This document shows, one piece after another, positions 1 to 64,000 of a stretch of DNA of 64,000 nucleotides. The position numbers were made by a program, and so were the translations under genes. This stretch comes from Shinella sp. WSJ-2 (lineage in GTDB: Bacteria; Pseudomonadota; Alphaproteobacteria; Rhizobiales; Rhizobiaceae). Under the pieces are notes generated by a model. It had not been told where the DNA came from, searched no databases, and was given only the letters and a program-made list of their open reading frames with translations. The first letter of the stretch is position 1. Every line of letters starts with the position of its first letter. The DNA lies in assembly GCF_003432075.1 (NCBI RefSeq), contig NZ_QWBU01000001.1:434001-498000 (forward strand), written 5' to 3'.

Positions 1-152
1 GCCGCATGCTGCATTGCGCCGAGCGTCGAGACGACGGCCCAGGCGGACCCGGCGATGACGCCGCAGGCAAGCAATGCGCTGAGAAGGATACCGCCGGAAC
101 GACCCGAACGGGTTTTCGCCGCGGAACGCGCGGAACTGTACACAGACGCCAT
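1..152 (-). CDS. Membrane-anchored or exported hypothetical protein, N-terminal fragment
   Basis: Reading leftward from an ATG at 152-150, a frame stays open to the window edge (50 codons visible). The N-terminus is basic and Ser/Arg-rich, followed at about residues 27-43 by a hydrophobic stretch rich in Leu, Ala, Gly and Val (ILLSALLACGVIAGSAWAVV), which fits an uncleaved anchor or signal peptide. The rest lies outside the window, so the function cannot be called. The frame keeps the GC-rich third-position bias of its neighbours. Confidence 0.55.
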   Translation of the reverse strand, partial: MASVYSSARSAAKTRSGRSGGILLSALLACGVIAGSAWAVVSTLGAMQHA

Positions 153-404
153 GATACTCGTTACCCGAAACTCGTTACTCGACGCAGCCGCGGAAACAAC
201 ACTCCGAGAGCCGCTACGCTGGCGGCGGTGGGAGCAACGGGCTCCAGAGTTCCGCCGAACGAGCAAAGAATGACGAAATATGGTAAGCAATTCCTAAACG
301 GCGCCTCGTGTTTTTGAAGGAGTTTGCTGGGCAGTCCTCACCACCCGGCGAAATTGCCCTCTCACGAGAATGCGGCGCTCGCGTGTCCGAACGCCGCCCC
401 ATCC

Positions 405-1838
405 CTAGAATTGGGGATGCCGGCTTAACCAGTCGGTCGCTTTTTCGTAAGCCGCGGCCGCCGAGAGCACATCCCGGTCCGCCCGCGCCGGACCGATGAT
501 CTGGATGCCGGCCGGCAAGCCGTTGTCGCCGAAGCCCGCCGGCATGGCCGCAACGGGCAGGCCCGCGAGCGTCGGGCCAATTACCACCTCCATCCAGCGG
601 TGATAGGTATCCATCGCCCGCCCGCCGACCGTCTTCGGCCAGTCCATCTCGGCATCGAAGGGGAAGACCTGCGCGGAGGGCAGAATCAGGAAATCGTACT
701 TTTCGAAGAGGCCGGCGACATGGCGGTGCCAGTCGCTGCGCGCCAGCGAGGCGGCATAGACGTCCTTTGCCGTAAGCTGGTGGCCGTTCTCGATCTCCCA
801 GATCATCTCGGGCTTCATGTTGGCCCGCTTTGCCGGATCGGCATAATCGGCCGCCTGACCGTTGGCGACGAGGAAATGGCGCAGCGTACGCCACGTCTGC
901 CAGAGCCTGTCCATATCGAAATCGGGCGCGACCTCCTCGACGGTGCAGCCAAGCCCGCGGAAAACATCGAGCGAGGCGCGGCAAAGCTCCAGCACGCCGG
1001 GCTCGAAGGGCAGGAAGCCACCGAAATCGCCAAGCCAGCCGATGCGGGCGTCCGCGAGATCGCGGTGCGGGTCATAGGCCAGGCTTTCATCGGTCAAAGA
1101 CAGCGGGTCGCGCGGATCATGCCCGGCCTGCGTGGCAAACAGCGCGGCGACATCGGCAACGGTGCGGCCCATCGGACCATTGACGGCCAGCTGGCCGAGG
1201 AAGAGCTCATTGCCGAGCGAGGGAATGCGGCCGAAGGACGGGCGGAAGCCGATGACATTGTTGAAGCCCGCCGGGTTGCGCAGCGAGCCCATCATGTCGG
1301 AACCGTCGGCGACCGGCAGGATTTGCGCCGCAAGCCCCGCCGCTGCACCGCCGGAGGAGCCCCCGGCGCTCTTGGCCGTATCATAGGGATTGCGCGTGAC
1401 GCCGAAGACCGGATTGTAGCTGTGCGAGCCCAGGCCCATTTCCGGCGCATTGGTCTTGCCGATGATGATGGCACCCGCCGCGCGGATGCGCTCGACATGG
1501 ATATCGTCATAGTCGGGCACGAAATCCGCATAGTTCGCCGAGCCGAAGGAGCAGAGGATGCCCTTCGCCTCGGAAAGGTCTTTCACGGCGAAGGGAATGC
1601 CGTGCAGCCAGCCGTGGTATTCGCCCGCCGAGAGCGCCCGGTCGGCCTCGTCAGCCTCGGCGAGAAGTTCCTCTGCCGGGCGCAGGCTCACGATGGCGTT
1701 GATGCGGGGATTGATCGCTGCAATACGGTCTAGATAGGCCGTCATCACGCTTCGGCAGGTCAGCCGGCGTTCGGCGATGGCGGCGGAAAGGGCAAGGGCG
1801 GAAAGGGCGGTGATGTCCTGCAAGGTCGGCTCCGGCAT
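405..1838 (-). CDS. Amidase of the amidase-signature family
   Basis: 477 aa, normal length for amidase-signature enzymes, which hydrolyse carboxamides with a Ser-cisSer-Lys triad. The catalytic lysine is Lys86 in PFAVKDL, the cis-serine lies in GGSSGGAAAG (residues 159-168), and the nucleophile is probably Ser185 in DMMGSLRNPAG. The block before the nucleophile usually reads S-x-G-G-S; here it is DMMGS, an unusual but conservative variant. GatA is unlikely because no gatB or gatC lies nearby, so the substrate is open. The ATG at 1838 is preferred because the AS N-terminal helix begins there, although no strong ribosome-binding site is visible. It stands alone, 51 nt beyond the DUF1772 gene. 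Confidence 0.9.
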   Translation of the reverse strand: MPEPTLQDITALSALALSAAIAERRLTCRSVMTAYLDRIAAINPRINAIVSLRPAEELLAEADEADRALSAGEYHGWLHGIPFAVKDLSEAKGILCSFGSANYADFVPDYDDIHVERIRAAGAIIIGKTNAPEMGLGSHSYNPVFGVTRNPYDTAKSAGGSSGGAAAGLAAQILPVADGSDMMGSLRNPAGFNNVIGFRPSFGRIPSLGNELFLGQLAVNGPMGRTVADVAALFATQAGHDPRDPLSLTDESLAYDPHRDLADARIGWLGDFGGFLPFEPGVLELCRASLDVFRGLGCTVEEVAPDFDMDRLWQTWRTLRHFLVANGQAADYADPAKRANMKPEMIWEIENGHQLTAKDVYAASLARSDWHRHVAGLFEKYDFLILPSAQVFPFDAEMDWPKTVGGRAMDTYHRWMEVVIGPTLAGLPVAAMPAGFGDNGLPAGIQIIGPARADRDVLSAAAAYEKATDWLSRHPQF

Positions 1839-1889
1839 TTGTGTGTGACAGAGCTAGCAGGCCGTTTGCGGGAGCGCCAGCCCGGCCTT

Positions 1890-2381
1890 TTAGCCCAGCT
1901 GTGCGCTTTGGCGGAAGGCCAGCGCCAAGAGCGCCACCGCAGCAAGCGAGCCCAGTGTGCGGACGTGGTTCCACATCACCCAGACATCGAGATAACGCTG
2001 CCAGAGCGTCGCCTGCTCCGCGCTGCCAGCGGGGGCCGCAGCAAGCGCATCGTTGAGCGGGACGTTGAAGACAGCGGTCACGCCAAAGACCGCGACGAGA
2101 AAGACGACCCCGCCCGCCGCCGCCATCAGCCCCGCCGCCCCGCCCTGCATGTAGCCAATGACCGCGAGGACGAGCGACAGCAGCGTCGCGCCGAAAAAGG
2201 CTGAGAAGAACAGTGGGTTCTGGATGACCGCGTTGATCGCATTCATCGCCGCCGCACCTTCGGCCGGCGACAGGCGCGCAAAGGCCGCCATGATGCAGAC
2301 GGAGAAGATGAAGAACAGGCCCGCATTGAGCGCCGTCGCGAGAATGGCGAGGAAGGTCAGGATCGGAAACAGGCTTGCCAT
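1890..2381 (-). CDS. DUF1772 (anthrone oxygenase-like) membrane protein
   Basis: 163 aa with four hydrophobic segments (about residues 5-30, 55-80, 84-105 and 140-158). The conserved NPLFFSAFFGATL region and the late WMWNHVRT-like motif (here WVMWNHVRT) are typical of DUF1772, a family related to fungal anthrone oxygenases but mostly uncharacterised in bacteria. It starts 2 nt after the stop of the NmrA-like reductase gene, so the two are cotranscribed and probably act on one redox task. The operator pair upstream of the reductase suggests control by the divergent TetR protein. Confidence 0.8.
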   Translation of the reverse strand: MASLFPILTFLAILATALNAGLFFIFSVCIMAAFARLSPAEGAAAMNAINAVIQNPLFFSAFFGATLLSLVLAVIGYMQGGAAGLMAAAGGVVFLVAVFGVTAVFNVPLNDALAAAPAGSAEQATLWQRYLDVWVMWNHVRTLGSLAAVALLALAFRQSAQLG

Positions 2382-2383
2382 GA

Positions 2384-3202
2384 TCAGGTCCTCCAGAAAC
2401 CGGTTGCCGCCACATCGCGGGCAAAATCGGCAAAATCGCGCGGCGGGCGGCCGAGCACGCGGAGAATATCGTCGCTCAGGCGTTCGTTGCGGCCGTCGAG
2501 CACCGAGCCGAAGAGATAGCTGACAAGCCAGATGACGTCTTCCGGCATCTGCGCGTCCCGCAACATCTCCGCATAGGCATCGATCGTGACGGGCGTATAG
2601 GTGACCGCACGCTCACCCGCTGTGGCAAACTCCGCCACGGCCTGCGAAAACGTCATCAGCCGCGGGCCGGTCAGTTCGTAGGCCTTGCCGGCATGCCCCT
2701 CCTCCGTCAGCGCCGCGACGGCCATGTCTGCGACATCGGCCGTATCGACGAAGGGTTCGCGCACCGTAGCCAAGGGCAGAACGAGTTCACCGGCAAGGAT
2801 CGGTTCGGCAAACAGGCCCTCGCTGAAATTCTGGAAGAACCAGCTGCCGCGCAGCACCGTCCATGCGACGCCCGCCCCCTTCATCGCCTCCTCGCTGACC
2901 TCGGCCGCATCCTCGCCTCGGCCGGAGAGCAGCACGAGGCGCTGGACACCGGCTTCGGCCGCAAGGCGCGAGACAAGGCGAATATCGTCGTCGGAGCCTG
3001 GCACCGCGAGATCAGGTTGATAGGCGATATACACGGCATCCACGCCCGCAAGAGCTGCGGGCCAACCGGACGCATCGCGCCAGTCGAACGGGATCGCTGC
3101 CGAGCGCGAGCCGATCCGCACCTCATATCCCCTTGCCCGCAGCCGCTCGACCACGGGACGCCCGGTTTTGCCTTCGCCACCCAGAACCAGAATACGTTTC
3201 AT
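2384..3202 (-). CDS. NmrA-like NAD(P)-binding reductase (atypical SDR)
   Basis: 272 aa. The N-terminus MKRILVLGGEGKTGRPVVE is a Rossmann dinucleotide-binding motif with the GxxGxxG spacing of atypical short-chain dehydrogenases, followed by an Arg after beta-2 (GSRS) that fits NADP(H). No canonical YxxxK catalytic pair is obvious, as in NmrA/NAD(P)H-binding proteins of the ycjG/azoreductase-like group. It is the first gene of a two-gene unit with the DUF1772 protein and divergent to a TetR gene, a layout usual for quinone or electrophile stress genes. The substrate is unknown. Confidence 0.85.
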   Translation of the reverse strand: MKRILVLGGEGKTGRPVVERLRARGYEVRIGSRSAAIPFDWRDASGWPAALAGVDAVYIAYQPDLAVPGSDDDIRLVSRLAAEAGVQRLVLLSGRGEDAAEVSEEAMKGAGVAWTVLRGSWFFQNFSEGLFAEPILAGELVLPLATVREPFVDTADVADMAVAALTEEGHAGKAYELTGPRLMTFSQAVAEFATAGERAVTYTPVTIDAYAEMLRDAQMPEDVIWLVSYLFGSVLDGRNERLSDDILRVLGRPPRDFADFARDVAATGFWRT

Positions 3203-3214
3203 CTCTAACCCTCC

Positions 3215-3265
3215 AAAATGTGAGCATTACTCATATTTGCAAAATGTGAGGAATCCTCGTATTTG
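3215..3265. promoter_or_regulatory. Tandem TetR-type operators between reductase gene and tetR
   Basis: Two 25-bp copies lie 26 bp apart (3215-3239 and 3241-3265). Each reads AAAATGTGAG-N5-CTC(A/G)TATTTG, an imperfect palindrome with AAATnnGAG / CTCnnATTT arms. They sit between the start codons of the divergent NmrA-like gene and tetR, where a local TetR repressor would bind. That the neighbouring TetR binds them is inference. Confidence 0.7.
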
Positions 3266-3300
3266 TCAAGCGTGATTTGCGACGACCTCTGGAGACAGCG

Positions 3301-3909
3301 ATGAACGACATGCAGATGCGCCGCGCGCCGAGCCAGAAGCGCAGCCGCGAGCGGGTGGATGCCATCCTTGCCAATGCGACGGAGATGATTGCGCAAACGG
3401 GCAGCGATGCACTGCGCATGAGCGAGCTTGCCCAGCGCACAGGCATTTCGATCGGTTCGCTCTACCAGTACTTTCCCGACAAGAGCGCCGTCGTGCATGC
3501 GCTCGCCGAACGCTGCAACGAGGAAAGCCGCGCCTGCATCGCCGAGGGCCTGTCCACCGTCTCCAGCATGGAGGATCTCGCCGCCGCCTTCGGCGCGCTG
3601 ATCGACACCTATTACGCGATCTTCCTCGCCGAGCCCGTCATTCGCGACATCTGGTCGGCCGTGCAGGCAGACGGCGCTTTACGGGCGATGGAAGTAGAGG
3701 AAAGCCGCCGCAACGGCGCCCTGCTTGGCGCGCGGCTGAAGGCGCTGCGGCCGGCGGCCGATCTTGCAAAAATCGACGCGACCGCGCTACTCGTCATGCA
3801 TCTCGGCGAAGCCACGATGCGGCTTGCCGTCTCCGTCGAGCGGACGGAGGGCGATGCGCTGGTCGAGGCCTACAAGCGCATGGCGATCCGGGACCTGACG
3901 GCGCTGTAG
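3301..3909 (+). CDS. TetR/AcrR family transcriptional regulator
   Basis: 202 aa from the ATG at 3301. A GGAG ribosome-binding site (3291-3294) is correctly spaced for this start; a TTG at 3277 in frame is rejected because it lies upstream of that site. The N-terminal TetR helix-turn-helix is clear: RVDAILANATEMIAQTG, then MSELAQRTGISIGSLYQYFP (about residues 40-60 of the longer frame). The C-terminal half is a TetR ligand domain of unknown specificity. It is divergent from the NmrA-like/DUF1772 pair across two tandem palindromes and probably represses both directions. Confidence 0.9.
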   Translation: MNDMQMRRAPSQKRSRERVDAILANATEMIAQTGSDALRMSELAQRTGISIGSLYQYFPDKSAVVHALAERCNEESRACIAEGLSTVSSMEDLAAAFGALIDTYYAIFLAEPVIRDIWSAVQADGALRAMEVEESRRNGALLGARLKALRPAADLAKIDATALLVMHLGEATMRLAVSVERTEGDALVEAYKRMAIRDLTAL

Positions 3910-3918
3910 GACGAAGCT

Positions 3919-5016
3919 TTATAGGGCGGCGCGGCGCTGCTCCAGCACCTCCGCCGCTTCCAGCAGCGTGGCGAAAAGATAGGAAATCCGGTCGCTGCGC
4001 GTCTCGCCATACCAGATCTGCGGCACCATCACGCGGAAGCGGCTTTCGAGCAGATCGGCCAGCGCCGGCGTGTCGCCCATCCATTCCAGCGCATCGGCAT
4101 AGAGGTTCATCACGCTCGGCGCGGGAAAACGCACCAACAGGTCTTCGAAGCCGCGCTTCACCAGATCGGGATCGCACAGCGTATCGGCAAGCTCGTGGTT
4201 GCCGACATCGGTATTGGCCTGCTGGATCAGCGCATAAAAACCCATCCCGAAACGGTCCTCGGTCAGCTTGGCCGCGCGGCGTGCAAAATCCTCGAGATCC
4301 CGTTCATCCCGGCCGAGCCAGCGCGGCATGATCATGCGGGCATGAGCGCGGCACAGATCGATATTGTAGCGATCGAGCAGCCAGACGCGCTCGAAACGCG
4401 CCTTGAATGTCTCGAAACTGCCCGCGTTGGCCGAGCGGCGGTAATCGCTCATCCGCCAGCTGAAATCATTCGGATCGGCATGACTGTCGAGCACCGCGTC
4501 CGCCTCCTTCAGCAGCGCCTCATGGCCCTTCCACTGGTCGGCTCTGACGTCCCGACCCCAGCCGGTGCCGCGCCGCACGAAGGCCGTGACGCGCAGCGCA
4601 TCGGCATAGGTGGCAGCGGAAAACGCGGACGGACTGCGCTCGAAAAACGCCCGGAAAGGCGCGAGCCCGTCCTCATGTGCCTGGGCCGCCTCTTCCTCGT
4701 CGGGCAGCTCGCTGAAGGGCTCCAGGAACCAGTCCCGCACCAGCGAATAGAGCGGCTTGCCGTTTTCCGCGATGATACCGCTCGCCCGCGCCGCCTCGAA
4801 AGCCCGCTGGTAGGCCACGAAATCGCCGTTCCGCCAGGCGGCACGCATGGCGTCACGCTGCGGGATGAGGGTCGGGATTTCGTCATGGAGCTCGACGAGG
4901 GAGAGGTCGTAGTCGCGAACAAGTCGTTCTTCGTCGGAAAGTGGCCCGGATGGGGCGACCGGTGCACGGCCGAAAATCCGGCTCCCAAGACCTGCGAGAA
5001 TAGTCTTGAACCCCAT
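3919..5016 (-). CDS. DUF4034-like protein of unknown function
   Basis: 365 aa from the ATG at 5016, which follows a GGGAGAGTGGAG ribosome-binding region; an upstream in-frame start at 5070 has none. The middle part has features I associate with DUF4034: an SPSAFSAATYADAL segment, a RRGTGWGRDV element, a conserved Trp, and the ARMIMPRWLGRDERDLEDFA block (about residues 245-265). No signal peptide or membrane helix is visible after the first hydrophobic turn (MGFKTILAGLGSRIFG). Its role is unknown. It ends 10 nt beyond the convergent tetR stop. Confidence 0.65.
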   Translation of the reverse strand: MGFKTILAGLGSRIFGRAPVAPSGPLSDEERLVRDYDLSLVELHDEIPTLIPQRDAMRAAWRNGDFVAYQRAFEAARASGIIAENGKPLYSLVRDWFLEPFSELPDEEEAAQAHEDGLAPFRAFFERSPSAFSAATYADALRVTAFVRRGTGWGRDVRADQWKGHEALLKEADAVLDSHADPNDFSWRMSDYRRSANAGSFETFKARFERVWLLDRYNIDLCRAHARMIMPRWLGRDERDLEDFARRAAKLTEDRFGMGFYALIQQANTDVGNHELADTLCDPDLVKRGFEDLLVRFPAPSVMNLYADALEWMGDTPALADLLESRFRVMVPQIWYGETRSDRISYLFATLLEAAEVLEQRRAAL

Positions 5017-5172
5017 GTCGCTCCACTCTCCCGGGCAAGGCCCATCTGCCCCGCAATTCCTGGGGTACACAGGCAGACGGCTGCCATCCGGCCGCTATTC
5101 GCCGCCATCACCGTTTTTTGAAGACGGGCCGCTCTTTCCCAGCCGCGCGCGTGCTACATTTGACGATGGCAA

Positions 5173-5982
5173 ATGCATGGATGGGTGACGGTCATGTTGA
5201 CGATGCTTGCCTTGCTGATGAGCCTGACATCCGGCACCACGCTCGCCGCTTCCGGAGAGGAGGTCGACGTGGAGCTGGTCCTGGCGGTCGATGTGTCCGG
5301 GTCGATGGATATCGAGGAGGCACAGATCCAGCGCGCCGGCTATGTCGATGCGCTGCGCCACGCCGAATTCATCAATGCCGTGCGCGACGGGCTGACCGGC
5401 CGCATCGCCATCACCTATTTCGAGTGGGCCGGCACCGTCCGCGACAGCTCGCACATTCCCTGGCAGATCATCTCGGGCCCAGACGACGCCAATGCCTTCG
5501 CTGCCCTGCTGGAGGCCCGCCCGATCGCCACGCGCCGCGGCACCTCCATTTCCAGCGCCATCGCCTATGGCGCAAAGCTCTTCGATGCCAACAGCTATTC
5601 CGGCATGCGCCGCGTCATCGACATCTCCGGCGACGGCCCGAACAATTTCGGTCTGCCCGTCACGCCGGCGCGCGATGCCGCCAATGCGCTCGGCATCATC
5701 ATCAACGGCCTCGCCATCATGATCCGTCCGTCGGCCGCCTATGGCTCGCTGGACGATTATTATTCTAACTGCGTCATCGGCGGACCCGGCGCCTTCGTGC
5801 TGCCGGTGCAGGAACCGGAGGATTTCGCCATCGCCATTCGCCGCAAGCTGATCCTCGAAGTGAGCGGCGCAGAACCGCCCGCGCGCATCCTGCGGGCCGC
5901 CGGAAGCGATGTCGATTGCCTGATCGGCGAGCGGCTGCGCCCGAGCAACATGGACCGCTACTACCCCGAACTCGATCGCTAA
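5173..5982 (+). CDS. DUF1194 family exported von Willebrand factor A protein
   Basis: 269 aa. A hydrophobic signal sequence (about residues 4-25, ending in TTLAA) precedes a VWA domain. The MIDAS metal site is visible as DVSGSMD (about residues 38-44), with the RRGTSISSAI segment supplying the second Thr/Ser ligand and DISGDGPNNFG the third loop. DUF1194 proteins are small periplasmic VWA proteins common in rhizobia and without a defined function. The exact start is uncertain: ATGs at 5173 and 5194 are both possible and neither has a strong ribosome-binding site. Confidence 0.85.
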   Translation: MHGWVTVMLTMLALLMSLTSGTTLAASGEEVDVELVLAVDVSGSMDIEEAQIQRAGYVDALRHAEFINAVRDGLTGRIAITYFEWAGTVRDSSHIPWQIISGPDDANAFAALLEARPIATRRGTSISSAIAYGAKLFDANSYSGMRRVIDISGDGPNNFGLPVTPARDAANALGIIINGLAIMIRPSAAYGSLDDYYSNCVIGGPGAFVLPVQEPEDFAIAIRRKLILEVSGAEPPARILRAAGSDVDCLIGERLRPSNMDRYYPELDR

Positions 5983-6053
5983 AGCTTGTCAGGAAAAAGT
6001 GGGAACCGGTTTTCCGAAAAGACAAACGAAAACAGAGAAACCTAGAGCCTGTC
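5983..6053 (+). repeat. Dispersed repeat, copy A
   Basis: A segment of about 71 bp, centred on AGTGGGAACCGGTTTTCC, matches the reverse complement of 12278-12349 with only a few differences and ends in the same CTAGAGCCTGTC. It begins directly after the DUF1194 stop codon. The core is a familiar intergenic palindromic element of rhizobial genomes. It could act as a terminator-like hairpin or simply be a non-autonomous repeat. Confidence 0.7.
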
Positions 6054-6356
6054 CCAGCAAAAACAGCGCCCTTGACGCCCCGTCCGCCGTTGCCGCGACC
6101 ATCGCAACATCCACCGCGGCCCCTCGCAGGCCGGCGCCTTCCATATCGGCTTTGGCGGGGACCATGGCCGGGTGGTCATCACGACTGGGGCAACTCGGTC
6201 AACAAGCACGTCAAGGCCTGCCATTAAGCGGGGTCGCCATCCCGGCCTTCGCAGGAAAATCTCCCTTCCCCGGTCGCCTTGTGACAGGGGTTTTCACTAT
6301 TGAAAAACGCCCTGGTTTCGCAAGCTATTCCTTTTGAACGAAAATCGTGCTTATAT
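6054..6356 (+). pseudogene. Gene-free stretch with a possible decayed small exported-protein gene
   Basis: No intact gene is found between the DUF1194 gene and the Rieske gene. Around 6108-6227, two overlapping plus-strand frames show Gly/His-rich residues (AFHIGFGGDHGR in one, then GGHHDWGNSVNKHVKACH before a stop at 6225-6227 in the next). This looks like a short secreted Gly/His-rich protein, possibly of the BA14K type common in rhizobia, broken by a frameshift and truncated. There is no usable start codon with a ribosome-binding site. The call is weak. Confidence 0.3.
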
Positions 6357-6370
6357 TGAATGAACGTTCA
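6357..6370. promoter_or_regulatory. Shared operator TGAATGAACGTTCA, site 1 (Rieske gene)
   Basis: TGAATGAACGTTCA lies 20 nt upstream of the Rieske oxygenase ATG and contains the perfect palindrome TGAACGTTCA. The same 14-bp pattern, TGAATGWWCRTTCA, recurs at 10355-10368 and 16706-16719, always in a promoter region of this gene block. The likely ligand is the BetI-like TetR protein encoded at 15091-15801 (inference). Confidence 0.65.
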
Positions 6371-6390
6371 GCAAAATAATGGGGAGCGAC

Positions 6391-7584
6391 ATGAACGAGA
6401 TGATCCGCGATATCAGCATTCCCAACGATTGGGACCGGAGCGGACTTCCCGGCTGGTGTTATCACAGCCCCGCGCTTCTGGAGCTGGAGAAGCAGCATGT
6501 CTTTCGCGAGCACTGGCAGATCGCCTGCCATGTCTCCGACATTCCCGAACCCGGCAACTACCTCACCATGGATGTCGTCGGAGAGCGTGCACTGATCCTG
6601 CGCGGACAGGACGGCACGGTGCGCGCCTTCCACAATATCTGCCGTCATCGCGGCTCCCGCCTGGTGGCGGACGAGACGGGGAGCTGCCGCAACGCGCTGG
6701 TCTGTCCGTTCCACGGCTGGGTCTACAATCTCGACGGCACGCTGCGTGGCGCTGCCCGCCCTCGCAGTTTCCCGCCGCTCGACAAGGACGAGTTCGCGCT
6801 GAAATCGCTGGAATGCGAGGTCTGGCAAGGTTTTGTCTTCATCCGCTTCGCCCCTGGCCCCCAGCCCTCCGTCGCCGAAGTGATGAAGCCCTTCGAAGCC
6901 GAGCTGTCCCACTACCGATCCGAAGAGATGATCCCGACCGGCGGCATCTGGACACAGGAAACACCCGTCAACTGGAAATCCGTGCGCGACGTCGACAACG
7001 AGGGCTATCACGTCGCCATGGCCCATCCCGCGCTGCAGGACCTCTACGGCTCGACCTACTACGACGAGCCCTTCGTCGATGGGCTCTGCCGGTCGTTTGC
7101 GACCTACAATCCACATGCCGGTCGCCGCTGGAGCGTGCGCAACTACGTGAAGATTTCCCCCGAGAATACGACGCTGCCGGAGCGTCTGCGCAAGGCCTGG
7201 ATCTATTTCGGCCTTTTCCCGAACTGCGTCATCGCGGTGACGCCGGAAACCATCCAGTTCTATCAGGAATTCCCGCTTGCCATTGGCAAGACCATGCTGC
7301 GCGGCGGCATCTACCGCTACCGCAAGGAAGACCGCGCCCACCGGCTCGCCCGCTACCTCGCCTTCCGCATCGACCGCGACACGCAGGCCGAAGACGTGCA
7401 GCTCACCGTCTGGTCAAACGAGGCGATGACGTCGAACGCCTTCGCCGGCTTCTACCTCTCCGACCTCGAATATGGCGTGCGCACCCATCACGACCACCTG
7501 CGCAAGGTGCTGCCGGTCATGACGCTGAAGGAAGCCCCGGACGAGAAGGCGATGGCAGACGCCAACAGCGGCCTCAAAAGCTGA
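6391..7584 (+). CDS. Rieske non-haem iron oxygenase, alpha subunit (N-demethylase type)
   Basis: 397 aa from the ATG at 6391, which has GGGGAG 5 nt upstream; an ATG at 6379 lies on top of that site. The Rieske [2Fe-2S] ligands are Cys84 and His86 (CRHRGS) and Cys105 and His108 (CPFHGW). The mononuclear iron site shows His207 and His212 in NEGYHVAMAHP, with acidic residues just before it for electron transfer. The length and single-subunit look fit the family of carnitine/betaine/stachydrine monooxygenases (CntA, GbcA, Stc2), which hydroxylate an N-methyl group and release formaldehyde. No reductase partner is adjacent, so electrons must come from a reductase elsewhere. The substrate is unknown. 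It converges on the carboxypeptidase gene with a 7-nt gap. Confidence 0.88.
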   Translation: MNEMIRDISIPNDWDRSGLPGWCYHSPALLELEKQHVFREHWQIACHVSDIPEPGNYLTMDVVGERALILRGQDGTVRAFHNICRHRGSRLVADETGSCRNALVCPFHGWVYNLDGTLRGAARPRSFPPLDKDEFALKSLECEVWQGFVFIRFAPGPQPSVAEVMKPFEAELSHYRSEEMIPTGGIWTQETPVNWKSVRDVDNEGYHVAMAHPALQDLYGSTYYDEPFVDGLCRSFATYNPHAGRRWSVRNYVKISPENTTLPERLRKAWIYFGLFPNCVIAVTPETIQFYQEFPLAIGKTMLRGGIYRYRKEDRAHRLARYLAFRIDRDTQAEDVQLTVWSNEAMTSNAFAGFYLSDLEYGVRTHHDHLRKVLPVMTLKEAPDEKAMADANSGLKS

Positions 7585-7591
7585 GCAGGCC

Positions 7592-8662
7592 TTATGAAGG
7601 GCGCGGCTTCGGCAGCGGCACGTCCTTCACCGTTTCATCTACCCATGTCTTGATGGTGTGGACCTGCTCGGCGATGCGGTCCTTCAGAAAAGTTTCCTGC
7701 CCCGGCAGGCCCATCGGATAGAGCGCGTCGCGGCTTGCCTCATAGGCCGCGGCCTTATCGGTGCACAGGCGGATGCGCATGTCTTCCGGCACCGCGCCGA
7801 CCTTGTTTTGAAGACCCTCGACAGGCCCCGCACCGGTCGGCAAGCGGCCATCGAAGGCCTGCGTCAGATATTGCGCCGAGCGTTCGTTGCGCTCGCGCTC
7901 CGTCGTCGCGCCGAGAATGACCACCATCATGCGCCGGCCGCCCCGCGTCGCGAGCCCGACGATGTTGCGGCCGGAGGCACAGATAAAGCCGGTCTTCATG
8001 CCGATCGTGCCGCTGAATTGGGTCAGGAGCAGGTTGTTGGACTTGATCTCCTTGCCGTCGATCGTAACAGCGGACGCCTGGAAGAAGCGACGGTAGCCGG
8101 GAAACGCCCGGTCCACTTCCATGCCGAGGATCGCGAGATCTCGCGCGGTTGTGTAGTTCGCCTTGTCGAACAGGCCGTTCGGATTGGAAAAATGCGTGCC
8201 GGTCAACCCGAGGCGCTCGGCCGTCTTGTTCATCCGCGCGACGAACGCGGCCTGGTCGGGAGCCACGGCTTCGGCGAGCGCGACGGCGACATCATTTGCA
8301 GAGGCGGTGATCACGGCATAGAGCGCGTCTTCCAGCGTCATCGCCCGCCCGAGCGTCAGGCCGGACTCCAGGAACGCCTGCTTCGTTGCATTGCGCGTCA
8401 TCGTCACATGCGTCGACATGGTGACTTCACCGGCCTTCAATGCCTCGAAGACGACGAGCGCCGTCATCAACTTGGTCGTGGAGGCCGGATACCACGGCGC
8501 GCCTGCATCTTCCTGGTAGAGCACCTGACGGCTGTCGGCGTCGACGACCAGCACCGGCGTGGCAAGGGCCGGCGCCCCGGTGAAAACCGGTGCCAGCGCG
8601 AAAAGCGATGCAAAAAGGGCCTGTCTCCTCCACGGCCGTTCTGCTGTTGTGTCGTTGCTCAT
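7592..8662 (-). CDS. D-alanyl-D-alanine carboxypeptidase (peptidase S11)
   Basis: 356 aa from the ATG at 8662, which follows GGAG by 7 nt. A signal peptide (ALFASLFALAPVFTGAPALA) exports it to the periplasm. The penicillin-binding motifs are all present: STTKL (SxxK), SAND (SxN) and KTGF (KTG). It trims the terminal D-Ala of peptidoglycan stem peptides, as in the DacA/DacF group. The C-terminal part after the KTG box is about 120 aa with little similarity to the DacA beta domain. It is inserted in the methylated-amine block but shares no operator with it, so it is probably an independent envelope gene. Confidence 0.9.
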   Translation of the reverse strand: MSNDTTAERPWRRQALFASLFALAPVFTGAPALATPVLVVDADSRQVLYQEDAGAPWYPASTTKLMTALVVFEALKAGEVTMSTHVTMTRNATKQAFLESGLTLGRAMTLEDALYAVITASANDVAVALAEAVAPDQAAFVARMNKTAERLGLTGTHFSNPNGLFDKANYTTARDLAILGMEVDRAFPGYRRFFQASAVTIDGKEIKSNNLLLTQFSGTIGMKTGFICASGRNIVGLATRGGRRMMVVILGATTERERNERSAQYLTQAFDGRLPTGAGPVEGLQNKVGAVPEDMRIRLCTDKAAAYEASRDALYPMGLPGQETFLKDRIAEQVHTIKTWVDETVKDVPLPKPRPS

Positions 8663-8786
8663 ATCCATTCTCCGAAGAAGCAGCCCTAATGCCATCATGG
8701 GCCGCGTCAGCGCAAGCTTTTGCTGCGGTCGGGCGTCAGCCGGTCGGGCCGCTCCTCCCGCGCCGAACGCAGGCTGAAGGGCGCAT

Positions 8787-8814
8787 AAAAAAGAGGCCCG
8801 CTTTCGCGCGCCTC
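8787..8814 (-). terminator. Rho-independent terminator after the aminotransferase gene
   Basis: Read leftward, GAGGCGCGCGAAAGCGGGCCTC is a GC-rich stem-loop followed directly by six T residues (8792-8787). It lies 50-77 nt after the aminotransferase stop codon. Confidence 0.75.
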
Positions 8815-8863
8815 AAATGTTTGGACCGGGGAATGGTCGTTCCAAACAAGCCTTTTGAAGGAC

Positions 8864-10279
8864 TTAGCCCTTCCAGAGCCCCTCCCGGACGAGATCGTCC
8901 ATGGTGAGTTCAATGCCGCTGCGCAGGATTGCCGTCATGTCGTCGATCTGTGAAAGCGAGATGGTGAGCGGCGGCGACATCACGCACATGTTAATGAGCG
9001 GACGCACCAGAAGGCCGAGTTCCTGGCAATGCTTGTCTATACGCTTGCCGACTTCCAGATCGAGCGTCAGCGGATTGTTGCTGACGCGATCGGCGACGCA
9101 TTCGACGCAGGCCATCAGCCCCAGACCGCGCACCTCGCCGACCAGCGGCAACGCTTCCAGCGCCTTAAGGCCTGCCTGGAAATGGTCCGAGACCGCCCGC
9201 GTATGCGCCAGCAGTCCACCTTCGAGAATATCGAGGTTCTTCAGCGCCACCGCGCAGCCCACGGGGTGGCTGGAGTAGGTGAGCCCGTGCGCGAACATCG
9301 CCTCGGAATGGTTCGAGCGGCGCAGTTCTTCGAACAGCCGCCCCGCGATCATCACGCCGCCGAGCGGAAAGTAGCCCGAGGTGACCCCCTTGGCGAAGGT
9401 GATCATGTCGGGCTCAATGTCGAAAACGTCCTTCGCGGCGAAGACATGCCCGAGCCGGCCGAAGGCCGTCACCACCTCGTCGGCGATGAACAGGATGTCA
9501 TTGGCGCGGCAAAGGGCGTGCATGCGCTTGAGATAGCCCGGCGGCGGCACGATAACGCCGCCCGAGGCCATGACGGGCTCGGCGATGAAGGCGCCGATAT
9601 TGTCCGCCCCCTTTTCCTCGATGACCTGCCGGAACTCCTCGACGAGAAAATCGCAGAAGGCGTCGATGCTCATACCGTCAGGCCGGCGGAACGGGTTCGG
9701 GCAAGAAAGCTTCACCACCAGCTCGGAAGCGCTGTCCATCCAGTCATGGTCGCGCGGCCGGCCGTTGAGCGAGGCGGAGAGATAGGTCGAGCCGTGATAG
9801 CCGCCCTGCCGCGAGACGATCAGCTTCTTCTCCGGCCGGCCCTTCACATTGTTGGCGAACTGCATGAAGCGCAGCGCCGTCTCGACCGCCGAGGAGCCTC
9901 CCGTCGTGTAGAAAACGTGGTCGACGCCATCAGGCGCATGACCGGCGAGCCGGGCCGAGAGCACGGCCGACGGCGTGTTGGTCGTGTACCAGGGCGAGTT
10001 ATAGGAGAGCTCCATGGCCTGCGAGGCCATCACATCGGCAAGCTCGCGGTTGCGATGGCCGGCATTGACGCACCACATGCCGGCGGGGCCGTCGATCAGC
10101 TTTCGTCCGGCCGCATCCGTCACATAGATGCCCTCGCCCGACTCGATCCTTCCGCGCGCCTCCGCGCCGATGGAGCCCGAAACCGGCCAGGGCTGCACGA
10201 GATGCCGCTCGGCAAGCCGGGTCAGATCGTCGGCCACCTCTTCGACCGGTTCGTTCGCCGTTTTCGGAATTGCCGCCAT
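8864..10279 (-). CDS. Class III PLP-dependent aminotransferase (polyamine/omega-amino acid type)
   Basis: 471 aa from the ATG at 10279, preceded by GGAGAGG; in-frame starts upstream lack this. Class III signature: cofactor loop TTGGSSAVETALRF, the Asp that contacts PLP in FIADEVVTAFGR, and the Schiff-base lysine in ITFAKGVTSGYFPLGG. These enzymes move an omega-amino group from a diamine, beta-alanine, GABA-like or related amine to pyruvate. The gene is divergent from the ABC transporter operon across a shared operator (10355-10368), so it probably acts on the transported amine or its demethylated product. Close paralogues handle putrescine or taurine, so the substrate cannot be read from sequence. 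Confidence 0.9.
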   Translation of the reverse strand: MAAIPKTANEPVEEVADDLTRLAERHLVQPWPVSGSIGAEARGRIESGEGIYVTDAAGRKLIDGPAGMWCVNAGHRNRELADVMASQAMELSYNSPWYTTNTPSAVLSARLAGHAPDGVDHVFYTTGGSSAVETALRFMQFANNVKGRPEKKLIVSRQGGYHGSTYLSASLNGRPRDHDWMDSASELVVKLSCPNPFRRPDGMSIDAFCDFLVEEFRQVIEEKGADNIGAFIAEPVMASGGVIVPPPGYLKRMHALCRANDILFIADEVVTAFGRLGHVFAAKDVFDIEPDMITFAKGVTSGYFPLGGVMIAGRLFEELRRSNHSEAMFAHGLTYSSHPVGCAVALKNLDILEGGLLAHTRAVSDHFQAGLKALEALPLVGEVRGLGLMACVECVADRVSNNPLTLDLEVGKRIDKHCQELGLLVRPLINMCVMSPPLTISLSQIDDMTAILRSGIELTMDDLVREGLWKG

Positions 10280-10354
10280 GTCCCTCTCCATCGATAATTT
10301 GCGAAAAGAATCTGCGATCAACAATATGAAAGATCTCGTATTTCCCGATCATAT

Positions 10355-10368
10355 TGAATGTTCGTTCA
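10355..10368. promoter_or_regulatory. Shared operator TGAATGTTCGTTCA, site 2 (aminotransferase/transporter)
   Basis: TGAATGTTCGTTCA is the centre of ATTGAA-tgttcg-TTCAAT, 6-bp perfect arms. It lies 76 nt from the aminotransferase start and 145 nt from the permease start, so one bound regulator could control both divergent units. Confidence 0.65.
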
Positions 10369-10513
10369 ATCAATATTGCAGAAACAGGGCTTGATTTCAA
10401 CGGGGATTTGGGCGCATGTTTCGTTTCGGGAACAACGAAGCCGAAAAGGCGACCGCCATGGGAATGGGAAAGCTCACCCTTTATGAAAGTTGTCGTCGCG
10501 GGAGCCTTGCCCG

Positions 10514-11431
10514 ATGACGGCGGCGGCGTTCGGACCGATCGCCGAAACATCCTCTCCCTCCAGACGCCGGGCCTGGATGCGGAGCGAAGAGGCCCGTGGC
10601 CTCGCCATGATCTCACCGACCTTTCTCTATGCGCTGGCGCTGCTCTTCCTCCCGGTTCTCATCGTCATCGCCTACAGTTTCTGGACCCAGAACTATCTCG
10701 AGATCGACCGCACCTTCACGCTGGAAAATTACCGGCAAGCGCTGACGGAACCGATCTACCGCGACCTCTTCGTCCGCTCGCTGTGGATTTCACTGACAGT
10801 CAGCGTCGTCACCGTCGTGTTTTCCTATCCAGTCGCCTGGTTCATTTCCTTCCATGGCGGCGTGCACAAGAACCTCTGGCTCTTCCTCATCACCGTGCCC
10901 TGCTGGACGAGCTACCTGCTGCGCGTCATGTCGTGGAAGGTCATTCTTGGCTACGGCGGCGTGATGAACACCGGTCTCATTTCGATGGGCCTCATCGACA
11001 AGCCGGTGACCTCGCTGCTCTACAATTCCAACGCCGTCGTCATCACGCTGGTGCACAGCTGGGCGGCCTTCGCCATCCTGCCGATCTATGTGTCGCTACA
11101 GAAGGTCGACCGTACGCTGATCGAAGCGGCGCGCGATCTCGGCGACAACAGGATCAAGGCCTTCTTCCGCATCACCCTGCCGCTCTCGCTGCCCGGCGTC
11201 ATCTCCGCCTTTCTGATCGTCATGATTCCAACCGTCGGCGACTACGTCACGCCCCGCCTCGTCGGCGGCAAGGACGGCGTGATGATCGCAACCGCCATCC
11301 AGGCGCAGTTCGGCAAGGCCGCCAACTGGCCGCTGGGTGCGGCCCTCTCGGTCACGACCATGGTGCTCGTCTCGCTGTCCGCCGCAGCCGTGGTTCTCGC
11401 GCTGAAATTCGCTATCAGGAGGATCAAATGA
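10514..11431 (+). CDS. Polyamine/betaine-type ABC transporter permease (PotB/PotH-like)
   Basis: 305 aa from the ATG at 10514, with a GGGAG 9 nt upstream; a TTG at 10490 is rejected. There are six likely membrane helices. The cytoplasmic EAA loop that docks the ATPase is readable as EAARDLGDNRIKAFFRITLP. The conserved PotB-type segment GDYVTPRLVGG lies before the last helices. It is the first gene of a permease-permease-ATPase operon. The cognate binding protein is encoded separately at 13979-15061. Confidence 0.9.
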   Translation: MTAAAFGPIAETSSPSRRRAWMRSEEARGLAMISPTFLYALALLFLPVLIVIAYSFWTQNYLEIDRTFTLENYRQALTEPIYRDLFVRSLWISLTVSVVTVVFSYPVAWFISFHGGVHKNLWLFLITVPCWTSYLLRVMSWKVILGYGGVMNTGLISMGLIDKPVTSLLYNSNAVVITLVHSWAAFAILPIYVSLQKVDRTLIEAARDLGDNRIKAFFRITLPLSLPGVISAFLIVMIPTVGDYVTPRLVGGKDGVMIATAIQAQFGKAANWPLGAALSVTTMVLVSLSAAAVVLALKFAIRRIK

Positions 11432-12252
11432 GCCTCCTCACGCAGCGCCTGCGCTTCATTCCGTTTCTGCCCATCTATGTGGCGCTCTATTTCCTGTTCC
11501 TCTACCTGCCGATCCTGCTGCTACCGATCTTCTCCTTCAACAATGCGGCCACCACCACCTTCCCGCTCGCCGGCTTCACGACCAAGTGGTACGCCTCGCT
11601 CTCCGGCAATTCGGTGATGCTGGAGGCGGCCTGGAACAGCCTGATTGTCGGCCTGTCCGTCTCGTTGCTGTCGACCATTCTCGGCATCTGCGCGGCCCGC
11701 GCCATCACGCGCCACCGCTTTCGCGGCCAACGTGCCGCCGCCGGCCTCATTATGGCGCCGCTCTTCCTGCCGGAGATCATCGTCGCCGTCTCGCTCCTGA
11801 TGATCGTGCTGGCAATGGGCGTGGAACTATCGCTCGTCACCGTCATCCTCGGCCAGACGGTGTTCTGCGTGCCCTATGCCATGTCGGTGCTGGTTTCGGG
11901 CTTCGAGGGCTTCGACCGCAGCCTGGAGGAAGCCTCCTACGATCTCGGCGAAACCGCCATCGGCACGTTCCGCCGCGTGACGCTGCCGGTGGTGGCTCCC
12001 GCCATCGTCTCAAGCCTGCTCGTCACCTTCACCATCTCGCTGGACGAGTTCATCCTCGCCTTCTTCCTCTCCGGCACCGAGCCGACGCTGCCGGTCTATA
12101 TCTGGGGCCAGCTGCGCTTTGCCGCCAAGCTGCCGGGGGTGCTGGCGCTCGGCACGATCATGCTCGTCGTCTCCATCCTGATGCTCACCCTCGCCGAAAT
12201 CCTGCGCCGCCGTGCCGAACGCCGCACGCAGCTGGCACATGCCCTGCCCTAG
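11428..12252 (+). CDS. Polyamine/betaine-type ABC transporter permease (PotC/PotI-like)
   Basis: 274 aa. The start codon at 11428 overlaps the preceding permease stop (ATGA) and follows a CAGGAGGATC ribosome-binding site, indicating translational coupling. The open frame extends far upstream, but that part only shadows the first permease. It has six hydrophobic segments, the EAA loop EEASYDLGETAIGTFRRVTLP region and the ISLDEFILAFFLSG motif typical of PotC/PotI proteins. Its TAG stop codon lies inside the long hairpin of repeat copy B. Confidence 0.9.
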   Translation: MSLLTQRLRFIPFLPIYVALYFLFLYLPILLLPIFSFNNAATTTFPLAGFTTKWYASLSGNSVMLEAAWNSLIVGLSVSLLSTILGICAARAITRHRFRGQRAAAGLIMAPLFLPEIIVAVSLLMIVLAMGVELSLVTVILGQTVFCVPYAMSVLVSGFEGFDRSLEEASYDLGETAIGTFRRVTLPVVAPAIVSSLLVTFTISLDEFILAFFLSGTEPTLPVYIWGQLRFAAKLPGVLALGTIMLVVSILMLTLAEILRRRAERRTQLAHALP

Positions 12253-12288
12253 AGCCTGTCTGGTTCATCCTGAACCAGACAGGCTCTA
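12250..12288. repeat. Perfect 18-bp inverted repeat overlapping the permease stop codon
   Basis: 12250-12267 and 12271-12288 are exact reverse complements separated by TCC. The left arm begins with the TAG stop of the second permease gene. The right arm is continuous with dispersed repeat copy B. Such a hairpin could protect or attenuate the polycistronic mRNA before the ATPase gene. Confidence 0.85.
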
Positions 12289-12349
12289 GATTTCTTTGTT
12301 GTCGTTTGTCTTGTCGGGAAAACCGGTTCCCACTTTTCCCGGACAAACT
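12278..12349 (-). repeat. Dispersed repeat, copy B (inverted relative to copy A)
   Basis: The reverse complement of this segment matches 5983-6053 over about 70 bp, including AGTGGGAACCGGTTTTCC, AGACAAACGA and TCTAGAGCCTGTC. It is inserted between the second permease gene and the ATPase gene, and its outer edge reaches to within a few bases of the ATPase ribosome-binding site. Confidence 0.75.
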
Positions 12350-12361
12350 CTAGGAGTTCTC

Positions 12362-13471
12362 ATGAGCGACCGCGCGATGATCCAGATCGAAAACGTGTCA
12401 AAATTCTACGGCATCTACAAGGCGCTCGACGATGTCTCGCTGTCGATTGCCGAAGGTGAATTCTTCTCGCTGCTCGGCCCCTCCGGCTGCGGCAAGACCA
12501 CGCTCCTGCGCTCCATAGCCGGCTTCGAGAACCCGACGACCGGCGAGATCTATATTGATGGCGTGCCCTCACTGGCTCTGCCGCCGAACAAGCGGCCGAC
12601 CAATATGGTCTTCCAGAGCTACGCCATCTTCCCGCATCTCGACGTCGCGGAAAACGTTGCCTACGGGCTGAAGCGGCTCAAGCTCTCGCCCGAGGAGGAA
12701 AAAAAACGCGTCGGCGATGCGCTCGACATGGTGCGCCTCTCCGGCCTCGGCCGGCGTAAGGCGCATGAACTCTCCGGCGGCCAGCGCCAGCGCGTGGCGC
12801 TCGCCCGCGCGCTGGTCATGCGCCCGAAGGTGCTGCTGCTCGACGAGCCGCTGTCGGCTCTCGACAAGAAGCTGCGCGAGGAAATGCAGGTCGAGCTGCG
12901 CACGCTGCAGAAGGCCGTCGGCATCACCTTCATCCTCGTCACGCACGATCAGTATGAGGCGCTCGCCCTTTCTGACCGCATCGCCGTGATGTTCGACGGC
13001 CGCATCGCGCAGATCGCCACTCCCAAGGAAATCTACCAGCGCCCGCGCACCCGCAAGGTGGCGGATTTCCTCGGCGGGATGAATTTCCTGAAGGCCAAAG
13101 TGCTCGGCGAACAGGGCAACGCCGTTTCCATCGATACCGCCCGCTTCGGCGCCGTGCAGCTGGTAAAGCCGCAGGGTTTTGCCACCAGCGACGGCCACGT
13201 CACCGTCGGCATCCGCCCGGAGCGCCTGAGGCTCCTGTGGGACGACGACCGCGCGCCGCATGAGCTTGCCGGCCGCATCGAGAACCGCGCCTATTTCGGT
13301 GAGGTTACCCATCTGACGGTCGGTATCGATGGGCTGGAACAACCGCTATCGATGGTGGAAACGAACAATTTCGGCGCGGACGACCTGCCGATCGGCGCCG
13401 AGATTCGCCTCGCTTATGATCCCGAGGCCTTTGTGCTGCTGGCCGAGGATCCGCCGGTGAGCCGCCTCTGA
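12362..13471 (+). CDS. Polyamine/betaine-type ABC transporter ATP-binding protein (PotA/PotG-like)
   Basis: 369 aa from the ATG at 12362, preceded by AGGAG. Walker A is GPSGCGKTT, the ABC signature is LSGGQRQR, Walker B is VLLLDEP, and the switch His is in VTHDQ. The C-terminal third is a TOBE domain (VGIRPERLRLL, then IENRAYFGEVTHL), as in PotA, where it can sense substrate or regulators. It energises the two upstream permeases. The operon ends at the terminator at 13567-13591. Confidence 0.9.
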   Translation: MSDRAMIQIENVSKFYGIYKALDDVSLSIAEGEFFSLLGPSGCGKTTLLRSIAGFENPTTGEIYIDGVPSLALPPNKRPTNMVFQSYAIFPHLDVAENVAYGLKRLKLSPEEEKKRVGDALDMVRLSGLGRRKAHELSGGQRQRVALARALVMRPKVLLLDEPLSALDKKLREEMQVELRTLQKAVGITFILVTHDQYEALALSDRIAVMFDGRIAQIATPKEIYQRPRTRKVADFLGGMNFLKAKVLGEQGNAVSIDTARFGAVQLVKPQGFATSDGHVTVGIRPERLRLLWDDDRAPHELAGRIENRAYFGEVTHLTVGIDGLEQPLSMVETNNFGADDLPIGAEIRLAYDPEAFVLLAEDPPVSRL

Positions 13472-13566
13472 AGTACATCGCGATCGCTCGGATTCACGCT
13501 TTGCTTCCGGACATCTCAGCCGCAAAAGCGGCTGCGCGGTTTTGTATAACCCGCTTTCCGAAAAGC

Positions 13567-13591
13567 AAAACTCCCGGAAGGCCGGGAGTTT
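13567..13591. terminator. Bidirectional terminator after the transporter operon
   Basis: AAAACTCCCGG-AAG-GCCGGGAGTTT forms a strong short hairpin with A residues before and T residues after. It separates the rightward ATPase gene from the leftward 62-codon gene. Just before it (about 13510-13555) is a stem GCCGCAAAAGCGGC region that resembles other rhizobial intergenic repeats. Confidence 0.75.
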
Positions 13592-13626
13592 AAGTCAATC
13601 GATATCAATATGCGAAAACAACTCAC

Positions 13627-13815
13627 CTATTGATCAAATTCGAATGTTGCCGGTACATAGTCTGCCGGCAAGCCGAGGCGAACACGTTGTCCATCGCACC
13701 AGCTTTGCGCATGGGCCTGCATCTTGAAAGATCGTTGCAATTCCTCGCCGTTCTCCATGACAATGACGATCCAGTCGTCCTTGTCACAGATAAGCGTTAC
13801 AGAGTTTGGCTGCAT
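13627..13815 (-). CDS. Small conserved-looking hypothetical protein, 62 aa
   Basis: 62 aa from an ATG at 13815 with an AAGGGGG ribosome-binding site. The protein (starting MQPNSVTLICDKDDWIVIV) is compact, acidic and has no signal or membrane segment. The pattern of two beta strands, then KMQAHAQSWCDGQRVRLGLP with a predicted helix, resembles small rhizobial proteins that carry a DUF-like beta-beta-alpha fold. It sits between the transporter operon and the binding-protein operon, so it may be the last gene of the latter or independent. Function unknown. Confidence 0.65.
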   Translation of the reverse strand: MQPNSVTLICDKDDWIVIVMENGEELQRSFKMQAHAQSWCDGQRVRLGLPADYVPATFEFDQ

Positions 13816-13978
13816 GGCCGCCCCCTTTCGTTCACTGGGGCGGAAGCTCCTTAACCTTCAGCGGTGGCGCCCGTATCAATTACCACCGATGAAACAATCA
13901 TACGCTTTTTCCGTCGAATGTCGAATGAAGGGTGTGTGACCCTGCTCCGCCAGGGGGTGACGTCACATGCTGGCATGA

Positions 13979-15061
13979 TCAATAACCCGATTTGATCTTC
14001 TCGAATTCGGCGATCATCTTCTGCCGTAGTTCCGTCGGCATCGGCGATTGGAAGAGCGTGTTGGCGACGAAGGTATCGACGTCGGCATAGCCTTTGTCCT
14101 TCAGGATCTTCGGATCCACGGCCGCCATGCCCTTGGCATTGGAATGACCATAGCCCCAGCTCTCGACCATATAAGCAGCGACCGCGGGATCGGTGACGGC
14201 ATTGAGATAATCATAGGCAAGATCTGGGTTCGCTTCGGCCCCCTTCAGGCGCACATAGCCGCAGACCCAGGTCGAAAGGCCTTCCTTGGTGTCCTTTTTG
14301 ATGGCGACGGGCTGGCTCTCGGCCTGCAGGGTCGTCGCCGTCTCGTTCCAGGCCCAGGCGAGATCGACCTCGCCGCTCGCCATCGCCTGACTGAGGTCCG
14401 TGTTGTCGGTCCAGTACAGGCGCACGTTCTTGTGCACTTCGCGCAGGAAGGCGGAGGCCTCCTGGAACTGCGCATCCGTCATCGTCGTCCAGTCCTTCAC
14501 CCCGATAGCGAGGCTGGCCAGCGCATAGGCGTCATCGACATTGTCGCCGATCGACACGCGATCCTTGAACTTGGGATCGGCGAAGGCCTTGAGCGAGGCG
14601 ACCTCTTCGGGTTTGACCGTGTCGGTGCGATAGGTCAGCACTGTGTTGCCCCATTCGAAGGGAATGAACCAGGCGGTACCGTCATCCGACGTCATCAGGT
14701 TCTTCATCGCCTTGAAATTCGGCAGCACACCGTTCCAGGAGGTGAGCTTGGCCGTGTCGAGCGGCTCCAGAAGCCCCGCCTCGCGCCACTTCACGACACT
14801 CTGCGAACAGGGATGCGCCACATCGGCCTTGAAGCCCGAACGCAGCTTCTGGAACGCTTCTTCCTCATCGCCGAAGAAGGAGAAATCCGGCTCGGCGCCG
14901 GTCTTTTCGGTATATTTCGGATGGAAGGCCGGGTCCTCATAGCCGGACCAGTCGAAGACGGTCAGGCTATCGGCGGAGAAGGCAGGAAGAGCGGGTCCGA
15001 GGGCAAGGACGGTGGCAAGTGCCGCTGTCGTAAGATACCTGGCCGTTTTTGCAGTCGTCAT
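13979..15061 (-). CDS. Periplasmic polyamine/betaine-type substrate-binding protein (PotD/PotF-like)
   Basis: 360 aa from the ATG at 15061, with GGAAGGAG upstream; the frame runs further left only as noise. Signal peptide: MTTAKTARYLTTAALATVLA then ALPAFSA. The mature start LTVFDWSGYEDP and the segments PFEWGNTVLTYRTD and DLAWAWNETATTLQ are typical of PotD/PotF proteins. The aromatic residues along these loops could box a cationic methylammonium group, which fits a betaine-like ligand, but this is inference. It lies 29 nt after the TetR gene in one operon, apart from its permeases. Confidence 0.9.
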   Translation of the reverse strand: MTTAKTARYLTTAALATVLALGPALPAFSADSLTVFDWSGYEDPAFHPKYTEKTGAEPDFSFFGDEEEAFQKLRSGFKADVAHPCSQSVVKWREAGLLEPLDTAKLTSWNGVLPNFKAMKNLMTSDDGTAWFIPFEWGNTVLTYRTDTVKPEEVASLKAFADPKFKDRVSIGDNVDDAYALASLAIGVKDWTTMTDAQFQEASAFLREVHKNVRLYWTDNTDLSQAMASGEVDLAWAWNETATTLQAESQPVAIKKDTKEGLSTWVCGYVRLKGAEANPDLAYDYLNAVTDPAVAAYMVESWGYGHSNAKGMAAVDPKILKDKGYADVDTFVANTLFQSPMPTELRQKMIAEFEKIKSGY

Positions 15062-15090
15062 GCCGTTCTCCTTCCCCGTTTTCGGGTTCC

Positions 15091-15801
15091 CTATTGTGGT
15101 TTTGGTCCTTGCAAAGTGAGATGCTTCGGGAAGGCCACGACGACGAAGGCGATGGCCGCTTCCAGCGCCTTTTCCCGCGTCGTGCCGTCGCCCATCATCA
15201 GGCGCAGCCACAGGCCTTCCAGCATGGCGCAGAGCGACAGCGCCATCGGTTCCGGTTCGTAATCGTAGCCGCCCTCCGCCTTGAGGTCGGCGCAGAGCGC
15301 GATCACCGTTTCCTGGTATTTGACGTCGCGCGCGCCGCACAGCGCCTGATAGGTCGGCCGCGACTTCGCCTCGCCCCAGAAGGCGCACCAGGCGGCAAGC
15401 TTGCGCTTCGTGCAGATTTTCCGGTCGAAATCCGCATGCACGATGGCCCACAGGCGGCTGGCGACGCTGGGACCGGCCTTTTCGAGCGCCGAATTCCAGT
15501 GGTCGCCATACTCTTCCGACATGAATTGCAGCGTGGCGATGAGCAGGTTTTCCTTACTCTCAAAATGGAAGTTGACGATGCCGCGGGACAGACCCGCACC
15601 ATCGGCCACATCCGCCAGCGTCGTGTCGGAATAGCCGCGCTTGGCCAGCGAATCGATCGTCGCCTCGATGAGCTGTTGCCGTCTCGTTTCCTTGGACGCC
15701 TTGCGGCCCCGCTTCTCGCCGTCACCCGAGCCCTGATCAGCCCCGCCTGCCCGCATCTTCACCGTCACCTTGCCTTTGGGATTCTTCAGCACCACCGTCA
15801 T
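15091..15801 (-). CDS. TetR family regulator, BetI-like
   Basis: 236 aa from the ATG at 15801, which overlaps the methyltransferase stop (ATGA). After a 35-residue basic, flexible N-terminus comes RRQQLIEATIDSLAKRGYSD and the recognition helix in GLSRGIVNFHFESKENLL. The C-terminal domain has the BetI/TetR_C_6 look (RKLAAWCAFWGEAKSRPTYQ). BetI responds to choline, so a quaternary or methylated amine is a sensible inducer here. As the only regulator gene in the block, it is the best candidate to bind the three TGAATGWWCRTTCA sites, one of which lies in its own operon promoter. Confidence 0.88.
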   Translation of the reverse strand: MTVVLKNPKGKVTVKMRAGGADQGSGDGEKRGRKASKETRRQQLIEATIDSLAKRGYSDTTLADVADGAGLSRGIVNFHFESKENLLIATLQFMSEEYGDHWNSALEKAGPSVASRLWAIVHADFDRKICTKRKLAAWCAFWGEAKSRPTYQALCGARDVKYQETVIALCADLKAEGGYDYEPEPMALSLCAMLEGLWLRLMMGDGTTREKALEAAIAFVVVAFPKHLTLQGPKPQ

Positions 15802-16616
15802 GGGCGAATTCCCGCGGCCGGCCTGCTTGCGCGCAGATGAGTGGGACAATGCTCCCCGCTGTCAAGAACCTTCTGCATGGCGGTCCAGGTGCGGATGTTC
15901 TTCGCGACATAGGCCTCGCCGACCGCGGCAACGGCGTCCGCATAAAGCGGCCCTTTCAGCCGCTCCAGCTCGCCGCGCGCCACTTCGCGATACCAGGCGT
16001 TTCGGCTCTCCGCGATACCATCGGTGAAGCCAGCCTGCGCCATCGCGCGCAGATATCGGCATGAAGATGCCATGCCGAAGCTCAGGCCCTCGGCGGCGAT
16101 ATAATCCTTCATATCGGGGCTCGGTTCGCCGTCATGACCGATCAGCCAGTCAGAGGCGGCAAGCATGCCACCGGGCTTCAGCACCCGGAACAACTCGGCA
16201 AACAGCGCCTCCTTGTCCGGCACATGGATCATCGCGTCCTTGGAGAAGACGACATCGAAAGCGCCGTCATCGAAGGGCAGTCGCCCCGGCGAGCTCGCGA
16301 CAAAATGGGCGACGGACGACAGGACCTGCACGGCCGCAGCCGCCTTCGCCCGCTCGATGACGGGCTGTTCGACATCATAACCGACGATCTCCGCCGGACG
16401 GTAGGTCCTGGCGATATGCAGCGTAATGCCGCCGGCGCCGCAGCCGAAATCGAGAATGGACTTGCCCGCGAGATCAATGCCTGCGAGCACGCGATCGACT
16501 TCCGCCGGGCCGCCGGGCGAAAGATAGCCCTCGCCCCACATCACGCCGAGGAAGCGGATCGCCGCCTCGTCATATTCCGCTTCCGTCGCTGCACCATTCT
16601 CGACTGCCGCCGTCAT
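15798..16616 (-). CDS. Class I SAM-dependent small-molecule methyltransferase (PEAMT-like)
   Basis: 272 aa. SAM motif I is ILDFGCGAGGITLHIA (about residues 54-69). The later segment SKDAMIHVPDKEALFAELF followed by LKPGGMLAASDW strongly recalls phosphoethanolamine N-methyltransferases (SRDxxLHIxDK...WLKPGGKxLIxDY). An N-methyltransferase is therefore likelier than a lipid or protein methylase. It is the first gene of the methyltransferase-tetR-binding protein operon, divergent from the FAD oxidoreductases. Having a methyltransferase beside demethylases is odd: it may rebuild a methylated product or regenerate a one-carbon acceptor. Confidence 0.8.
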   Translation of the reverse strand: MTAAVENGAATEAEYDEAAIRFLGVMWGEGYLSPGGPAEVDRVLAGIDLAGKSILDFGCGAGGITLHIARTYRPAEIVGYDVEQPVIERAKAAAAVQVLSSVAHFVASSPGRLPFDDGAFDVVFSKDAMIHVPDKEALFAELFRVLKPGGMLAASDWLIGHDGEPSPDMKDYIAAEGLSFGMASSCRYLRAMAQAGFTDGIAESRNAWYREVARGELERLKGPLYADAVAAVGEAYVAKNIRTWTAMQKVLDSGEHCPTHLRASRPAAGIRP

Positions 16617-16704
16617 GGCTTCCCTGCTCTTGCGGCCCCATGGCCGGTGCGCATTCCAATGGATCGAAATTCTAGCGCATAATCAGGCGATTGCAAGATA
16701 CTTG

Positions 16705-16720
16705 CTGAATGATCATTCAG
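16705..16720. promoter_or_regulatory. Shared operator CTGAATGATCATTCAG, site 3 (methyltransferase/FAD operons)
   Basis: A perfect 16-bp palindrome midway between the divergent methyltransferase start (16616) and FAD oxidoreductase start (16780). It is the most symmetric of the three TGAATGWWCRTTCA sites. Confidence 0.75.
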
Positions 16721-16779
16721 AATATCTGGACAACATTTTGCTTTTGATGCAGCTTTTAGAAACAAGGGAGACATCAAAA

Positions 16780-18399
16780 ATGCAAAAGTACGATGCCCTG
16801 ATCGTCGGTGGCGGCCATAACGGGCTGGTGACGGCCTGTTATCTCCAGCGCGCCGGCCTCAACGTTCTCGTCGTGGAAAAGAACGGCTGGGTCGGCGGCG
16901 CGGCCACCAGCCGCGAGCTGACGCCCGGCTTCCTCTATTCCAACTGTTCCTATGTCTGCTCGCTGTTTAGACCGGAGATCATGCGCGATCTCGAACTGCC
17001 CAAACACGGCCTGCAGGTGATCTCCTACGAAGGCGGCGCGGTCTTCACCCGCGACGGCGACTACCTTGCCTCCTACCGCGACCACGACAGCCACCGCCGC
17101 GAATTCGCCCGCTATTCCAAGCGCGACGCCGAAGCCTACGAGCGCTATGCCCGCGACGTGACGCGCCAGTGCCGTTTCATCCAGCCGCTCCTGATGCGCA
17201 CCGCGCCCGACCCGTTCGGCTTCCGGCCGCGCGACATTTCCGAGCTGCTCTATCTTGCCAAGAAATTCGGCGAATTCAGCCCGCACGAAATGGCCGAGAC
17301 GCTGCGCTTCTGGACCATGTCGATCTCCGACTTCCTCGACGAGTATTTCGAGACCGACGTCATCAAGGCCTATCTGGCGCTGTCGGGCATCATCGGCACC
17401 GCGCTCGGCCCGATGTCACCCGGCACGGCCTATGTCCTCCTCCATCACTATATGGGCGAGGTTGACGGCTCCGTCGGCGCCTGGGGTTATGCCCGCGGCG
17501 GCATGGGTGCGGTGACGCAGGCACTGTCGCGCTCATTCCAGGCCTCCGGCGGCACCATTCGCACGGACGCGGAGGTGTCGAAAATCCTGACACGCGGCGG
17601 CCGCACCACCGGCGTCGTGCTGGCCAACGGTGACGAGGTGCGCGCCGATCTCGTCGTCTCCAATGCGGATGTGAAGCGCACCTTCCTGAAGCTCGTCGAA
17701 GAGACGGACCTGCCCGGCGATTTCGTCCACCGCGTCAAGCATTTCAAGATGCGCGGCTCCTCGGGCAAGGTGAACATCGCGCTCGACAGCCTGCCGGAAT
17801 TCCCCGCTTTACCTGAGGGTTCGAACTGCATTCGCGGCGACATGCATTTCACCGACAGTATCGAACGCATGGAACGTGGCTACGACGACTGGAAGGCCGG
17901 ACGCTGGTCCGCCGATCCCTTCCTCGACATGATGATCCCCACCCTGCTCGACCCAACCATGACCTCGCCCGGCAAACATTTCATGAGCTGCTTCGTGCAA
18001 TATTGCCCGCCGAAGGTGGAGGGCCGCGACTGGACGGATGCCGACCGCGACGCCTTCGCTGAGACCGTCATCAGCCAGATTGCCGATTATTCGCCCGGTT
18101 TCCGCGACCGCATCGTGCATATGGAAGTGCGCACGCCGCGCGAGATCGAGGCGGAAGTCGGCCTGACCGAGGGCAATATCTTCCAGGGCGAGCTCACCTT
18201 CGACCAGCTGCTCTTCAACCGACCGGTGCCCGGCTATGCGCAATACCGCAGCCCCATCCACGGGCTCTATATGTGCGGCTCCTCCACTCATCCGGGCGGC
18301 GGGGTGATGGGCGCGCCCGGCCGCAACGCCGCCGCCGAAATCCTGCGCGACCTCAAGCGTTCCCCCGAACAGATGAGCAAAGCCCATGACGTCATTTGA
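16780..18399 (+). CDS. Phytoene-desaturase-like FAD-dependent oxidoreductase 1
   Basis: 539 aa from the ATG at 16780, preceded by AAGGGAG; codons before it are non-coding. The dinucleotide fold starts at once (YDALIVGGGHNGL, Glu33 for the ribose) and the second FAD motif closes the protein (GLYMCGSSTHPGGGVMGAPG). This is the CrtI/PYROXD2-like branch of the amine oxidase/desaturase superfamily. No carotenoid genes are nearby, so an amine or N-methyl substrate is more plausible. It overlaps the next gene by 14 nt and forms an operon with a second FAD enzyme, a GcvT-like protein and a small protein. Confidence 0.88.
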   Translation: MQKYDALIVGGGHNGLVTACYLQRAGLNVLVVEKNGWVGGAATSRELTPGFLYSNCSYVCSLFRPEIMRDLELPKHGLQVISYEGGAVFTRDGDYLASYRDHDSHRREFARYSKRDAEAYERYARDVTRQCRFIQPLLMRTAPDPFGFRPRDISELLYLAKKFGEFSPHEMAETLRFWTMSISDFLDEYFETDVIKAYLALSGIIGTALGPMSPGTAYVLLHHYMGEVDGSVGAWGYARGGMGAVTQALSRSFQASGGTIRTDAEVSKILTRGGRTTGVVLANGDEVRADLVVSNADVKRTFLKLVEETDLPGDFVHRVKHFKMRGSSGKVNIALDSLPEFPALPEGSNCIRGDMHFTDSIERMERGYDDWKAGRWSADPFLDMMIPTLLDPTMTSPGKHFMSCFVQYCPPKVEGRDWTDADRDAFAETVISQIADYSPGFRDRIVHMEVRTPREIEAEVGLTEGNIFQGELTFDQLLFNRPVPGYAQYRSPIHGLYMCGSSTHPGGGVMGAPGRNAAAEILRDLKRSPEQMSKAHDVI

Positions 18400-19942
18400 T
18401 GCCATCGTGATCGGCGCCGGCCACAACGGGCTTGCCGCCGCCACCCGCCTCGCCAAAGGCGGCCGCCGCGTCCTGGTGCTGGAGGCGGCAAACGAACCGG
18501 GCGGCGCCACCCGCGGCCGCGAATTCGCCCCCGGCTTCCGCTCCGCCGGCCTCGCCCATCTCGTCAACCGGCTGGATGTCGAGGTCGCCAAGGATATCGG
18601 CGTCGATCTAAAGGGCTACGAGAACCTGCTGCCGACGACGGTGCTCGACGGTTCCGGCAGGGCGATCACCCTGCACGGCGCTTACGGCGAGAGCATCGAC
18701 GGCGTCTCCGCCGAGGAACAGGCCGCTTTCGCCGCGATGCGCAAGAAACTGATCTTCCAGGCCGGCATTCTCAAACGCTTCCTGCGCCGCCCGCCGCCGC
18801 AGATCGGCGCGGTCTCGCTCGGCGATCTCTCGACGCTCGCCGGCGCCGGCCTCAGCCTGATCCGCAAGGGCCGCAGCGAGGGCCGCGATTTCCTTCGCAT
18901 GCTCTTGATGAACGTCGCCGACGTCACCGACGAATACCTGACGGACGACCGCCTGAAGGGTCTGCTCGCCTTCGACTCCACGCTCGGCATCCATCTCGGC
19001 CCACGCTCGCCGACCTCCCTGCTTGGGCTCTATTACCGTCTGACCGGTGACGTCGCCGGCAGGACGGGCGGGCAATTCGTACCGGTGGGTGGCATGGCGA
19101 GCATCGCGCCGGCCTTCCTGCGCGCGGCGGAAAAGGCCGGCGTCACCATCCGTTGCGCGACCCCCGTCGGCCGCATCCTCGCCGATCGAGGTCGCGCCAG
19201 CGGCGTCGTTCTCGGCGACGGCACGGAGATCACGGCTCCCGTCGTCGTCTCGGCCGTGCATCCGCAGACGACGTTCCTGCGCCTTGTCGATCCTGCCGAA
19301 AGCGGCACCGGCTTCGTGCGCTCGGTGAAGAACGTGCGCAGCCACGGCAATGTCGCAAAGCTCGATCTCGCGCTGGACCGCATCCCCGATTTCACCGGCC
19401 TGCCGGTGGAGGCCCGTAACGGCCGCATCGTGCTGGTGCGCTCGAAGGAGCAGGTCGAGACGGCCTTCAACCCGGCGAAGTACGGTGAGTTCTCCCCCGA
19501 TCCGGTCATGGAAATCACACTTCCCAGCCTCGCCGACCCGTCGCTTGCGCCATCCGGCGCCTGCACGCTCTCCGCACTCGTGCAATATGCGCCCTACCGC
19601 CTCAAGGCCGGCTGGGAGCATGGCAAACCGGCCTTCCTCAAGATCGTGCTGGAAACACTGGAGCGCCACGCGCCCGGCATCGGCAAATCGATCCTCGCGG
19701 CCAACCTGATGACGCCGGTCGATATCGAGGCGGAATACAATCTGCCCGGAGGCCACTGGCATCATGGCGAATTGCAGGCCGACCAGCTGCTGGTCAACCG
19801 CCCGACGGGCGCGGCCTCCGGCTACAAGACGCCGATCGAAGGCCTCTATCTCGCCAGCGCCGGCGCGCATCCGGGCGGCGGTATTTCCGGCCTGCCGGGC
19901 TGGAACGCCGCGCGCCACATCCTTTCGGGAGCGACAGCATGA
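18386..19942 (+). CDS. Phytoene-desaturase-like FAD-dependent oxidoreductase 2
   Basis: 518 aa. It has the same domain plan as the preceding gene product: FAD motif FDAIVIGAGHNGL at residues 4-16, GGATRGREFAPGF, and the C-terminal GLYLASAGAHPGGGISGLPG. The two are clearly paralogous yet diverged, so they may form a heterodimer or act on successive intermediates. The start overlaps the first gene by 14 nt and the end overlaps the GcvT-like gene by 4 nt (ATGA), so all are translated together. The reaction is unknown; oxidation of a C-N bond is inferred from the neighbours. Confidence 0.88.
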   Translation: MTSFDAIVIGAGHNGLAAATRLAKGGRRVLVLEAANEPGGATRGREFAPGFRSAGLAHLVNRLDVEVAKDIGVDLKGYENLLPTTVLDGSGRAITLHGAYGESIDGVSAEEQAAFAAMRKKLIFQAGILKRFLRRPPPQIGAVSLGDLSTLAGAGLSLIRKGRSEGRDFLRMLLMNVADVTDEYLTDDRLKGLLAFDSTLGIHLGPRSPTSLLGLYYRLTGDVAGRTGGQFVPVGGMASIAPAFLRAAEKAGVTIRCATPVGRILADRGRASGVVLGDGTEITAPVVVSAVHPQTTFLRLVDPAESGTGFVRSVKNVRSHGNVAKLDLALDRIPDFTGLPVEARNGRIVLVRSKEQVETAFNPAKYGEFSPDPVMEITLPSLADPSLAPSGACTLSALVQYAPYRLKAGWEHGKPAFLKIVLETLERHAPGIGKSILAANLMTPVDIEAEYNLPGGHWHHGELQADQLLVNRPTGAASGYKTPIEGLYLASAGAHPGGGISGLPGWNAARHILSGATA

Positions 19943-21171
19943 ACGCCATGACGAAATCCGCCGCCGACCTGCGCCGCGCCGCCCGCGACCATATCCGTGT
20001 GCCCCGCCTGGAAACGCCGTTTCACGACCGGCTGATGGCGATCAGTGAGGTCAACGACTGGTACAACTGGGCCGGCTACAAGGCGCCGCATTCTCTGACC
20101 GACGGCGAACTTGAATATTTCGCCATCCGCTCCACTGCAGCATTGTTCGACATCTCGCCCATGGTGAAATACCGCATCACCGGCCCGGATGCGGAACGTT
20201 ACCTCAATCGCCTGACGCTGCGCGATGTGCGAAAACTCGGCGTCAACCGCGTGCACTACACCGCCTGGTGCGACGACCATGGCCATGTGCTCGACGACGG
20301 CACGCTGTTCCGCCTCGGCGTTGAGGAATTCCGCCTCTGCTGCCAGGAACGCCACCTGCCCTGGCTGCTCGACAGCGCCTTCGGCTTCATCGTCGACATC
20401 CGAGAGGAGACGGAGGAAATTGCCGGCCTCGCGCTACAGGGACCAACCAGCTACGCCGTGCTGCGCGATGCCGGCTTTGCCGGCATGGAACGGCTGAAAC
20501 CCTTCGACATCGCGACCTTCCCGCATGAGGGCGGCGAGGTCACGATCTCGCGCACCGGCTTTACCGGCGATCTCGGCTACGAACTGTTCGTGCCGCGCGC
20601 CAGGGCGCTCTCGCTCTGGGATCGCCTGTGGACGGCCGGCGCGCTCCATGCCATCCGTGCTATCGGTTACGGCGCACTGAACCAGACCCGCATCGAGGCC
20701 GGCTTCATCGTCGCCAATGCGGATTTCATGACGGCCGAGGCGGCCCTGCGCGCCGACCGCGTGCGTATGCCCGACGAAATCGGCCTCGACTGGCTGGTCG
20801 ATCCGGACAAGCCGAATTTCAACGGCCGCCGCGCCATTCTCGATGCGCGGCGGAATCAGACCCTCAAGCACATCCTGGTTGGCCTTGAAATCGAAGGGAA
20901 TATTTCTGCCGAGCATGCCATCGTCTATCATCGGCAGAAGCATGAGGCGGGCCTCGTCACAGCCGCGATCTGGTCGCCGACGGCCAAGCGCAACATCGCC
21001 ATCGCCAGCCTCGAGCGCCCCTACGGCTCGAAATTCACCAATGACCTTTGGGTCGAGATCTACGCCATGCGCGAGCTGAAATACCAGAAGATGATGAAAC
21101 GGGCGAAGATCGTGCCCCGCCCTTTCGTGAAACTAGCCCGCCGCACGGCCACGCCGCCGGGCCTCAAATAA
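19939..21171 (+). CDS. GcvT-like aminomethyltransferase, probable tetrahydrofolate-dependent demethylase
   Basis: 410 aa. GcvT-fold features: FAIRSTAALFDISPMVKYRI (first domain), GPDAERYLNRLTLRDVRKLG, ALQGPTSYAVL, and the folate-side SRTGFTGDLGYELFVP motif. This family moves a methyl or methylene group from a substrate to tetrahydrofolate; DmdA, LigM and dimethylglycine/sarcosine dehydrogenase domains are relatives. The N-terminal extension is short and there is no H-protein gene, so it is not the glycine cleavage T protein. Coupled by ATGA to FAD oxidoreductase 2, it probably takes the one-carbon unit released by the oxidases. Confidence 0.88.
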   Translation: MNAMTKSAADLRRAARDHIRVPRLETPFHDRLMAISEVNDWYNWAGYKAPHSLTDGELEYFAIRSTAALFDISPMVKYRITGPDAERYLNRLTLRDVRKLGVNRVHYTAWCDDHGHVLDDGTLFRLGVEEFRLCCQERHLPWLLDSAFGFIVDIREETEEIAGLALQGPTSYAVLRDAGFAGMERLKPFDIATFPHEGGEVTISRTGFTGDLGYELFVPRARALSLWDRLWTAGALHAIRAIGYGALNQTRIEAGFIVANADFMTAEAALRADRVRMPDEIGLDWLVDPDKPNFNGRRAILDARRNQTLKHILVGLEIEGNISAEHAIVYHRQKHEAGLVTAAIWSPTAKRNIAIASLERPYGSKFTNDLWVEIYAMRELKYQKMMKRAKIVPRPFVKLARRTATPPGLK

Positions 21172-21417
21172 ATGGACGAGGAAACCAGCCGCAACTGGGA
21201 GATCATCGCCATGCCATCAGGCGCCGAATGGTCCGGGCGGGCGCGCTATGCGGCGGCGATGTATTTCTGCCAGCGCGGCGACATGGCGCCTGAGGTGCTG
21301 GAGATCTACCGCATCTGTTCGCGGCTCGATGCGGAGGATCCGGTGTCCGTCCTGCGGCGTTGGCAGGTCGGCGCGGAATGGATCGCGAAGCTGGAGGCTT
21401 TCCGCCGATCAGGTTGA
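21172..21417 (+). CDS. Small protein (81 aa) coupled to the GcvT-like gene
   Basis: The ATG follows the GcvT-like stop codon with no gap (TAA ATG), typical of termination-reinitiation. The 81-aa product is soluble and helical, with a Trp-rich start (NWEIIAMPSGAEWSGRARYA) and Cys residues in MYFCQRGDM and YRICSR. I do not recognise the family. Being the last gene of the FAD-FAD-GcvT operon, it may be a small subunit or assembly factor, comparable to the gamma and delta subunits of sarcosine oxidase, but this is inference. Its end overlaps the convergent TetR gene by 9 nt. Confidence 0.65.
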   Translation: MDEETSRNWEIIAMPSGAEWSGRARYAAAMYFCQRGDMAPEVLEIYRICSRLDAEDPVSVLRRWQVGAEWIAKLEAFRRSG

Positions 21418-22032
21418 CGGCGTGGGCGTCGAATAGGTGGCAAAGAGCCGCCGCAGCGCATCCTTGCCTTCGCTGGCGATATCGAACCGGCGGCCGAACA
21501 GCAGCCATTCCGAGCACAGCCCCTTGATGACCCAGCGCAGCATGGAGGCGGCCGAACGGGGTGTCCAGGCATCGCCGAGCTTGCCCTGCCGCTCAGCCTT
21601 CACGAAGGCTGCTTCCAGCGCCTGCATATGCTCGTCATCGAGATCGTTCTGCCGCTCGGAGATGACGGCGAATTCGCCGGTGTTGTCGCAGCGGAGCAGA
21701 ATGGAGAGAATGCGCTGTCGGTGTTCGTCCTCGGCAAGCAGCTCCAGCCATTCGCGGCCGACGCGTTCGAGCACGCCGAAGACATCGGCATTCTCGGCTT
21801 CCAGCTCACGGGCGATCAGTTCTTCCTGCGGCATGGGCAAGGAATTGTAGAGCTCCAGCACCAGATCCGCCCGGTTGGCGAAGTGCCAGTAGATGGCGCC
21901 GCGGGTGACCCCCGCGGCGCGTGCCACATCCTCCATCGAGGCATGGGCGACACCTTTTTCATAGAAGACCTTTTCGGCCGCCAGCAGGATCTGCTGGCGG
22001 GTTTCCTTGGCCTCTGCCTTGGTCCGGCGCAT
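21409..22032 (-). CDS. TetR family repressor of the RND pump (AcrR/TtgR-like)
   Basis: 207 aa. It begins RRTKAEAKETRQQILLAAEK with the helix-turn-helix ASMEDVARAAGVTRGAIYWH, very close to the AcrR/TtgR/MexR-TetR group, which bind drugs in the C-terminal domain. It is the last gene of the pump operon, 6 nt after the pump stop, instead of divergent as in acrR-acrAB. An AcrR-box-like palindrome lies in the operon promoter (26576-26597), so autoregulation with the pump is expected. Confidence 0.88.
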   Translation of the reverse strand: MRRTKAEAKETRQQILLAAEKVFYEKGVAHASMEDVARAAGVTRGAIYWHFANRADLVLELYNSLPMPQEELIARELEAENADVFGVLERVGREWLELLAEDEHRQRILSILLRCDNTGEFAVISERQNDLDDEHMQALEAAFVKAERQGKLGDAWTPRSAASMLRWVIKGLCSEWLLFGRRFDIASEGKDALRRLFATYSTPTPST

Positions 22033-22038
22033 GGCGGC

Positions 22039-25000
22039 CTACTCCGCCGGGCTGGTTGCAGCCGCAGCCGGCTCCTCCTTCTTTTTCCCGTAGCCGAACA
22101 GCTTCATCACGAAGACGAAGAAGATCGGCACGAAGAAGATGGCGAGGATCGTGGCGGTGATCATGCCGCCCATGACGCCCGTGCCGATGGCGCGCTGGCT
22201 GCCCGAGCTTGCACCGGTCGCAATGGCGAGCGGCAAAACGCCGAGCGTGAACGCGAGCGACGTCATCAGGATCGGGCGAAAGCGCAGATGGCAGGCCTCG
22301 ATGGTCGCATCGATCAGCGACTTGCCGCCCTCCATCAGCTCCTTGGCGAACTCGATGATCAGGATCGCGTTCTTCGCCGAAAGGCCGATGATCGCGATCA
22401 GGCCCACCTTGAAGTACACGTCGTTCGACATGTCGCGCATGGTGACGGCCAGCACGGCGCCAATCACGCCGAGCGGCACCACGAGGATGACCGCAAACGG
22501 GATCGACCAGCTTTCATAGAGCGCCGCAAGGCACAGGAAGACGAGCAGGATCGACAGGCCGACAAGGATCGGCGCCTGCGAACCGGACTGGATTTCCTGC
22601 AGCGACTGACCCGTCCACTCGTAGCCGAAGCCCGGCGGCAGCTGGGCGGCGAGCCGCTCCATCTCGGCGATCGCATCACCGGAGGAGAAGCCCGGCTTGG
22701 TCTCGCCGCTGAGACGCATGGACGGATAGCCGTTGTAGCCAACCGTCTGCGTCGGTGCCATCATCCACTCCGCGGTCGCAAAGGCCGAGAGCGGAACCAT
22801 GCCGCCGCTCGAATTGCGCACGTTGAGCTTCAGGAGGTCGGCAACCTGCATGCGTTCGTTCTGGTCCGCCTGAACCGTCACGCGCTGCATGCGCCCGGCA
22901 TTCGGGAAGTCGTTGACATAGGTCGAGCCGAGATTGGTCGAGATCGTCGAGTTGATATCGGCGAAGGTCACACCGAAGGTGTTGGCCTTCTCGCGATCGA
23001 TCACGACATTGACCTGCGCCGCATCCGGCATGCCTTCGACGCGCACGCCCGTCACGACATTGCTCTGGGCCGCAAGGCCGATGAGCTGCCCCGTCGCGGC
23101 CGAAAGCGCCTGCTGGCCGAGACCGCCACGATCCTGCAGACGGAACGAGAAGCCGCCCGTCGTACCAAGACCCTGGATCGGCGGCGGTGACAGCGCAAAG
23201 CTGATCGCATCCTTGATCTGGCTCATCGCCATGCTGGCACGACCGGCGATCGATTGCGCGGCATCTTCAGGCCCGCGCTCGCTCCAGTCCTTCAGCGTCA
23301 CGAAGGCAAGACCGGCATTCTGACCCGCACCGAAGAACGAGAAGCCGTTGATGCCGACGATCGTGTTGACGGCCTTTTCCTGACCGAAAATCTTCTCGGT
23401 CTGGGAGAGCACTTCGTCCGTACGGTGGCCGGTCGCTTCCGAGGGCAGCTGCATCATGACGATGACGAAACCCTGGTCCTCGTCCGGCAGGAACGAGGAC
23501 GGCAGCTTCATGAACATGTAGCCGAGGCCCGCGAGGATGGCGAGGTAGATCACCATGAAGCGGCCCGTCCGGCGGATCAGCCAGCTGACCGTACCGCTAT
23601 AGCCGCGCGACGAGCGGTCGAAGCCACGGTTGAACCAGCCGAAGAAACCACGCTTGGTGTGATGGTGCCCCTTCGGAACCTGCTTCAGGAAACTGCCGGC
23701 AAGCGCAGGCGTCAGCGATAGCGCGAGGAAGGCCGAGAACAGGATCGAGACGACCATCGTCAGCGAGAACTGCTGGTAGATGACGCCCACGGCGCCGGGG
23801 AAGAAGCCCATCGGAATGAACACCGAGGCAAGCACCAGGGTGATGCCGATGACGGCGCCGGTGATCTGCTTCATCGCCTTGCGGGTCGCCTCCTTCGGCG
23901 GCAGCCCCTCTTCCGACATGATGCGCTCGACGTTTTCGACGACGATGATCGCATCGTCGACGAGGATGCCGATGGCGAGCACCATGGCGAACATCGTCAG
24001 CACGTTGATCGAGAAGCCCATGGCGAGCATCACGGCACAGGTGCCGAGCAGTGCAACGGGAACGACGAGCGTGGGGATGATCGTGTAGCGGATGTTCTGC
24101 AGAAACAGGAACATCACGAGGAACACGAGGCCGACGGCTTCGAGCAGCGTGTGCAGAACCTTCTCGATCGACACCTTCACGAAGGGCGACGTGTCATAGG
24201 GGATCGAATATTCGAGGCCCGGCGGGAAGAACTTCGACAGTTCGTCCATGCGCGCCTTGATCGCCTCCGAGGTCGCCATGGCGTTCCCGCTCGGCGACAG
24301 CTGCACACCGATGGCGGCGGACGGCTTGCCGTTGAGGCGCGTCGAGAACGAATAGGTCTCGCCGCCAACTTCGACACGGGCAACGTCACGCAGGCGAACG
24401 GCCGAACCGTCCGCATTGGCACGCAGCACGATAGCGCCGAATTCTTCCGGCGTCGTCAGCTGGCCCTTGATGTTGACCGGGGCCGCGATCTGCTGGGTGA
24501 TCGGGTTCGGCTGGGCACCGATGGAACCTGCCGCGATCTGGGCGTTCTGCGCCTGTACGGCGGCGGTCACATCAGCCGCCGTCAGGTTGAGGCCGAGCAT
24601 CTTTGCGGGATCGAGCCAGACACGCATCGAACGCTGGGTCGCGAACAGCTGCGCACGGCCGACGCCGGGCACGCGCTGCACTTCCGAGAGAACGTTGCGG
24701 TTGAGATAGTCGCCGAGGCTGATGGCGTCCATCGAGCCGTCGGTAGAGGTCAGCGAGACGATCAGCAGGAAGCCGGAACCGGCTTCCTCGACCTGCACGC
24801 CCTGGCGGCGCACGGAATCGGGCAGACGCGGCTCGACGCGGCTGATGCGGTTCTGTACGTCGACCGAAGCCTGCGACGGATCGGTGCCGGGCGCAAAGGT
24901 GATGTTGATTTCGGCCGAACCCGAAGCGCTCGAGGTCGATTCGAAATAGAGCATACCTTCCACGCCATTCAGCTCATCCTCGATGAGCTTGGTGACGCTC

Positions 25001-25176
25001 TGATAGGTGTCCTGCGAGGACGCGCCGGCATAGGAGGTCGAGACCGAAATCTGCGGCGGCGCGACGTTCGGATATTGCGAGATCGGCAAAAGCGGAATGG
25101 AGATGGCGCCGGCGATCATGATGAAGATCGCGACCACCCAGGCGAAAATCGGCCTGTCGATAAAGAAACTGGGCAT
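22039..25176 (-). CDS. RND multidrug efflux pump, inner-membrane transporter (HAE1 family)
   Basis: 1045 aa, full length for AcrB/MexB-like pumps. It starts PSFFIDRPIFAWVVAIFIM (first membrane helix) and shows the repeated two-half plan with large periplasmic loops after helices 1 and 7. The proton-relay aspartates are in AIGILVDDAIIVVENVE (helix 4) and the GSGF-type loop (EEAGSGFLL) is present. It exports hydrophobic drugs and plant phenolics in the family. It lies 11 nt after the adaptor gene; no outer-membrane TolC gene is in the operon, so an external TolC is needed. Confidence 0.95.
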   Translation of the reverse strand: MPSFFIDRPIFAWVVAIFIMIAGAISIPLLPISQYPNVAPPQISVSTSYAGASSQDTYQSVTKLIEDELNGVEGMLYFESTSSASGSAEINITFAPGTDPSQASVDVQNRISRVEPRLPDSVRRQGVQVEEAGSGFLLIVSLTSTDGSMDAISLGDYLNRNVLSEVQRVPGVGRAQLFATQRSMRVWLDPAKMLGLNLTAADVTAAVQAQNAQIAAGSIGAQPNPITQQIAAPVNIKGQLTTPEEFGAIVLRANADGSAVRLRDVARVEVGGETYSFSTRLNGKPSAAIGVQLSPSGNAMATSEAIKARMDELSKFFPPGLEYSIPYDTSPFVKVSIEKVLHTLLEAVGLVFLVMFLFLQNIRYTIIPTLVVPVALLGTCAVMLAMGFSINVLTMFAMVLAIGILVDDAIIVVENVERIMSEEGLPPKEATRKAMKQITGAVIGITLVLASVFIPMGFFPGAVGVIYQQFSLTMVVSILFSAFLALSLTPALAGSFLKQVPKGHHHTKRGFFGWFNRGFDRSSRGYSGTVSWLIRRTGRFMVIYLAILAGLGYMFMKLPSSFLPDEDQGFVIVMMQLPSEATGHRTDEVLSQTEKIFGQEKAVNTIVGINGFSFFGAGQNAGLAFVTLKDWSERGPEDAAQSIAGRASMAMSQIKDAISFALSPPPIQGLGTTGGFSFRLQDRGGLGQQALSAATGQLIGLAAQSNVVTGVRVEGMPDAAQVNVVIDREKANTFGVTFADINSTISTNLGSTYVNDFPNAGRMQRVTVQADQNERMQVADLLKLNVRNSSGGMVPLSAFATAEWMMAPTQTVGYNGYPSMRLSGETKPGFSSGDAIAEMERLAAQLPPGFGYEWTGQSLQEIQSGSQAPILVGLSILLVFLCLAALYESWSIPFAVILVVPLGVIGAVLAVTMRDMSNDVYFKVGLIAIIGLSAKNAILIIEFAKELMEGGKSLIDATIEACHLRFRPILMTSLAFTLGVLPLAIATGASSGSQRAIGTGVMGGMITATILAIFFVPIFFVFVMKLFGYGKKKEEPAAAATSPAE

Positions 25177-25187
25177 CGTTGCGGTCC

Positions 25188-26492
25188 TTACTTCGCCTGC
25201 TCGGTCTTGGCGGCATCCCCGCCTTCGGCCTTGCCGGCTTCGCCAGCCTTCGCGTCGTCGGTCTTGGCTTCGCCAGCCTTGGCGTCTTCTGCCGCAGCAC
25301 CTTCCGCTTTAGCGTCGCCGCCTTCAGCTGCTGGCTTATCAGCATTCGCTACGGCATTCGGATCCCATTCCGAGGGAACGACTTCCGCACCCGGCTGAAC
25401 CTTCTGGAAGCCTTCGACGATGATCTTCTCGCCGTCTTTCAGCCCATCGGTGATGACCCAGCGCGTGTCGGCGGCACGGCCGATGCGCACGGGACGCGGG
25501 CCGGCCTTGTTGTCGGCGGAGACGACATAGACGAGCGCGCTGCCCGAGGCGTCCCGCTGTACGGCCTGCTGCGGTACGAGTACGGCCCCCTTCTCGATGC
25601 CCTGCTCGATCTGCACGCGCACATACATGCCCGGCAGGAGATCGCCGTCGGGGTTCGGGAATTCGCCGCGCAGCGTCACCTGACCGGTCGTCGCATCGAC
25701 GGCGGCTTCGGAGAACAGGAGCTTGCCGGATTGCGGATACTGCGACCCGTCGTCGAGCATCAGCTTGACGTCGGCGGAATTGTTGTCGGCCATCAGCGCG
25801 CCGTCCTCCAGCGCCTTGCGCAGGCGAATGAGGTCGGTCGCCGACTGGGTAAAGTCGGCATAGACGGGGTCGAGCTGCTGGATCGTCGCAAGGTTTTCCG
25901 TGCCGCTCGTCGAAACCAGCGCGCCTTCGGTGATCAGCGCACGGCCGATGCGGCCGCTGATCGGTGCCTTGACCTCGGTATATTCGAGATTGAGCTTGGC
26001 AGTCGCAAGGCCAGCCTCGGCGATGGCGACATCCGCATCGGCCTGGGCGAGCTTGGCGACGGCATCGTCATAATTCTGCGCGGACGAAACGTTCGACTTC
26101 TTCAGCTGCTCCTGGCGGATCGTGTCGTTCTTCGCCTGTGCCTGCACGGCCTTGGCGCGGCGCAGCGTCGCCTCGGCGCTATCGACCTGCACTTTGAACG
26201 GTGCCGGATCGATCCGGTAGAGCACGTCGCCCTGCTTTACCAACGAGCCCTGCTCGAAGACGCGTTCGATGACAATACCGGAGGCACGCGGACGGACCTC
26301 TGCGGTGCGGGTCGCGGCGATGCGGCCCGGCAGGTCATTGGTGATCGGCACGTCCTCGGCCTTCACCGTGATGACGGCCACCTGCGGCGGCGGAAAGGAG
26401 AAGCCTCCCTGCGCCGCCTGCTCATCGCTGCAGCCGGCGAGAATCAAAAGGGCGCCAAAGGTCGCAATCGAAATCGGTCTCGTGAAACGCAT
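25188..26492 (-). CDS. RND efflux periplasmic adaptor lipoprotein (membrane fusion protein)
   Basis: 434 aa from the ATG at 26492, with GGAAG 5 nt before it. A lipoprotein signal ends in the lipobox LAGC. The biotinyl/lipoyl-like half motifs (GRIAATRTAEVRPRASGIV and TEVKAPISGRIGRALITEGA) flank a coiled-coil hairpin (about residues 95-165). The last 60 residues are a low-complexity Ala/Lys/Glu/Asp/Gly tail with repeated AKAGEA units, unusual for AcrA-type adaptors. It bridges pump and TolC. Confidence 0.93.
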   Translation of the reverse strand: MRFTRPISIATFGALLILAGCSDEQAAQGGFSFPPPQVAVITVKAEDVPITNDLPGRIAATRTAEVRPRASGIVIERVFEQGSLVKQGDVLYRIDPAPFKVQVDSAEATLRRAKAVQAQAKNDTIRQEQLKKSNVSSAQNYDDAVAKLAQADADVAIAEAGLATAKLNLEYTEVKAPISGRIGRALITEGALVSTSGTENLATIQQLDPVYADFTQSATDLIRLRKALEDGALMADNNSADVKLMLDDGSQYPQSGKLLFSEAAVDATTGQVTLRGEFPNPDGDLLPGMYVRVQIEQGIEKGAVLVPQQAVQRDASGSALVYVVSADNKAGPRPVRIGRAADTRWVITDGLKDGEKIIVEGFQKVQPGAEVVPSEWDPNAVANADKPAAEGGDAKAEGAAAEDAKAGEAKTDDAKAGEAGKAEGGDAAKTEQAK

Positions 26493-26575
26493 GGGTTCTT
26501 CCATAGGCGATGCCGGCAAGGGCGGCGAGTGCTGAAAACAAAGAGATGCGGTGGCCAAAGGACCACCGCATCACA

Positions 26576-26597
26576 ACATACAAACAGGGCTGTATGT
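26576..26597. promoter_or_regulatory. AcrR-box-like operator upstream of the RND operon
   Basis: ACATACA-N8-TGTATGT, with perfect 7-bp arms. The E. coli AcrR box as I remember it has the same arms and spacing. It lies 84 nt upstream of the adaptor start codon. Binding by the operon-encoded TetR protein is inferred. Confidence 0.75.
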
Positions 26598-26678
26598 TAA
26601 TTCCTGATGTTTGACAATCGTAGACCACGCACCGGAAGGCCGCAATCCACCCCAATCACGGATTCGTGATGAGGTACC

Positions 26679-27680
26679 TCAACGTATCGCCCGACCATCG
26701 GCATCGAAACGATGCGTTTGACCCGCCGCCGGCGTGGCGTAGACCACGTCGTCCACGGCATAGTGATGCTCGCCGAACAGGCGGACGGTGAAGAGGCCAA
26801 CTTTCTCCGATTCGATATAGACGATCGTGTCGGCGCCGAGATGCTCGACATGCACCACCTTGCCCTGCCACTCGCCGCCGTCGCGCGAAAGCGCCAGGTG
26901 TTCGGGGCGCACACCGATCGTCTTCGCGTCGGCCACGCCAACGCGGCTGGCCTCGATGAAGTTCATGGCAGGCGAACCGATGAAGCCTGCGACGAAAAGG
27001 TTGGCCGGCTTGTTGTAGAGTTCCATCGGCGAGCCGACCTGCTGGATCACCCCTGCGTCGAGCACCACGATCTTGTCCGCCAGCGTCATCGCCTCAACCT
27101 GGTCGTGCGTGACGTAGATCATGGTTGCCTTAAGGTCGCGGTGCAGCCTGGCGATTTCGAGGCGGGTGTTGACGCGCAGCGCCGCATCAAGGTTGGAGAG
27201 CGGCTCGTCGAACAGGAACAGCTTCGGCTCGCGCACGATGGCGCGGCCGATGGCGACGCGCTGGCGTTGGCCGCCCGACAGTTCCGCCGGGCGGCGGCTG
27301 AGGTATTTTTCAAGCGACAGCATCGCCGAGGCCTTGGCAACGCGCTTCTCGATCTCCTCTTTCGGCGCGCCGGCCTGCTTGAGGCCGAGGCCCATATTGT
27401 CCTTGACCGTCAGGTGCGGATAGAGCGCGTAGGACTGGAACACCATCGCGATGCCACGTTTGGCCGGCGGCACGGTCACGACTTCGGCGCCGTCGATCGT
27501 GATCGAGCCGGACGTCGCATCCTCAAGGCCGGCGATGATGCGCAGCAGCGTGGACTTGCCGCAGCCCGAGGGGCCGACGAAGATGACGAATTCGCCGTCC
27601 TTCACGTCAAGGTCGATGCCCTTGATGACATCGACGTTGCCGAAGGACTTGCGTACGGATTTGAGTTGAAGAGAGCCCAT
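26679..27680 (-). CDS. Sugar ABC transporter ATP-binding protein (UgpC/MsmK type)
   Basis: 333 aa. Walker [10 protein letters not shown], signature LSGGQRQRV, Walker B LFLFDEP and the D-loop SNLDA are intact, and a C-terminal TOBE-like regulatory domain ([10 protein letters not shown]) follows. It is the last gene of the leftward amino-sugar operon and energises the two permeases encoded upstream. Such ATPases are often shared between several sugar importers. Confidence 0.9.
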
Positions 27681-27691
27681 CCGAATTCCCC

Positions 27692-28756
27692 TTAAAGCTT
27701 GACCGTTTGACCGGTTCTGACACTTTCATCGGCTGCAAGGCAGATCCTGAGCGACTGCACCGCATCGTCCATGTGACGCGTGAGATCGATGTCTTCGCGA
27801 ATGGCCTTCAGCACGAAGGCCTGCTCACGGTCGCAGAGTTCCTGATGACCGGGTTCCCCCGCCATCTTCAGATCCTCGTCCGGCGAGAGGAACTTGCCGT
27901 CGGGGCCGGTCGCCGCATTGTGAACACGGATGACCGCCGTCTTGGTGTGCGTGTCGATATCGTCGGACTTGGCGTTCGGGTCCATGACGATGGAAACCGA
28001 ACCGTTCGGCGACATGACGTCCTTCACAAAGAACGCGGTTTCAGAGATCATCGGCCCCCAGCCCGCCTCGTACCAGCCAAGCGAACCGTCGTCGAACAGC
28101 ACCTGGAGATGGCCGTAATTGTACATGTCCGGCGCGATCTCGTTGGAGAGGCGCAGGCCCATGCCGCGCACCTCAACGGGCTTAGCATCGGTGATCTGGC
28201 ACATCACGTCGACATAGTGCACGCCGCAGTCGACGATCGGCGGCGTCGTGTTCATCAGCGCCTTGTGGGTCGCCCAGGTCGGCCCGCTCGACTGCTGGTT
28301 CAGGTTCATGCGGAACACGTAGGGACCACCCAGCTTGCGGGCTTCCTCGATGAGGCGGATCCACGAGGGATGGTGCCGCAGGATGTAACCGACGACCAGC
28401 TTGCGGCCGTTCGCCTTGGCGCAGGCCACCACGCGTTCGGCGTCGGCGACCGTGGTCGCCAGCGGCTTTTCTAGGAAGACATGCGAACCGGCTTCAAGGG
28501 CTGCGATCGCATAGTCGGCGTGGCTGTCCGAATAGGTGCTGATCGAGCAGAGTTCCGGCTTGAACTCATGGAGCGCATCGAGGAACGACGGGTGGATCTC
28601 GTAGCCTTCCAGCCCCGCCGGGACCGGAACCTTGGAGCGGTTGACGAGGCCGACGATCTCGTAGCCGGGGTTTTCGTGATAGGCGAGCGCATGGCTCCGG
28701 CCCATGTTGCCGAGGCCTGCGGAAAGAACGCGAATGGGGGTCATGACTGAACTCAC
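27692..28756 (-). CDS. Gfo/Idh/MocA family NAD(P)-dependent oxidoreductase
   Basis: 354 aa starting at a GTG at 28756 whose GTGA overlaps the permease stop, with GGAG 7 nt upstream. Rossmann start [20 protein letters not shown], the EKPLA motif ([14 protein letters not shown]) and the catalytic-region His in [10 protein letters not shown] fit the family, which oxidises or reduces sugars and cyclitols. Placed between sugar permeases and the ATPase, it probably acts on the imported (amino) sugar derivative, perhaps an anhydro- or glycoside-type substrate. Exact substrate unknown. Confidence 0.88.
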
Positions 28757-29592
28757 TTGACTGCTCCGGAGGTGATGCCGCGGATCAATTGCCGCGAGAA
28801 GACGAGGTAAAGGACGAGAACGGGGAAGATCGCCAGCGACAGGGCGGCAAGCACCGCGTTCCAGTTGGTGACAAACTGGCCGATGAAGATCTGCGAGCCC
28901 AGCGTCACCGTCTTGGTCGCCTCACTCGGCGCCAGGATCAGCGGGAACCACAGGTCGTTCCAGATCGGGATCATCGTGAAGACCGCAACCGTCGCCATGG
29001 CCGGACGCACCAGCGGCAGGACGAGGCGGAAGAAGATCGAGTATTCCGACAGGCCGTCGATGCGCCCGGCATTCTTGAGGTCGTCGGAGACGGTCCGCAT
29101 GAATTCCGACAGGATGAAGACGGCGAGCGGAATGCCCTGCGCGGTATAGACAAGGATGAGCGCCGTCAGCGTGTTGACGAGGCCCGTCGCCACCATGCCC
29201 TGCAGGATTGCCACGGTGCCGAGACGGATCGGGATCATGATACCGATGGCAAGGTAGAGCCCCATCAGTGTGTTGCCGCGGAAACGGTATTCGGACAGCG
29301 CGAAGGCAGCCATCGCACCGAACAGCAGCACCAGCGCGATGGCAGCCACCGTGACGATGAAGCTGTTCTGGAAGTAGGTCGCAAAGTCGCCCTGCCCCAG
29401 CACCGTATAGTAGCCGACGAGATCGAAGGTCTTCGGGCTCGGCAGCTGCATCGGGTTGCGGAAGATCGCGTTGCGATCCTTCATCGAGTTGATGAGCGTC
29501 AGGAACACCGGGAAGACCGAGATGATCGCGTAGCTGATCAGCGCGAGATGAACGAGGGATGTGCGGGTGAGAGAAGCGCGTGCTTTAGACAT
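28753..29592 (-). CDS. Sugar ABC transporter permease (MalG type)
   Basis: 279 aa with six hydrophobic segments. The EAA loop reads DDLKNAGRIDGLSEYSIFFR, then LPLVRPAMATV. The start at 29592 has a GGAGGGCAGGAC ribosome-binding region. It pairs with the MalF-type permease encoded 15 nt upstream in the same operon. Confidence 0.9.
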   Translation of the reverse strand: MSKARASLTRTSLVHLALISYAIISVFPVFLTLINSMKDRNAIFRNPMQLPSPKTFDLVGYYTVLGQGDFATYFQNSFIVTVAAIALVLLFGAMAAFALSEYRFRGNTLMGLYLAIGIMIPIRLGTVAILQGMVATGLVNTLTALILVYTAQGIPLAVFILSEFMRTVSDDLKNAGRIDGLSEYSIFFRLVLPLVRPAMATVAVFTMIPIWNDLWFPLILAPSEATKTVTLGSQIFIGQFVTNWNAVLAALSLAIFPVLVLYLVFSRQLIRGITSGAVK

Positions 29593-29607
29593 GTCCTGCC
29601 CTCCCGA

Positions 29608-30561
29608 TCAGAACTGGTAGCGACGCATGCGCCGCTGGATGACGAAGAGATAGAGCGAGACGCCAGCGAGAATGATGAGGAACATGACCGTCGCGATCGT
29701 CGCGCCCATCGAGCGGTCGCCGAGTTGGAGCTGGAAGCCGAAGAAGGTGCGGTAGAGCAGCGTGCCGAGAATGTCCGTGGAACCATCCGGCCCGGCCAGC
29801 GCCCCCTGCACGGTATAGACCAGGTCAAAGGCGTTGAAGTTGCCGACGAACGTCAGGATCGAGATGATGCCGATGGCAGGCAGAATGAGCGGCAGCTTGA
29901 TCTTCCAGAACTGGCTCCAGCCGGTGACGCCGTCGCATTCGGCCGCCTCGATGACCTCTTCCGGGATGTTGAGGAGCGCCGCATAGATCAGCATCATGGG
30001 AATGCCGACATATTGCCAGACCGAGATCAGCGAAACGGCGATGAGGGCCGAGCCGGGCTTCCCGAGCCAGGGCGAAAACAGCGACTTCAGGCCGACGAGA
30101 TCCATCAGGAAGGGCGAGACGCCCCAGATCGGCGACAGGATGAGCTTCCAGATGAAACCGACGATCACGAAGGAGAGCAACGTCGGCAGGAAGATCGCCG
30201 TGCGGTAGAACGAGGCAAAGCGCAGCTTCGGCAGCGAGAGCATCGCGGCAAGCGCGACACCCATCGGGTTCTGCACCAGCATGTGGATCACGAAGAAAAT
30301 GAAGTTGTTCTTCAGCGCGTTCCAGAAATCGTGCGCCCAACGTTCGTCGCCGAACAGGACCTTGAAATTGCCGAGACCCACGAAGGTCGATTGGCCGTCC
30401 ACGGTGTTGAATAGCGACAGGCGCAGCGTCTCGATGAGTGGCAGGATCATGACCGCCGAATAGACGATGAAAGCCGGCAGCAGGAAGACGACGATATGCC
30501 AGCGCGTCGGGCGCTTGATGATCGGTCCTGTTGCATCATGGGTAGAAGGTGTGTTGCTCAT
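29608..30561 (-). CDS. Sugar ABC transporter permease (MalF type)
   Basis: 317 aa from the ATG at 30561 (MSNTPSTHD), with GGAGGGG about 11 nt upstream; an in-frame start at 30636 adds only non-coding-like residues. Six membrane segments and the EAA loop IPEEVIEAAECDGVTGWSQF are clear. It is the first permease gene after the binding-protein gene, from which it is separated by a 286-nt gap with a hairpin. Confidence 0.9.
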   Translation of the reverse strand: MSNTPSTHDATGPIIKRPTRWHIVVFLLPAFIVYSAVMILPLIETLRLSLFNTVDGQSTFVGLGNFKVLFGDERWAHDFWNALKNNFIFFVIHMLVQNPMGVALAAMLSLPKLRFASFYRTAIFLPTLLSFVIVGFIWKLILSPIWGVSPFLMDLVGLKSLFSPWLGKPGSALIAVSLISVWQYVGIPMMLIYAALLNIPEEVIEAAECDGVTGWSQFWKIKLPLILPAIGIISILTFVGNFNAFDLVYTVQGALAGPDGSTDILGTLLYRTFFGFQLQLGDRSMGATIATVMFLIILAGVSLYLFVIQRRMRRYQF

Positions 30562-30765
30562 GGCCCAGCCTGCCCCTCCGTTTGTTGTCGTTAAGTTCGC
30601 ATGCGCGAACGCCCTGCGCGGCAGCACCAGCCGCACATGACGAAGTCAGCATACACATTAGTGACGGGGCCGCGCCCCGAATTTGCCCTTCGGCACCCTC
30701 TGTCCACCAGGACGAAGAGGAACAAGGCAGACGCCGGACACTTCGAGCCGCGCCACCTGGAATTC

Positions 30766-30790
30766 CTCCCCCCGAATTTTACGGGGAGAG
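30766..30790 (-). terminator. Hairpin in the gap between binding-protein and permease genes
   Basis: Read leftward, CTCCCCG-TAAAATT-CGGGGGGAG forms an imperfect GC-rich stem without a T run. The gap 30562-30846 holds no gene. Such hairpins after a binding-protein gene usually stabilise its mRNA or attenuate downstream transcription. Confidence 0.5.
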
Positions 30791-30846
30791 GATCGGCGCG
30801 AGGAAATACCGCGCCTCAAGCAGAAGTCAGCAGCCGGAAACCGGGC

Positions 30847-32106
30847 TTACTTTGCCGGCTTGTACCAGCTGTCGAGGCCCTTCTGGAGCTTCTCGCCAGC
30901 CTGCTCCGGCGTATCCGTGCCGTTGATGACGTTGGCCGATTCCGTCCAGGTCTCGTTTTCGAGGTTCGGCGTGCCGCGCGACAGGATCTGGTAGGTCGAG
31001 CGGATCGTCGGCTTGCACTTTTCACGCCAGGAGACGAATTCCTGCGCCAGCGGGTCGGCCATCTTCACGGCCGTCGAGTTCAGGCTGAAGAAGCCCGGCA
31101 GCGAGTTGGCGTAGATGTCAGCGAATTCAGGCGAAGCGACGAAGGTCAGGAACTTCTTGGCCGCTTCCGGGTTCGCACCCTTGGCATTCAGACCAACGCC
31201 GATGTCGTTGTGGTCCGAGATGTAGCAAGTGTCGCCGGCATTCTTGACCGGCGGCGGGAAGGCTCCCATCTTGAACTGGGCTTGCGTGTTGAACAGGCCG
31301 ATTTCCCAGGAACCGGCCGGATAGATGGCAGCGCGGCCGAGCGTGAAGAGGTTCTGGCTGTCCGGATAGGTCTGGGCTTCGAAACCGTCGCCGAGATAGT
31401 CCTTCCACTTGGCGAGAACGCGATAGGGCTCGACCCAGGCGTCGTCGGTCAGCTTCTGTTCGCCCTTGATGAGAGCGGCGCGGCCTTCTTCACCCTTCCA
31501 GTACGTCGGACCGATGTTCTGGTAGCCCATGGTCGCGGCTTCCCAGAGGTCCTTCGTGCCCATGGCCATCGGGATGTAGCTGCCTTCGGCCTTGATCTTG
31601 TCGAGGGCGGCGAAGAATTCGGCTTCCGTCGTCGGAACAGAGATGCCGAGCGTGTCGAAGGCATCCTTGTTGTAGATGAAGCCGTGAATGACCGAAGCCA
31701 TCGGTACGCAGAACGTCGTCGCGCCGTCGTCCGTCGTCCAGGCGGACTTGGCGACCGGCGAGAAGTTCTCCATGCCCGGCAGATCGTTCAGGCTGGCCAG
31801 GTGACCCTTCTTGAAGAGCTCCAGCGAGGCGTCGAACGGACGGCAGGTGATGAGGTCACCGGCCGAACCGGCATCCAGCTTGGCGTTCAACGCGGCATTG
31901 TACTCGGTCGGCGCGGTCGGCGCGAAGACGACCTTGATGCCCGGGTTCTTCGCTTCGAACGCCGGAATGATCTTTTCCTGCCAGATGGCGAGGTCGTCGT
32001 TGCGCCAGCTTTCGACGGTCAGCGTGACGTCGGCCGCCTGGGCAAACCCGGCCGTGCCGAGGATGCTCGTGGCGAGCAGCAGACCCTTGATTGCGTTGCG
32101 TGTCAT
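30847..32106 (-). CDS. Periplasmic sugar-binding protein of ABC transporter (family 1)
   Basis: 419 aa. Signal peptide MTRNAIKGLLLATSILGTAG then FAQAADVTLTVESWR. The body has the family 1 sugar-binding pattern (IIPAFEAKNPGIKV, AAIYPAGSWEIGLF, AAKKFLTFVASPEF). Two central Cys (DLITCRPFD and TTFCVPMASV) and a late one are extra. It follows murQ by 45 nt, so the ligand is probably an amino sugar, chitobiose-type or muropeptide sugar. Confidence 0.9.
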   Translation of the reverse strand: MTRNAIKGLLLATSILGTAGFAQAADVTLTVESWRNDDLAIWQEKIIPAFEAKNPGIKVVFAPTAPTEYNAALNAKLDAGSAGDLITCRPFDASLELFKKGHLASLNDLPGMENFSPVAKSAWTTDDGATTFCVPMASVIHGFIYNKDAFDTLGISVPTTEAEFFAALDKIKAEGSYIPMAMGTKDLWEAATMGYQNIGPTYWKGEEGRAALIKGEQKLTDDAWVEPYRVLAKWKDYLGDGFEAQTYPDSQNLFTLGRAAIYPAGSWEIGLFNTQAQFKMGAFPPPVKNAGDTCYISDHNDIGVGLNAKGANPEAAKKFLTFVASPEFADIYANSLPGFFSLNSTAVKMADPLAQEFVSWREKCKPTIRSTYQILSRGTPNLENETWTESANVINGTDTPEQAGEKLQKGLDSWYKPAK

Positions 32107-32151
32107 TGCATTCTCCCCTTTTATGCGCCGCAGCGCGTTTTGAGACTTTAA

Positions 32152-33048
32152 TTATCCGAGAGCCTTGAGAGCACGCCGGAGACTTTGCCCCGACCGGACG
32201 AGCGCCGCCTTCGCGGCACCGGCATCCGGAACCCCCGCAGCCAAGAGCACGGCTTCCTTTACCGAGCCTTCGGAGCGCGTGAGAAGGCGTTCCGCCTCAT
32301 CGAGGCCGACACCCGAGATGTCGGAGACGATACGGCAGGCACGCCCTTTCAATTTGATATTGTCGGCCTTGAGATTGACCATGTGGCCATCATGCACATG
32401 GCCGAGCAGGATGCCGACCAGCGTGGAAAACATGTTGAAGGCGATCTTCTGCGCCGTGCCGGCGCCCATACGCGTCGAACCGGAAATCACTTCCGGCGGC
32501 GTCTGCAAAAGGACGGAGACATCGGCGCCGGAAAACAGCGCGGCACCCGGATTGTTGGCCATTGCGACGACCTTTGCGCCCTGCCCCTTCGCATAGGCCG
32601 CAATGGCCAGCGCATAGGGCGTGCTGCCGCTCGCCGAAACGGCGATCACACAGTCCTTGGCGTCGATTTTTGCCGTTTTGGCATCGCCGATGGCAAGCGC
32701 CCGGTCGTCTTCATAGCCGCCTGCCAAGTCTTCCAGGCTGGCGGCGCCGCCGGCAAGCAGGATGACGATGCGGTCGCGGGCAATGCCGTAGGTGCCAGGA
32801 AGCTCAAGCGCATCGGCCATGGCCATCAGGCCGGAGCTGCCTGCACCGACATAGACGAGGCGGCCACCGGAAAGCAGCGCATCGGCGGCAAGGCGGGCAG
32901 CGGCAGCAATATCGGCCAGCGCAGCATCGACCACGGCGGCCGCGGCCTTCTGGCCATCCGCAAGCACCTTTAGCGCGTCGAGCGGCTGACGTTCGTCCAG
33001 CCCCTGCGCCTGATCGTGCCTGCCTTCTGTCCTGCCTGCAGCCATCAT
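32152..33048 (-). CDS. murQ: N-acetylmuramic acid 6-phosphate etherase (MurQ)
   Basis: 298 aa from the ATG at 33048, preceded by GAGGAG. SIS-domain protein that splits the lactyl ether of MurNAc-6-phosphate to give GlcNAc-6-phosphate and lactate. The two catalytic glutamates of E. coli MurQ (Glu83 and Glu114) match Glu82 in ALELPGTYG and Glu113 in GGYEDDRA. The SGSTRMGAGTAQK phosphate-binding motif is present. The N-terminus (TEGRHDQAQGLD) departs from the usual TEQRNPxxxxLD. It is the first gene of the leftward operon, divergent from the kinase gene. Confidence 0.88.
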   Translation of the reverse strand: MMAAGRTEGRHDQAQGLDERQPLDALKVLADGQKAAAAVVDAALADIAAAARLAADALLSGGRLVYVGAGSSGLMAMADALELPGTYGIARDRIVILLAGGAASLEDLAGGYEDDRALAIGDAKTAKIDAKDCVIAVSASGSTPYALAIAAYAKGQGAKVVAMANNPGAALFSGADVSVLLQTPPEVISGSTRMGAGTAQKIAFNMFSTLVGILLGHVHDGHMVNLKADNIKLKGRACRIVSDISGVGLDEAERLLTRSEGSVKEAVLLAAGVPDAGAAKAALVRSGQSLRRALKALG

Positions 33049-33071
33049 CCGTTCTCCTCTGGCCCAAATTA

Positions 33072-33087
33072 ATGCCAAAAAAATACC
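33072..33087 (-). promoter_or_regulatory. GGTAT-type operator element near murQ
   Basis: On the minus strand this reads GGTATTTTTTTGGCAT, the same 16-bp element as GGTATTTTTTTGGTAT at 33207-33222 on the plus strand. The two face outward toward the two divergent start codons. The likely binder is the GntR regulator encoded at 34127-34891. Confidence 0.6.
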
Positions 33088-33181
33088 AATTGTCTATAGG
33101 AAATTAATTTTTGAGACCACTTTTTTGCAACCAATTATTTTTATGATTTAAAATCAAGATTTTACAGAAAAGCCTATGTTC

Positions 33182-33222
33182 GATACCACCATACCCCTTG
33201 GTTAATGGTATTTTTTTGGTAT
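33182..33222. promoter_or_regulatory. Cluster of GGTAT half-sites upstream of the kinase gene
   Basis: The segment contains GATACC, ATACC, GGTAT and GGTAT within 41 bp, including the perfect GGTATTTTTTTGGTAT (33207-33222) 20 nt before the kinase start. Repeated GGTAT/ATACC half-sites suggest cooperative GntR-family binding that represses both operons until an amino-sugar phosphate is present. Confidence 0.6.
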
Positions 33223-33242
33223 CGTTGTAGTCGGAGGTGGCC

Positions 33243-34130
33243 ATGACGGATTACATTCTCGGTATCGACGGTGGGGGAACCAGTTGCCGTGCGGCGGTCG
33301 CAAGACCGGACGGCTTCATTCTGGGGCGCGGCAAGAGTGGTGCGGCCAATATCCTGACCGACCCCAACAATGCGATCATCTCCATCACGGAGGCCGCCAA
33401 GGCCGCCTATCGCGACGCAGGGCTCGATGAAGCCGACATCAACGGCGCCTCGGCCTTTCTCGGCGTTGCCGGCACCAATGTCGGCGACCTTACGCGTTAC
33501 GTGCATGACCGCCTGCCGTTTCGCCACACCGCCATCGACTCGGACGGCTTGATTGCCCTGCAGGGCGCGATCGGCGACGAGGACGGCGCGGTCGCAATCC
33601 TCGGCACCGGCTCCATCTACATGGGACGCAGGGACGGTACGATCCGTTATATCGGCGGCTGGGGCTTTACCGTCGGCGATCTCGGTGGTGGCGCTCGACT
33701 TGGGCATGCGCTCCTCCAGGAAGCGCTGCTTGCCTTCGACGGCGTGCATCCGCGCTCCCCCGTCACGAACGCTGTTATCGACGAGTTCAAGAACGACCCG
33801 CGTGGCATCGTCGAATTTGCCCGCCTGTCCAAGCCCGGCGATTTTGGCCGCTTCGCACCCCTGCTGTTCGATCATGCCAGACAGGGCGATGCGCAGGCGA
33901 TCGCCATCGTCAAGACGGGTGCGGCCGCAGTCAACGAATCGCTTGACGCCATAATGGCCATAGCCGGCGCACCACGCCTCTGCCTGCTCGGCGGCTTGGC
34001 ACCGCTTTATCCGCAATGGCTTTCGGAGAAGCACCGTTCGATCCTCGTCGAAGCCGAGGCGGATGCGCTGACGGGCGCCGTGGCGCTCGCCGCCAAGGGT
34101 TACAAAGAGCGTGCGGGAGCGGCGGCATGA
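33243..34130 (+). CDS. N-acetylglucosamine kinase-like protein (BadF/BadG/BcrA ATPase family)
   Basis: 295 aa from the ATG at 33243, which follows GGAGG; a GTG two codons upstream is rejected. The actin-fold phosphate-1 motif is LGIDGGGTSCRAAVA, the phosphate-2 segment is AILGTGSIYMG, and GGWGFTVGDLGGGARLG is typical of GlcNAc/glucosamine kinases of this family. It would phosphorylate the imported amino sugar at C6. The MurQ gene next door means MurNAc could also be a substrate. It is first in a tightly packed operon with gntR, deaminase, nagA and others. Confidence 0.85.
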   Translation: MTDYILGIDGGGTSCRAAVARPDGFILGRGKSGAANILTDPNNAIISITEAAKAAYRDAGLDEADINGASAFLGVAGTNVGDLTRYVHDRLPFRHTAIDSDGLIALQGAIGDEDGAVAILGTGSIYMGRRDGTIRYIGGWGFTVGDLGGGARLGHALLQEALLAFDGVHPRSPVTNAVIDEFKNDPRGIVEFARLSKPGDFGRFAPLLFDHARQGDAQAIAIVKTGAAAVNESLDAIMAIAGAPRLCLLGGLAPLYPQWLSEKHRSILVEAEADALTGAVALAAKGYKERAGAAA

Positions 34131-34891
34131 GCACCTCCCTTTCCGCGATCCTCACCCCGGAGAGCCTGCAATCGGGCGTGCCCGGTCCGCTCTACCTGAA
34201 ACTACGCCAAACGCTGGAGGAAGCCATTACCTCCGGCAAGCTGAACTATGGCGATGCCCTGCCGGCCGAGCGCGATCTCGCCGACCATGCCCAGGTCAGC
34301 CGCGTCACCGTGCGCAAGGCCGTCGACGATCTCGTCAAAGACGGTCTTTTGATCCGCCGCCATGGCTCGGGCACCTTCGTTGCCAAGCCCGTCTCCAAGG
34401 TGCAGCAGTCACTGTCCCGCCTCACCTCCTTTACCGAGGACATGGCGCGGCGGGGTCTTACGACCCGCGCGGAATGGCTCGACCGCGGCCTGTTCCACCC
34501 CTCGCCGGACGAGATGATGATGCTCGGCCTGCCGGCCGATGCGCTCGTCGCCCGGCTCGGGCGCCTGCGTGTGGCCGACGACATGCCGCTCGCCATCGAG
34601 CGCGCCTGCATTTCCGCCGAATTCCTGCCGGACCCCATGCAGGTCCAAGGATCGCTGTATGCGGCGCTGGAAAAACACGGCTGCCGCCCGGTGCGCGCCG
34701 TGCAGCGCATCTCCGCCTACAACATGAAGGATCCGGATGCCTCTGTGCTCGGCGTGCCGCCGGGCTCGGCCGGGCTTTCCATCGAACGTGTCTCCTATCT
34801 TCGTACCGGCCGGGTGGTCGAATTCACCCGCTCGATTTATCGCGGCGACGCCTATGACTTCGTCGCCGAACTAACCTTGTCCGAGACGTGA
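34127..34891 (+). CDS. GntR family regulator (HutC subfamily)
   Basis: 254 aa; the start at 34127 overlaps the kinase stop by ATGA. The winged helix covers about residues 18-85 (GPLYLKLRQTLEEAITSGKL, then RVTVRKAVDDLVKDGLL and GSGTFVA). The rest is a UTRA effector domain of the HutC type, where NagR/DasR proteins bind GlcN-6-P or GlcNAc-6-P. The GGTAT sites in the divergent promoter (33072-33222) are its likely targets. Confidence 0.9.
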   Translation: MSTSLSAILTPESLQSGVPGPLYLKLRQTLEEAITSGKLNYGDALPAERDLADHAQVSRVTVRKAVDDLVKDGLLIRRHGSGTFVAKPVSKVQQSLSRLTSFTEDMARRGLTTRAEWLDRGLFHPSPDEMMMLGLPADALVARLGRLRVADDMPLAIERACISAEFLPDPMQVQGSLYAALEKHGCRPVRAVQRISAYNMKDPDASVLGVPPGSAGLSIERVSYLRTGRVVEFTRSIYRGDAYDFVAELTLSET

Positions 34892-34911
34892 CCAACCGCA
34901 AAGGGAATTCC

Positions 34912-35934
34912 ATGCAGACCAACATGCGCCGAGAGATCAACGAAATTCCCGAGGCCGCAGCCCGCGTCCTGGCGAATTCGGCGACCTCGATCGCCGCCGC
35001 CGGCAAGGCCCTGCGCGAACGCGACCCGCAATTCTTCGTTACGGTCGCACGCGGCTCGTCCGACCATGCCGCCCTGTTCCTGAAATACGCCATCGAACTG
35101 ACCGCCGGCCGGCCCGTAGCCTCGCTCGGCCCGTCGCTCGCCTCGATCTACGGCGCCAAGCTGAAGCTCGGTGGCGGTGCCGCCATCGCGATCTCGCAGT
35201 CCGGCAAGAGCCCCGACATCGTCGCCATGGCCGAAGGCGCCACGAAGGGCGGCGCCATCTCGATTGCGCTGACCAACACGCTGCCCTCGCCGCTGGCAGA
35301 CGCCTGCTCCCACTCGCTCGACCTTTCGGCTGGCCCCGAACTCAGCGTCGCGGCGACGAAATCCTATGTGAACTCCATCGTCGCCGGCCTTGCCGTTCTG
35401 GCCGAATGGACCGGCGACGCCGATCTCGACCGCGCCGTGAAGGGCCTGCCCGAACAGTTCGCCAAGGCCGTCGCGCTCGACTGGTCCGACCTTGCCGGCG
35501 ACCTCAAGGACGCGCAGTCGCTCTACGTGCTCGGCCGCGGCCCCGGCCTTGCCATTGCAAGCGAAGCCGCGCTGAAATTCAAGGAGACCTCCGGCATGCA
35601 TGCCGAGGCCTATTCCTCGGCCGAAGTGCTGCATGGCCCGGTCGCCCTCGTCGGCCCGTCCTTCCCGGTCATCGCGCTCGCCGCCCGCGATGCGGCGGAA
35701 GCCTCCGTCACCGGCATGGCCGACAGCCTGGCCGACCGCGGCGCCTATGCCTGCGTCACCGCTTCCGGTGCCAAGAGCGCACGCAAACTTCCCTTCATCG
35801 CGACCGGCCATCCAATCACCGATGCGCTGGCGCTTATCGTACCGTTCTATGGCTTCGTCGAAGCCTGGTCGCGTGGCAAGGGTCTCGATCCTGACAAGCC
35901 GGTCAACCTCAAGAAAGTGACGGAAACCCGATGA
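34912..35934 (+). CDS. SIS-domain glucosamine-6-phosphate deaminase (NagB-II/GlmS-like)
   Basis: 340 aa from the ATG at 34912 with an AAAGGGAA ribosome-binding site; a GTG at 34888 is possible but less likely. Two SIS domains: FFVTVARGSSDHAALFLKYA with AIAISQSGKSPDI in the first and LYVLGRGPGLAIASEAALKF in the second, where KETSGMHAEAYSSAEVLHGP marks the GlmS isomerase-like group. Lacking a glutaminase domain, it should deaminate rather than synthesise GlcN-6-P, giving fructose-6-phosphate. The stop overlaps nagA by ATGA. Confidence 0.88.
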   Translation: MQTNMRREINEIPEAAARVLANSATSIAAAGKALRERDPQFFVTVARGSSDHAALFLKYAIELTAGRPVASLGPSLASIYGAKLKLGGGAAIAISQSGKSPDIVAMAEGATKGGAISIALTNTLPSPLADACSHSLDLSAGPELSVAATKSYVNSIVAGLAVLAEWTGDADLDRAVKGLPEQFAKAVALDWSDLAGDLKDAQSLYVLGRGPGLAIASEAALKFKETSGMHAEAYSSAEVLHGPVALVGPSFPVIALAARDAAEASVTGMADSLADRGAYACVTASGAKSARKLPFIATGHPITDALALIVPFYGFVEAWSRGKGLDPDKPVNLKKVTETR

Positions 35935-37091
35935 CAGCGCTCACCGCCATTACCGGCGCCCGCATTTTCGACGGCGATCTATGGCACGACCACAGCGCGC
36001 TCCTCATCGAGGACGGCAAGGTCGCTGCCGTCGCGGCCCGCCGCGACGTGCCGACGGACGCCCGCACGGTGCCGATGGACGGGCTATCGCTCGTCCCCGG
36101 CTTCATCGACCTGCAGGTGAATGGCGGTGGCGGGGTGCTGCTCAACGAGCGGCCCGATCTCGAAGGCATCCGCACCATCTGCGCCGCGCATGCCCGCTTT
36201 GGCACGACGGGTCTGCTGCCAACGCTGATCACCGACAACGTCGAAGTGACGACAAAGACCATTGCAGCCGGCCTTGCCGCCGAAGCGGCCGAGGTCCCGG
36301 GCTTTCTCGGCCTGCATCTCGAAGGCCCGCATCTTTCCGTCGCCCGCAAGGGTGCACATGACCCCGCGCTCATCCGCCCGCTGGAACAGGCCGATCTTGA
36401 CCGCACCATCGCCGCCCGCAAGGGATTGACGGCGCTGCTGATGACACTTGCGCCGGAGAACGCCACGAACGCACAGATCGCGGCGCTGCATGCGGCTGGT
36501 GTCACCGTCAGCCTCGGCCATTCCGATTGCGGTTACGTCACGGCGACGGGCGCCGTCGAGGCCGGCGCGCGTATGATGACCCATCTCTTCAACGCCATGA
36601 GCCCGCTCGGCCATCGCGAACCCGGCATGGTGGGGGCGGCTCTCGATCTCGGCCATCTCAATACCGGCCTGATCGCCGACGGCTTCCATGTCGATCCGGC
36701 CTCTATCCGCGTGGCGTTGCGCGCCAAACGAGGCCCCGGCCGCATCTTCCTCGTCACCGATGCCATGTCGACCATCGGCACTGATATGACGCGCTTCTTC
36801 CTCAATGGCCGCGAGATTTTCCGCGAGGGCGGCCGCCTGACGCTCGCCGACGGCACGCTTGCCGGCGCCGATATCGATATGGCCTCCTGCATCCGCTATA
36901 TGCGCGATCATGTCGGCATCGATCTGGAAGAGGCTCTGCGCATGGCCGCGCTCTATCCCGCTGAAGCGATCGGCCTGACCGGCCGCAAGGGTCGCCTGAC
37001 CCATGGCCACGATGCGGATTTCGCCGTCATCGACAACAACGTCGACGTCGTGTCCACCTGGATCGCCGGAACGCCGGTCTTCGCCGCCTGA
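35931..37091 (+). CDS. nagA: N-acetylglucosamine-6-phosphate deacetylase
   Basis: 386 aa amidohydrolase. The metal-site and substrate motifs are visible: DLQVNGGGGV after strand 1, the catalytic-metal Glu in LHLEGPHLS, His residues in VSLGHSDCG and THLFNAMSPLGHREPG, and the catalytic Asp in FLVTDAMSTIG. It removes acetate from GlcNAc-6-P to supply the deaminase encoded directly upstream. The first metal His-x-His is absent, replaced by Gln-x-Asn, as in E. coli NagA. Confidence 0.93.
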   Translation: MTALTAITGARIFDGDLWHDHSALLIEDGKVAAVAARRDVPTDARTVPMDGLSLVPGFIDLQVNGGGGVLLNERPDLEGIRTICAAHARFGTTGLLPTLITDNVEVTTKTIAAGLAAEAAEVPGFLGLHLEGPHLSVARKGAHDPALIRPLEQADLDRTIAARKGLTALLMTLAPENATNAQIAALHAAGVTVSLGHSDCGYVTATGAVEAGARMMTHLFNAMSPLGHREPGMVGAALDLGHLNTGLIADGFHVDPASIRVALRAKRGPGRIFLVTDAMSTIGTDMTRFFLNGREIFREGGRLTLADGTLAGADIDMASCIRYMRDHVGIDLEEALRMAALYPAEAIGLTGRKGRLTHGHDADFAVIDNNVDVVSTWIAGTPVFAA

Positions 37092-37099
37092 CGGGTAAA

Positions 37100-37127
37100 C
37101 CGCCACGGTCCTTGCGGGCCGTGGCGG
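37100..37127 (+). terminator. Hairpin between nagA and the dipeptidase gene
   Basis: CCGCCACGG and CCGTGGCGG form a perfect 9-bp stem with a 10-nt loop, without a T run. It may act as a partial terminator or processing site, so the dipeptidase and cutC genes could be expressed less than nagA. Confidence 0.55.
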
Positions 37128-37166
37128 AATCGGCTCTACCCGTCGCAAGCAAGCATGGAGCGGCAT

Positions 37167-38222
37167 ATGCAATTGATTTTCGACGGCCACAACGACGTTC
37201 TCCTGCGCCTGTGGGAGCATGCCAAGAAAGGCGCGGATCCGATCGCCGAATTCGTCGACGGCACCGACAAAGGCCATATCGACGCCCCTCGCGCCAAGAA
37301 GGGCGGCCTTGGCGGCGGGTTCTGCGCCATGTTCATCCCGCCCAACGAAGACTATCCGCCGCGCGAGGTCGACGAGAACGGCCATTACAACATCCGCATG
37401 GTCGGCCCGCTGGAACAGCCAGCTGCGCTTCACACAGCGCTGGAAATGGCGGCCATCGCCTTCCGGCTGGAACGCGCGGGCGCACTGTCGATCTGCCGCT
37501 CCACCACCGATATCCGCACCGCCTTCGAGACCGGTCGTTTCGCCGCGATCTTACATATCGAAGGCTGCGAGCCCATCGCTGAAGATCTCTCGACGCTCGA
37601 AACGCTCTATGCCGCCGGCCTGCGCTCACTCGGCCCGGTCTGGAGCCGTCACAACGCCTTCGGCCACGGCGTGCCCTTTGCCTACCCCTGCTCGCCCGAC
37701 ACCGCGCCCGGCCTTACGGAAGCCGGCGTCGAGCTGGTCAAGGCCTGCGACAGCCTCGGCGTCATGGTCGATCTTGCCCATATCACCGAACAGGGCTTCT
37801 GGGATGTCGCGCGCGTCAGCACGGCGCCGCTCGTCGCCACCCATTCCAACGCCCATGCGCTGACGCCGATCTCGCGCAACCTGACCGACCGCCAGCTCGA
37901 CGCGATCCGCGAACGCAAGGGCATTGCCGGCCTCAACTATGCCACGACGATGCTGCGCTGCGACGGCATGGAGAATGCCGACACGCCGCTCTCCGACATG
38001 GTGCGCCATATCGATTACATGGTGGAGCGCATGGGCATCGATTGCGTGGCGCTCGGATCGGATTTCGACGGCGCGACTATCCCCGCCGCTATCGGCGATG
38101 CCGCCGGCAACCAGGCGCTGGTCGAGGAACTGCGTTCGGCCGGCTACGGCGAAGACGACCTTGCGAAACTCTGCCGCGAAAACTGGCTGCGGCTCCTGAA
38201 AACCGTCTGGCACGAAGCCTGA
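37167..38222 (+). CDS. Membrane dipeptidase family protein (peptidase M19)
   Basis: 351 aa from the ATG at 37167, preceded by GGAG 6 nt upstream. Renal-dipeptidase features: metal ligands in FDGHNDVLLR, the bridging Glu in LHIEGCEP, His in VDLAHITEQG and THSNAHALTP. No signal peptide is seen, so it acts in the cytoplasm. The family hydrolyses dipeptides including those with a D-residue at the C-terminal side, which would suit stem-peptide fragments from peptidoglycan; its place with murQ and nagA supports that. Confidence 0.88.
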   Translation: MQLIFDGHNDVLLRLWEHAKKGADPIAEFVDGTDKGHIDAPRAKKGGLGGGFCAMFIPPNEDYPPREVDENGHYNIRMVGPLEQPAALHTALEMAAIAFRLERAGALSICRSTTDIRTAFETGRFAAILHIEGCEPIAEDLSTLETLYAAGLRSLGPVWSRHNAFGHGVPFAYPCSPDTAPGLTEAGVELVKACDSLGVMVDLAHITEQGFWDVARVSTAPLVATHSNAHALTPISRNLTDRQLDAIRERKGIAGLNYATTMLRCDGMENADTPLSDMVRHIDYMVERMGIDCVALGSDFDGATIPAAIGDAAGNQALVEELRSAGYGEDDLAKLCRENWLRLLKTVWHEA

Positions 38223-38241
38223 CCAACCTGCGGATCATCCC

Positions 38242-38988
38242 ATGACCAAGCCCCTGATCGAACTCTGCGTCGAAGGCATCGACGGTTTCCTCGCGGCCCA
38301 GGAGGCCGGCGCCGACCGTGTGGAGCTCTGTGCAAGCCTGGTCGAGGGCGGCCTGACGCCGAGCCTTGCGACGATCCGCGCCGCGGTGAAGGCGGCCAAT
38401 ATCCCCGTCCACGTCATCATCCGCCCGCGCGGCGGCGATTTCCTCTATTCTCAGACGGAATTCGAAACGATGGTCGAGGACATCAAGGCGCTGCGCAGCG
38501 AGGGTGTTGCCGGCGTCGTCATCGGCTGCCTGACGCCGGATGGCCGCATCGACGAGGCGCGCACGACGGCGCTGGTCGAGGCCGCCCGCCCGATGTCCGT
38601 CACCTGCCACCGCGCCTTCGACATGACGGAAAGCGCCCATGAGGCGCTGGAAGCGCTGATCCGCTGCGGCGTGAACCGCGTGCTGACCTCAGGCCAGCGC
38701 GACACCGCCGTCGAAGGCATCGCCATCCTCAAGGCCGCCGTCGAGCAGGCCGCCGGCCGCATCGTCATCATGGGCTGCGGGGCGCTCGATGCGGACAATA
38801 TCCGCACGGTGCGCGACGCGACCGGCCTCGCGGAAATGCATTTCGCCGCGCTGACGACCGTGCCGAGCGGCATGGCCTTCCGCAACCCGCATGTCGGCAT
38901 GGGCGGCACGGAAAAGGACCGCGAATACGAACTGACGCTGACCGACAGGGACGCCGTGCGCGCCACGATCGCGGCGGCAAAATCGTAA
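38242..38988 (+). CDS. cutC: CutC family protein
   Basis: 248 aa TIM-barrel of the CutC family. Recognisable parts: IELCVEGIDGFLAAQEAGAD at the start, GGLTPSLATI, VHVIIRPRGGDFLYS and VTCHRAFDM. CutC was named for copper homeostasis, but that role is disputed and many homologues lie in amino-sugar operons, as here. It follows the dipeptidase gene by 19 nt and is probably the last gene of the operon. Confidence 0.9.
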   Translation: MTKPLIELCVEGIDGFLAAQEAGADRVELCASLVEGGLTPSLATIRAAVKAANIPVHVIIRPRGGDFLYSQTEFETMVEDIKALRSEGVAGVVIGCLTPDGRIDEARTTALVEAARPMSVTCHRAFDMTESAHEALEALIRCGVNRVLTSGQRDTAVEGIAILKAAVEQAAGRIVIMGCGALDADNIRTVRDATGLAEMHFAALTTVPSGMAFRNPHVGMGGTEKDREYELTLTDRDAVRATIAAAKS

Positions 38989-39050
38989 GTTCAGGTCTTG
39001 CAAGCGGCAGGCCGGCGTCCTTACGTGTAAGGCGAAACAGGAGACCTGCC

Positions 39051-39557
39051 ATGTCGCTCACGACTTTCCTCCCCTCGCCGCTCCGCACGGCCATCGCTGC
39101 CGGCGTACTGACGCTTGCAGCCCTGCCCGCAGCCGCCGAAACTGTCGGCAAGGTCGGCGTCGACTGGATCGGCAACGATATCTATATCGACGCGGTCACC
39201 GACCCCGAAGTGACGGGCGTCACCTGCCACGTCACGTACTTCGACCGCTCCGTCATCGATCGCCTCAAGAAGGGCAACTGGTTCGAGGACCCGTCGAACA
39301 ACGCGATCTCCTGCCAGCAGACCGGCCCGATCAGCATCGGCGACATCGATCTTGGCAAGGTCGGCGAAGAGGTCTTCAAATCAGGCCTGTCGCTGATCTG
39401 GAAGTCGCTGATCGTCACGCGCATCTACGACAAGAAAAACGACACGCTGATCTATCTTGCCCATTCGCGCGAACTGACCGAGGGATCGGCCAAGATGTCG
39501 ATCTCCACCGTGCCGCTCTACGGCCAAACCGTGACCTGGACGAACGGCAAGCCGTAA
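39051..39557 (+). CDS. creA: CreA family exported protein
   Basis: 168 aa. Signal peptide residues 5-29, ending in AAAE. The conserved core (DIYIDAVTDPEVTGVTCHVT, then NAISCQQTGPI and FKSGLSLIWKSLIVTRIYD) is that of CreA proteins. They are small periplasmic proteins of unknown role. Just upstream, CCTTACGTGTAAGG (39019-39032) is a short perfect inverted repeat before the ribosome-binding site CAGGAG. Confidence 0.88.
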   Translation: MSLTTFLPSPLRTAIAAGVLTLAALPAAAETVGKVGVDWIGNDIYIDAVTDPEVTGVTCHVTYFDRSVIDRLKKGNWFEDPSNNAISCQQTGPISIGDIDLGKVGEEVFKSGLSLIWKSLIVTRIYDKKNDTLIYLAHSRELTEGSAKMSISTVPLYGQTVTWTNGKP

Positions 39558-39576
39558 CGCTTACAAACGCGCGAAG

Positions 39577-39603
39577 GCACCCGGCCGGAAACCGGCCGGG
39601 TGC
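39577..39603. terminator. Bidirectional terminator between creA and cheW
   Basis: GCACCCGGCCGG-AAA-CCGGCCGGGTGC is a perfect 12-bp stem with a 3-nt loop between two convergent genes. A weak TTC follows on the plus side. Confidence 0.75.
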
Positions 39604-39634
39604 TTCAAAAACCCGAGATCCCTCCCTGCCGCGA

Positions 39635-40099
39635 TCAGGCGGCCTGGGCGAGTTCGTCGGCGATGACGGTGTCGAGGTTGAGGAAGCAGACCATCGACTT
39701 CTCGAGCGCCACGATGCCACGGCAGAAGGCGCGCTGGGCCTCCGGAATGATTTCCGGCGCCGGCTGCAGAGCCTCGCTCTTGATGGTCATCATGTCCGAA
39801 ACCTGCTCGACCAACAGACCGACCAGCTTGCCGGCGATGTCGGTGACGATGATCGCCGAGCGCTCGGACGGTTCTGTCATCTTCATGCCGAGGCGGCAGG
39901 CCATGTCGATGACCGGGATCACGGCACCGCGCAGGTTTATGAGGCCGAGCACGTAAGGCGGTGTGTGCGGCATCGGCGTCACGGGCGCCCAGCCGCGGAT
40001 TTCGCGGATGGCCATGATGTCGATACAGAATTCCTGTTCTCCGAGGTGAAAGGAGACGATTTCGAGATAGGCGCCGGACTGCTTGATGGCATTGGACAT
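39635..40099 (-). CDS. cheW: CheW chemotaxis coupling protein
   Basis: 154 aa. CheW signature: IVSFHLGEQEFCIDIMAIRE, then PPYVLGLINLRGAVIPVIDM, and SDMMTIKSEALQPAPEI. It couples chemoreceptors to the CheA kinase. It starts 2 nt after the stop of the chemoreceptor gene, so the two are cotranscribed; no cheA or other che genes are in the window, so it belongs to a dispersed pathway. Confidence 0.93.
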   Translation of the reverse strand: MSNAIKQSGAYLEIVSFHLGEQEFCIDIMAIREIRGWAPVTPMPHTPPYVLGLINLRGAVIPVIDMACRLGMKMTEPSERSAIIVTDIAGKLVGLLVEQVSDMMTIKSEALQPAPEIIPEAQRAFCRGIVALEKSMVCFLNLDTVIADELAQAA

Positions 40100-40101
40100 G
40101 T

Positions 40102-42108
40102 TCAGAACTCTTCCCAGTTCTCTGCGGCGGCTTGGGCATTGCCCTTGACCACTGCACTGCTGCTGAAAGCCCCGGCAACCTTGGAGACAAGGTTCCTTGC
40201 CGGAGACGGGGCGGGACGGGAGGCGGCCGAAGCCGCCCTCGGGCTACCGGCGGAGGCGCGGACGCCCTCGCGGATCTGGAACTGGCCGACAAGGCGCGTG
40301 AGACTTTCCGCGTCCTGCGCCAGCGTATGGCTTGCCGCATTGGTCTCCTCGACCATCGCGGCGTTCTGCTGCGTCACCTGGTCCATCTGATTGACGGCGA
40401 CGTTGATTTCCTGAAGTCCGGCCGCCTGCTCGCGCGCGGCGGTGACGATGGAGGCCATGTGCTCGTGGATGCGCAGCACGTCCCCGCCGATGCGGCCGAG
40501 CGATTCGCCCGTTGCTTGCACGAGGCGCGAACCGGTCTTCACTTCGTCCGACGAGCGGGTGACGAGGCTCTTGATATCCTTGGCGGCACCGGCGGCGCGC
40601 TGGGCGAGTTCCCGCACTTCCTGCGCCACGACCGCAAAGCCCTTGCCGGCTTCACCCGCGCGTGCCGCCTCGACGCCGGCATTGAGCGCAAGCAGGTTGG
40701 TCTGGAAGGCGATCTCGTCGATGACGTTGATGATCTTGCCGATCTCGCTGGAGGCGCCTTCGATGCGCTGCATCGCCGCCATGGCATCGCTGACGATGCG
40801 TTCGGATTCCACCGCACTCGCCTTGGTCGAATCAACCATGCGGCCGGCTTCCTCGGCGCGCGTGGTGGACGTGCGGACCGTTGTCATGATTTCGTCGAGC
40901 GCAGCCGAGGTCTCTTCGAGCGAGGCGGCCTGCTGCTCGGTCCGGCGGGCAAGGTCGTCCGCGGCTGCGCGCATCTGGCCGCTGTTCGACTGGATCGAGC
41001 CGGTATTGTCCTTCACCTCGGCCATGACGTTGCGCAGACGCTCGACGGTGCCGTTGAAATCGATGCGCAGCTGCTCGAGGTCGGCGCGGAAGGGTTCCAG
41101 GATGGCGACACTGAGGTCGCCTTCGGACAGGCGCGTCAGGCCGCGGCCGAGCGCCTCGACGGCGGCGCGAACCTGCCGTTCGTCCTCGCGGGCGACGGTT
41201 TCGCGACCGAGCCGCTCGGTTTCGATGCGCGAGCGTGTTTCTTCGCTCGCCTGTTCCAGGCCACGTTTTTCGACGGCGGCAAGCCGGAAGGCTTCCGCCG
41301 AACGGGCCATCTCGCCGATCTCGTCGCCACGCGCCGTGGCGGCGACGGTCGTGTCGAGATCGCCGGAGAGAATGCGCTGCATACTGTCACGCACGGCGAA
41401 AATGCCGCGGCGCAGCATGTTGCCGTGATAGACGATCATGCCGAGCAGCGTGCTCATGCCGAGAAGGCCGATGACGATCTGGTAGATCATGGATTGCCCG
41501 GAGGCGACCTGCGCATCGTTGACGCGCGCTTCCAGGAGCGCGGAGCCCCCTTCGGCCAGCGCGCCGAGAGCTGCCGTCATGCGCTCACCGCCGGCATCGA
41601 CGGCGTCGTCGAGCGACGAGAACGCCTCTATGGGCGCACCGGACTCGATCATCGTCTTGAGATCGACGGCGATGGCCTTTTCCATCATCTGCAAATCGCC
41701 GTCGAAGGTCTCGAGCAGAGTCGGCTTTCCGATTTCGGCGGCAAGCGCCCGGGCGGGGGCCGTCCCTTCCTTCAGCGTTCTCAGCGATTTCGCAATGATC
41801 TCCACGCGCTCGGGTTGGATGACCTTCTCTTCGCGGTCGATGATACTGTCCATCGCCACGAGCACGAGATCGACATTGGCAAGCCGCATGGCGCCAACGG
41901 TATCGACCTCTTTTTGAATATTGACGGCCGCCTCGGAGGCGGCATCGATCGTCGCATTGCCGTACCAGCCGGCCGCAAGCATCGTGCCAAAGCCGAGGAA
42001 TGCGGCGGCGCCGAGCGTCGCGAGACGGGAATTGACGGAAAGGGTCCGGCCTTTCACTGCACTTATCTGAGACATGATGCGGTTCGCCCGAGCCAAGGCC
42101 CTCGCCAT
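40102..42108 (-). CDS. Methyl-accepting chemotaxis protein with CheR-docking pentapeptide
   Basis: 668 aa. The ATG at 42108 has AAGGG 5 nt upstream; ATG 42075 is an alternative. Two membrane helices (about residues 30-50 and 200-225) enclose a mainly helical periplasmic domain without a recognised binding family. A HAMP domain follows, then the signalling hairpin with the tip EIAFQTNLLALNAGVEAARA. The protein ends in NWEEF, the tail to which CheR/CheB dock in high-abundance receptors. Ligand unknown. Confidence 0.95.
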   Translation of the reverse strand: MARALARANRIMSQISAVKGRTLSVNSRLATLGAAAFLGFGTMLAAGWYGNATIDAASEAAVNIQKEVDTVGAMRLANVDLVLVAMDSIIDREEKVIQPERVEIIAKSLRTLKEGTAPARALAAEIGKPTLLETFDGDLQMMEKAIAVDLKTMIESGAPIEAFSSLDDAVDAGGERMTAALGALAEGGSALLEARVNDAQVASGQSMIYQIVIGLLGMSTLLGMIVYHGNMLRRGIFAVRDSMQRILSGDLDTTVAATARGDEIGEMARSAEAFRLAAVEKRGLEQASEETRSRIETERLGRETVAREDERQVRAAVEALGRGLTRLSEGDLSVAILEPFRADLEQLRIDFNGTVERLRNVMAEVKDNTGSIQSNSGQMRAAADDLARRTEQQAASLEETSAALDEIMTTVRTSTTRAEEAGRMVDSTKASAVESERIVSDAMAAMQRIEGASSEIGKIINVIDEIAFQTNLLALNAGVEAARAGEAGKGFAVVAQEVRELAQRAAGAAKDIKSLVTRSSDEVKTGSRLVQATGESLGRIGGDVLRIHEHMASIVTAAREQAAGLQEINVAVNQMDQVTQQNAAMVEETNAASHTLAQDAESLTRLVGQFQIREGVRASAGSPRAASAASRPAPSPARNLVSKVAGAFSSSAVVKGNAQAAAENWEEF

Positions 42109-42363
42109 GGCATCCCTTGGATCCTGGGTGAAATACGCTGCTCGCCGTCTCCCCCGGTCGGGCGGACATCATGCCCGGATGAGCCAATTGCGGCCCTTGT
42201 GCGTAATCCGGACCGTGACAAAGGAAGATTAAACAAAACCTAAGGAAGCCGCCCTGAAACTTGCATTTTAGCAAAATTCGATAAATTCCCCCGGCTGGCA
42301 TACTGCACGTTGTGCAAAGACCGCGCGGTTCCAAAACCTGCCGTTTCATGCTATCGTCGCGAT

Positions 42364-42522
42364 ATGAACAAGACCGCCCGCCGCTATACCGTTCTGCCGG
42401 CCGCGCTCATCGCGCTCGGCCTCGGCATCATGGCCGCCACCGCAGCCTTTGCCGGCTGGATGGAACATGGAACGGCGATCTTCCTCAGCCTTGCCGAATC
42501 CGGCATGTCCTGGTGCTTCTGA
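42364..42522 (+). CDS. Small membrane protein, 52 aa
   Basis: A 52-codon gene from the ATG at 42364. One hydrophobic helix (VLPAALIALGLGIMAATAAF) is followed by GWMEHGTAIFLSLAESGMSW and a terminal Cys-Phe. The regular pattern and GC-rich third positions suggest a real short protein, conserved-looking in rhizobia, with a single anchor or uncleaved signal. Function unknown. It precedes the SCO gene by 109 nt. Confidence 0.6.
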   Translation: MNKTARRYTVLPAALIALGLGIMAATAAFAGWMEHGTAIFLSLAESGMSWCF

Positions 42523-42631
42523 TCACATTTGCGCGAGACCGCCCGTCATAGGCCCTTGCGGCATTCGGCGCGTTTGCGCGTGATCCTGCGAGCGACTATG
42601 ACACCGGCAGACATTCATCCGAAGGACTGCC

Positions 42632-43231
42632 ATGAAGACCCTGCGCCTCGTACTCTGGATCGCCGTTGCCCTCGTCGCCGCGCTGCTCGGCTGGCTGACG
42701 CTGGAGGCGATGCGCACGAAGGACGAGGTCGCCGGCGGCCCGTTTGGCGTGCCCTTCACGCTCGTCGCGCAGGATGGCAAGCCGATCACCGAAAAGGCCT
42801 TTACCGGCAAGCCGACGGTCCTGTTCTTCGGTTTCACCCATTGCCCGGAAGTTTGCCCGACGACGCTGTTCGAAATGAACGGCTGGCTCACCAAGGTCGA
42901 TCCTGATGGCAGCAAGCTGCAGGCCTATTTCGTCACCGTCGACCCGGAGCGCGACACGCCCGAGCTGATCGGCCAGTACGTGAGCAATGTCTCCAAGCGC
43001 ATCACCGGCATTTCCGGCCCGGCCGACAAGGTGCTGGAGATGGTCAAGGGTTTTCGCGTCTATTACCGCAAGGTGCCGCTCGACGAGAAAAAGCCCGACG
43101 GCGACTACACGATGGATCACACCGCATCCGTCTTCCTGCTTGATTCCACCGGCCGCTTCGTCGGAACGATCGCCTATGGCGAGAACCCTGATACCGCCGA
43201 GCAGAAGCTCGCCAACCTGATCAAGCGATAA
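42632..43231 (+). CDS. SCO1/SenC family copper-binding protein
   Basis: 199 aa with one N-terminal membrane anchor (residues 5-25). The thioredoxin-like domain carries the CuA-assembly motif FTHCPEVCPTT (two Cys) and the distal His in DHTASVFLLD. SCO proteins deliver copper to cytochrome c oxidase subunit II. It is not next to cox genes here, which is common. Confidence 0.93.
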   Translation: MKTLRLVLWIAVALVAALLGWLTLEAMRTKDEVAGGPFGVPFTLVAQDGKPITEKAFTGKPTVLFFGFTHCPEVCPTTLFEMNGWLTKVDPDGSKLQAYFVTVDPERDTPELIGQYVSNVSKRITGISGPADKVLEMVKGFRVYYRKVPLDEKKPDGDYTMDHTASVFLLDSTGRFVGTIAYGENPDTAEQKLANLIKR

Positions 43232-43299
43232 GCGCAATCCGCCTTTGCCTCGGCTTTCGGACATGCTAGGCGAACCCTGAGACAACAGGGACCCCGGCC

Positions 43300-44178
43300 G
43301 TGAGCGAAATCCGCCTCTACATCACCACCACCGAGAAGCGCGCCGATATCGCGCTCTCGCTGATGACCGACGCTTTCGAGGAAGAAGGCTACGCCATCGC
43401 GACGATGGAGATCGACGAGAAGAACGATATCTGGGAAGCCTCAGTCTACATGTTCCGTGTCGACGAGGCCGAGATCACCGAGCGCTTCGCGGCCCTGCTT
43501 GCCGACGATTTCCCGGATGCGACGATCCAACGCGAGGAGTTGCCGGATATCGACTGGATCGCCAAGTCGCTCGAAGGCCTGAAGCCCGTGCGCGCCGGCC
43601 GTTTCGTCGTGCATGGCTCACACGATCGCGGTACCGCTCGCCCCGGCGAAATCGCCATCGAGATCGATGCCGGCCAGGCCTTCGGCACCGGCCACCACGG
43701 AACGACAGCCGGCTGCCTGGAGGTGATCAACAGCGTCATGCGGTCCCGCAGAGTGAGGCGCGTGCTTGACCTCGGGACAGGCAGCGGCGTCCTTGCCATC
43801 GCCGCGCGAAAACTGTCGCCGGCCAAGGTGCTGGCGACCGACATCGACCCGATCGCCACGCGCGTCGCGCGTGAAAACGTCCGCATCAACGGCATCGCCT
43901 CGGGCATTGCGCTGGAAACCGCGCCTGGCTTCCACTCCACCGCCTTCGGCCGCCATGGCCCCTTCGACCTCATCATCGCCAATATCCTGGCCCGCCCGCT
44001 GATGCGCATGGCGCCGCAGCTTGCTGCACAGCTCACGCCGGGCGGTGACGTCATCCTGTCGGGTATTCTTGCCTCGCAGCGCTGGAAGGTACTGGCCGCC
44101 TACAATGGCGCCGGCCTCAGCCATATGCGCACCATCTGGCGTGAAGGCTGGGTAACGATCCATCTCGCCAAGCGCTGA
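43300..44178 (+). CDS. prmA: Ribosomal protein L11 methyltransferase
   Basis: 292 aa, start GTG at 43300. The N-terminal L11-binding domain is followed by the SAM fold: FGTGHHGTTAGCLEV, VLDLGTGSGVLAIAA and LIIANILARPL (the NILA-type catalytic-site motif). It trimethylates several amino groups of L11. It lies 68 nt after the SCO gene. Confidence 0.93.
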   Translation: MSEIRLYITTTEKRADIALSLMTDAFEEEGYAIATMEIDEKNDIWEASVYMFRVDEAEITERFAALLADDFPDATIQREELPDIDWIAKSLEGLKPVRAGRFVVHGSHDRGTARPGEIAIEIDAGQAFGTGHHGTTAGCLEVINSVMRSRRVRRVLDLGTGSGVLAIAARKLSPAKVLATDIDPIATRVARENVRINGIASGIALETAPGFHSTAFGRHGPFDLIIANILARPLMRMAPQLAAQLTPGGDVILSGILASQRWKVLAAYNGAGLSHMRTIWREGWVTIHLAKR

Positions 44179-44190
44179 GGTCGATCTTCC

Positions 44191-44220
44191 GTGATCCCCG
44201 TGTCCGAGACCGGGGATCAC
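44191..44220 (+). terminator. Inverted repeat after prmA
   Basis: GTGATCCCCG and CGGGGATCAC form a perfect 10-bp stem with a 10-nt loop, 12 nt after the prmA stop. There is no T run, so it may be a Rho-type or repeat-derived terminator. Confidence 0.6.
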
Positions 44221-44257
44221 GCAGCGGAATAACGCAGAGTCACGAGAAAAGAAAAAG

Positions 44258-44405
44258 GCGGTGCCAGAGGCACCGCCTATGGGCCGGCAAGCCGACCTGT
44301 CCGCGAGCTTGAGGAGGAGGAGTGCTCAAGCGGACCTATGTGTTCCGAACGCCTTCCCGGAGGAGGGAGGAGGAGTGACCAGAAAGACGTCTGATCGGAA
44401 CACCT
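44258..44405 (-). ncRNA. Alpha-r14 (NfeR1-like) small RNA
   Basis: The leftward transcript folds into three parts. First, a long hairpin closed by GTGTTCCGA/TCGGAACAC whose loop carries CUCCUCCUCCCUCCUCC. Second, a stem closed by GUCCGC/GCGGAC and CUUGAG/CUCAAG with loop CUCCUCCU. Third, a terminator GGCGGTGCC-TCT-GGCACCGCC followed by TTTTTC. Exposed anti-Shine-Dalgarno loops define the alpha-r14 family of rhizobial trans-acting riboregulators, including S. meliloti NfeR1. The 5' end is approximate. Confidence 0.8.
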
Positions 44406-44407
44406 AG

Positions 44408-44721
44408 CATTTCGCCTTTCGGCGTTTCATATGCGATACGAAGGACTGGAGGAAGTTTCGCTTCGTTTCGCTTGAAGCGCGTTTTAAGTTCGCTTCGTTG
44501 GCGCCGCTTATAATCGATTCAGAAAATCGCGAAAGTGCTGATGCGGCATGGGTGCCATGCATAAGGTGCATAAGTCCAATATGAGACCTCTTAAGACCAC
44601 CTGACGGTGTTGCCTCGCTTATCGCCATCGGCTCGCAAGGTAGCCCGGCCTCTCGCCTTTGACGCGACCCCACGATGGGCTAGATTGCCGTCACGATTCA
44701 TCGCCTGAGCGGAAGCATCCC
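44408..44721. other. Gene-free stretch between the sRNA and the aminopeptidase gene
   Basis: No convincing coding frame. The part next to 44408 must hold the sRNA promoter (leftward), and the part before 44722 the aminopeptidase promoter (rightward). A short hairpin CGCC-TTT-GGCG (44413-44424) and repeats of TTCGCTTCGTTTCGCTT (44456-44472) are visible. Confidence 0.6.
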
Positions 44722-46557
44722 ATGTTCCAGAGTTTTGACGTCACTTCCACGCCCCAGTACGGCCGCGAACGAGCGGATGCGCTGCGCGCCTCCTTCGATG
44801 CGCTGGGCATCGACGGCTTCCTCGTGCCGCGCGCCGATGAATATCAGGGTGAATATGTGCCGGCTTCGGCGGAGCGTCTGTCTTGGCTGACGGGCTTCAC
44901 CGGCTCGGCGGGCGTGGCGCTCGTCATGCGCGGCCAGGCCGTGGTCTTCGTCGATGGCCGCTATGTCACGCAGCTCGCCGAACAGGTGGATGGCAGCGTC
45001 TATACCGGCGGCGATCTCGTCGGCGAGCCGCCGCATCTCTGGCTGCAGAACCATGGTCCCAAGGGCTTCCGGCTCGGCATCGATCCGTGGCTGCACACGG
45101 CGGCCGAAGTGCGCCGTCTGGAAAAGGCGCTCGCCACGCTCGGCGGCAACCTTGTCTTTTTGCCCTACAACCCGCTCGACAAGGCCTGGACGAACCGCCC
45201 AGCCGAACCGCTCGGCCGCGTCACCATCCAGGCCATCGACCATGCCGGCGAACTCGCCAGGGATAAGCTGGTCAAAATGGCGGAAGCGACGGCGAAGGCC
45301 GGCGCGGACGCACTGGCGGTCACCGACCCCTCCTCCATCGCCTGGATCTTCAACATCCGCGGCAGTGACGTGCCGCACACGCCGCATCCGCTGGCCCGCG
45401 CCATCATTCCGGCAGACGGCCGCCCCCTGCTCTTCCTCGACAAGCGCAAGACCGGCATCGAGCCCGAGGCCTATCTCACCCAGCTCGCCGATCTTCTGCC
45501 ACCGGCCGATTTCGACAACCGCATCGCTGCCCTCGCCGCCGAAGGCAAGCGAATCCTGATCGACCCGGATCAGGCCCCCTTCGCGCTCGGAGAGATCGTC
45601 CGCAGCAAGGGCGGCACGCTGGTGGAAGCCGCCGACCCGGCCCGCCTGCCCCGCGCCTGCAAGAACAGCGTCGAGCTGCAAGGCTCCGCCCGCGCCCATC
45701 TTCAGGATGGTGCCGCCATGGTGGAGTTCCTCGCCTGGCTCGACGGCACCACGCCCGGCAGCCAGACGGAAATCACCGTCACGAAGAAGCTCGAGGAGGT
45801 GCGCCGCAGCGTCGGCGAGCGCCAGCAGAACCCGCTGAAGGATGTCTCCTTCGATTCGATTGCCGGTGCCGGTGCCCACGCCGCCATCATGCATTACCGC
45901 GTGACGACCGACACGGATGCTACCATCGAGCCGGGCACGATGTTCCTCATCGATTCCGGCGCGCAATATATCAACGGCACGACCGACATTACCCGCACGG
46001 TCGCCATCGGTACCGTACCGGAAGAGCAGAAGCGCTTTTTCACGCTGGTGCTGAAGGGCATGATCGGCATCAGCCTTGCCCGCTTCCCCAAGGGCACGCG
46101 CGGCTGCGACCTCGATCCGCTGGCCCGCATCGCGCTGTGGAAAGCCGGCGCCGATTTCGCGCATGGCACCGGCCATGGCGTCGGCTCCTATCTCTCGGTG
46201 CATGAAGGGCCGCAACGCATCTCACGGCTATCGACGCAGGAACTGCTGCCCGGCATGATCCTGTCGAACGAACCGGGCTATTATCGCCCCGGCGCCTTCG
46301 GCATCCGCGTCGAGAACCTTGTGCATGTCCTGCCGGCCACTGCCGTTGAAGGTGGTGATATCGACATGCTCGGCTTCGAGACGCTGACCTTCTGCCCGAT
46401 CGACCGCCGCCTTGTCGTTGCAAACCTGCTGACGGACGAGGAACTGATCTGGCTCAACGCCTATCATGCCGAGACCAACGAAAAGATCGCGCCGCTCCTT
46501 TCGGACGACGCGACCAAATCCTGGCTGGCGAAGGCGACGGCTCCGATCAGCCGGTAA
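44722..46557 (+). CDS. Aminopeptidase P family protein (peptidase M24)
   Basis: 611 aa from the ATG at 44722; the frame extends slightly upstream without a better start. It has the three-domain plan of large aminopeptidase P: two creatinase-like N-terminal domains (WLTGFTGSAG and FNIRGSDVPHTP) and a pita-bread domain. The metal ligands are visible as the Asp in LIDSGAQYINGTTDITRT, His in HGTGHGVGS and Glu in LSNEPGYY and ENL. It removes the N-terminal residue before proline. The stop overlaps the convergent azlD by 11 bp. Confidence 0.93.
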   Translation: MFQSFDVTSTPQYGRERADALRASFDALGIDGFLVPRADEYQGEYVPASAERLSWLTGFTGSAGVALVMRGQAVVFVDGRYVTQLAEQVDGSVYTGGDLVGEPPHLWLQNHGPKGFRLGIDPWLHTAAEVRRLEKALATLGGNLVFLPYNPLDKAWTNRPAEPLGRVTIQAIDHAGELARDKLVKMAEATAKAGADALAVTDPSSIAWIFNIRGSDVPHTPHPLARAIIPADGRPLLFLDKRKTGIEPEAYLTQLADLLPPADFDNRIAALAAEGKRILIDPDQAPFALGEIVRSKGGTLVEAADPARLPRACKNSVELQGSARAHLQDGAAMVEFLAWLDGTTPGSQTEITVTKKLEEVRRSVGERQQNPLKDVSFDSIAGAGAHAAIMHYRVTTDTDATIEPGTMFLIDSGAQYINGTTDITRTVAIGTVPEEQKRFFTLVLKGMIGISLARFPKGTRGCDLDPLARIALWKAGADFAHGTGHGVGSYLSVHEGPQRISRLSTQELLPGMILSNEPGYYRPGAFGIRVENLVHVLPATAVEGGDIDMLGFETLTFCPIDRRLVVANLLTDEELIWLNAYHAETNEKIAPLLSDDATKSWLAKATAPISR

Positions 46558-46867
46558 TGACGTGACGCAGCAGCATCACCACGACCCAGCCGACGGCCAG
46601 CATCGGCAGGAGTTTCAAGCGCAGCCCCACGATAAAGGCGACCGCCATGGTGATGCTGACATCCCACCCGCCCGTGATGGCGGCCGGCGCGACCAGCGTG
46701 GTCAGCACGGCCGCCGGAACGGCGTTCAACGCCGCTTCGGCGCGCGGCGGGATGCGCTTCATGCGCGTGATGAAGACATAGCCACCGACACGCGTGAGGT
46801 AGGTCGCGACGGCACCGGCGGCGATGATCAACAGCGTCTGCATGTGGAACATGTTTTCCATGCTCAT
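46547..46867 (-). CDS. azlD: AzlD family branched-chain amino acid exporter subunit
   Basis: 106 aa from the ATG at 46867, whose ATGA overlaps the azlC stop. Three to four hydrophobic segments, with YLTRVGGYVFITRMK and AVPAAVLTTLVAPA typical of AzlD/YgaH. With AzlC it forms a two-subunit exporter of branched-chain or related amino acids. The frame continues further upstream only as a shadow of azlC. Confidence 0.88.
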   Translation of the reverse strand: MSMENMFHMQTLLIIAAGAVATYLTRVGGYVFITRMKRIPPRAEAALNAVPAAVLTTLVAPAAITGGWDVSITMAVAFIVGLRLKLLPMLAVGWVVVMLLRHVITG

Positions 46868-47595
46868 GCCTCCCCTTCCGCAACCGTGCCGGCGGGCGCC
46901 TCGTCTTCCTTGTCGAGCGGCAACAGGGCCGCGACGGCGACGCCGGCCAGGGCGCCGAGGCTGACATGCCAGGGCGAACCGACGAAATGCATCGCAAGCA
47001 CCGAGCCCACGCCGGAGGCGAGCACGACCGGCAGCCAGTTCGCCCGGCTGCGGAAGCCCATCACCAGACCCATGAAATAGACCGGCAGCAGCACATCGAT
47101 GCCGATCGCCTTGGGATCGCCAATCAGGTTGCCGAGCAGGCCGCCGACGACTGTCAGGCAAAGCCACGGCACATAGACGCTGAAGCCCAGCACCATCAGC
47201 CAGAGATAGCTGACGCGAATGCCGGCATCCGCCCGCCGCTCGGTTTCGGCGAATTGCGGATCGGTCAGCAGGAACAGCGAGGTCGCCTTCTGCCAGAAGG
47301 TCAGGTGCCGGATATGCGGGGCGATGGCGGCCGAATAGAGCACGTGGCGGAAGTTGACAGCGAAGATCGAGAGCACGACGAGCCACGGCGCGACATGATG
47401 ATTGAAAAGCTCAACGCCGACGAGCTGGCTGGCGCCGGCATAGAGCGTCGCGCTCATCAGGGTCGCTTCGGCAACCGTCAGGCCGTTATCTATCGAAACG
47501 GCACCGAACAGCACGGCAAACGGCGATGCCGCAATGGCAACCGCGATGCCACGCCGAAAAGCGTCGCGGATTTCTTCTTTTGTATCGGGGGTCAT
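46864..47595 (-). CDS. azlC: AzlC family branched-chain amino acid exporter subunit
   Basis: 243 aa integral membrane protein of the LIV-E (AzlC/YgaZ) family. Typical segments: SPFAVLFGAVSIDNGLTVAE, then YAGASQLVGVELFN, and FAVNFRHVLYSAAIAPH. The pair is linked by the 4-nt overlap with azlD. The long soluble C-terminus (LDKEDEAPAGTVAEGEA) is a minor extension. Confidence 0.9.
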   Translation of the reverse strand: MTPDTKEEIRDAFRRGIAVAIAASPFAVLFGAVSIDNGLTVAEATLMSATLYAGASQLVGVELFNHHVAPWLVVLSIFAVNFRHVLYSAAIAPHIRHLTFWQKATSLFLLTDPQFAETERRADAGIRVSYLWLMVLGFSVYVPWLCLTVVGGLLGNLIGDPKAIGIDVLLPVYFMGLVMGFRSRANWLPVVLASGVGSVLAMHFVGSPWHVSLGALAGVAVAALLPLDKEDEAPAGTVAEGEA

Positions 47596-47765
47596 GGGTC
47601 TGCTCTATCCTGGGATAGGCAAGCCATAGAGCAGGCATGGCCCGCCCGCAAACCAATATGGCTGATGGACCGTTCAGCGTGATTGATCGATCAGCGCCGA
47701 TGCACGTCTGACGCTGATCGAGCTGACACCGTGAGCATGGGGCAAACCATCAGCCCATCCCACCA

Positions 47766-47855
47766 CGTCATATCAGGGCTTGACCCGAGGACCCACGCGT
47801 CACGGCAGGACTGGAGATTGTGGTGTGAATCCTCGGGTCAAGCCCGAGGATGACG
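47766..47855. repeat. Palindromic intergenic repeat element
   Basis: GGGCTTGACCCGAGGA (47776-47791) and TCCTCGGGTCAAGCCC (47830-47845) are exact 16-bp inverted repeats. They are enclosed by CGTCAT (47766-47771) and ATGACG (47850-47855). The GTCATCCTCGGGCTTGACCCGAGG-like sequence is a well-known type of dispersed palindrome in alphaproteobacterial genomes. It lies 31 nt after panB and may terminate that operon. Confidence 0.75.
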
Positions 47856-47885
47856 TTGGAGAGGAGAGCGGCCTTTGAAAGCCAA

Positions 47886-48710
47886 TCACCCCTTCTTGAG
47901 CTGGAAGGTATGCTCCTGTGCGGGGAAGCTGCGGGCCTTCACCTCTTCCGCATAGGTCGCGAAAGCCTCGCTCATCAAAGGCGCGAGGTTGGCGAAGTGC
48001 TTGACGAAGCGCGGCTTGAAATCCGTGAAGATGCCGAGAACGTCATCCACCACCAGCACCTGGCCGTCGCAGGCGGGCGAAGCGCCGATGCCGATGGTCG
48101 GCGCCTTCACCTTGCCGGTGATTTCTCGCGCCAGCGGCTCGACCGTGCCTTCGATGACGATGGCGAAGGCGCCGGCGTCGTCGATGGCGGCGGCATCCTT
48201 GCGGATCTTCTCGACTTCCTTGTCGTTGCGGCCGAGCGAGCGGTAGCCGCCCGTCGTGTTGATGAGCTGCGGCATCAGGCCGACATGGCCGAGCACGGGA
48301 ATGCCGCGCTGCGTGAGAAAATCGACCGTCTCGGCCATTTCCGCGCCGCCCTCCAGCTTGATCGCCGAACAGCCGGTTTCCTTCAGCACACGGGCGGCCG
48401 TCGCAAAGGCCTGTTCCTTGGACTGCTGGTAGGAGCCGAACGGCAGGTCGACAACCACGCAGGCATTGGACGAGCCGCGCATGACGGCCTGGCCGTGTGC
48501 GATCATCATCTCCAACGTCACGCCGACGGTGGAATCCAGCCCGTAGAGGACCATCCCGAGGCTATCGCCGACCAGCATGAAATCGACATGCGGGTCCATC
48601 AGCTTGGCGACCGGCGTCGTATAGGCAGTGAGGCTGACAATGGGGCGTTCGCCCTTCAGGGCCTTGATGTCGGACGGGGCCAGACGGCGCTTTGCGGTGT
48701 GTACGCTCAT
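47886..48710 (-). CDS. panB: 3-methyl-2-oxobutanoate hydroxymethyltransferase
   Basis: 274 aa TIM-barrel enzyme that makes ketopantoate from ketoisovalerate and 5,10-methylene-THF, the first committed step to pantothenate and CoA. Motifs: the Mg-binding region [13 protein letters not shown] (Asp), the Asp of [21 protein letters not shown], and the catalytic Glu in [10 protein letters not shown]. One base separates it from panC, so they form an operon. Confidence 0.95.
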
Positions 48711-48711
48711 G

Positions 48712-49575
48712 TCACGCGACCTTCTTATTTGGGCTCAGCACCCGGTTATCGAGGAGCTTCGTGCTTCCAAAACGCACGAAAAGCAACAAAAGGACCGGCC
48801 CGTCGCCGACCGTATCGATCTCGGCCAGCGTTTCCGGATCCCTGACGGCGACGACCTCGGGCTTGGCCAGAGGCTCGCTGCGGAGGAAGGTGGTGACCTC
48901 CGCTTCGATTGATTTTGCATCGGTTTCGCCCGCCGCGATCAGACGTTCGGCCTCTTCCAGCGCGCGCGGCACGATGGCGGCGGCGGCGCGCTCTTCCGGC
49001 GAGAGATAGACATTGCGCGACGAACAGGCGAGGCCATCAGCCTCGCGTACCGTCGGCACGCCGATCACCTCGACGGGCTGGGCGAGATCGGCAACCATGC
49101 GGCGGATGATGGTGAGTTGCTGGAAATCCTTCTCGCCGAAATAGGCGCGGTCGGGACCAGCAATGTTGAAAAGCTTGGTCACGACCGTTGCGACACCGGC
49201 AAAGTGGCCGGGGCGCACGGAGCCTTCAAGCTCCGCGCCGAGCTTCGGCACGTCCACGACGGTCTCCATCGGCCGCGGATACATGTCCGCGACGCCGGGC
49301 GCGAAAAGATAGTGCACGCCCTCCGCCTCCAGCATCGCCTGGTCGCGTGCGAGATCGCGCGGATAACGCGCAAGATCCTCGTTCTGGCCGAATTGCAGCG
49401 GATTGACGAAAATGGTGGCGACGACGATGTCGTTGTCGGCGCGGGCGCGGCGCGCAAGCTCCATATGGCCGACATGAAGATAGCCCATGGTGGGCACGAG
49501 ACCGATCGAGCGGCCGTCAAGTCGATGCGGCGCCAGAGCGGCGCGCAAATCCGCGATGGTGGTGAAGGTCTTCAT
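48712..49575 (-). CDS. panC: Pantothenate synthetase
   Basis: 287 aa from the ATG at 49575 with AAGGAGGAG upstream; an in-frame start at 49620 lacks one. Nucleotidyltransferase motif [14 protein letters not shown] (His residues of the HxGH site), [17 protein letters not shown], and the later KMSKS-like [12 protein letters not shown]. It joins pantoate and beta-alanine with ATP. Confidence 0.95.
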
Positions 49576-49857
49576 CGGCGGCTCCTCCTTGCTCTCGCCC
49601 TCTCCCGTGGGCGACACCATCCCACGCAGCCTCTGCGGACCGCTTTCAGGGGGCGCCGTTTTCTATCTTGTGCAGCGCAAAAAGACAATCGGGAAAGACT
49701 TTTGCCCCCTATCGCTTAACCCGCTGGGCAGCATTGCATTTTGCGCACTGTACATTTTGGCCAAGGAGCAGTAGAGAGCGCGCAACACGCCCGTCATCCA
49801 TGGGCTTGCAAGTGCGACGCCAGATCGTCGCTGAACCCGAATTCCGAAAGACCCCAT

Positions 49858-51909
49858 ATGACGAATTTCGACAGCCTCGCTCCGGCGATGGCAAAGGCGT
49901 TGGAAAAACGCGGCTATACCACTTTGACGCCGGTGCAGATCGCCGTCTCCGACCCCAAGATCGGCAATGCCGACGCGCTGGTTTCCGCGCAGACCGGCTC
50001 CGGCAAGACCGTCGCCTTCGGCCTGGCGCTGGCGCCGACACTGCTGAAGGGCGAAGAGCGTTTCGACCGTGCGGGAAGCCCGCTTGCCCTCGTCATCGCC
50101 CCGACGCGCGAACTGGCCATGCAGGTCAAGCGCGAGCTGGAATGGCTCTATGAAATGACCGGCGCCGTCATCGGCTCCTGCGTTGGCGGCATGGACGTGC
50201 GCAACGAGCGCCGTGCGCTGGAACGTGGTGCCCACATCATCGTCGGCACGCCCGGCCGCCTGCGCGACCACATCACGCGCGGCAATCTTGATCTCTCCGC
50301 CATCCGCGCCGTCGTGCTCGACGAAGCCGACGAGATGCTCGACCTCGGCTTCCGCGAAGATCTCGAATTCATCCTCGAGGCAGCCCCGGAAGACCGACGC
50401 ACGCTGATGTTCTCGGCCACCGTACCGAAGGAAATCGCGGCGCTGGCCAAGAACTACCAGCGCGATGCCATGCGCATCTCGACAGCCGCCGAACGCGAGC
50501 AGCATGTCGACATCGAATACCGCGCGCTGCTCTGCACCCCCTCGGACCGCGAAAACGCCATCATCAACACGCTGCGCTTCTACGACGCGCAGACGGCGAT
50601 CGTCTTCTGTTCGACGCGCGCGGCCGTGAACCATCTGACGGCCCGCTTTAACAATCGCGGCTTCTCGGTCGTGGCACTGTCCGGCGAACTCAGCCAGAAC
50701 GAACGCACCCACGCGCTGCAGGCCATGCGCGACGGCCGCGCCCGCGTCTGCATCGCCACCGACGTCGCTGCCCGCGGCATCGACCTGCCGAACCTCGAAC
50801 TTGTCGTGCATGCCGACCTGCCGACCAATCCGGATACGCTGCTGCACCGTTCCGGCCGCACCGGCCGCGCCGGGCGCAAGGGGGTCAGCGCCCTCATCGT
50901 GCCGCTCAGCGCCCGCCGCAAGGCCGAGCGCCTGTTGCAGATTGCCAATCTCAAGGCCAACTGGGCGACGCCGCCATCGGCCGAAGAGATCCTGCGCCGC
51001 GATGACGAACGCCTGCTCGCCGATGCGACGCTGACCGAAAAGATCGGCGAAGACGAGATCGAGACGATCGACGCACTTGTCGAAAAATTCGATGCCCGCC
51101 AGCTCGCTGCTGCCGTCGCACGCTATTTCAAAGCCGGCCGCTCCGCACCGGAAGACCTGGTCGAAGTCTCGCTCGAACAGCGCAAGCCGCGCGAACGCAG
51201 CAACGACGCCATCCCCGCCGAGACCAAGCGCCCGCGCGACAGCTTTGCCCGCAGCACCTGGATTTCCGTCTCCGTCGGCCGCAAGCAGCGCGCCGAGCCG
51301 CGCTGGCTGATCCCGATGCTCTGCCGCAACGGCAACATCACCAAGAACGAGATCGGCGCCATCAAGATGCAGCCGGAGGAGACCTTCATCGAGCTTTCCG
51401 CCGATGCCTCCGACGGTTTCATGGGCGCGCTTGGCCCGAACAGCATGCTGGAGCGCGGCATCCGCGTGACGGTGCTGGAAGGCATGCCGGACCTCACCCC
51501 GCAGTTCTATGAGCGTACGCCGGGCGAAAAGACCCAGCGCTACGACAAGCCGGTGCGCAACGAAGAGCGCCGCACCGACTGGAAGCCGCGCGGCGATTTC
51601 GACAAGAAGCCCGGCTTTGCCAAGAAGAAGGACTTCGACAAGAAGCGTGAGTTCGACAAGCCCGAAGGTGCGGCAGCCAAGCCGCACTGGAAGGATCGCA
51701 ACGACAGCGCCGACAAGAAGCGCGAGTTCGACAAGCCTGAGGGTGCGGCAGCCAAGCCGGCGCACTGGAAGGATCGCGACGCGAGTGCTCAGAAGCCCGG
51801 CAAACCCTTCGGCGGCCCGAAGCCCTTCAAGGGCAAGCGCGACGAAAAATTCGCCAAGTCGGAAGGCGGCCCGAAGAAGCCGAAGCCCAAGAAGTTCGAC
51901 CGCCCCTAA
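49858..51909 (+). CDS. DEAD-box ATP-dependent RNA helicase (CsdA/DeaD-like) with repeated basic tail
   Basis: 683 aa from the ATG at 49858. The helicase core shows QTGSGKT (motif I), PTRELA (Ia), DEAD in VVLDEADEMLD (II), SAT (III), and HRSGRTGRAGRKG (VI). A DbpA-like RNA-binding domain follows (TWISVSVGRKQRAEPRWLIP...GAIKM). The last 130 residues are a Lys/Asp/Pro-rich disordered tail with two near-identical units DKKREFDKPEGAAAKP-HWKDR, encoded by a tandem DNA repeat. Such helicases work in ribosome assembly and RNA decay in the cold. Confidence 0.93.
   Translation: MTNFDSLAPAMAKALEKRGYTTLTPVQIAVSDPKIGNADALVSAQTGSGKTVAFGLALAPTLLKGEERFDRAGSPLALVIAPTRELAMQVKRELEWLYEMTGAVIGSCVGGMDVRNERRALERGAHIIVGTPGRLRDHITRGNLDLSAIRAVVLDEADEMLDLGFREDLEFILEAAPEDRRTLMFSATVPKEIAALAKNYQRDAMRISTAAEREQHVDIEYRALLCTPSDRENAIINTLRFYDAQTAIVFCSTRAAVNHLTARFNNRGFSVVALSGELSQNERTHALQAMRDGRARVCIATDVAARGIDLPNLELVVHADLPTNPDTLLHRSGRTGRAGRKGVSALIVPLSARRKAERLLQIANLKANWATPPSAEEILRRDDERLLADATLTEKIGEDEIETIDALVEKFDARQLAAAVARYFKAGRSAPEDLVEVSLEQRKPRERSNDAIPAETKRPRDSFARSTWISVSVGRKQRAEPRWLIPMLCRNGNITKNEIGAIKMQPEETFIELSADASDGFMGALGPNSMLERGIRVTVLEGMPDLTPQFYERTPGEKTQRYDKPVRNEERRTDWKPRGDFDKKPGFAKKKDFDKKREFDKPEGAAAKPHWKDRNDSADKKREFDKPEGAAAKPAHWKDRDASAQKPGKPFGGPKPFKGKRDEKFAKSEGGPKKPKPKKFDRP
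51637..51789 (+). repeat. Tandem repeat coding for helicase tail units
   Basis: Two in-frame units, 51637-51711 (75 nt) and 51712-51789 (78 nt), share GACAAGAAGCGNGAGTTCGA and GGTGCGGCAGCCAAGCCG with few differences. The second has one extra codon (Ala before His-Trp). This suggests slipped-strand duplication and possible copy-number variation among strains. Confidence 0.85.
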
Positions 51910-51978
51910 GCGGTTGGCGGCGCGGAACTTTTTGCTCCGCGCCGCATTTCCCCCGCGCTTGTTGCGAGGGGTATTGCG

Positions 51979-52821
51979 ATGGCAGGCGAAGCCACATCCG
52001 CTGACGACACAAAAAACGAGTTCAACAGCTTCGTGACCGGCCTCGGCCGCGGCGTCGCGGGCGCCCTCTTCCTGGCGCTGCCCATGCTGATGACCATGGA
52101 AATGTGGTATCTCGGCTTCACCATCGCCCGTGAGCGGCTCCTGCTTCTGCTCCTCGTCAATATTCCCCTTCTCATCCTGCTCGCTCACCGCATCGGTTTC
52201 GAGGAGACCTTCACCTGGCGCGAGGCGGTGCGCGACGCGATCATCGCCTATGGCATTGGCATCGTTACAAGCGTCATCGTGCTCGCCGCGCTCGGACTAT
52301 TGCATGCCGACATGCCGGTGAGCGAAGCCATCGCCAAGATCGCGCTGCAATCCGTGCCGGCCAGCATCGGCGCCATGCTCGGCCGCAGCCAACTCGGTCA
52401 TGACGACACTGAGGGCGAAGACAAGGAAACGCCCTATCACAGCGAATTGATGATGATGGCTGCCGGCGCCCTCTTTCTATCACTCAACATCGCGCCGACC
52501 GACGAGATGATGGTGCTCGCCTACAAGATGTCGATCTGGCACGCGATCGTCGTCACCCTGCTCTCGATCACGCTCATGCATGGCTTCGTCTATGCGGTCT
52601 CCTTCATCGGTGGGCACGAGCTCGACCCGGAAACGCCGTGGTGGCACGCCTTCGTGCGCTTCACCCTACCCGGTTATGTCGTCGCCCTTGCCATCAGCGT
52701 CTTCGCACTCTGGATCTTCGAGCGGCTGGGCGACAGCTCGGCCGTCGAGATTATGCTGTCCGTCATCGTTCTCGGCTTCCCGGCGTCGCTGGGTGCCGCC
52801 GCCGCGCGCCTGATTCTCTGA
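51979..52821 (+). CDS. TIGR02587/DUF2391-type integral membrane protein
   Basis: 280 aa with seven hydrophobic segments. After an acidic soluble start, GLGRGVAGALFLALPMLMTMEMW, then RIGFEETFTWREAVRDAII, LQSVPASIGAMLGRSQLG, and IAPTDEMMVLAYKM match what I remember of the TIGR02587 family. Function unknown. It is followed after 7 nt by a TIGR02588-like gene, the usual pairing. Confidence 0.8.
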   Translation: MAGEATSADDTKNEFNSFVTGLGRGVAGALFLALPMLMTMEMWYLGFTIARERLLLLLLVNIPLLILLAHRIGFEETFTWREAVRDAIIAYGIGIVTSVIVLAALGLLHADMPVSEAIAKIALQSVPASIGAMLGRSQLGHDDTEGEDKETPYHSELMMMAAGALFLSLNIAPTDEMMVLAYKMSIWHAIVVTLLSITLMHGFVYAVSFIGGHELDPETPWWHAFVRFTLPGYVVALAISVFALWIFERLGDSSAVEIMLSVIVLGFPASLGAAAARLIL

Positions 52822-52828
52822 GGCTTTC

Positions 52829-53239
52829 ATGACCAAATCCGAACAGGGCCATCACCGTGAGCGCCAGGATCCACACTGGATCGAATGGCTGACGGGCATC
52901 GTTTCCGCGTTGCTTGTCGCCGCGATGCACGGCTGGCTGACCTGGGAGGCCTTTACCCGCGCGCCGACGCCACCGGATCTCGTCGTGACCGTGCTGACGG
53001 TGGAAAAGACCACGGCGGGCCACCGCGTCGCCTTCGACATCTATAACACCGCAACGACGACGGCAGCGGCAGTGACCGTCGTCGGACGATTGAGGGAGGG
53101 CAACCGGGTGATCGAGGAAAACGACGTGACGTTCGACTATGTCGCGGCGGAATCCAAATCGGCTGGTGCGATCCTCTTTCAGAACGACCCGGCGGGCCGA
53201 ACAGTCGATATTCAACCCGCTGGCTACACCGATCCCTGA
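52829..53239 (+). CDS. TIGR02588-like membrane-anchored protein
   Basis: 136 aa. A basic N-terminus, HWIEWLTGIVSALLVAAMHG as the single membrane helix, and a periplasmic beta-domain (VAFDIYNTATTTAAAVTVVG) with one Trp-rich turn. It typically accompanies TIGR02587 proteins, so the two may form a complex. Function unknown. Confidence 0.75.
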   Translation: MTKSEQGHHRERQDPHWIEWLTGIVSALLVAAMHGWLTWEAFTRAPTPPDLVVTVLTVEKTTAGHRVAFDIYNTATTTAAAVTVVGRLREGNRVIEENDVTFDYVAAESKSAGAILFQNDPAGRTVDIQPAGYTDP

Positions 53240-53249
53240 AGTGATTTCC

Positions 53250-53400
53250 GACAAAAACGCGCAGCGATTTTATGCTCGAAATTTCGTGAAAACAAAGGGA
53301 TAGAGCGGCTTTTCGATTCAGGAAAAAGCGCGAATGCTTTCGAAAACGCCGATAAGCTGTGGAAGAGACTCCAGAAACGGAACCAATTTCACTGGTGGGG
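53250..53400. repeat. AT-richer intergenic segment resembling rhizobial repeat
   Basis: The stretch between the TIGR02588-like and M23 genes is locally AT-rich with AAACGCGCAGCGATTTTATGC and TAGAGCGGCTTTTCGATTCA, resembling the family of RIME-like intergenic repeats; part of it is loosely similar to 13510-13555. No gene. It must also hold the promoter of the M23 gene. Confidence 0.35.
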
Positions 53401-53467
53401 ATTGAGCAGCAACAAACGTCCGTGTCCGGCGATGAGAATGGGCATGGCTGATCCTGAAGGTCTATCG

Positions 53468-56555
<3,088 letters not shown>

Positions 56556-56591
56556 TTAGAGAAAAGCTAACGAAAGGAAAGATGGAGACCG

Positions 56592-58262
56592 TTACGTCCC
56601 CCCCGAAAGAAGCCGTGCGGCGGCGGCACGCGCTTCGTCGGTCACGGATGCACCGGCCAGCATTCGGGCGATCTCTTCGGTGCGGGCGCCCTCGTCCATG
56701 CGGGCGACGCGCGTGGCGACGGTTTCGCTGCCCTCGACCGGTCCCTTGGAGATGAGGAGATGCGTGGCAGCACGCGCGGCGACCTGGGGCGCGTGGGTGA
56801 CGGAGAGCACCTGCACCGTCGAGGACAGGCGCTTCAGCCGCTGACCGATGGCATCGGCCACAGCGCCGCCGACGCCGGTGTCGATTTCGTCGAAGACGAG
56901 CGTCGGGGCCGAGCCTCGATCGGCCAGCGCGACCTTGAGCGCCAGCAGGAAGCGGGAAAGCTCGCCGCCCGAGGCGACCTTCATGATCGGGCCGGGACGT
57001 GTGCCGGGATTGGTCTGGACGTGGAATTCGACCGTGTCGATCCCCTCCTCCGCCCCGCCATCGGGGTCAGTGGCGATCTCGACGGTGAAGCGCGCGCGCT
57101 CCAGCTTCAGTGCCGGCAGCTCGGCCATCACGGCGGCGGCGAGCGCAACAGCGGTGTGGTGCCGCCTTTCGGAAAGCGACTTGGCGGAGATTTCGAAGGC
57201 GGCGCGCGCTTCCGTCAGCCGCGCCTGCAACTGCACCAGCTTCTCCTCACCGGCATCGAGATCCGCCAGGTCGGCGATCATCTTGGCGGCAAGCGCGGGA
57301 AGACCGGTGACGGGAACGGAATATTTGCGGGCGGCGGCACGCAGCGCAAACAGCCGCTCCTCCGTGCGCTCCAACTCCTTGGGGTCGTATTCCGTCTTGC
57401 GCAACGCCGTCTCGACAGCCATCTGCGCATCGGACAGCTGGTTCAGCGCCAGATCGAGCAGTTCGACGGTTTCTTCGAGCAGGCCGGGCGCCTCGTGGCT
57501 CTTGCGCTCCAGCCGGCGCACGAGGGCGGCAATCAGCGGCACAGGCGATGCGCTGCCGTTCAGGAATTCGCTCGCCTCGTTGATGTCACCGGCGATACGC
57601 TCGGCCTTCATCATGCGGGCACGCACCTCTGCAAGCGCATCCTCCTCGCCATCCTGCGGCGAGAGCACTTCCAGCTCCTCGACAGACGAGCGCAGATAGT
57701 CCGCCTCGCGGGCGGCCGCCTCCACTTTCTCGCGGTGTCGGCGCAATGTGCGCTCGGCTTCCTTCCAGTGATGATAGAGCGTGCCGACATCGGCCGCCGC
57801 CTCGCTCAAGCCGCCGAAGGCGTCGAGCAGCAGGCGGTGCGCATCGGTATCGACCAGCGCGCGGTCGTCATGCTGGCCGTGGATTTCCACAAGCAGCTGT
57901 CCGGCCTGGCGCATGAGTTGTACGGAGACCGGCTGGTCGTTGACATAAGCCTTGGTGCGACCGTCGGCGGATTGCTGGCGGCGGAAAATGAGATCGCCGT
58001 CGTCGTCGATGCCGTTGTCACGCAGCAGCGCACGCGCCGCATGCGTCATCGGCACGTCGAAGACCGCCGTCACCTGGCCGCGTTCGATGCCATGGCGCAC
58101 CAGCGAGCCGTCGCCGCGCCCGCCGAGCGCCAGCGAGAGACTGTCGAGAAGAATGGATTTGCCGGCGCCCGTCTCACCCGTCAGCACGGAGAGACCAGGC
58201 TCGAACGCAAGGTCGAGCCGTTCGATCAGGACGATATCGCGGATCGATAGCTGCGCCAGCAT
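56592..58262 (-). CDS. recN: DNA repair ATPase RecN
   Basis: 556 aa SMC-like protein. Walker A is LTGETGAGKSILLDSLSLAL, the coiled-coil arms span about residues 150-370, the signature KVASGGELSRFLLALK and Walker B TLVFDEIDTGVGG close the head domain. It acts at double-strand breaks with RecA. It lies 16 nt after bamD, so both may be cotranscribed. Confidence 0.95.
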   Translation of the reverse strand: MLAQLSIRDIVLIERLDLAFEPGLSVLTGETGAGKSILLDSLSLALGGRGDGSLVRHGIERGQVTAVFDVPMTHAARALLRDNGIDDDGDLIFRRQQSADGRTKAYVNDQPVSVQLMRQAGQLLVEIHGQHDDRALVDTDAHRLLLDAFGGLSEAAADVGTLYHHWKEAERTLRRHREKVEAAAREADYLRSSVEELEVLSPQDGEEDALAEVRARMMKAERIAGDINEASEFLNGSASPVPLIAALVRRLERKSHEAPGLLEETVELLDLALNQLSDAQMAVETALRKTEYDPKELERTEERLFALRAAARKYSVPVTGLPALAAKMIADLADLDAGEEKLVQLQARLTEARAAFEISAKSLSERRHHTAVALAAAVMAELPALKLERARFTVEIATDPDGGAEEGIDTVEFHVQTNPGTRPGPIMKVASGGELSRFLLALKVALADRGSAPTLVFDEIDTGVGGAVADAIGQRLKRLSSTVQVLSVTHAPQVAARAATHLLISKGPVEGSETVATRVARMDEGARTEEIARMLAGASVTDEARAAAARLLSGGT

Positions 58263-58278
58263 GGCAGGTGCTCTTGGT

Positions 58279-59145
58279 TCAGGCGCCGATCAGCTTCTTG
58301 CCGGCGCGCGAAATCCAGGAACCGTTGTTCTCACGCGGCTCCAGGCCCTTCGACTGCAGCAGCTTGTAGCTGTCGGCATACCACTGGCTGTCCGGATAGT
58401 TATGGCCGAGAACGGCGGCCGCCGTCTGCGCTTCGCTTGCGAGACCCATCGCATAATAGGTCTCGACGAGACGGGCTAGCGCTTCCTCGATCTGGTTGGT
58501 CATCGGATAGGTTTCGACGACCACACGGAACCGGCTGACGGCCGCGATGAATTCCTTGCGCTCGAGATAGTAGCGGCCGATCTGCATTTCCTTGCCGGCG
58601 AGCTGGTCTCGGGCGAAACGCATCTTGGCCTGGGCGTCCTCGACATATTCCGAGTTCGGATAATTATCGACGACGGCCTTCATCGCTTCGAGCGTCTGCT
58701 GCGAGGTGCGCTGGTCCTGTGTCACGCTCGGGATCTGCTTCCAGTAGGACAGGCCGATGATGTACTGCGCGTAGGCCGCGTCCTGCGATTCCGGATAGAG
58801 GTTCAGGTAGCGCTTGCCGGCGGTGATCGCCTCTTCATAGGCACCCTGGCGGTAGCTGGTGAACGCGCTCATCACGAGCGCCTTGCGCGCCTGATCGGAG
58901 AACGGGTTCTGCCGGTCGACGGCCGCGAACTTGCGGTTCGCCTCGCCCACCTTGCCGGCCTGCAGGTTCGCCAGGCCCTGATTGTAGAGCGTATCGGCGG
59001 ATTCCGTCTCGCCTGATAGTTTCGTGATATCGATGTCGGGATCAGACTGGCAGGCAGAAAGACCAATCGAAGACGCCGTAGCGACAAGCGTAAGATAGAC
59101 AATGCGCGCCGTCTTCTTCACACCAACAGACCCTGCAACAACCAT
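58279..59145 (-). CDS. bamD: Outer membrane assembly lipoprotein BamD
   Basis: 288 aa from the ATG at 59145. A lipoprotein signal ends at LSACQSD. Several tetratricopeptide-like helices follow ([54 protein letters not shown]). BamD is the essential partner of BamA in inserting outer-membrane proteins. Located between lpxC and recN, as usual in Rhizobiaceae. Confidence 0.95.
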
Positions 59146-59300
59146 GTGATAATCCCAGTTCAACGGCGCCCCATGCGGACGGGCCGCATATGCGCCCCGC
59201 GTTGTATCTCCAAAAGCGTGAAGATCGCAACGCCATGCCCACGCATTAACGCATTTTTATGGCATTCGTGTCGGGAAAGAAGACGGAATGCGGCACGGCC

Positions 59301-60251
59301 TCAAAGAGACCAGGGCGCAAATTCCGGTGCGTTGACGGCGATCAGCTCCCGCTGGCCGGCACGCGAACGCGGTGCAGCGGCTTCGACAACCTCATAGGCC
59401 GAGCGGTCGCTGAGCAGCGCCTTGAGGGCATGCGCATTCATCTTGTGGCCGCCGCGGTAGGAGCGGTAGCAGCCGATGAACTGCGCACCGGCAAGCGCCA
59501 GATCACCGACGGCATCGAGCGTCTTGTGGCGCACGAACTCGTCCTTTGCGTAGCGCAGGCCTTCGACATTGATCACGGTGTTGTCATCGGAGATGACGAC
59601 CGAGTTCTCCAGCGAGGAGCCGAGTGCCAGGCCGGCGGCCCAGAGACGCTCGACATCCCGCATGAAGCCGAAGGTGCGGGCGCGCGACAGCTCGCTGCGG
59701 AAGGTGGCGGGCGAAAGATCGCCCTTCCAGGACTGGCGGCCGATGAGCGGGCAGTCGAAATCGATCTCGACCTCGAATCGCGTGCCGTCATAAGGCGAGA
59801 ACTCAGCCCAGGAGGCGCCGGCCTCGACGCGGACAGGCTTGATGATTCGGATGTAACGGCGCTTTACGGCGAGCGGGATCAGGCCCACCTCATCGATTGC
59901 CTCGATGAAGGGCGCGGAGCTGCCGTCCATGATCGGCATTTCGGCACCGTTGACCTCGATCAGCGTGTTGTCGAGGCCAAGCGCGTAGAGCGCGGCCATG
60001 ACGTGCTCGACGGTTGCTATCGAGGTAGCCGGAGAAAAGCCGAGCACGGTGCAGAGATCGGTGCTGCCGACCTGGGAGGAGACTGCACGGTATTCGCTGA
60101 CGGTACCGTCGGCGAACTGACGCTGAAAGACGATGCCGCTGTCGGCTTCGGCCGGATTGAAGGTGATCGAGACCGGCACGCCGGAATGCACGCCCGTGCC
60201 GGAAATCGTCACCGGGCTTGCAATCGTGGTCTGAAAACCGAGCATCGTCAT
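59301..60251 (-). CDS. lpxC: UDP-3-O-acyl-N-acetylglucosamine deacetylase
   Basis: 316 aa; the ATG at 60251 fits a GAGG best, others at 60257 and 60245 are close. Catalyses the committed step of lipid A synthesis. Zinc and catalytic residues: His in SGTGVHSGVPV and TVEHVMAALYALG, and the late metal ligands in VRHKTLDAVGDLALAG. The conserved AAPRSRAGQ-like C-terminus is present. It follows ftsZ after a terminator. Confidence 0.96.
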   Translation of the reverse strand: MTMLGFQTTIASPVTISGTGVHSGVPVSITFNPAEADSGIVFQRQFADGTVSEYRAVSSQVGSTDLCTVLGFSPATSIATVEHVMAALYALGLDNTLIEVNGAEMPIMDGSSAPFIEAIDEVGLIPLAVKRRYIRIIKPVRVEAGASWAEFSPYDGTRFEVEIDFDCPLIGRQSWKGDLSPATFRSELSRARTFGFMRDVERLWAAGLALGSSLENSVVISDDNTVINVEGLRYAKDEFVRHKTLDAVGDLALAGAQFIGCYRSYRGGHKMNAHALKALLSDRSAYEVVEAAAPRSRAGQRELIAVNAPEFAPWSL

Positions 60252-60535
60252 GTGCATTCGCCTCGTCTTGTTGCCGGCTCATTCTTCGCCGACACTTTCA
60301 GTTTCGGGCCCAAGGGAGTCCTTTGGCCGGACGCCTTGCGCCCGCCGACAAAGTTTGCCTGATCGTCTGGAGTGGCTTGATGCGCTCCGGCTTCCTGCCG
60401 GCGATCCGAATCCTGACTGGCCCCTGTGCCTAACCTAAATCTAGTAGGTCCCTCAGCGTCTTACAAATCACTGTTTCTTTCGCTTTGTTACGGTTTTATT
60501 CGACGCGTAAGCCATTGAGATAAAACCGAAAACAA
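60252..60535. other. Gene-free stretch: lpxC promoter region
   Basis: No gene is found between ftsZ and lpxC. The section near 60461-60535 is unusually AT-rich (TTTCTTTCGCTTTGTTACGGTTTTATT), so the leftward lpxC promoter probably lies there; no exact -35/-10 pair is convincing. The remainder would be the lpxC leader. Confidence 0.5.
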
Positions 60536-60563
60536 AAATGCCCGGATCTAGATCCGGGCATTT
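60536..60563 (-). terminator. Terminator after ftsZ, perfect 28-bp palindrome
   Basis: AAATGCCCGGATCT and AGATCCGGGCATTT are exact inverted repeats with no spacer, 22 nt after the ftsZ stop. Reading leftward, a T-rich TTTGTTTTCGG tract follows. Confidence 0.8.
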
Positions 60564-60585
60564 CGTTACCAAGCCGTGCGCGGCC

Positions 60586-62340
60586 TCAATTCGACTGGCG
60601 GCGCAGGAAGGCCGGAATTTCCAGCTGGTCTTCCTCGTGCAGCGAACGCGGCTGCGGATTGGCGCGGCCGTGATCGTCGAGCTGGCCGCGACGCGGTGCG
60701 TAGAGGCTGGCTTCCGGCGACAGCGCGCGGCGCTGCTGCTGGGCTACCGGCTCCTGCTGCACGGGCTGCTGCGGCTCTTCATGACGGCCGAGCGACGAGG
60801 TCAGGCGCTTGAGGAGACCCATCGGGCCGCGCTCTTCGCTGTGGGTCGCCACCGGCTGCTGGGCCGAACGATGATCGATTTCAGCCTGCACGACCGGCGG
60901 GAAGTCCTCGATCTTCGGCATGCGCATGGTCTGCGGCTCCTGACGGATGATCGGAGCGGCGGGCTCGACGCGCTGCTGCAGAACCGGAGCGGCCTGCTGC
61001 ACCGGCTGCTGGACCGGAGCGACGCGCTGGACAACCGGTGCTTCGGCCGGAGCCGAGAACAGGCGGTTCTGCAGGCGCGGCTCTTCCTGAACCTGGGCGA
61101 CCGGCTGGGCCTGTACCGGGCGGCTTGCCGGAATGGCCAGCTCGCGTTCGAGGCTTTCTTCCGAAGCGCGGATGGCTTCGGCGATCGGATCGACGACCGG
61201 CTGCTGGGCAACCGGCTGCTGCAGCACGGGCTGCGGCTGCTGGGCGACCGGCTGGGGCTGCGGGGCGACGGCGACCGGCTGAGCCTGCGGCTGGACCGGA
61301 ACGGCGGCGGACGGACGAACTACCGGCTTGCTGAGGCTGCGAAAGTCAGCATTCCGTGCAGCCACCTCCGAGGCCGCGCGATCGATACCGGTTGCAACAA
61401 CGGAAACGCGGATCAGGCCTTCGAGCTCTTCATCGAAGGTAGCACCGAGAATGATGTTTGCGTCCGGATCGACTTCCTCGCGGATACGGGTTGCCGCTTC
61501 GTCGACTTCGAAGAGGGTGAGGTCGCGACCGCCGGTGATGGAGATCAGCAGGCCCTGTGCGCCCTTCATCGAGGTTTCGTCGAGCAGCGGGTTAGCGATG
61601 GCGGCTTCGGCAGCGGCCATTGCGCGGCCTTCGCCCGATGCTTCGCCCGTGCCCATCATGGCGCGGCCCATCTCGCGCATCACCGAGCGGACGTCGGCGA
61701 AGTCGAGGTTGATGAGGCCTTCCTTGACCATGAGGTCGGTGATGCATGCAACGCCCGAGTACAGAACCTGGTCGGCCATCGCGAAGGCGTCGGCGAACGT
61801 GGTCTTGTCGTTGGCGATGCGGAAGAGGTTCTGGTTCGGGATGACGATGAGCGTGTCGACCGACTTCTGCAGTTCCTGGATGCCTTCTTCGGCCAGACGC
61901 ATGCGGCGGCCGCCTTCGAAGTGGAACGGCTTGGTGACGACACCGACCGTCAGGATGCCCTTGTTGCGGGCAGCCTGGGCAACCACCGGAGCCGCGCCCG
62001 TGCCCGTGCCGCCGCCCATGCCGGCGGTAACGAAGCACATGTGGGTGCCGTTCAGGTGATCGATGATCTCGTCGATGCACTCTTCGGCAGCGGCGCGGCC
62101 GACTTCCGGCTGCGAACCGGCGCCGAGGCCTTCCGTGACGGCGACACCCATCTGGATGATCCGCGAAGCCTTGGTCATGGTCAGCGCCTGAGCGTCGGTG
62201 TTGGCAACGACGAAGTCGACGCCTTCCAGGCCCGCGGTGATCATGTTGTTGACGGCGTTGCCGCCACCGCCACCGACGCCGAAGACGGTGATGCGGGGCT
62301 TCAGCTCGGTGATGTCCGGCTTCTGGAGCTTGATAGTCAT
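60586..62340 (-). CDS. ftsZ: Cell division protein FtsZ with long Pro/Gln-rich linker
   Basis: 584 aa from the ATG at 62340, which has AAGGAAC upstream; an earlier ATG is rejected. The tubulin-like GTPase is complete: [16 protein letters not shown], the GTP loop [15 protein letters not shown], and the T7 loop [11 protein letters not shown]. From about residue 320 a 250-residue linker rich in Gln, Pro and Val follows (repeated QPVAQQPV-like units). The C-terminal peptide EIPAFLRRQ binds FtsA and others. Long linkers are typical of rhizobial FtsZ1. Confidence 0.97.
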
Positions 62341-62441
62341 TGCAGTGTTCCTTTCGTTTCCGGCCGCTTCGCCCAGCCGGTCTATTCCCAAAACTCAGTT
62401 GTCGGTCTTTCCCGGCACTCTCTACGCCGCCGGAAAACCCG

Positions 62442-63773
62442 TCAGAAACTTTCCTTCAGCCACTGTCCCATGCGGGCGATGCGGCCATTGCCCCCCGTCA
62501 GCTGCGAGAGCATACCGCCCTGCACAGCGTGTTCTTCCAGTTCCGCGACCTGCGGATAGATCATCAGGCCGACCGCCGTCGAAAAGGCCGGGCCCTTCGC
62601 CGCCGTCGGCAGGCCGGACACGCCGAGCGGGCGGCCGATGCGGACATTGCGGGCGAGGATGCGGCGGGCCGCTTCCGGCAGGCCCGTCAGCTGGCTGGCG
62701 CCGCCCGTCAGCACAATCCGCTTGCCGACGATCGGCGAGAAGCCGGAACGCTGGATGCGGTCGCGAATGAGTTCGAGCGTCTCTTCGATACGGGCCCGCA
62801 CGATGCGCGAGATGAGCGCGCGCGGCACATGGGTCGGCTGGTCACGGTCGTCTTCGCCGATCGGCGGGACGGTGAGGATGTCGCGCTCGTCGCCGGCATT
62901 GGCGAGAGCGGAGCCGTGCACGACCTTCAGGCGCTCGGCGTCCTCGATACGGGTCGAGAGGCCGCGGGCAAGGTCGGTGGTGACGTGATGGCCGCCAAGG
63001 GACACCGCGTCGGAATGCACCAGCTTGCCTTCGGCGAAGACGGAGATCGTCGTCGTGCCGCCACCCATGTCGATGCAGGCGCAGCCGAGTTCGACTTCGT
63101 CGTCGACCAGAGCCGAAAGGCCACTGGCATAAGGCGTGGCAACCATGCCCTCGACGGAGAGGTGAGCACGGTTGATGCAGAGCTCGAGGTTCTTGAGCGA
63201 GGTGCGCTCGGCCGTCAGCACATGCATGTCGACCCCAAGCACGTCGCCATACATGGAGAGCGGATCGCGGATGCCGCGCTCGCCATCCAGCGAGAAGCCG
63301 GTCGGCAGCGAGTGGAGAATGGCACGGTCCTGGCGCAGCGACTGCTGGCCGGCAACGGCAAGCACCTTGCGCAGGTCGTTGGCATCGACTTCCTGACCAC
63401 CGAGATCGATGGTGGCAGTGTAGATGTCGCTCTGCAGGCGGCCGGCGGATACGTTGACGATCAGGCTCTCGATGGTGAGACCGGCCATGCGCTCGGCCGC
63501 ATCGACGGCGAGACGGACGACGCTTTCGGCAGCATCGAGATCGGCGATCACCCCGTTCTTCACACCGCGGGATTTCTGGTGGCCGATGCCGATGATCTCG
63601 ACATTGTGCGTGCGGCCCGGAAGGATTTCGCTCTCGGCGCGCGGCGTCAGCCGGCCGATCATGCAGACGACCTTGGTGGAACCGATGTCAAGGACCGAAA
63701 CGACGTGAGCCCGCTTGGAAGACAGCGGCTTCAAGCGCGGCAGGCCGAAATGGGACGAACCGAAAATGCTCAT
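62442..63773 (-). CDS. ftsA: Cell division protein FtsA
   Basis: 443 aa actin-like protein. Phosphate-1 motif VLDIGSTKVVCMIGRL, phosphate-2 CIDMGGGTTTISVF, adenosine motif IVLTGGASQLTGL. The C-terminus ends in a short amphipathic MGQWLKESF helix that anchors it to the membrane. It tethers FtsZ. The start overlaps the ftsQ stop by ATGA; ftsZ follows after 101 nt. Confidence 0.97.
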   Translation of the reverse strand: MSIFGSSHFGLPRLKPLSSKRAHVVSVLDIGSTKVVCMIGRLTPRAESEILPGRTHNVEIIGIGHQKSRGVKNGVIADLDAAESVVRLAVDAAERMAGLTIESLIVNVSAGRLQSDIYTATIDLGGQEVDANDLRKVLAVAGQQSLRQDRAILHSLPTGFSLDGERGIRDPLSMYGDVLGVDMHVLTAERTSLKNLELCINRAHLSVEGMVATPYASGLSALVDDEVELGCACIDMGGGTTTISVFAEGKLVHSDAVSLGGHHVTTDLARGLSTRIEDAERLKVVHGSALANAGDERDILTVPPIGEDDRDQPTHVPRALISRIVRARIEETLELIRDRIQRSGFSPIVGKRIVLTGGASQLTGLPEAARRILARNVRIGRPLGVSGLPTAAKGPAFSTAVGLMIYPQVAELEEHAVQGGMLSQLTGGNGRIARMGQWLKESF

Positions 63774-64000
63774 GTGCGCTTCGCTGCCTTCTTCAGGTCC
63801 TTGGCCCTCTGCTCGACCGCCTTATTGCGACGTTCGAGCGCCCCTTCCGTCAATTGAACCGTCGTGCGGTCTTCGAGACGCAGATCGACGGCTGCGATGT
63901 CGCGCTCCAGAAGCTGTTCGCTCGCATCGAGCGAGGCCAGCATGTCCATGGCGCGCGGCACATTGTGTTCCGGCAGCTTGACGACGATGCCGTTTTCGAG
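63770..64000 (-). CDS. ftsQ: Cell division protein FtsQ, C-terminal part
   Basis: Only the last 76 codons are in the window; the start lies beyond its right edge. The visible end (LENGIVVKLPEHNVPRAMD..., DIAAVDLRLEDRTTVQLTEG) matches the end of the FtsQ beta domain, whose D-L-R-x-x-D strand and following segment contact FtsB/FtsL. A Lys/Arg-rich tail closes it. The stop overlaps ftsA by ATGA, the usual ftsQA coupling. Confidence 0.9.
   Translation of the reverse strand, partial: LENGIVVKLPEHNVPRAMDMLASLDASEQLLERDIAAVDLRLEDRTTVQLTEGALERRNKAVEQRAKDLKKAAKRT

Follow-up and report, generated by a model that had tools for sequence, protein, structure and literature searches.

A putative small RNA gene with anti-Shine-Dalgarno loops in the prmA-pepP interval of Shinella, probably of alpha-r14/cuckoo descent

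Introduction

The Cuckoo RNA family, reportedly described by Reinkensmeier and Giegerich in 2015, consists of RNAs with two to four adjacent hairpins, each of which carries CCUCCUCCC in its loop. The family is cited in PMC10253847, PMC10746234 and PMC7143759, and the cuckoo-type RNAs SmelA075, SmelA099 and SmelC201 are reported to have similar anti-Shine-Dalgarno (anti-SD) hairpins in variable number, with three- and four-hairpin forms (PMC3927594). SmelC201, from Sinorhizobium meliloti, is described only as two similar hairpins (PMC3927594). Hfq-independent action at the start regions of mRNAs is among the traits of the alpha-r14 (ar14) family. RNAs of this family have three hairpins, each carrying CCUCCUCCC (PMC10746234), and the anti-SD motifs of NfeR1 of S. 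meliloti silence mRNAs at translation start regions (PMC10746234, PMC7143759). The NfeR1 promoter contains TGCA-N6-GCAT at -72 to -60, where its activator LsrB binds (PMC10746234); LsrB also activates AbcR1 (PMC8844928), and VtlR, its counterpart in Brucella, activates AbcR2 and DUF1127 genes (PMC12595884). At the CIN1 locus of Rhodobacter sphaeroides, ccaF1-CcsR1-4, a DUF1127 gene precedes anti-SD sRNAs that share one terminator (PMC10253847).

The stepwise origin of trans-acting sRNAs is rarely caught. At the site described here, one fixed position holds a protein gene only, a protein gene plus an RNA, or an RNA only, in genera that can be cultured, and the redox regulator LsrB would meet DUF1127-like small proteins and RNAs with anti-SD loops at a single locus. 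The RNA is a conserved Rhizobiaceae sRNA that is missed at Rfam cut-offs, no Rfam family reaching its cut-off anywhere in the 64-kb stretch of Shinella DNA that we analyzed (the window) or in ten relatives scanned. We think it likely that the Shinella locus is a gene for an LsrB-activated, trans-acting anti-SD sRNA of alpha-r14/cuckoo descent, a reading for which structure, covariation, promoter conservation, synteny and the tree of the site provide support at the level of sequence.

The RNA is flanked by two plus-strand ORFs that were used as synteny probes. We take the convergent neighbor (43300..44178, from the ORF list) to be prmA, for ribosomal protein L11 methyltransferase, and the divergent one (44722..46557) to be pepP, for aminopeptidase P. 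The pepP ORF is listed from a TTG at 44659, the ATG at 44722 was used, and a promoter-like site of pepP itself lies at 44659-44686.

RNA structure and extent

The anti-SD RNA, initially placed at 44258-44405 on the minus strand, has four hairpins. Hairpin 1 (44340..44403) presents the loop CUCCUCCUCCCUCCUCC at 44375-44359 (read as CTCCTCCTCCCTCCTCC), and hairpin 2 (44299..44336) the loop CUCCUCCUCCUC at 44322-44311 (read as CTCCTCCTCCTC), in which the anti-SD run is CCUCCUCCU. Hairpin 2 is separated from the terminator by a small GC hairpin (44282..44297), recognized from fold and covariation and missing from the preliminary description. The intrinsic terminator (44251..44278), AGGCGGTGCCTCTGGCACCGCCT followed by TTTTTC, has the loop UCU and no anti-SD. 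In a terminator scan this hairpin scored as terminator-like on the minus strand only, and it is the sole such site on that strand in 44179-44725; another lies on the plus strand at 44459.

Folding of 44250-44406 on the minus strand gave -74.8 kcal/mol and a z-score of -6.17 (200 shuffles), with both anti-SD runs in open loops, while the plus strand of the same stretch folded more poorly (z -3.61) and the predicted primary transcript of about 250 nt reached z -6.61. The preliminary description had read two anti-SD loops in strong stems and a terminator with U residues on the minus strand, which the fold and the terminator scan bear out. The second loop is longer than the CUCCUCCU that it gave. 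Its long first loop is real and lineage-limited, with exactly this loop in 15 of 108 loci found with the hairpin-2 pattern CCGCTYGAGCRCTCCTCCTCC (hereafter pattern loci). The start, judged from the promoter, is very probably near 44500 and not at 44405.

The pairing of anti-SD runs is rare. There are 46 copies of CTCCTCCTCC in the 5.14 Mb Shinella genome, and two copies on the same strand less than 60 nt apart are found at four places, the prmA-pepP RNA and three loci assigned to ar14 by Rfam, against about 0.01 such pairs expected by chance. Covariation was assessed in an alignment of 25 loci, from which the 34-pair consensus structure was itself derived; 97.9% of its cells are paired and 14 of the 34 pairs change on both sides, a count reached in none of 500 shuffles, with 1-3 pairs in slid controls. 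Changes on both sides affect six of the seven pairs of the outer stem of hairpin 1 and five of seven in the small GC hairpin. The stem of hairpin 2 is nearly invariant, eight of its ten pairs never varying in 25 rows of which 24 were chosen by this very stretch. Where the consensus has G-U pairs, they agree with a transcript read from the minus strand. A two-hairpin anti-SD RNA with a terminator is far beyond chance.

Promoter and leader

Upstream of the hairpins, on the minus strand, lies an LsrB-type box at 44546..44570, TGCACCTTATGCAT continuing as GGCACCCATGC (whole TGCACCTTATGCATGGCACCCATGC; plus strand GCATGGGTGCCAT), followed by the core promoter CTTTCG-N17-TATAAG at 44507..44535. A sigma-70 promoter with an LsrB motif, a trait of ar14, is present in the Shinella sequence, and the RNA start is predicted at about 44500 because the spacing from box to start was taken as in the NfeR1 promoter. 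From the positions of promoter and terminator, the primary transcript would span 44252..44500, about 250 nt. On this evidence the gene very probably starts near 44500 from an NfeR1-like promoter, which adds a leader of 95 nt.

The promoter is conserved. TGCR-N6-GCAT occurs within 420 nt upstream in 107 of the 108 pattern loci, and the published form TGCA-N6-GCAT is unaltered in 59 of the 108; over 0.86 Mb, the strands concerned contain another 25 matches to TGCR-N6-GCAT. A fuller expression for the box, tuned on the 108 loci themselves, is found in 105 of them and nowhere in 1.67 Mb elsewhere. TATANN follows 58-60 nt after the start of the box in all 105 box-bearing loci; TATA is present in 0.9% of random 13-nt slots. 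Among 30 loci retrieved with the covariance model instead of the pattern, some of them from genomes already counted, 28 also have TGCR-N6-GCAT. One ar14 gene of the Shinella genome has the same box at a nearly equal distance.

The leader folds into hairpins, one of which (44433..44471, minus strand) has CUUCCUCC in its loop at 44455-44448 and is a possible third anti-SD element. CCTCC is present in the leader of 19 of 21 Shinella genomes, and full CTCCTCCTCCC in two. At two Shinella loci (L018 and L019) the loop of the leader hairpin has the complete CUCCUCCUCCC; 17 others have CCUCC versions, which are absent in two.

Relation to alpha-r14 and other known RNAs

The best Rfam match of the Shinella RNA is ar14 (RF02344), over its full length, at 18.6 bits (E 0.29) and below the gathering cut-off of 58.8; the copy of this locus in S. 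meliloti scores 15.3 bits. The search with the alpha-r14 family model, which the preliminary description had named beforehand as its refuter, thus returned no match at cut-off. Matches of the Shinella RNA to suhB, mir-59, flavi_FSE and sot0042 were far below the respective Rfam cut-offs and were set aside. Rfam CcsR1 (RF02791; cut-off 65.3) has no match in 44180-44720 at E up to 10.

Like NfeR1, the Shinella RNA has anti-SD loops, an intrinsic terminator and an LsrB-type box 60-72 nt before its (here predicted) start. It differs in having two loops instead of three in 44258-44405, one of them imperfect, and an additional hairpin. Its leader is also longer, its place between prmA and pepP is fixed, and its score is far below the cut-off. 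Of the three ar14 hairpins with CCUCCUCCC, Shinella has that motif in hairpin 1, CCUCCUCCU in hairpin 2 and only UCU in the terminator loop. Among the pattern loci, CCUCCUCCC is found in hairpin 1 of 96 of 108; hairpin 2 has CCUCCUCCU in 93, CCUCCUCCA in 14 and CCUCCUCCC in one; and CCTCC occurs anywhere further 3' in only 11. The loops, offered in the preliminary description as the family hallmark, fail to separate ar14 from the wider cuckoo/CcsR kind, and one of the two holds CCUCCUCCC.

Intermediates are found at the same site. The RNA of locus L200 (genome G125), in the same orientation and with prmA adjoining and pepP unmatched in its stretch, scores 60.0 bits against ar14 and so exceeds the cut-off (29.5 bits against CcsR1, cut-off 65.3), and those of L199 (G157), L198 (G034) and L192 (G103) score 53.1, 52.8 and 39.3 bits; all four have an anti-SD run in the terminator loop. 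The covariance model R1, built from 25 loci that include the Shinella window locus, scores two of the three true ar14 genes of the Shinella genome at only 16.0 and 15.2 bits, with the third unlisted. Sequence models alone therefore fail to join the two RNAs, and the link to ar14 rests on the shared site and the intermediates. Because that site holds three-loop forms elsewhere, one of them above the ar14 cut-off, we read the Shinella RNA as a probable descendant of the alpha-r14/cuckoo kind, diverged but kept in synteny, and do not place it in the family. The label alpha-r14-like stands in this sense, the kind being supported by L200 and membership failing at 18.6 against 58.8 bits.

That the gene is simply a canonical alpha-r14 sRNA, a further NfeR1 copy acting on identical targets, seems unlikely to us. 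Loop kind and promoter geometry are shared, ar14 is the best Rfam match over the full length and an orthologue at the site (L200) passes the cut-off; against this stand the score of the Shinella RNA itself, 18.6 against 58.8 bits, the lack of CCUCCUCCC in hairpin 2 of 107 of 108 loci, a Shinella terminator without anti-SD and the presence of an extra hairpin. The genome moreover already holds three true ar14 genes elsewhere, at 84-122 bits, and hairpin 2 is nearly invariant, whereas ar14 stems are described as hypervariable.

With the cuckoo family the RNA shares similar anti-SD hairpins and several genes per genome, given the four places with paired anti-SD runs. Its hairpin count fits that family, but its second loop differs, CCUCCUCCC being exact in one of two. 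SmelC201 may be the S. meliloti orthologue of the prmA-pepP RNA. No prmA-pepP sRNA turned up by name in the main text of the literature searched, which included PMC2780559, PMC2873474 and PMC3927594. Three named RNAs were considered and rejected by their place or loop: EcpR1 lies downstream of divK-pleD and has the loop UCCGCCGCAUCU, GspR sits between SMc03844 and SMc03845, and PmaR is reportedly without an anti-SD region.

Synteny and distribution

Both prmA and pepP flank the RNA in 100 of the 108 pattern loci (tblastn), with pepP 0.6-1.6 kb from the RNA in some. In seven others the missing neighbor lies beyond the end of the stretch, and L128 has pepP, with prmA unmatched in the 687 nt available. 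Among the 80 of the 108 matches for which genera were listed, 72 belong to Rhizobium, Sinorhizobium/Ensifer, Shinella or Pararhizobium and eight to "Rhizobiales bacterium".

The covariance model finds the RNA in 33 of 151 Rhizobiaceae genomes and 23 of the 106 genera sampled, with 56 bits or more in 30 of these genomes and 25-37 bits in the other three. In the model search of 150 genomes of the order, five matched, three of them outside Rhizobiaceae (25-28 bits), and no convincing copy of the prmA-pepP RNA was found outside the family. The model matches L201 and L202 have no anti-SD run in the part read, and L203 is an ar14 (62.2 bits) whose 3-kb stretch lacks both prmA and pepP. Within the window, a match at 49022-49142 on the minus strand (17.6 bits) reads as coding sequence, presumably panC as identified by eye, and was discarded as a chance match. 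Two further sRNA loci, L191 and L196, have pepP but lack both a full LsrB-type box and, within the stretch, a match to prmA; in L191 the terminator stem is directly followed by an anti-SD run.

The small protein gene and the history of the site

In 41 of the 105 box-bearing loci the interval from promoter to hairpin 1 contains an ORF of 46-59 aa, preceded by a ribosome-binding site (at L070 our script chose an overlapping longer frame over the conserved one). Values of pN/pS of 0.30 (276 pairs) and 0.22 (78 pairs), from two groups picked by motif, indicate that the small protein is under purifying selection. It resembles DUF1127 by profile comparison (90.5%, E 1.4e-6); among the 15 members scanned none matches a Pfam or NCBIfam family at cut-off, and one matches DUF1127 at E 0.06. 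The gene is absent from the Shinella window. CIN1, where a small DUF1127-type gene is likewise followed by anti-SD sRNAs, is the closest known arrangement, but it has an RpoHI/RpoHII promoter in place of the LsrB-type box, and in Shinella the protein is lost; the gene that relatives have at this site is related to DUF1127 by profile only.

Searched with a profile of the protein, 61 of 101 family genomes have a related gene, all but one of them a single copy; a wider profile gives matches in 60 of 150 genomes of the order. Of the 26 family protein loci that were read, out of these 61 genomes, 25 are flanked by both prmA and pepP, and 22 of those 25 have no paired anti-SD runs (21 have none and one a single run). 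At the order level both neighbors are present in nine of 11 loci, and paired anti-SD runs near the gene on the same strand in none of the 11. Since such protein-only loci share the neighbors without the paired runs, the protein gene is very probably older at this site than the RNA. At this site other families of the order (loci L270-L279) have a conserved gene for a DUF1127-like protein of about 57 aa; the members that were scanned match no Pfam or NCBIfam model at cut-off. The LsrB-type box is present in all 50 loci with protein plus RNA against five of 22 with protein only, and in 3.9% of random windows (P 0.001); with five of 22, an ancestral LsrB promoter is only partly supported.

For a tree of the site, 148 of 165 loci were kept, both flanks being needed (98 of the 108 pattern loci among them): 76 RNA-only, 50 with both and 22 protein-only; merging intergenic stretches of identical sequence leaves 71, 45 and 22. 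Four of these (L145, L189, L190 and L245), protein-only by strict loop count, were relabeled by hand as protein plus RNA. Trees were built from 73 (quick) and 43 (careful) hand-chosen loci of the 124 distinct ones, in a sample of loci with at least one of the two features, whose protein-only loci came from profile matches; the root was not inferred by the program. On the PrmA+PepP tree of 43 loci, RNA presence needs one change (97% of 200 bootstrap trees; branch 97/74, the SH-aLRT of the branch separating RNA-bearing loci being only 74) and protein presence five, and the starred branches force at least three changes for the RNA-only label. The quick tree agrees. With other families' loci lacking the RNA, the simplest reading is that the RNA was gained once in the 3' region of the small-protein gene and that the protein was lost several times, including in Shinella.

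The Shinella leader aligns with the 5' untranslated region and first codons of the intact gene of L102, the nearest protein-bearing relative of the window locus, with the start codon lost. A fuller scenario, in which the anti-SD hairpins arose once at the 3' region of an ancient DUF1127-like gene, the gene was lost at least three times with promoter and RNA retained, and the remnant of its start in Shinella became a third anti-SD hairpin, complete in two species, is one that we hold tentatively, as slightly short of an even chance. The same remnant, with the protein gene gone from the window, could suggest that the RNA is a decaying 3' untranslated region, transcribed and without a job; this is very improbable, for the protein-less lineages keep loops, stems and promoter, with compensatory changes.

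Proposed mechanism and targets

For the Shinella RNA we infer transcription, LsrB binding, exact transcript ends, targets and repression as follows. From the LsrB-type activator site and sigma-70 promoter (44507-44570), transcription of the minus strand would yield an RNA of about 250 nt that ends at 44251; two of its hairpins, in Shinella perhaps three, would expose anti-SD runs in open loops. By pairing with purine-rich ribosome-binding sites, the loops would cover the Shine-Dalgarno sequences of numerous mRNAs, so that the 30S subunit is kept away and translation falls, the mode of action reported for NfeR1. An RNA of alpha-r14/cuckoo type would have arisen in the 3' region of the older DUF1127-like gene; in Shinella, Sinorhizobium and Pararhizobium the protein gene would since have gone, the RNA keeping promoter and terminator. 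As LsrB activates AbcR1, and VtlR activates AbcR2 and DUF1127 genes, the prmA-pepP site would fit one redox-linked circuit.

Apart from the locus itself, no site in the genome matches the 17-nt complement of the first loop at fewer than two mismatches. Up to three mismatches there are 19 sites including the locus itself, against 32 for the reversed control. A single dedicated long target of this loop is therefore unlikely, judging by these counts; binding to several registers of ribosome-binding sites, as first proposed, is possible. GGAGGAGG stands ahead of ATG more often than the reversed motif does (63 sites against 13). Of 30 of these 63 sites that were read, only two passed the test for a likely gene start, and the list led to no target.

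In nearly all loci read, the RNA has prmA and pepP as neighbors and converges with prmA, which would also suit a mainly cis-acting role, as antisense to the prmA 3' untranslated region or as a transcriptional neighbor of pepP. We give this little credence, since the RNA ends short of the prmA stop codon in the window and the conserved parts are the anti-SD loops. Least probable of all is a plus-strand feature such as a structure or terminator in the prmA 3' untranslated region, for although the hairpins are palindromic and prmA ends about 75 nt before them, the U-run, the promoter and box, the consensus G-U pairs and the better fold (z -6.2 against -3.6) all belong to the minus strand.

Elsewhere in the Shinella genome, three of the six DUF1127 genes adjoin true ar14 genes. 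At G000:C27:46860-48128 (L055, L165, L167) a tandem pair of ar14 genes precedes two DUF1127 genes of like orientation; an LsrB-type box lies ahead of the second ar14 gene, about as far away as in NfeR1. At G000:C29:52576-53057 (L056, L166) a DUF1127 gene and the ar14 gene immediately downstream of it form a pair that resembles CIN1.
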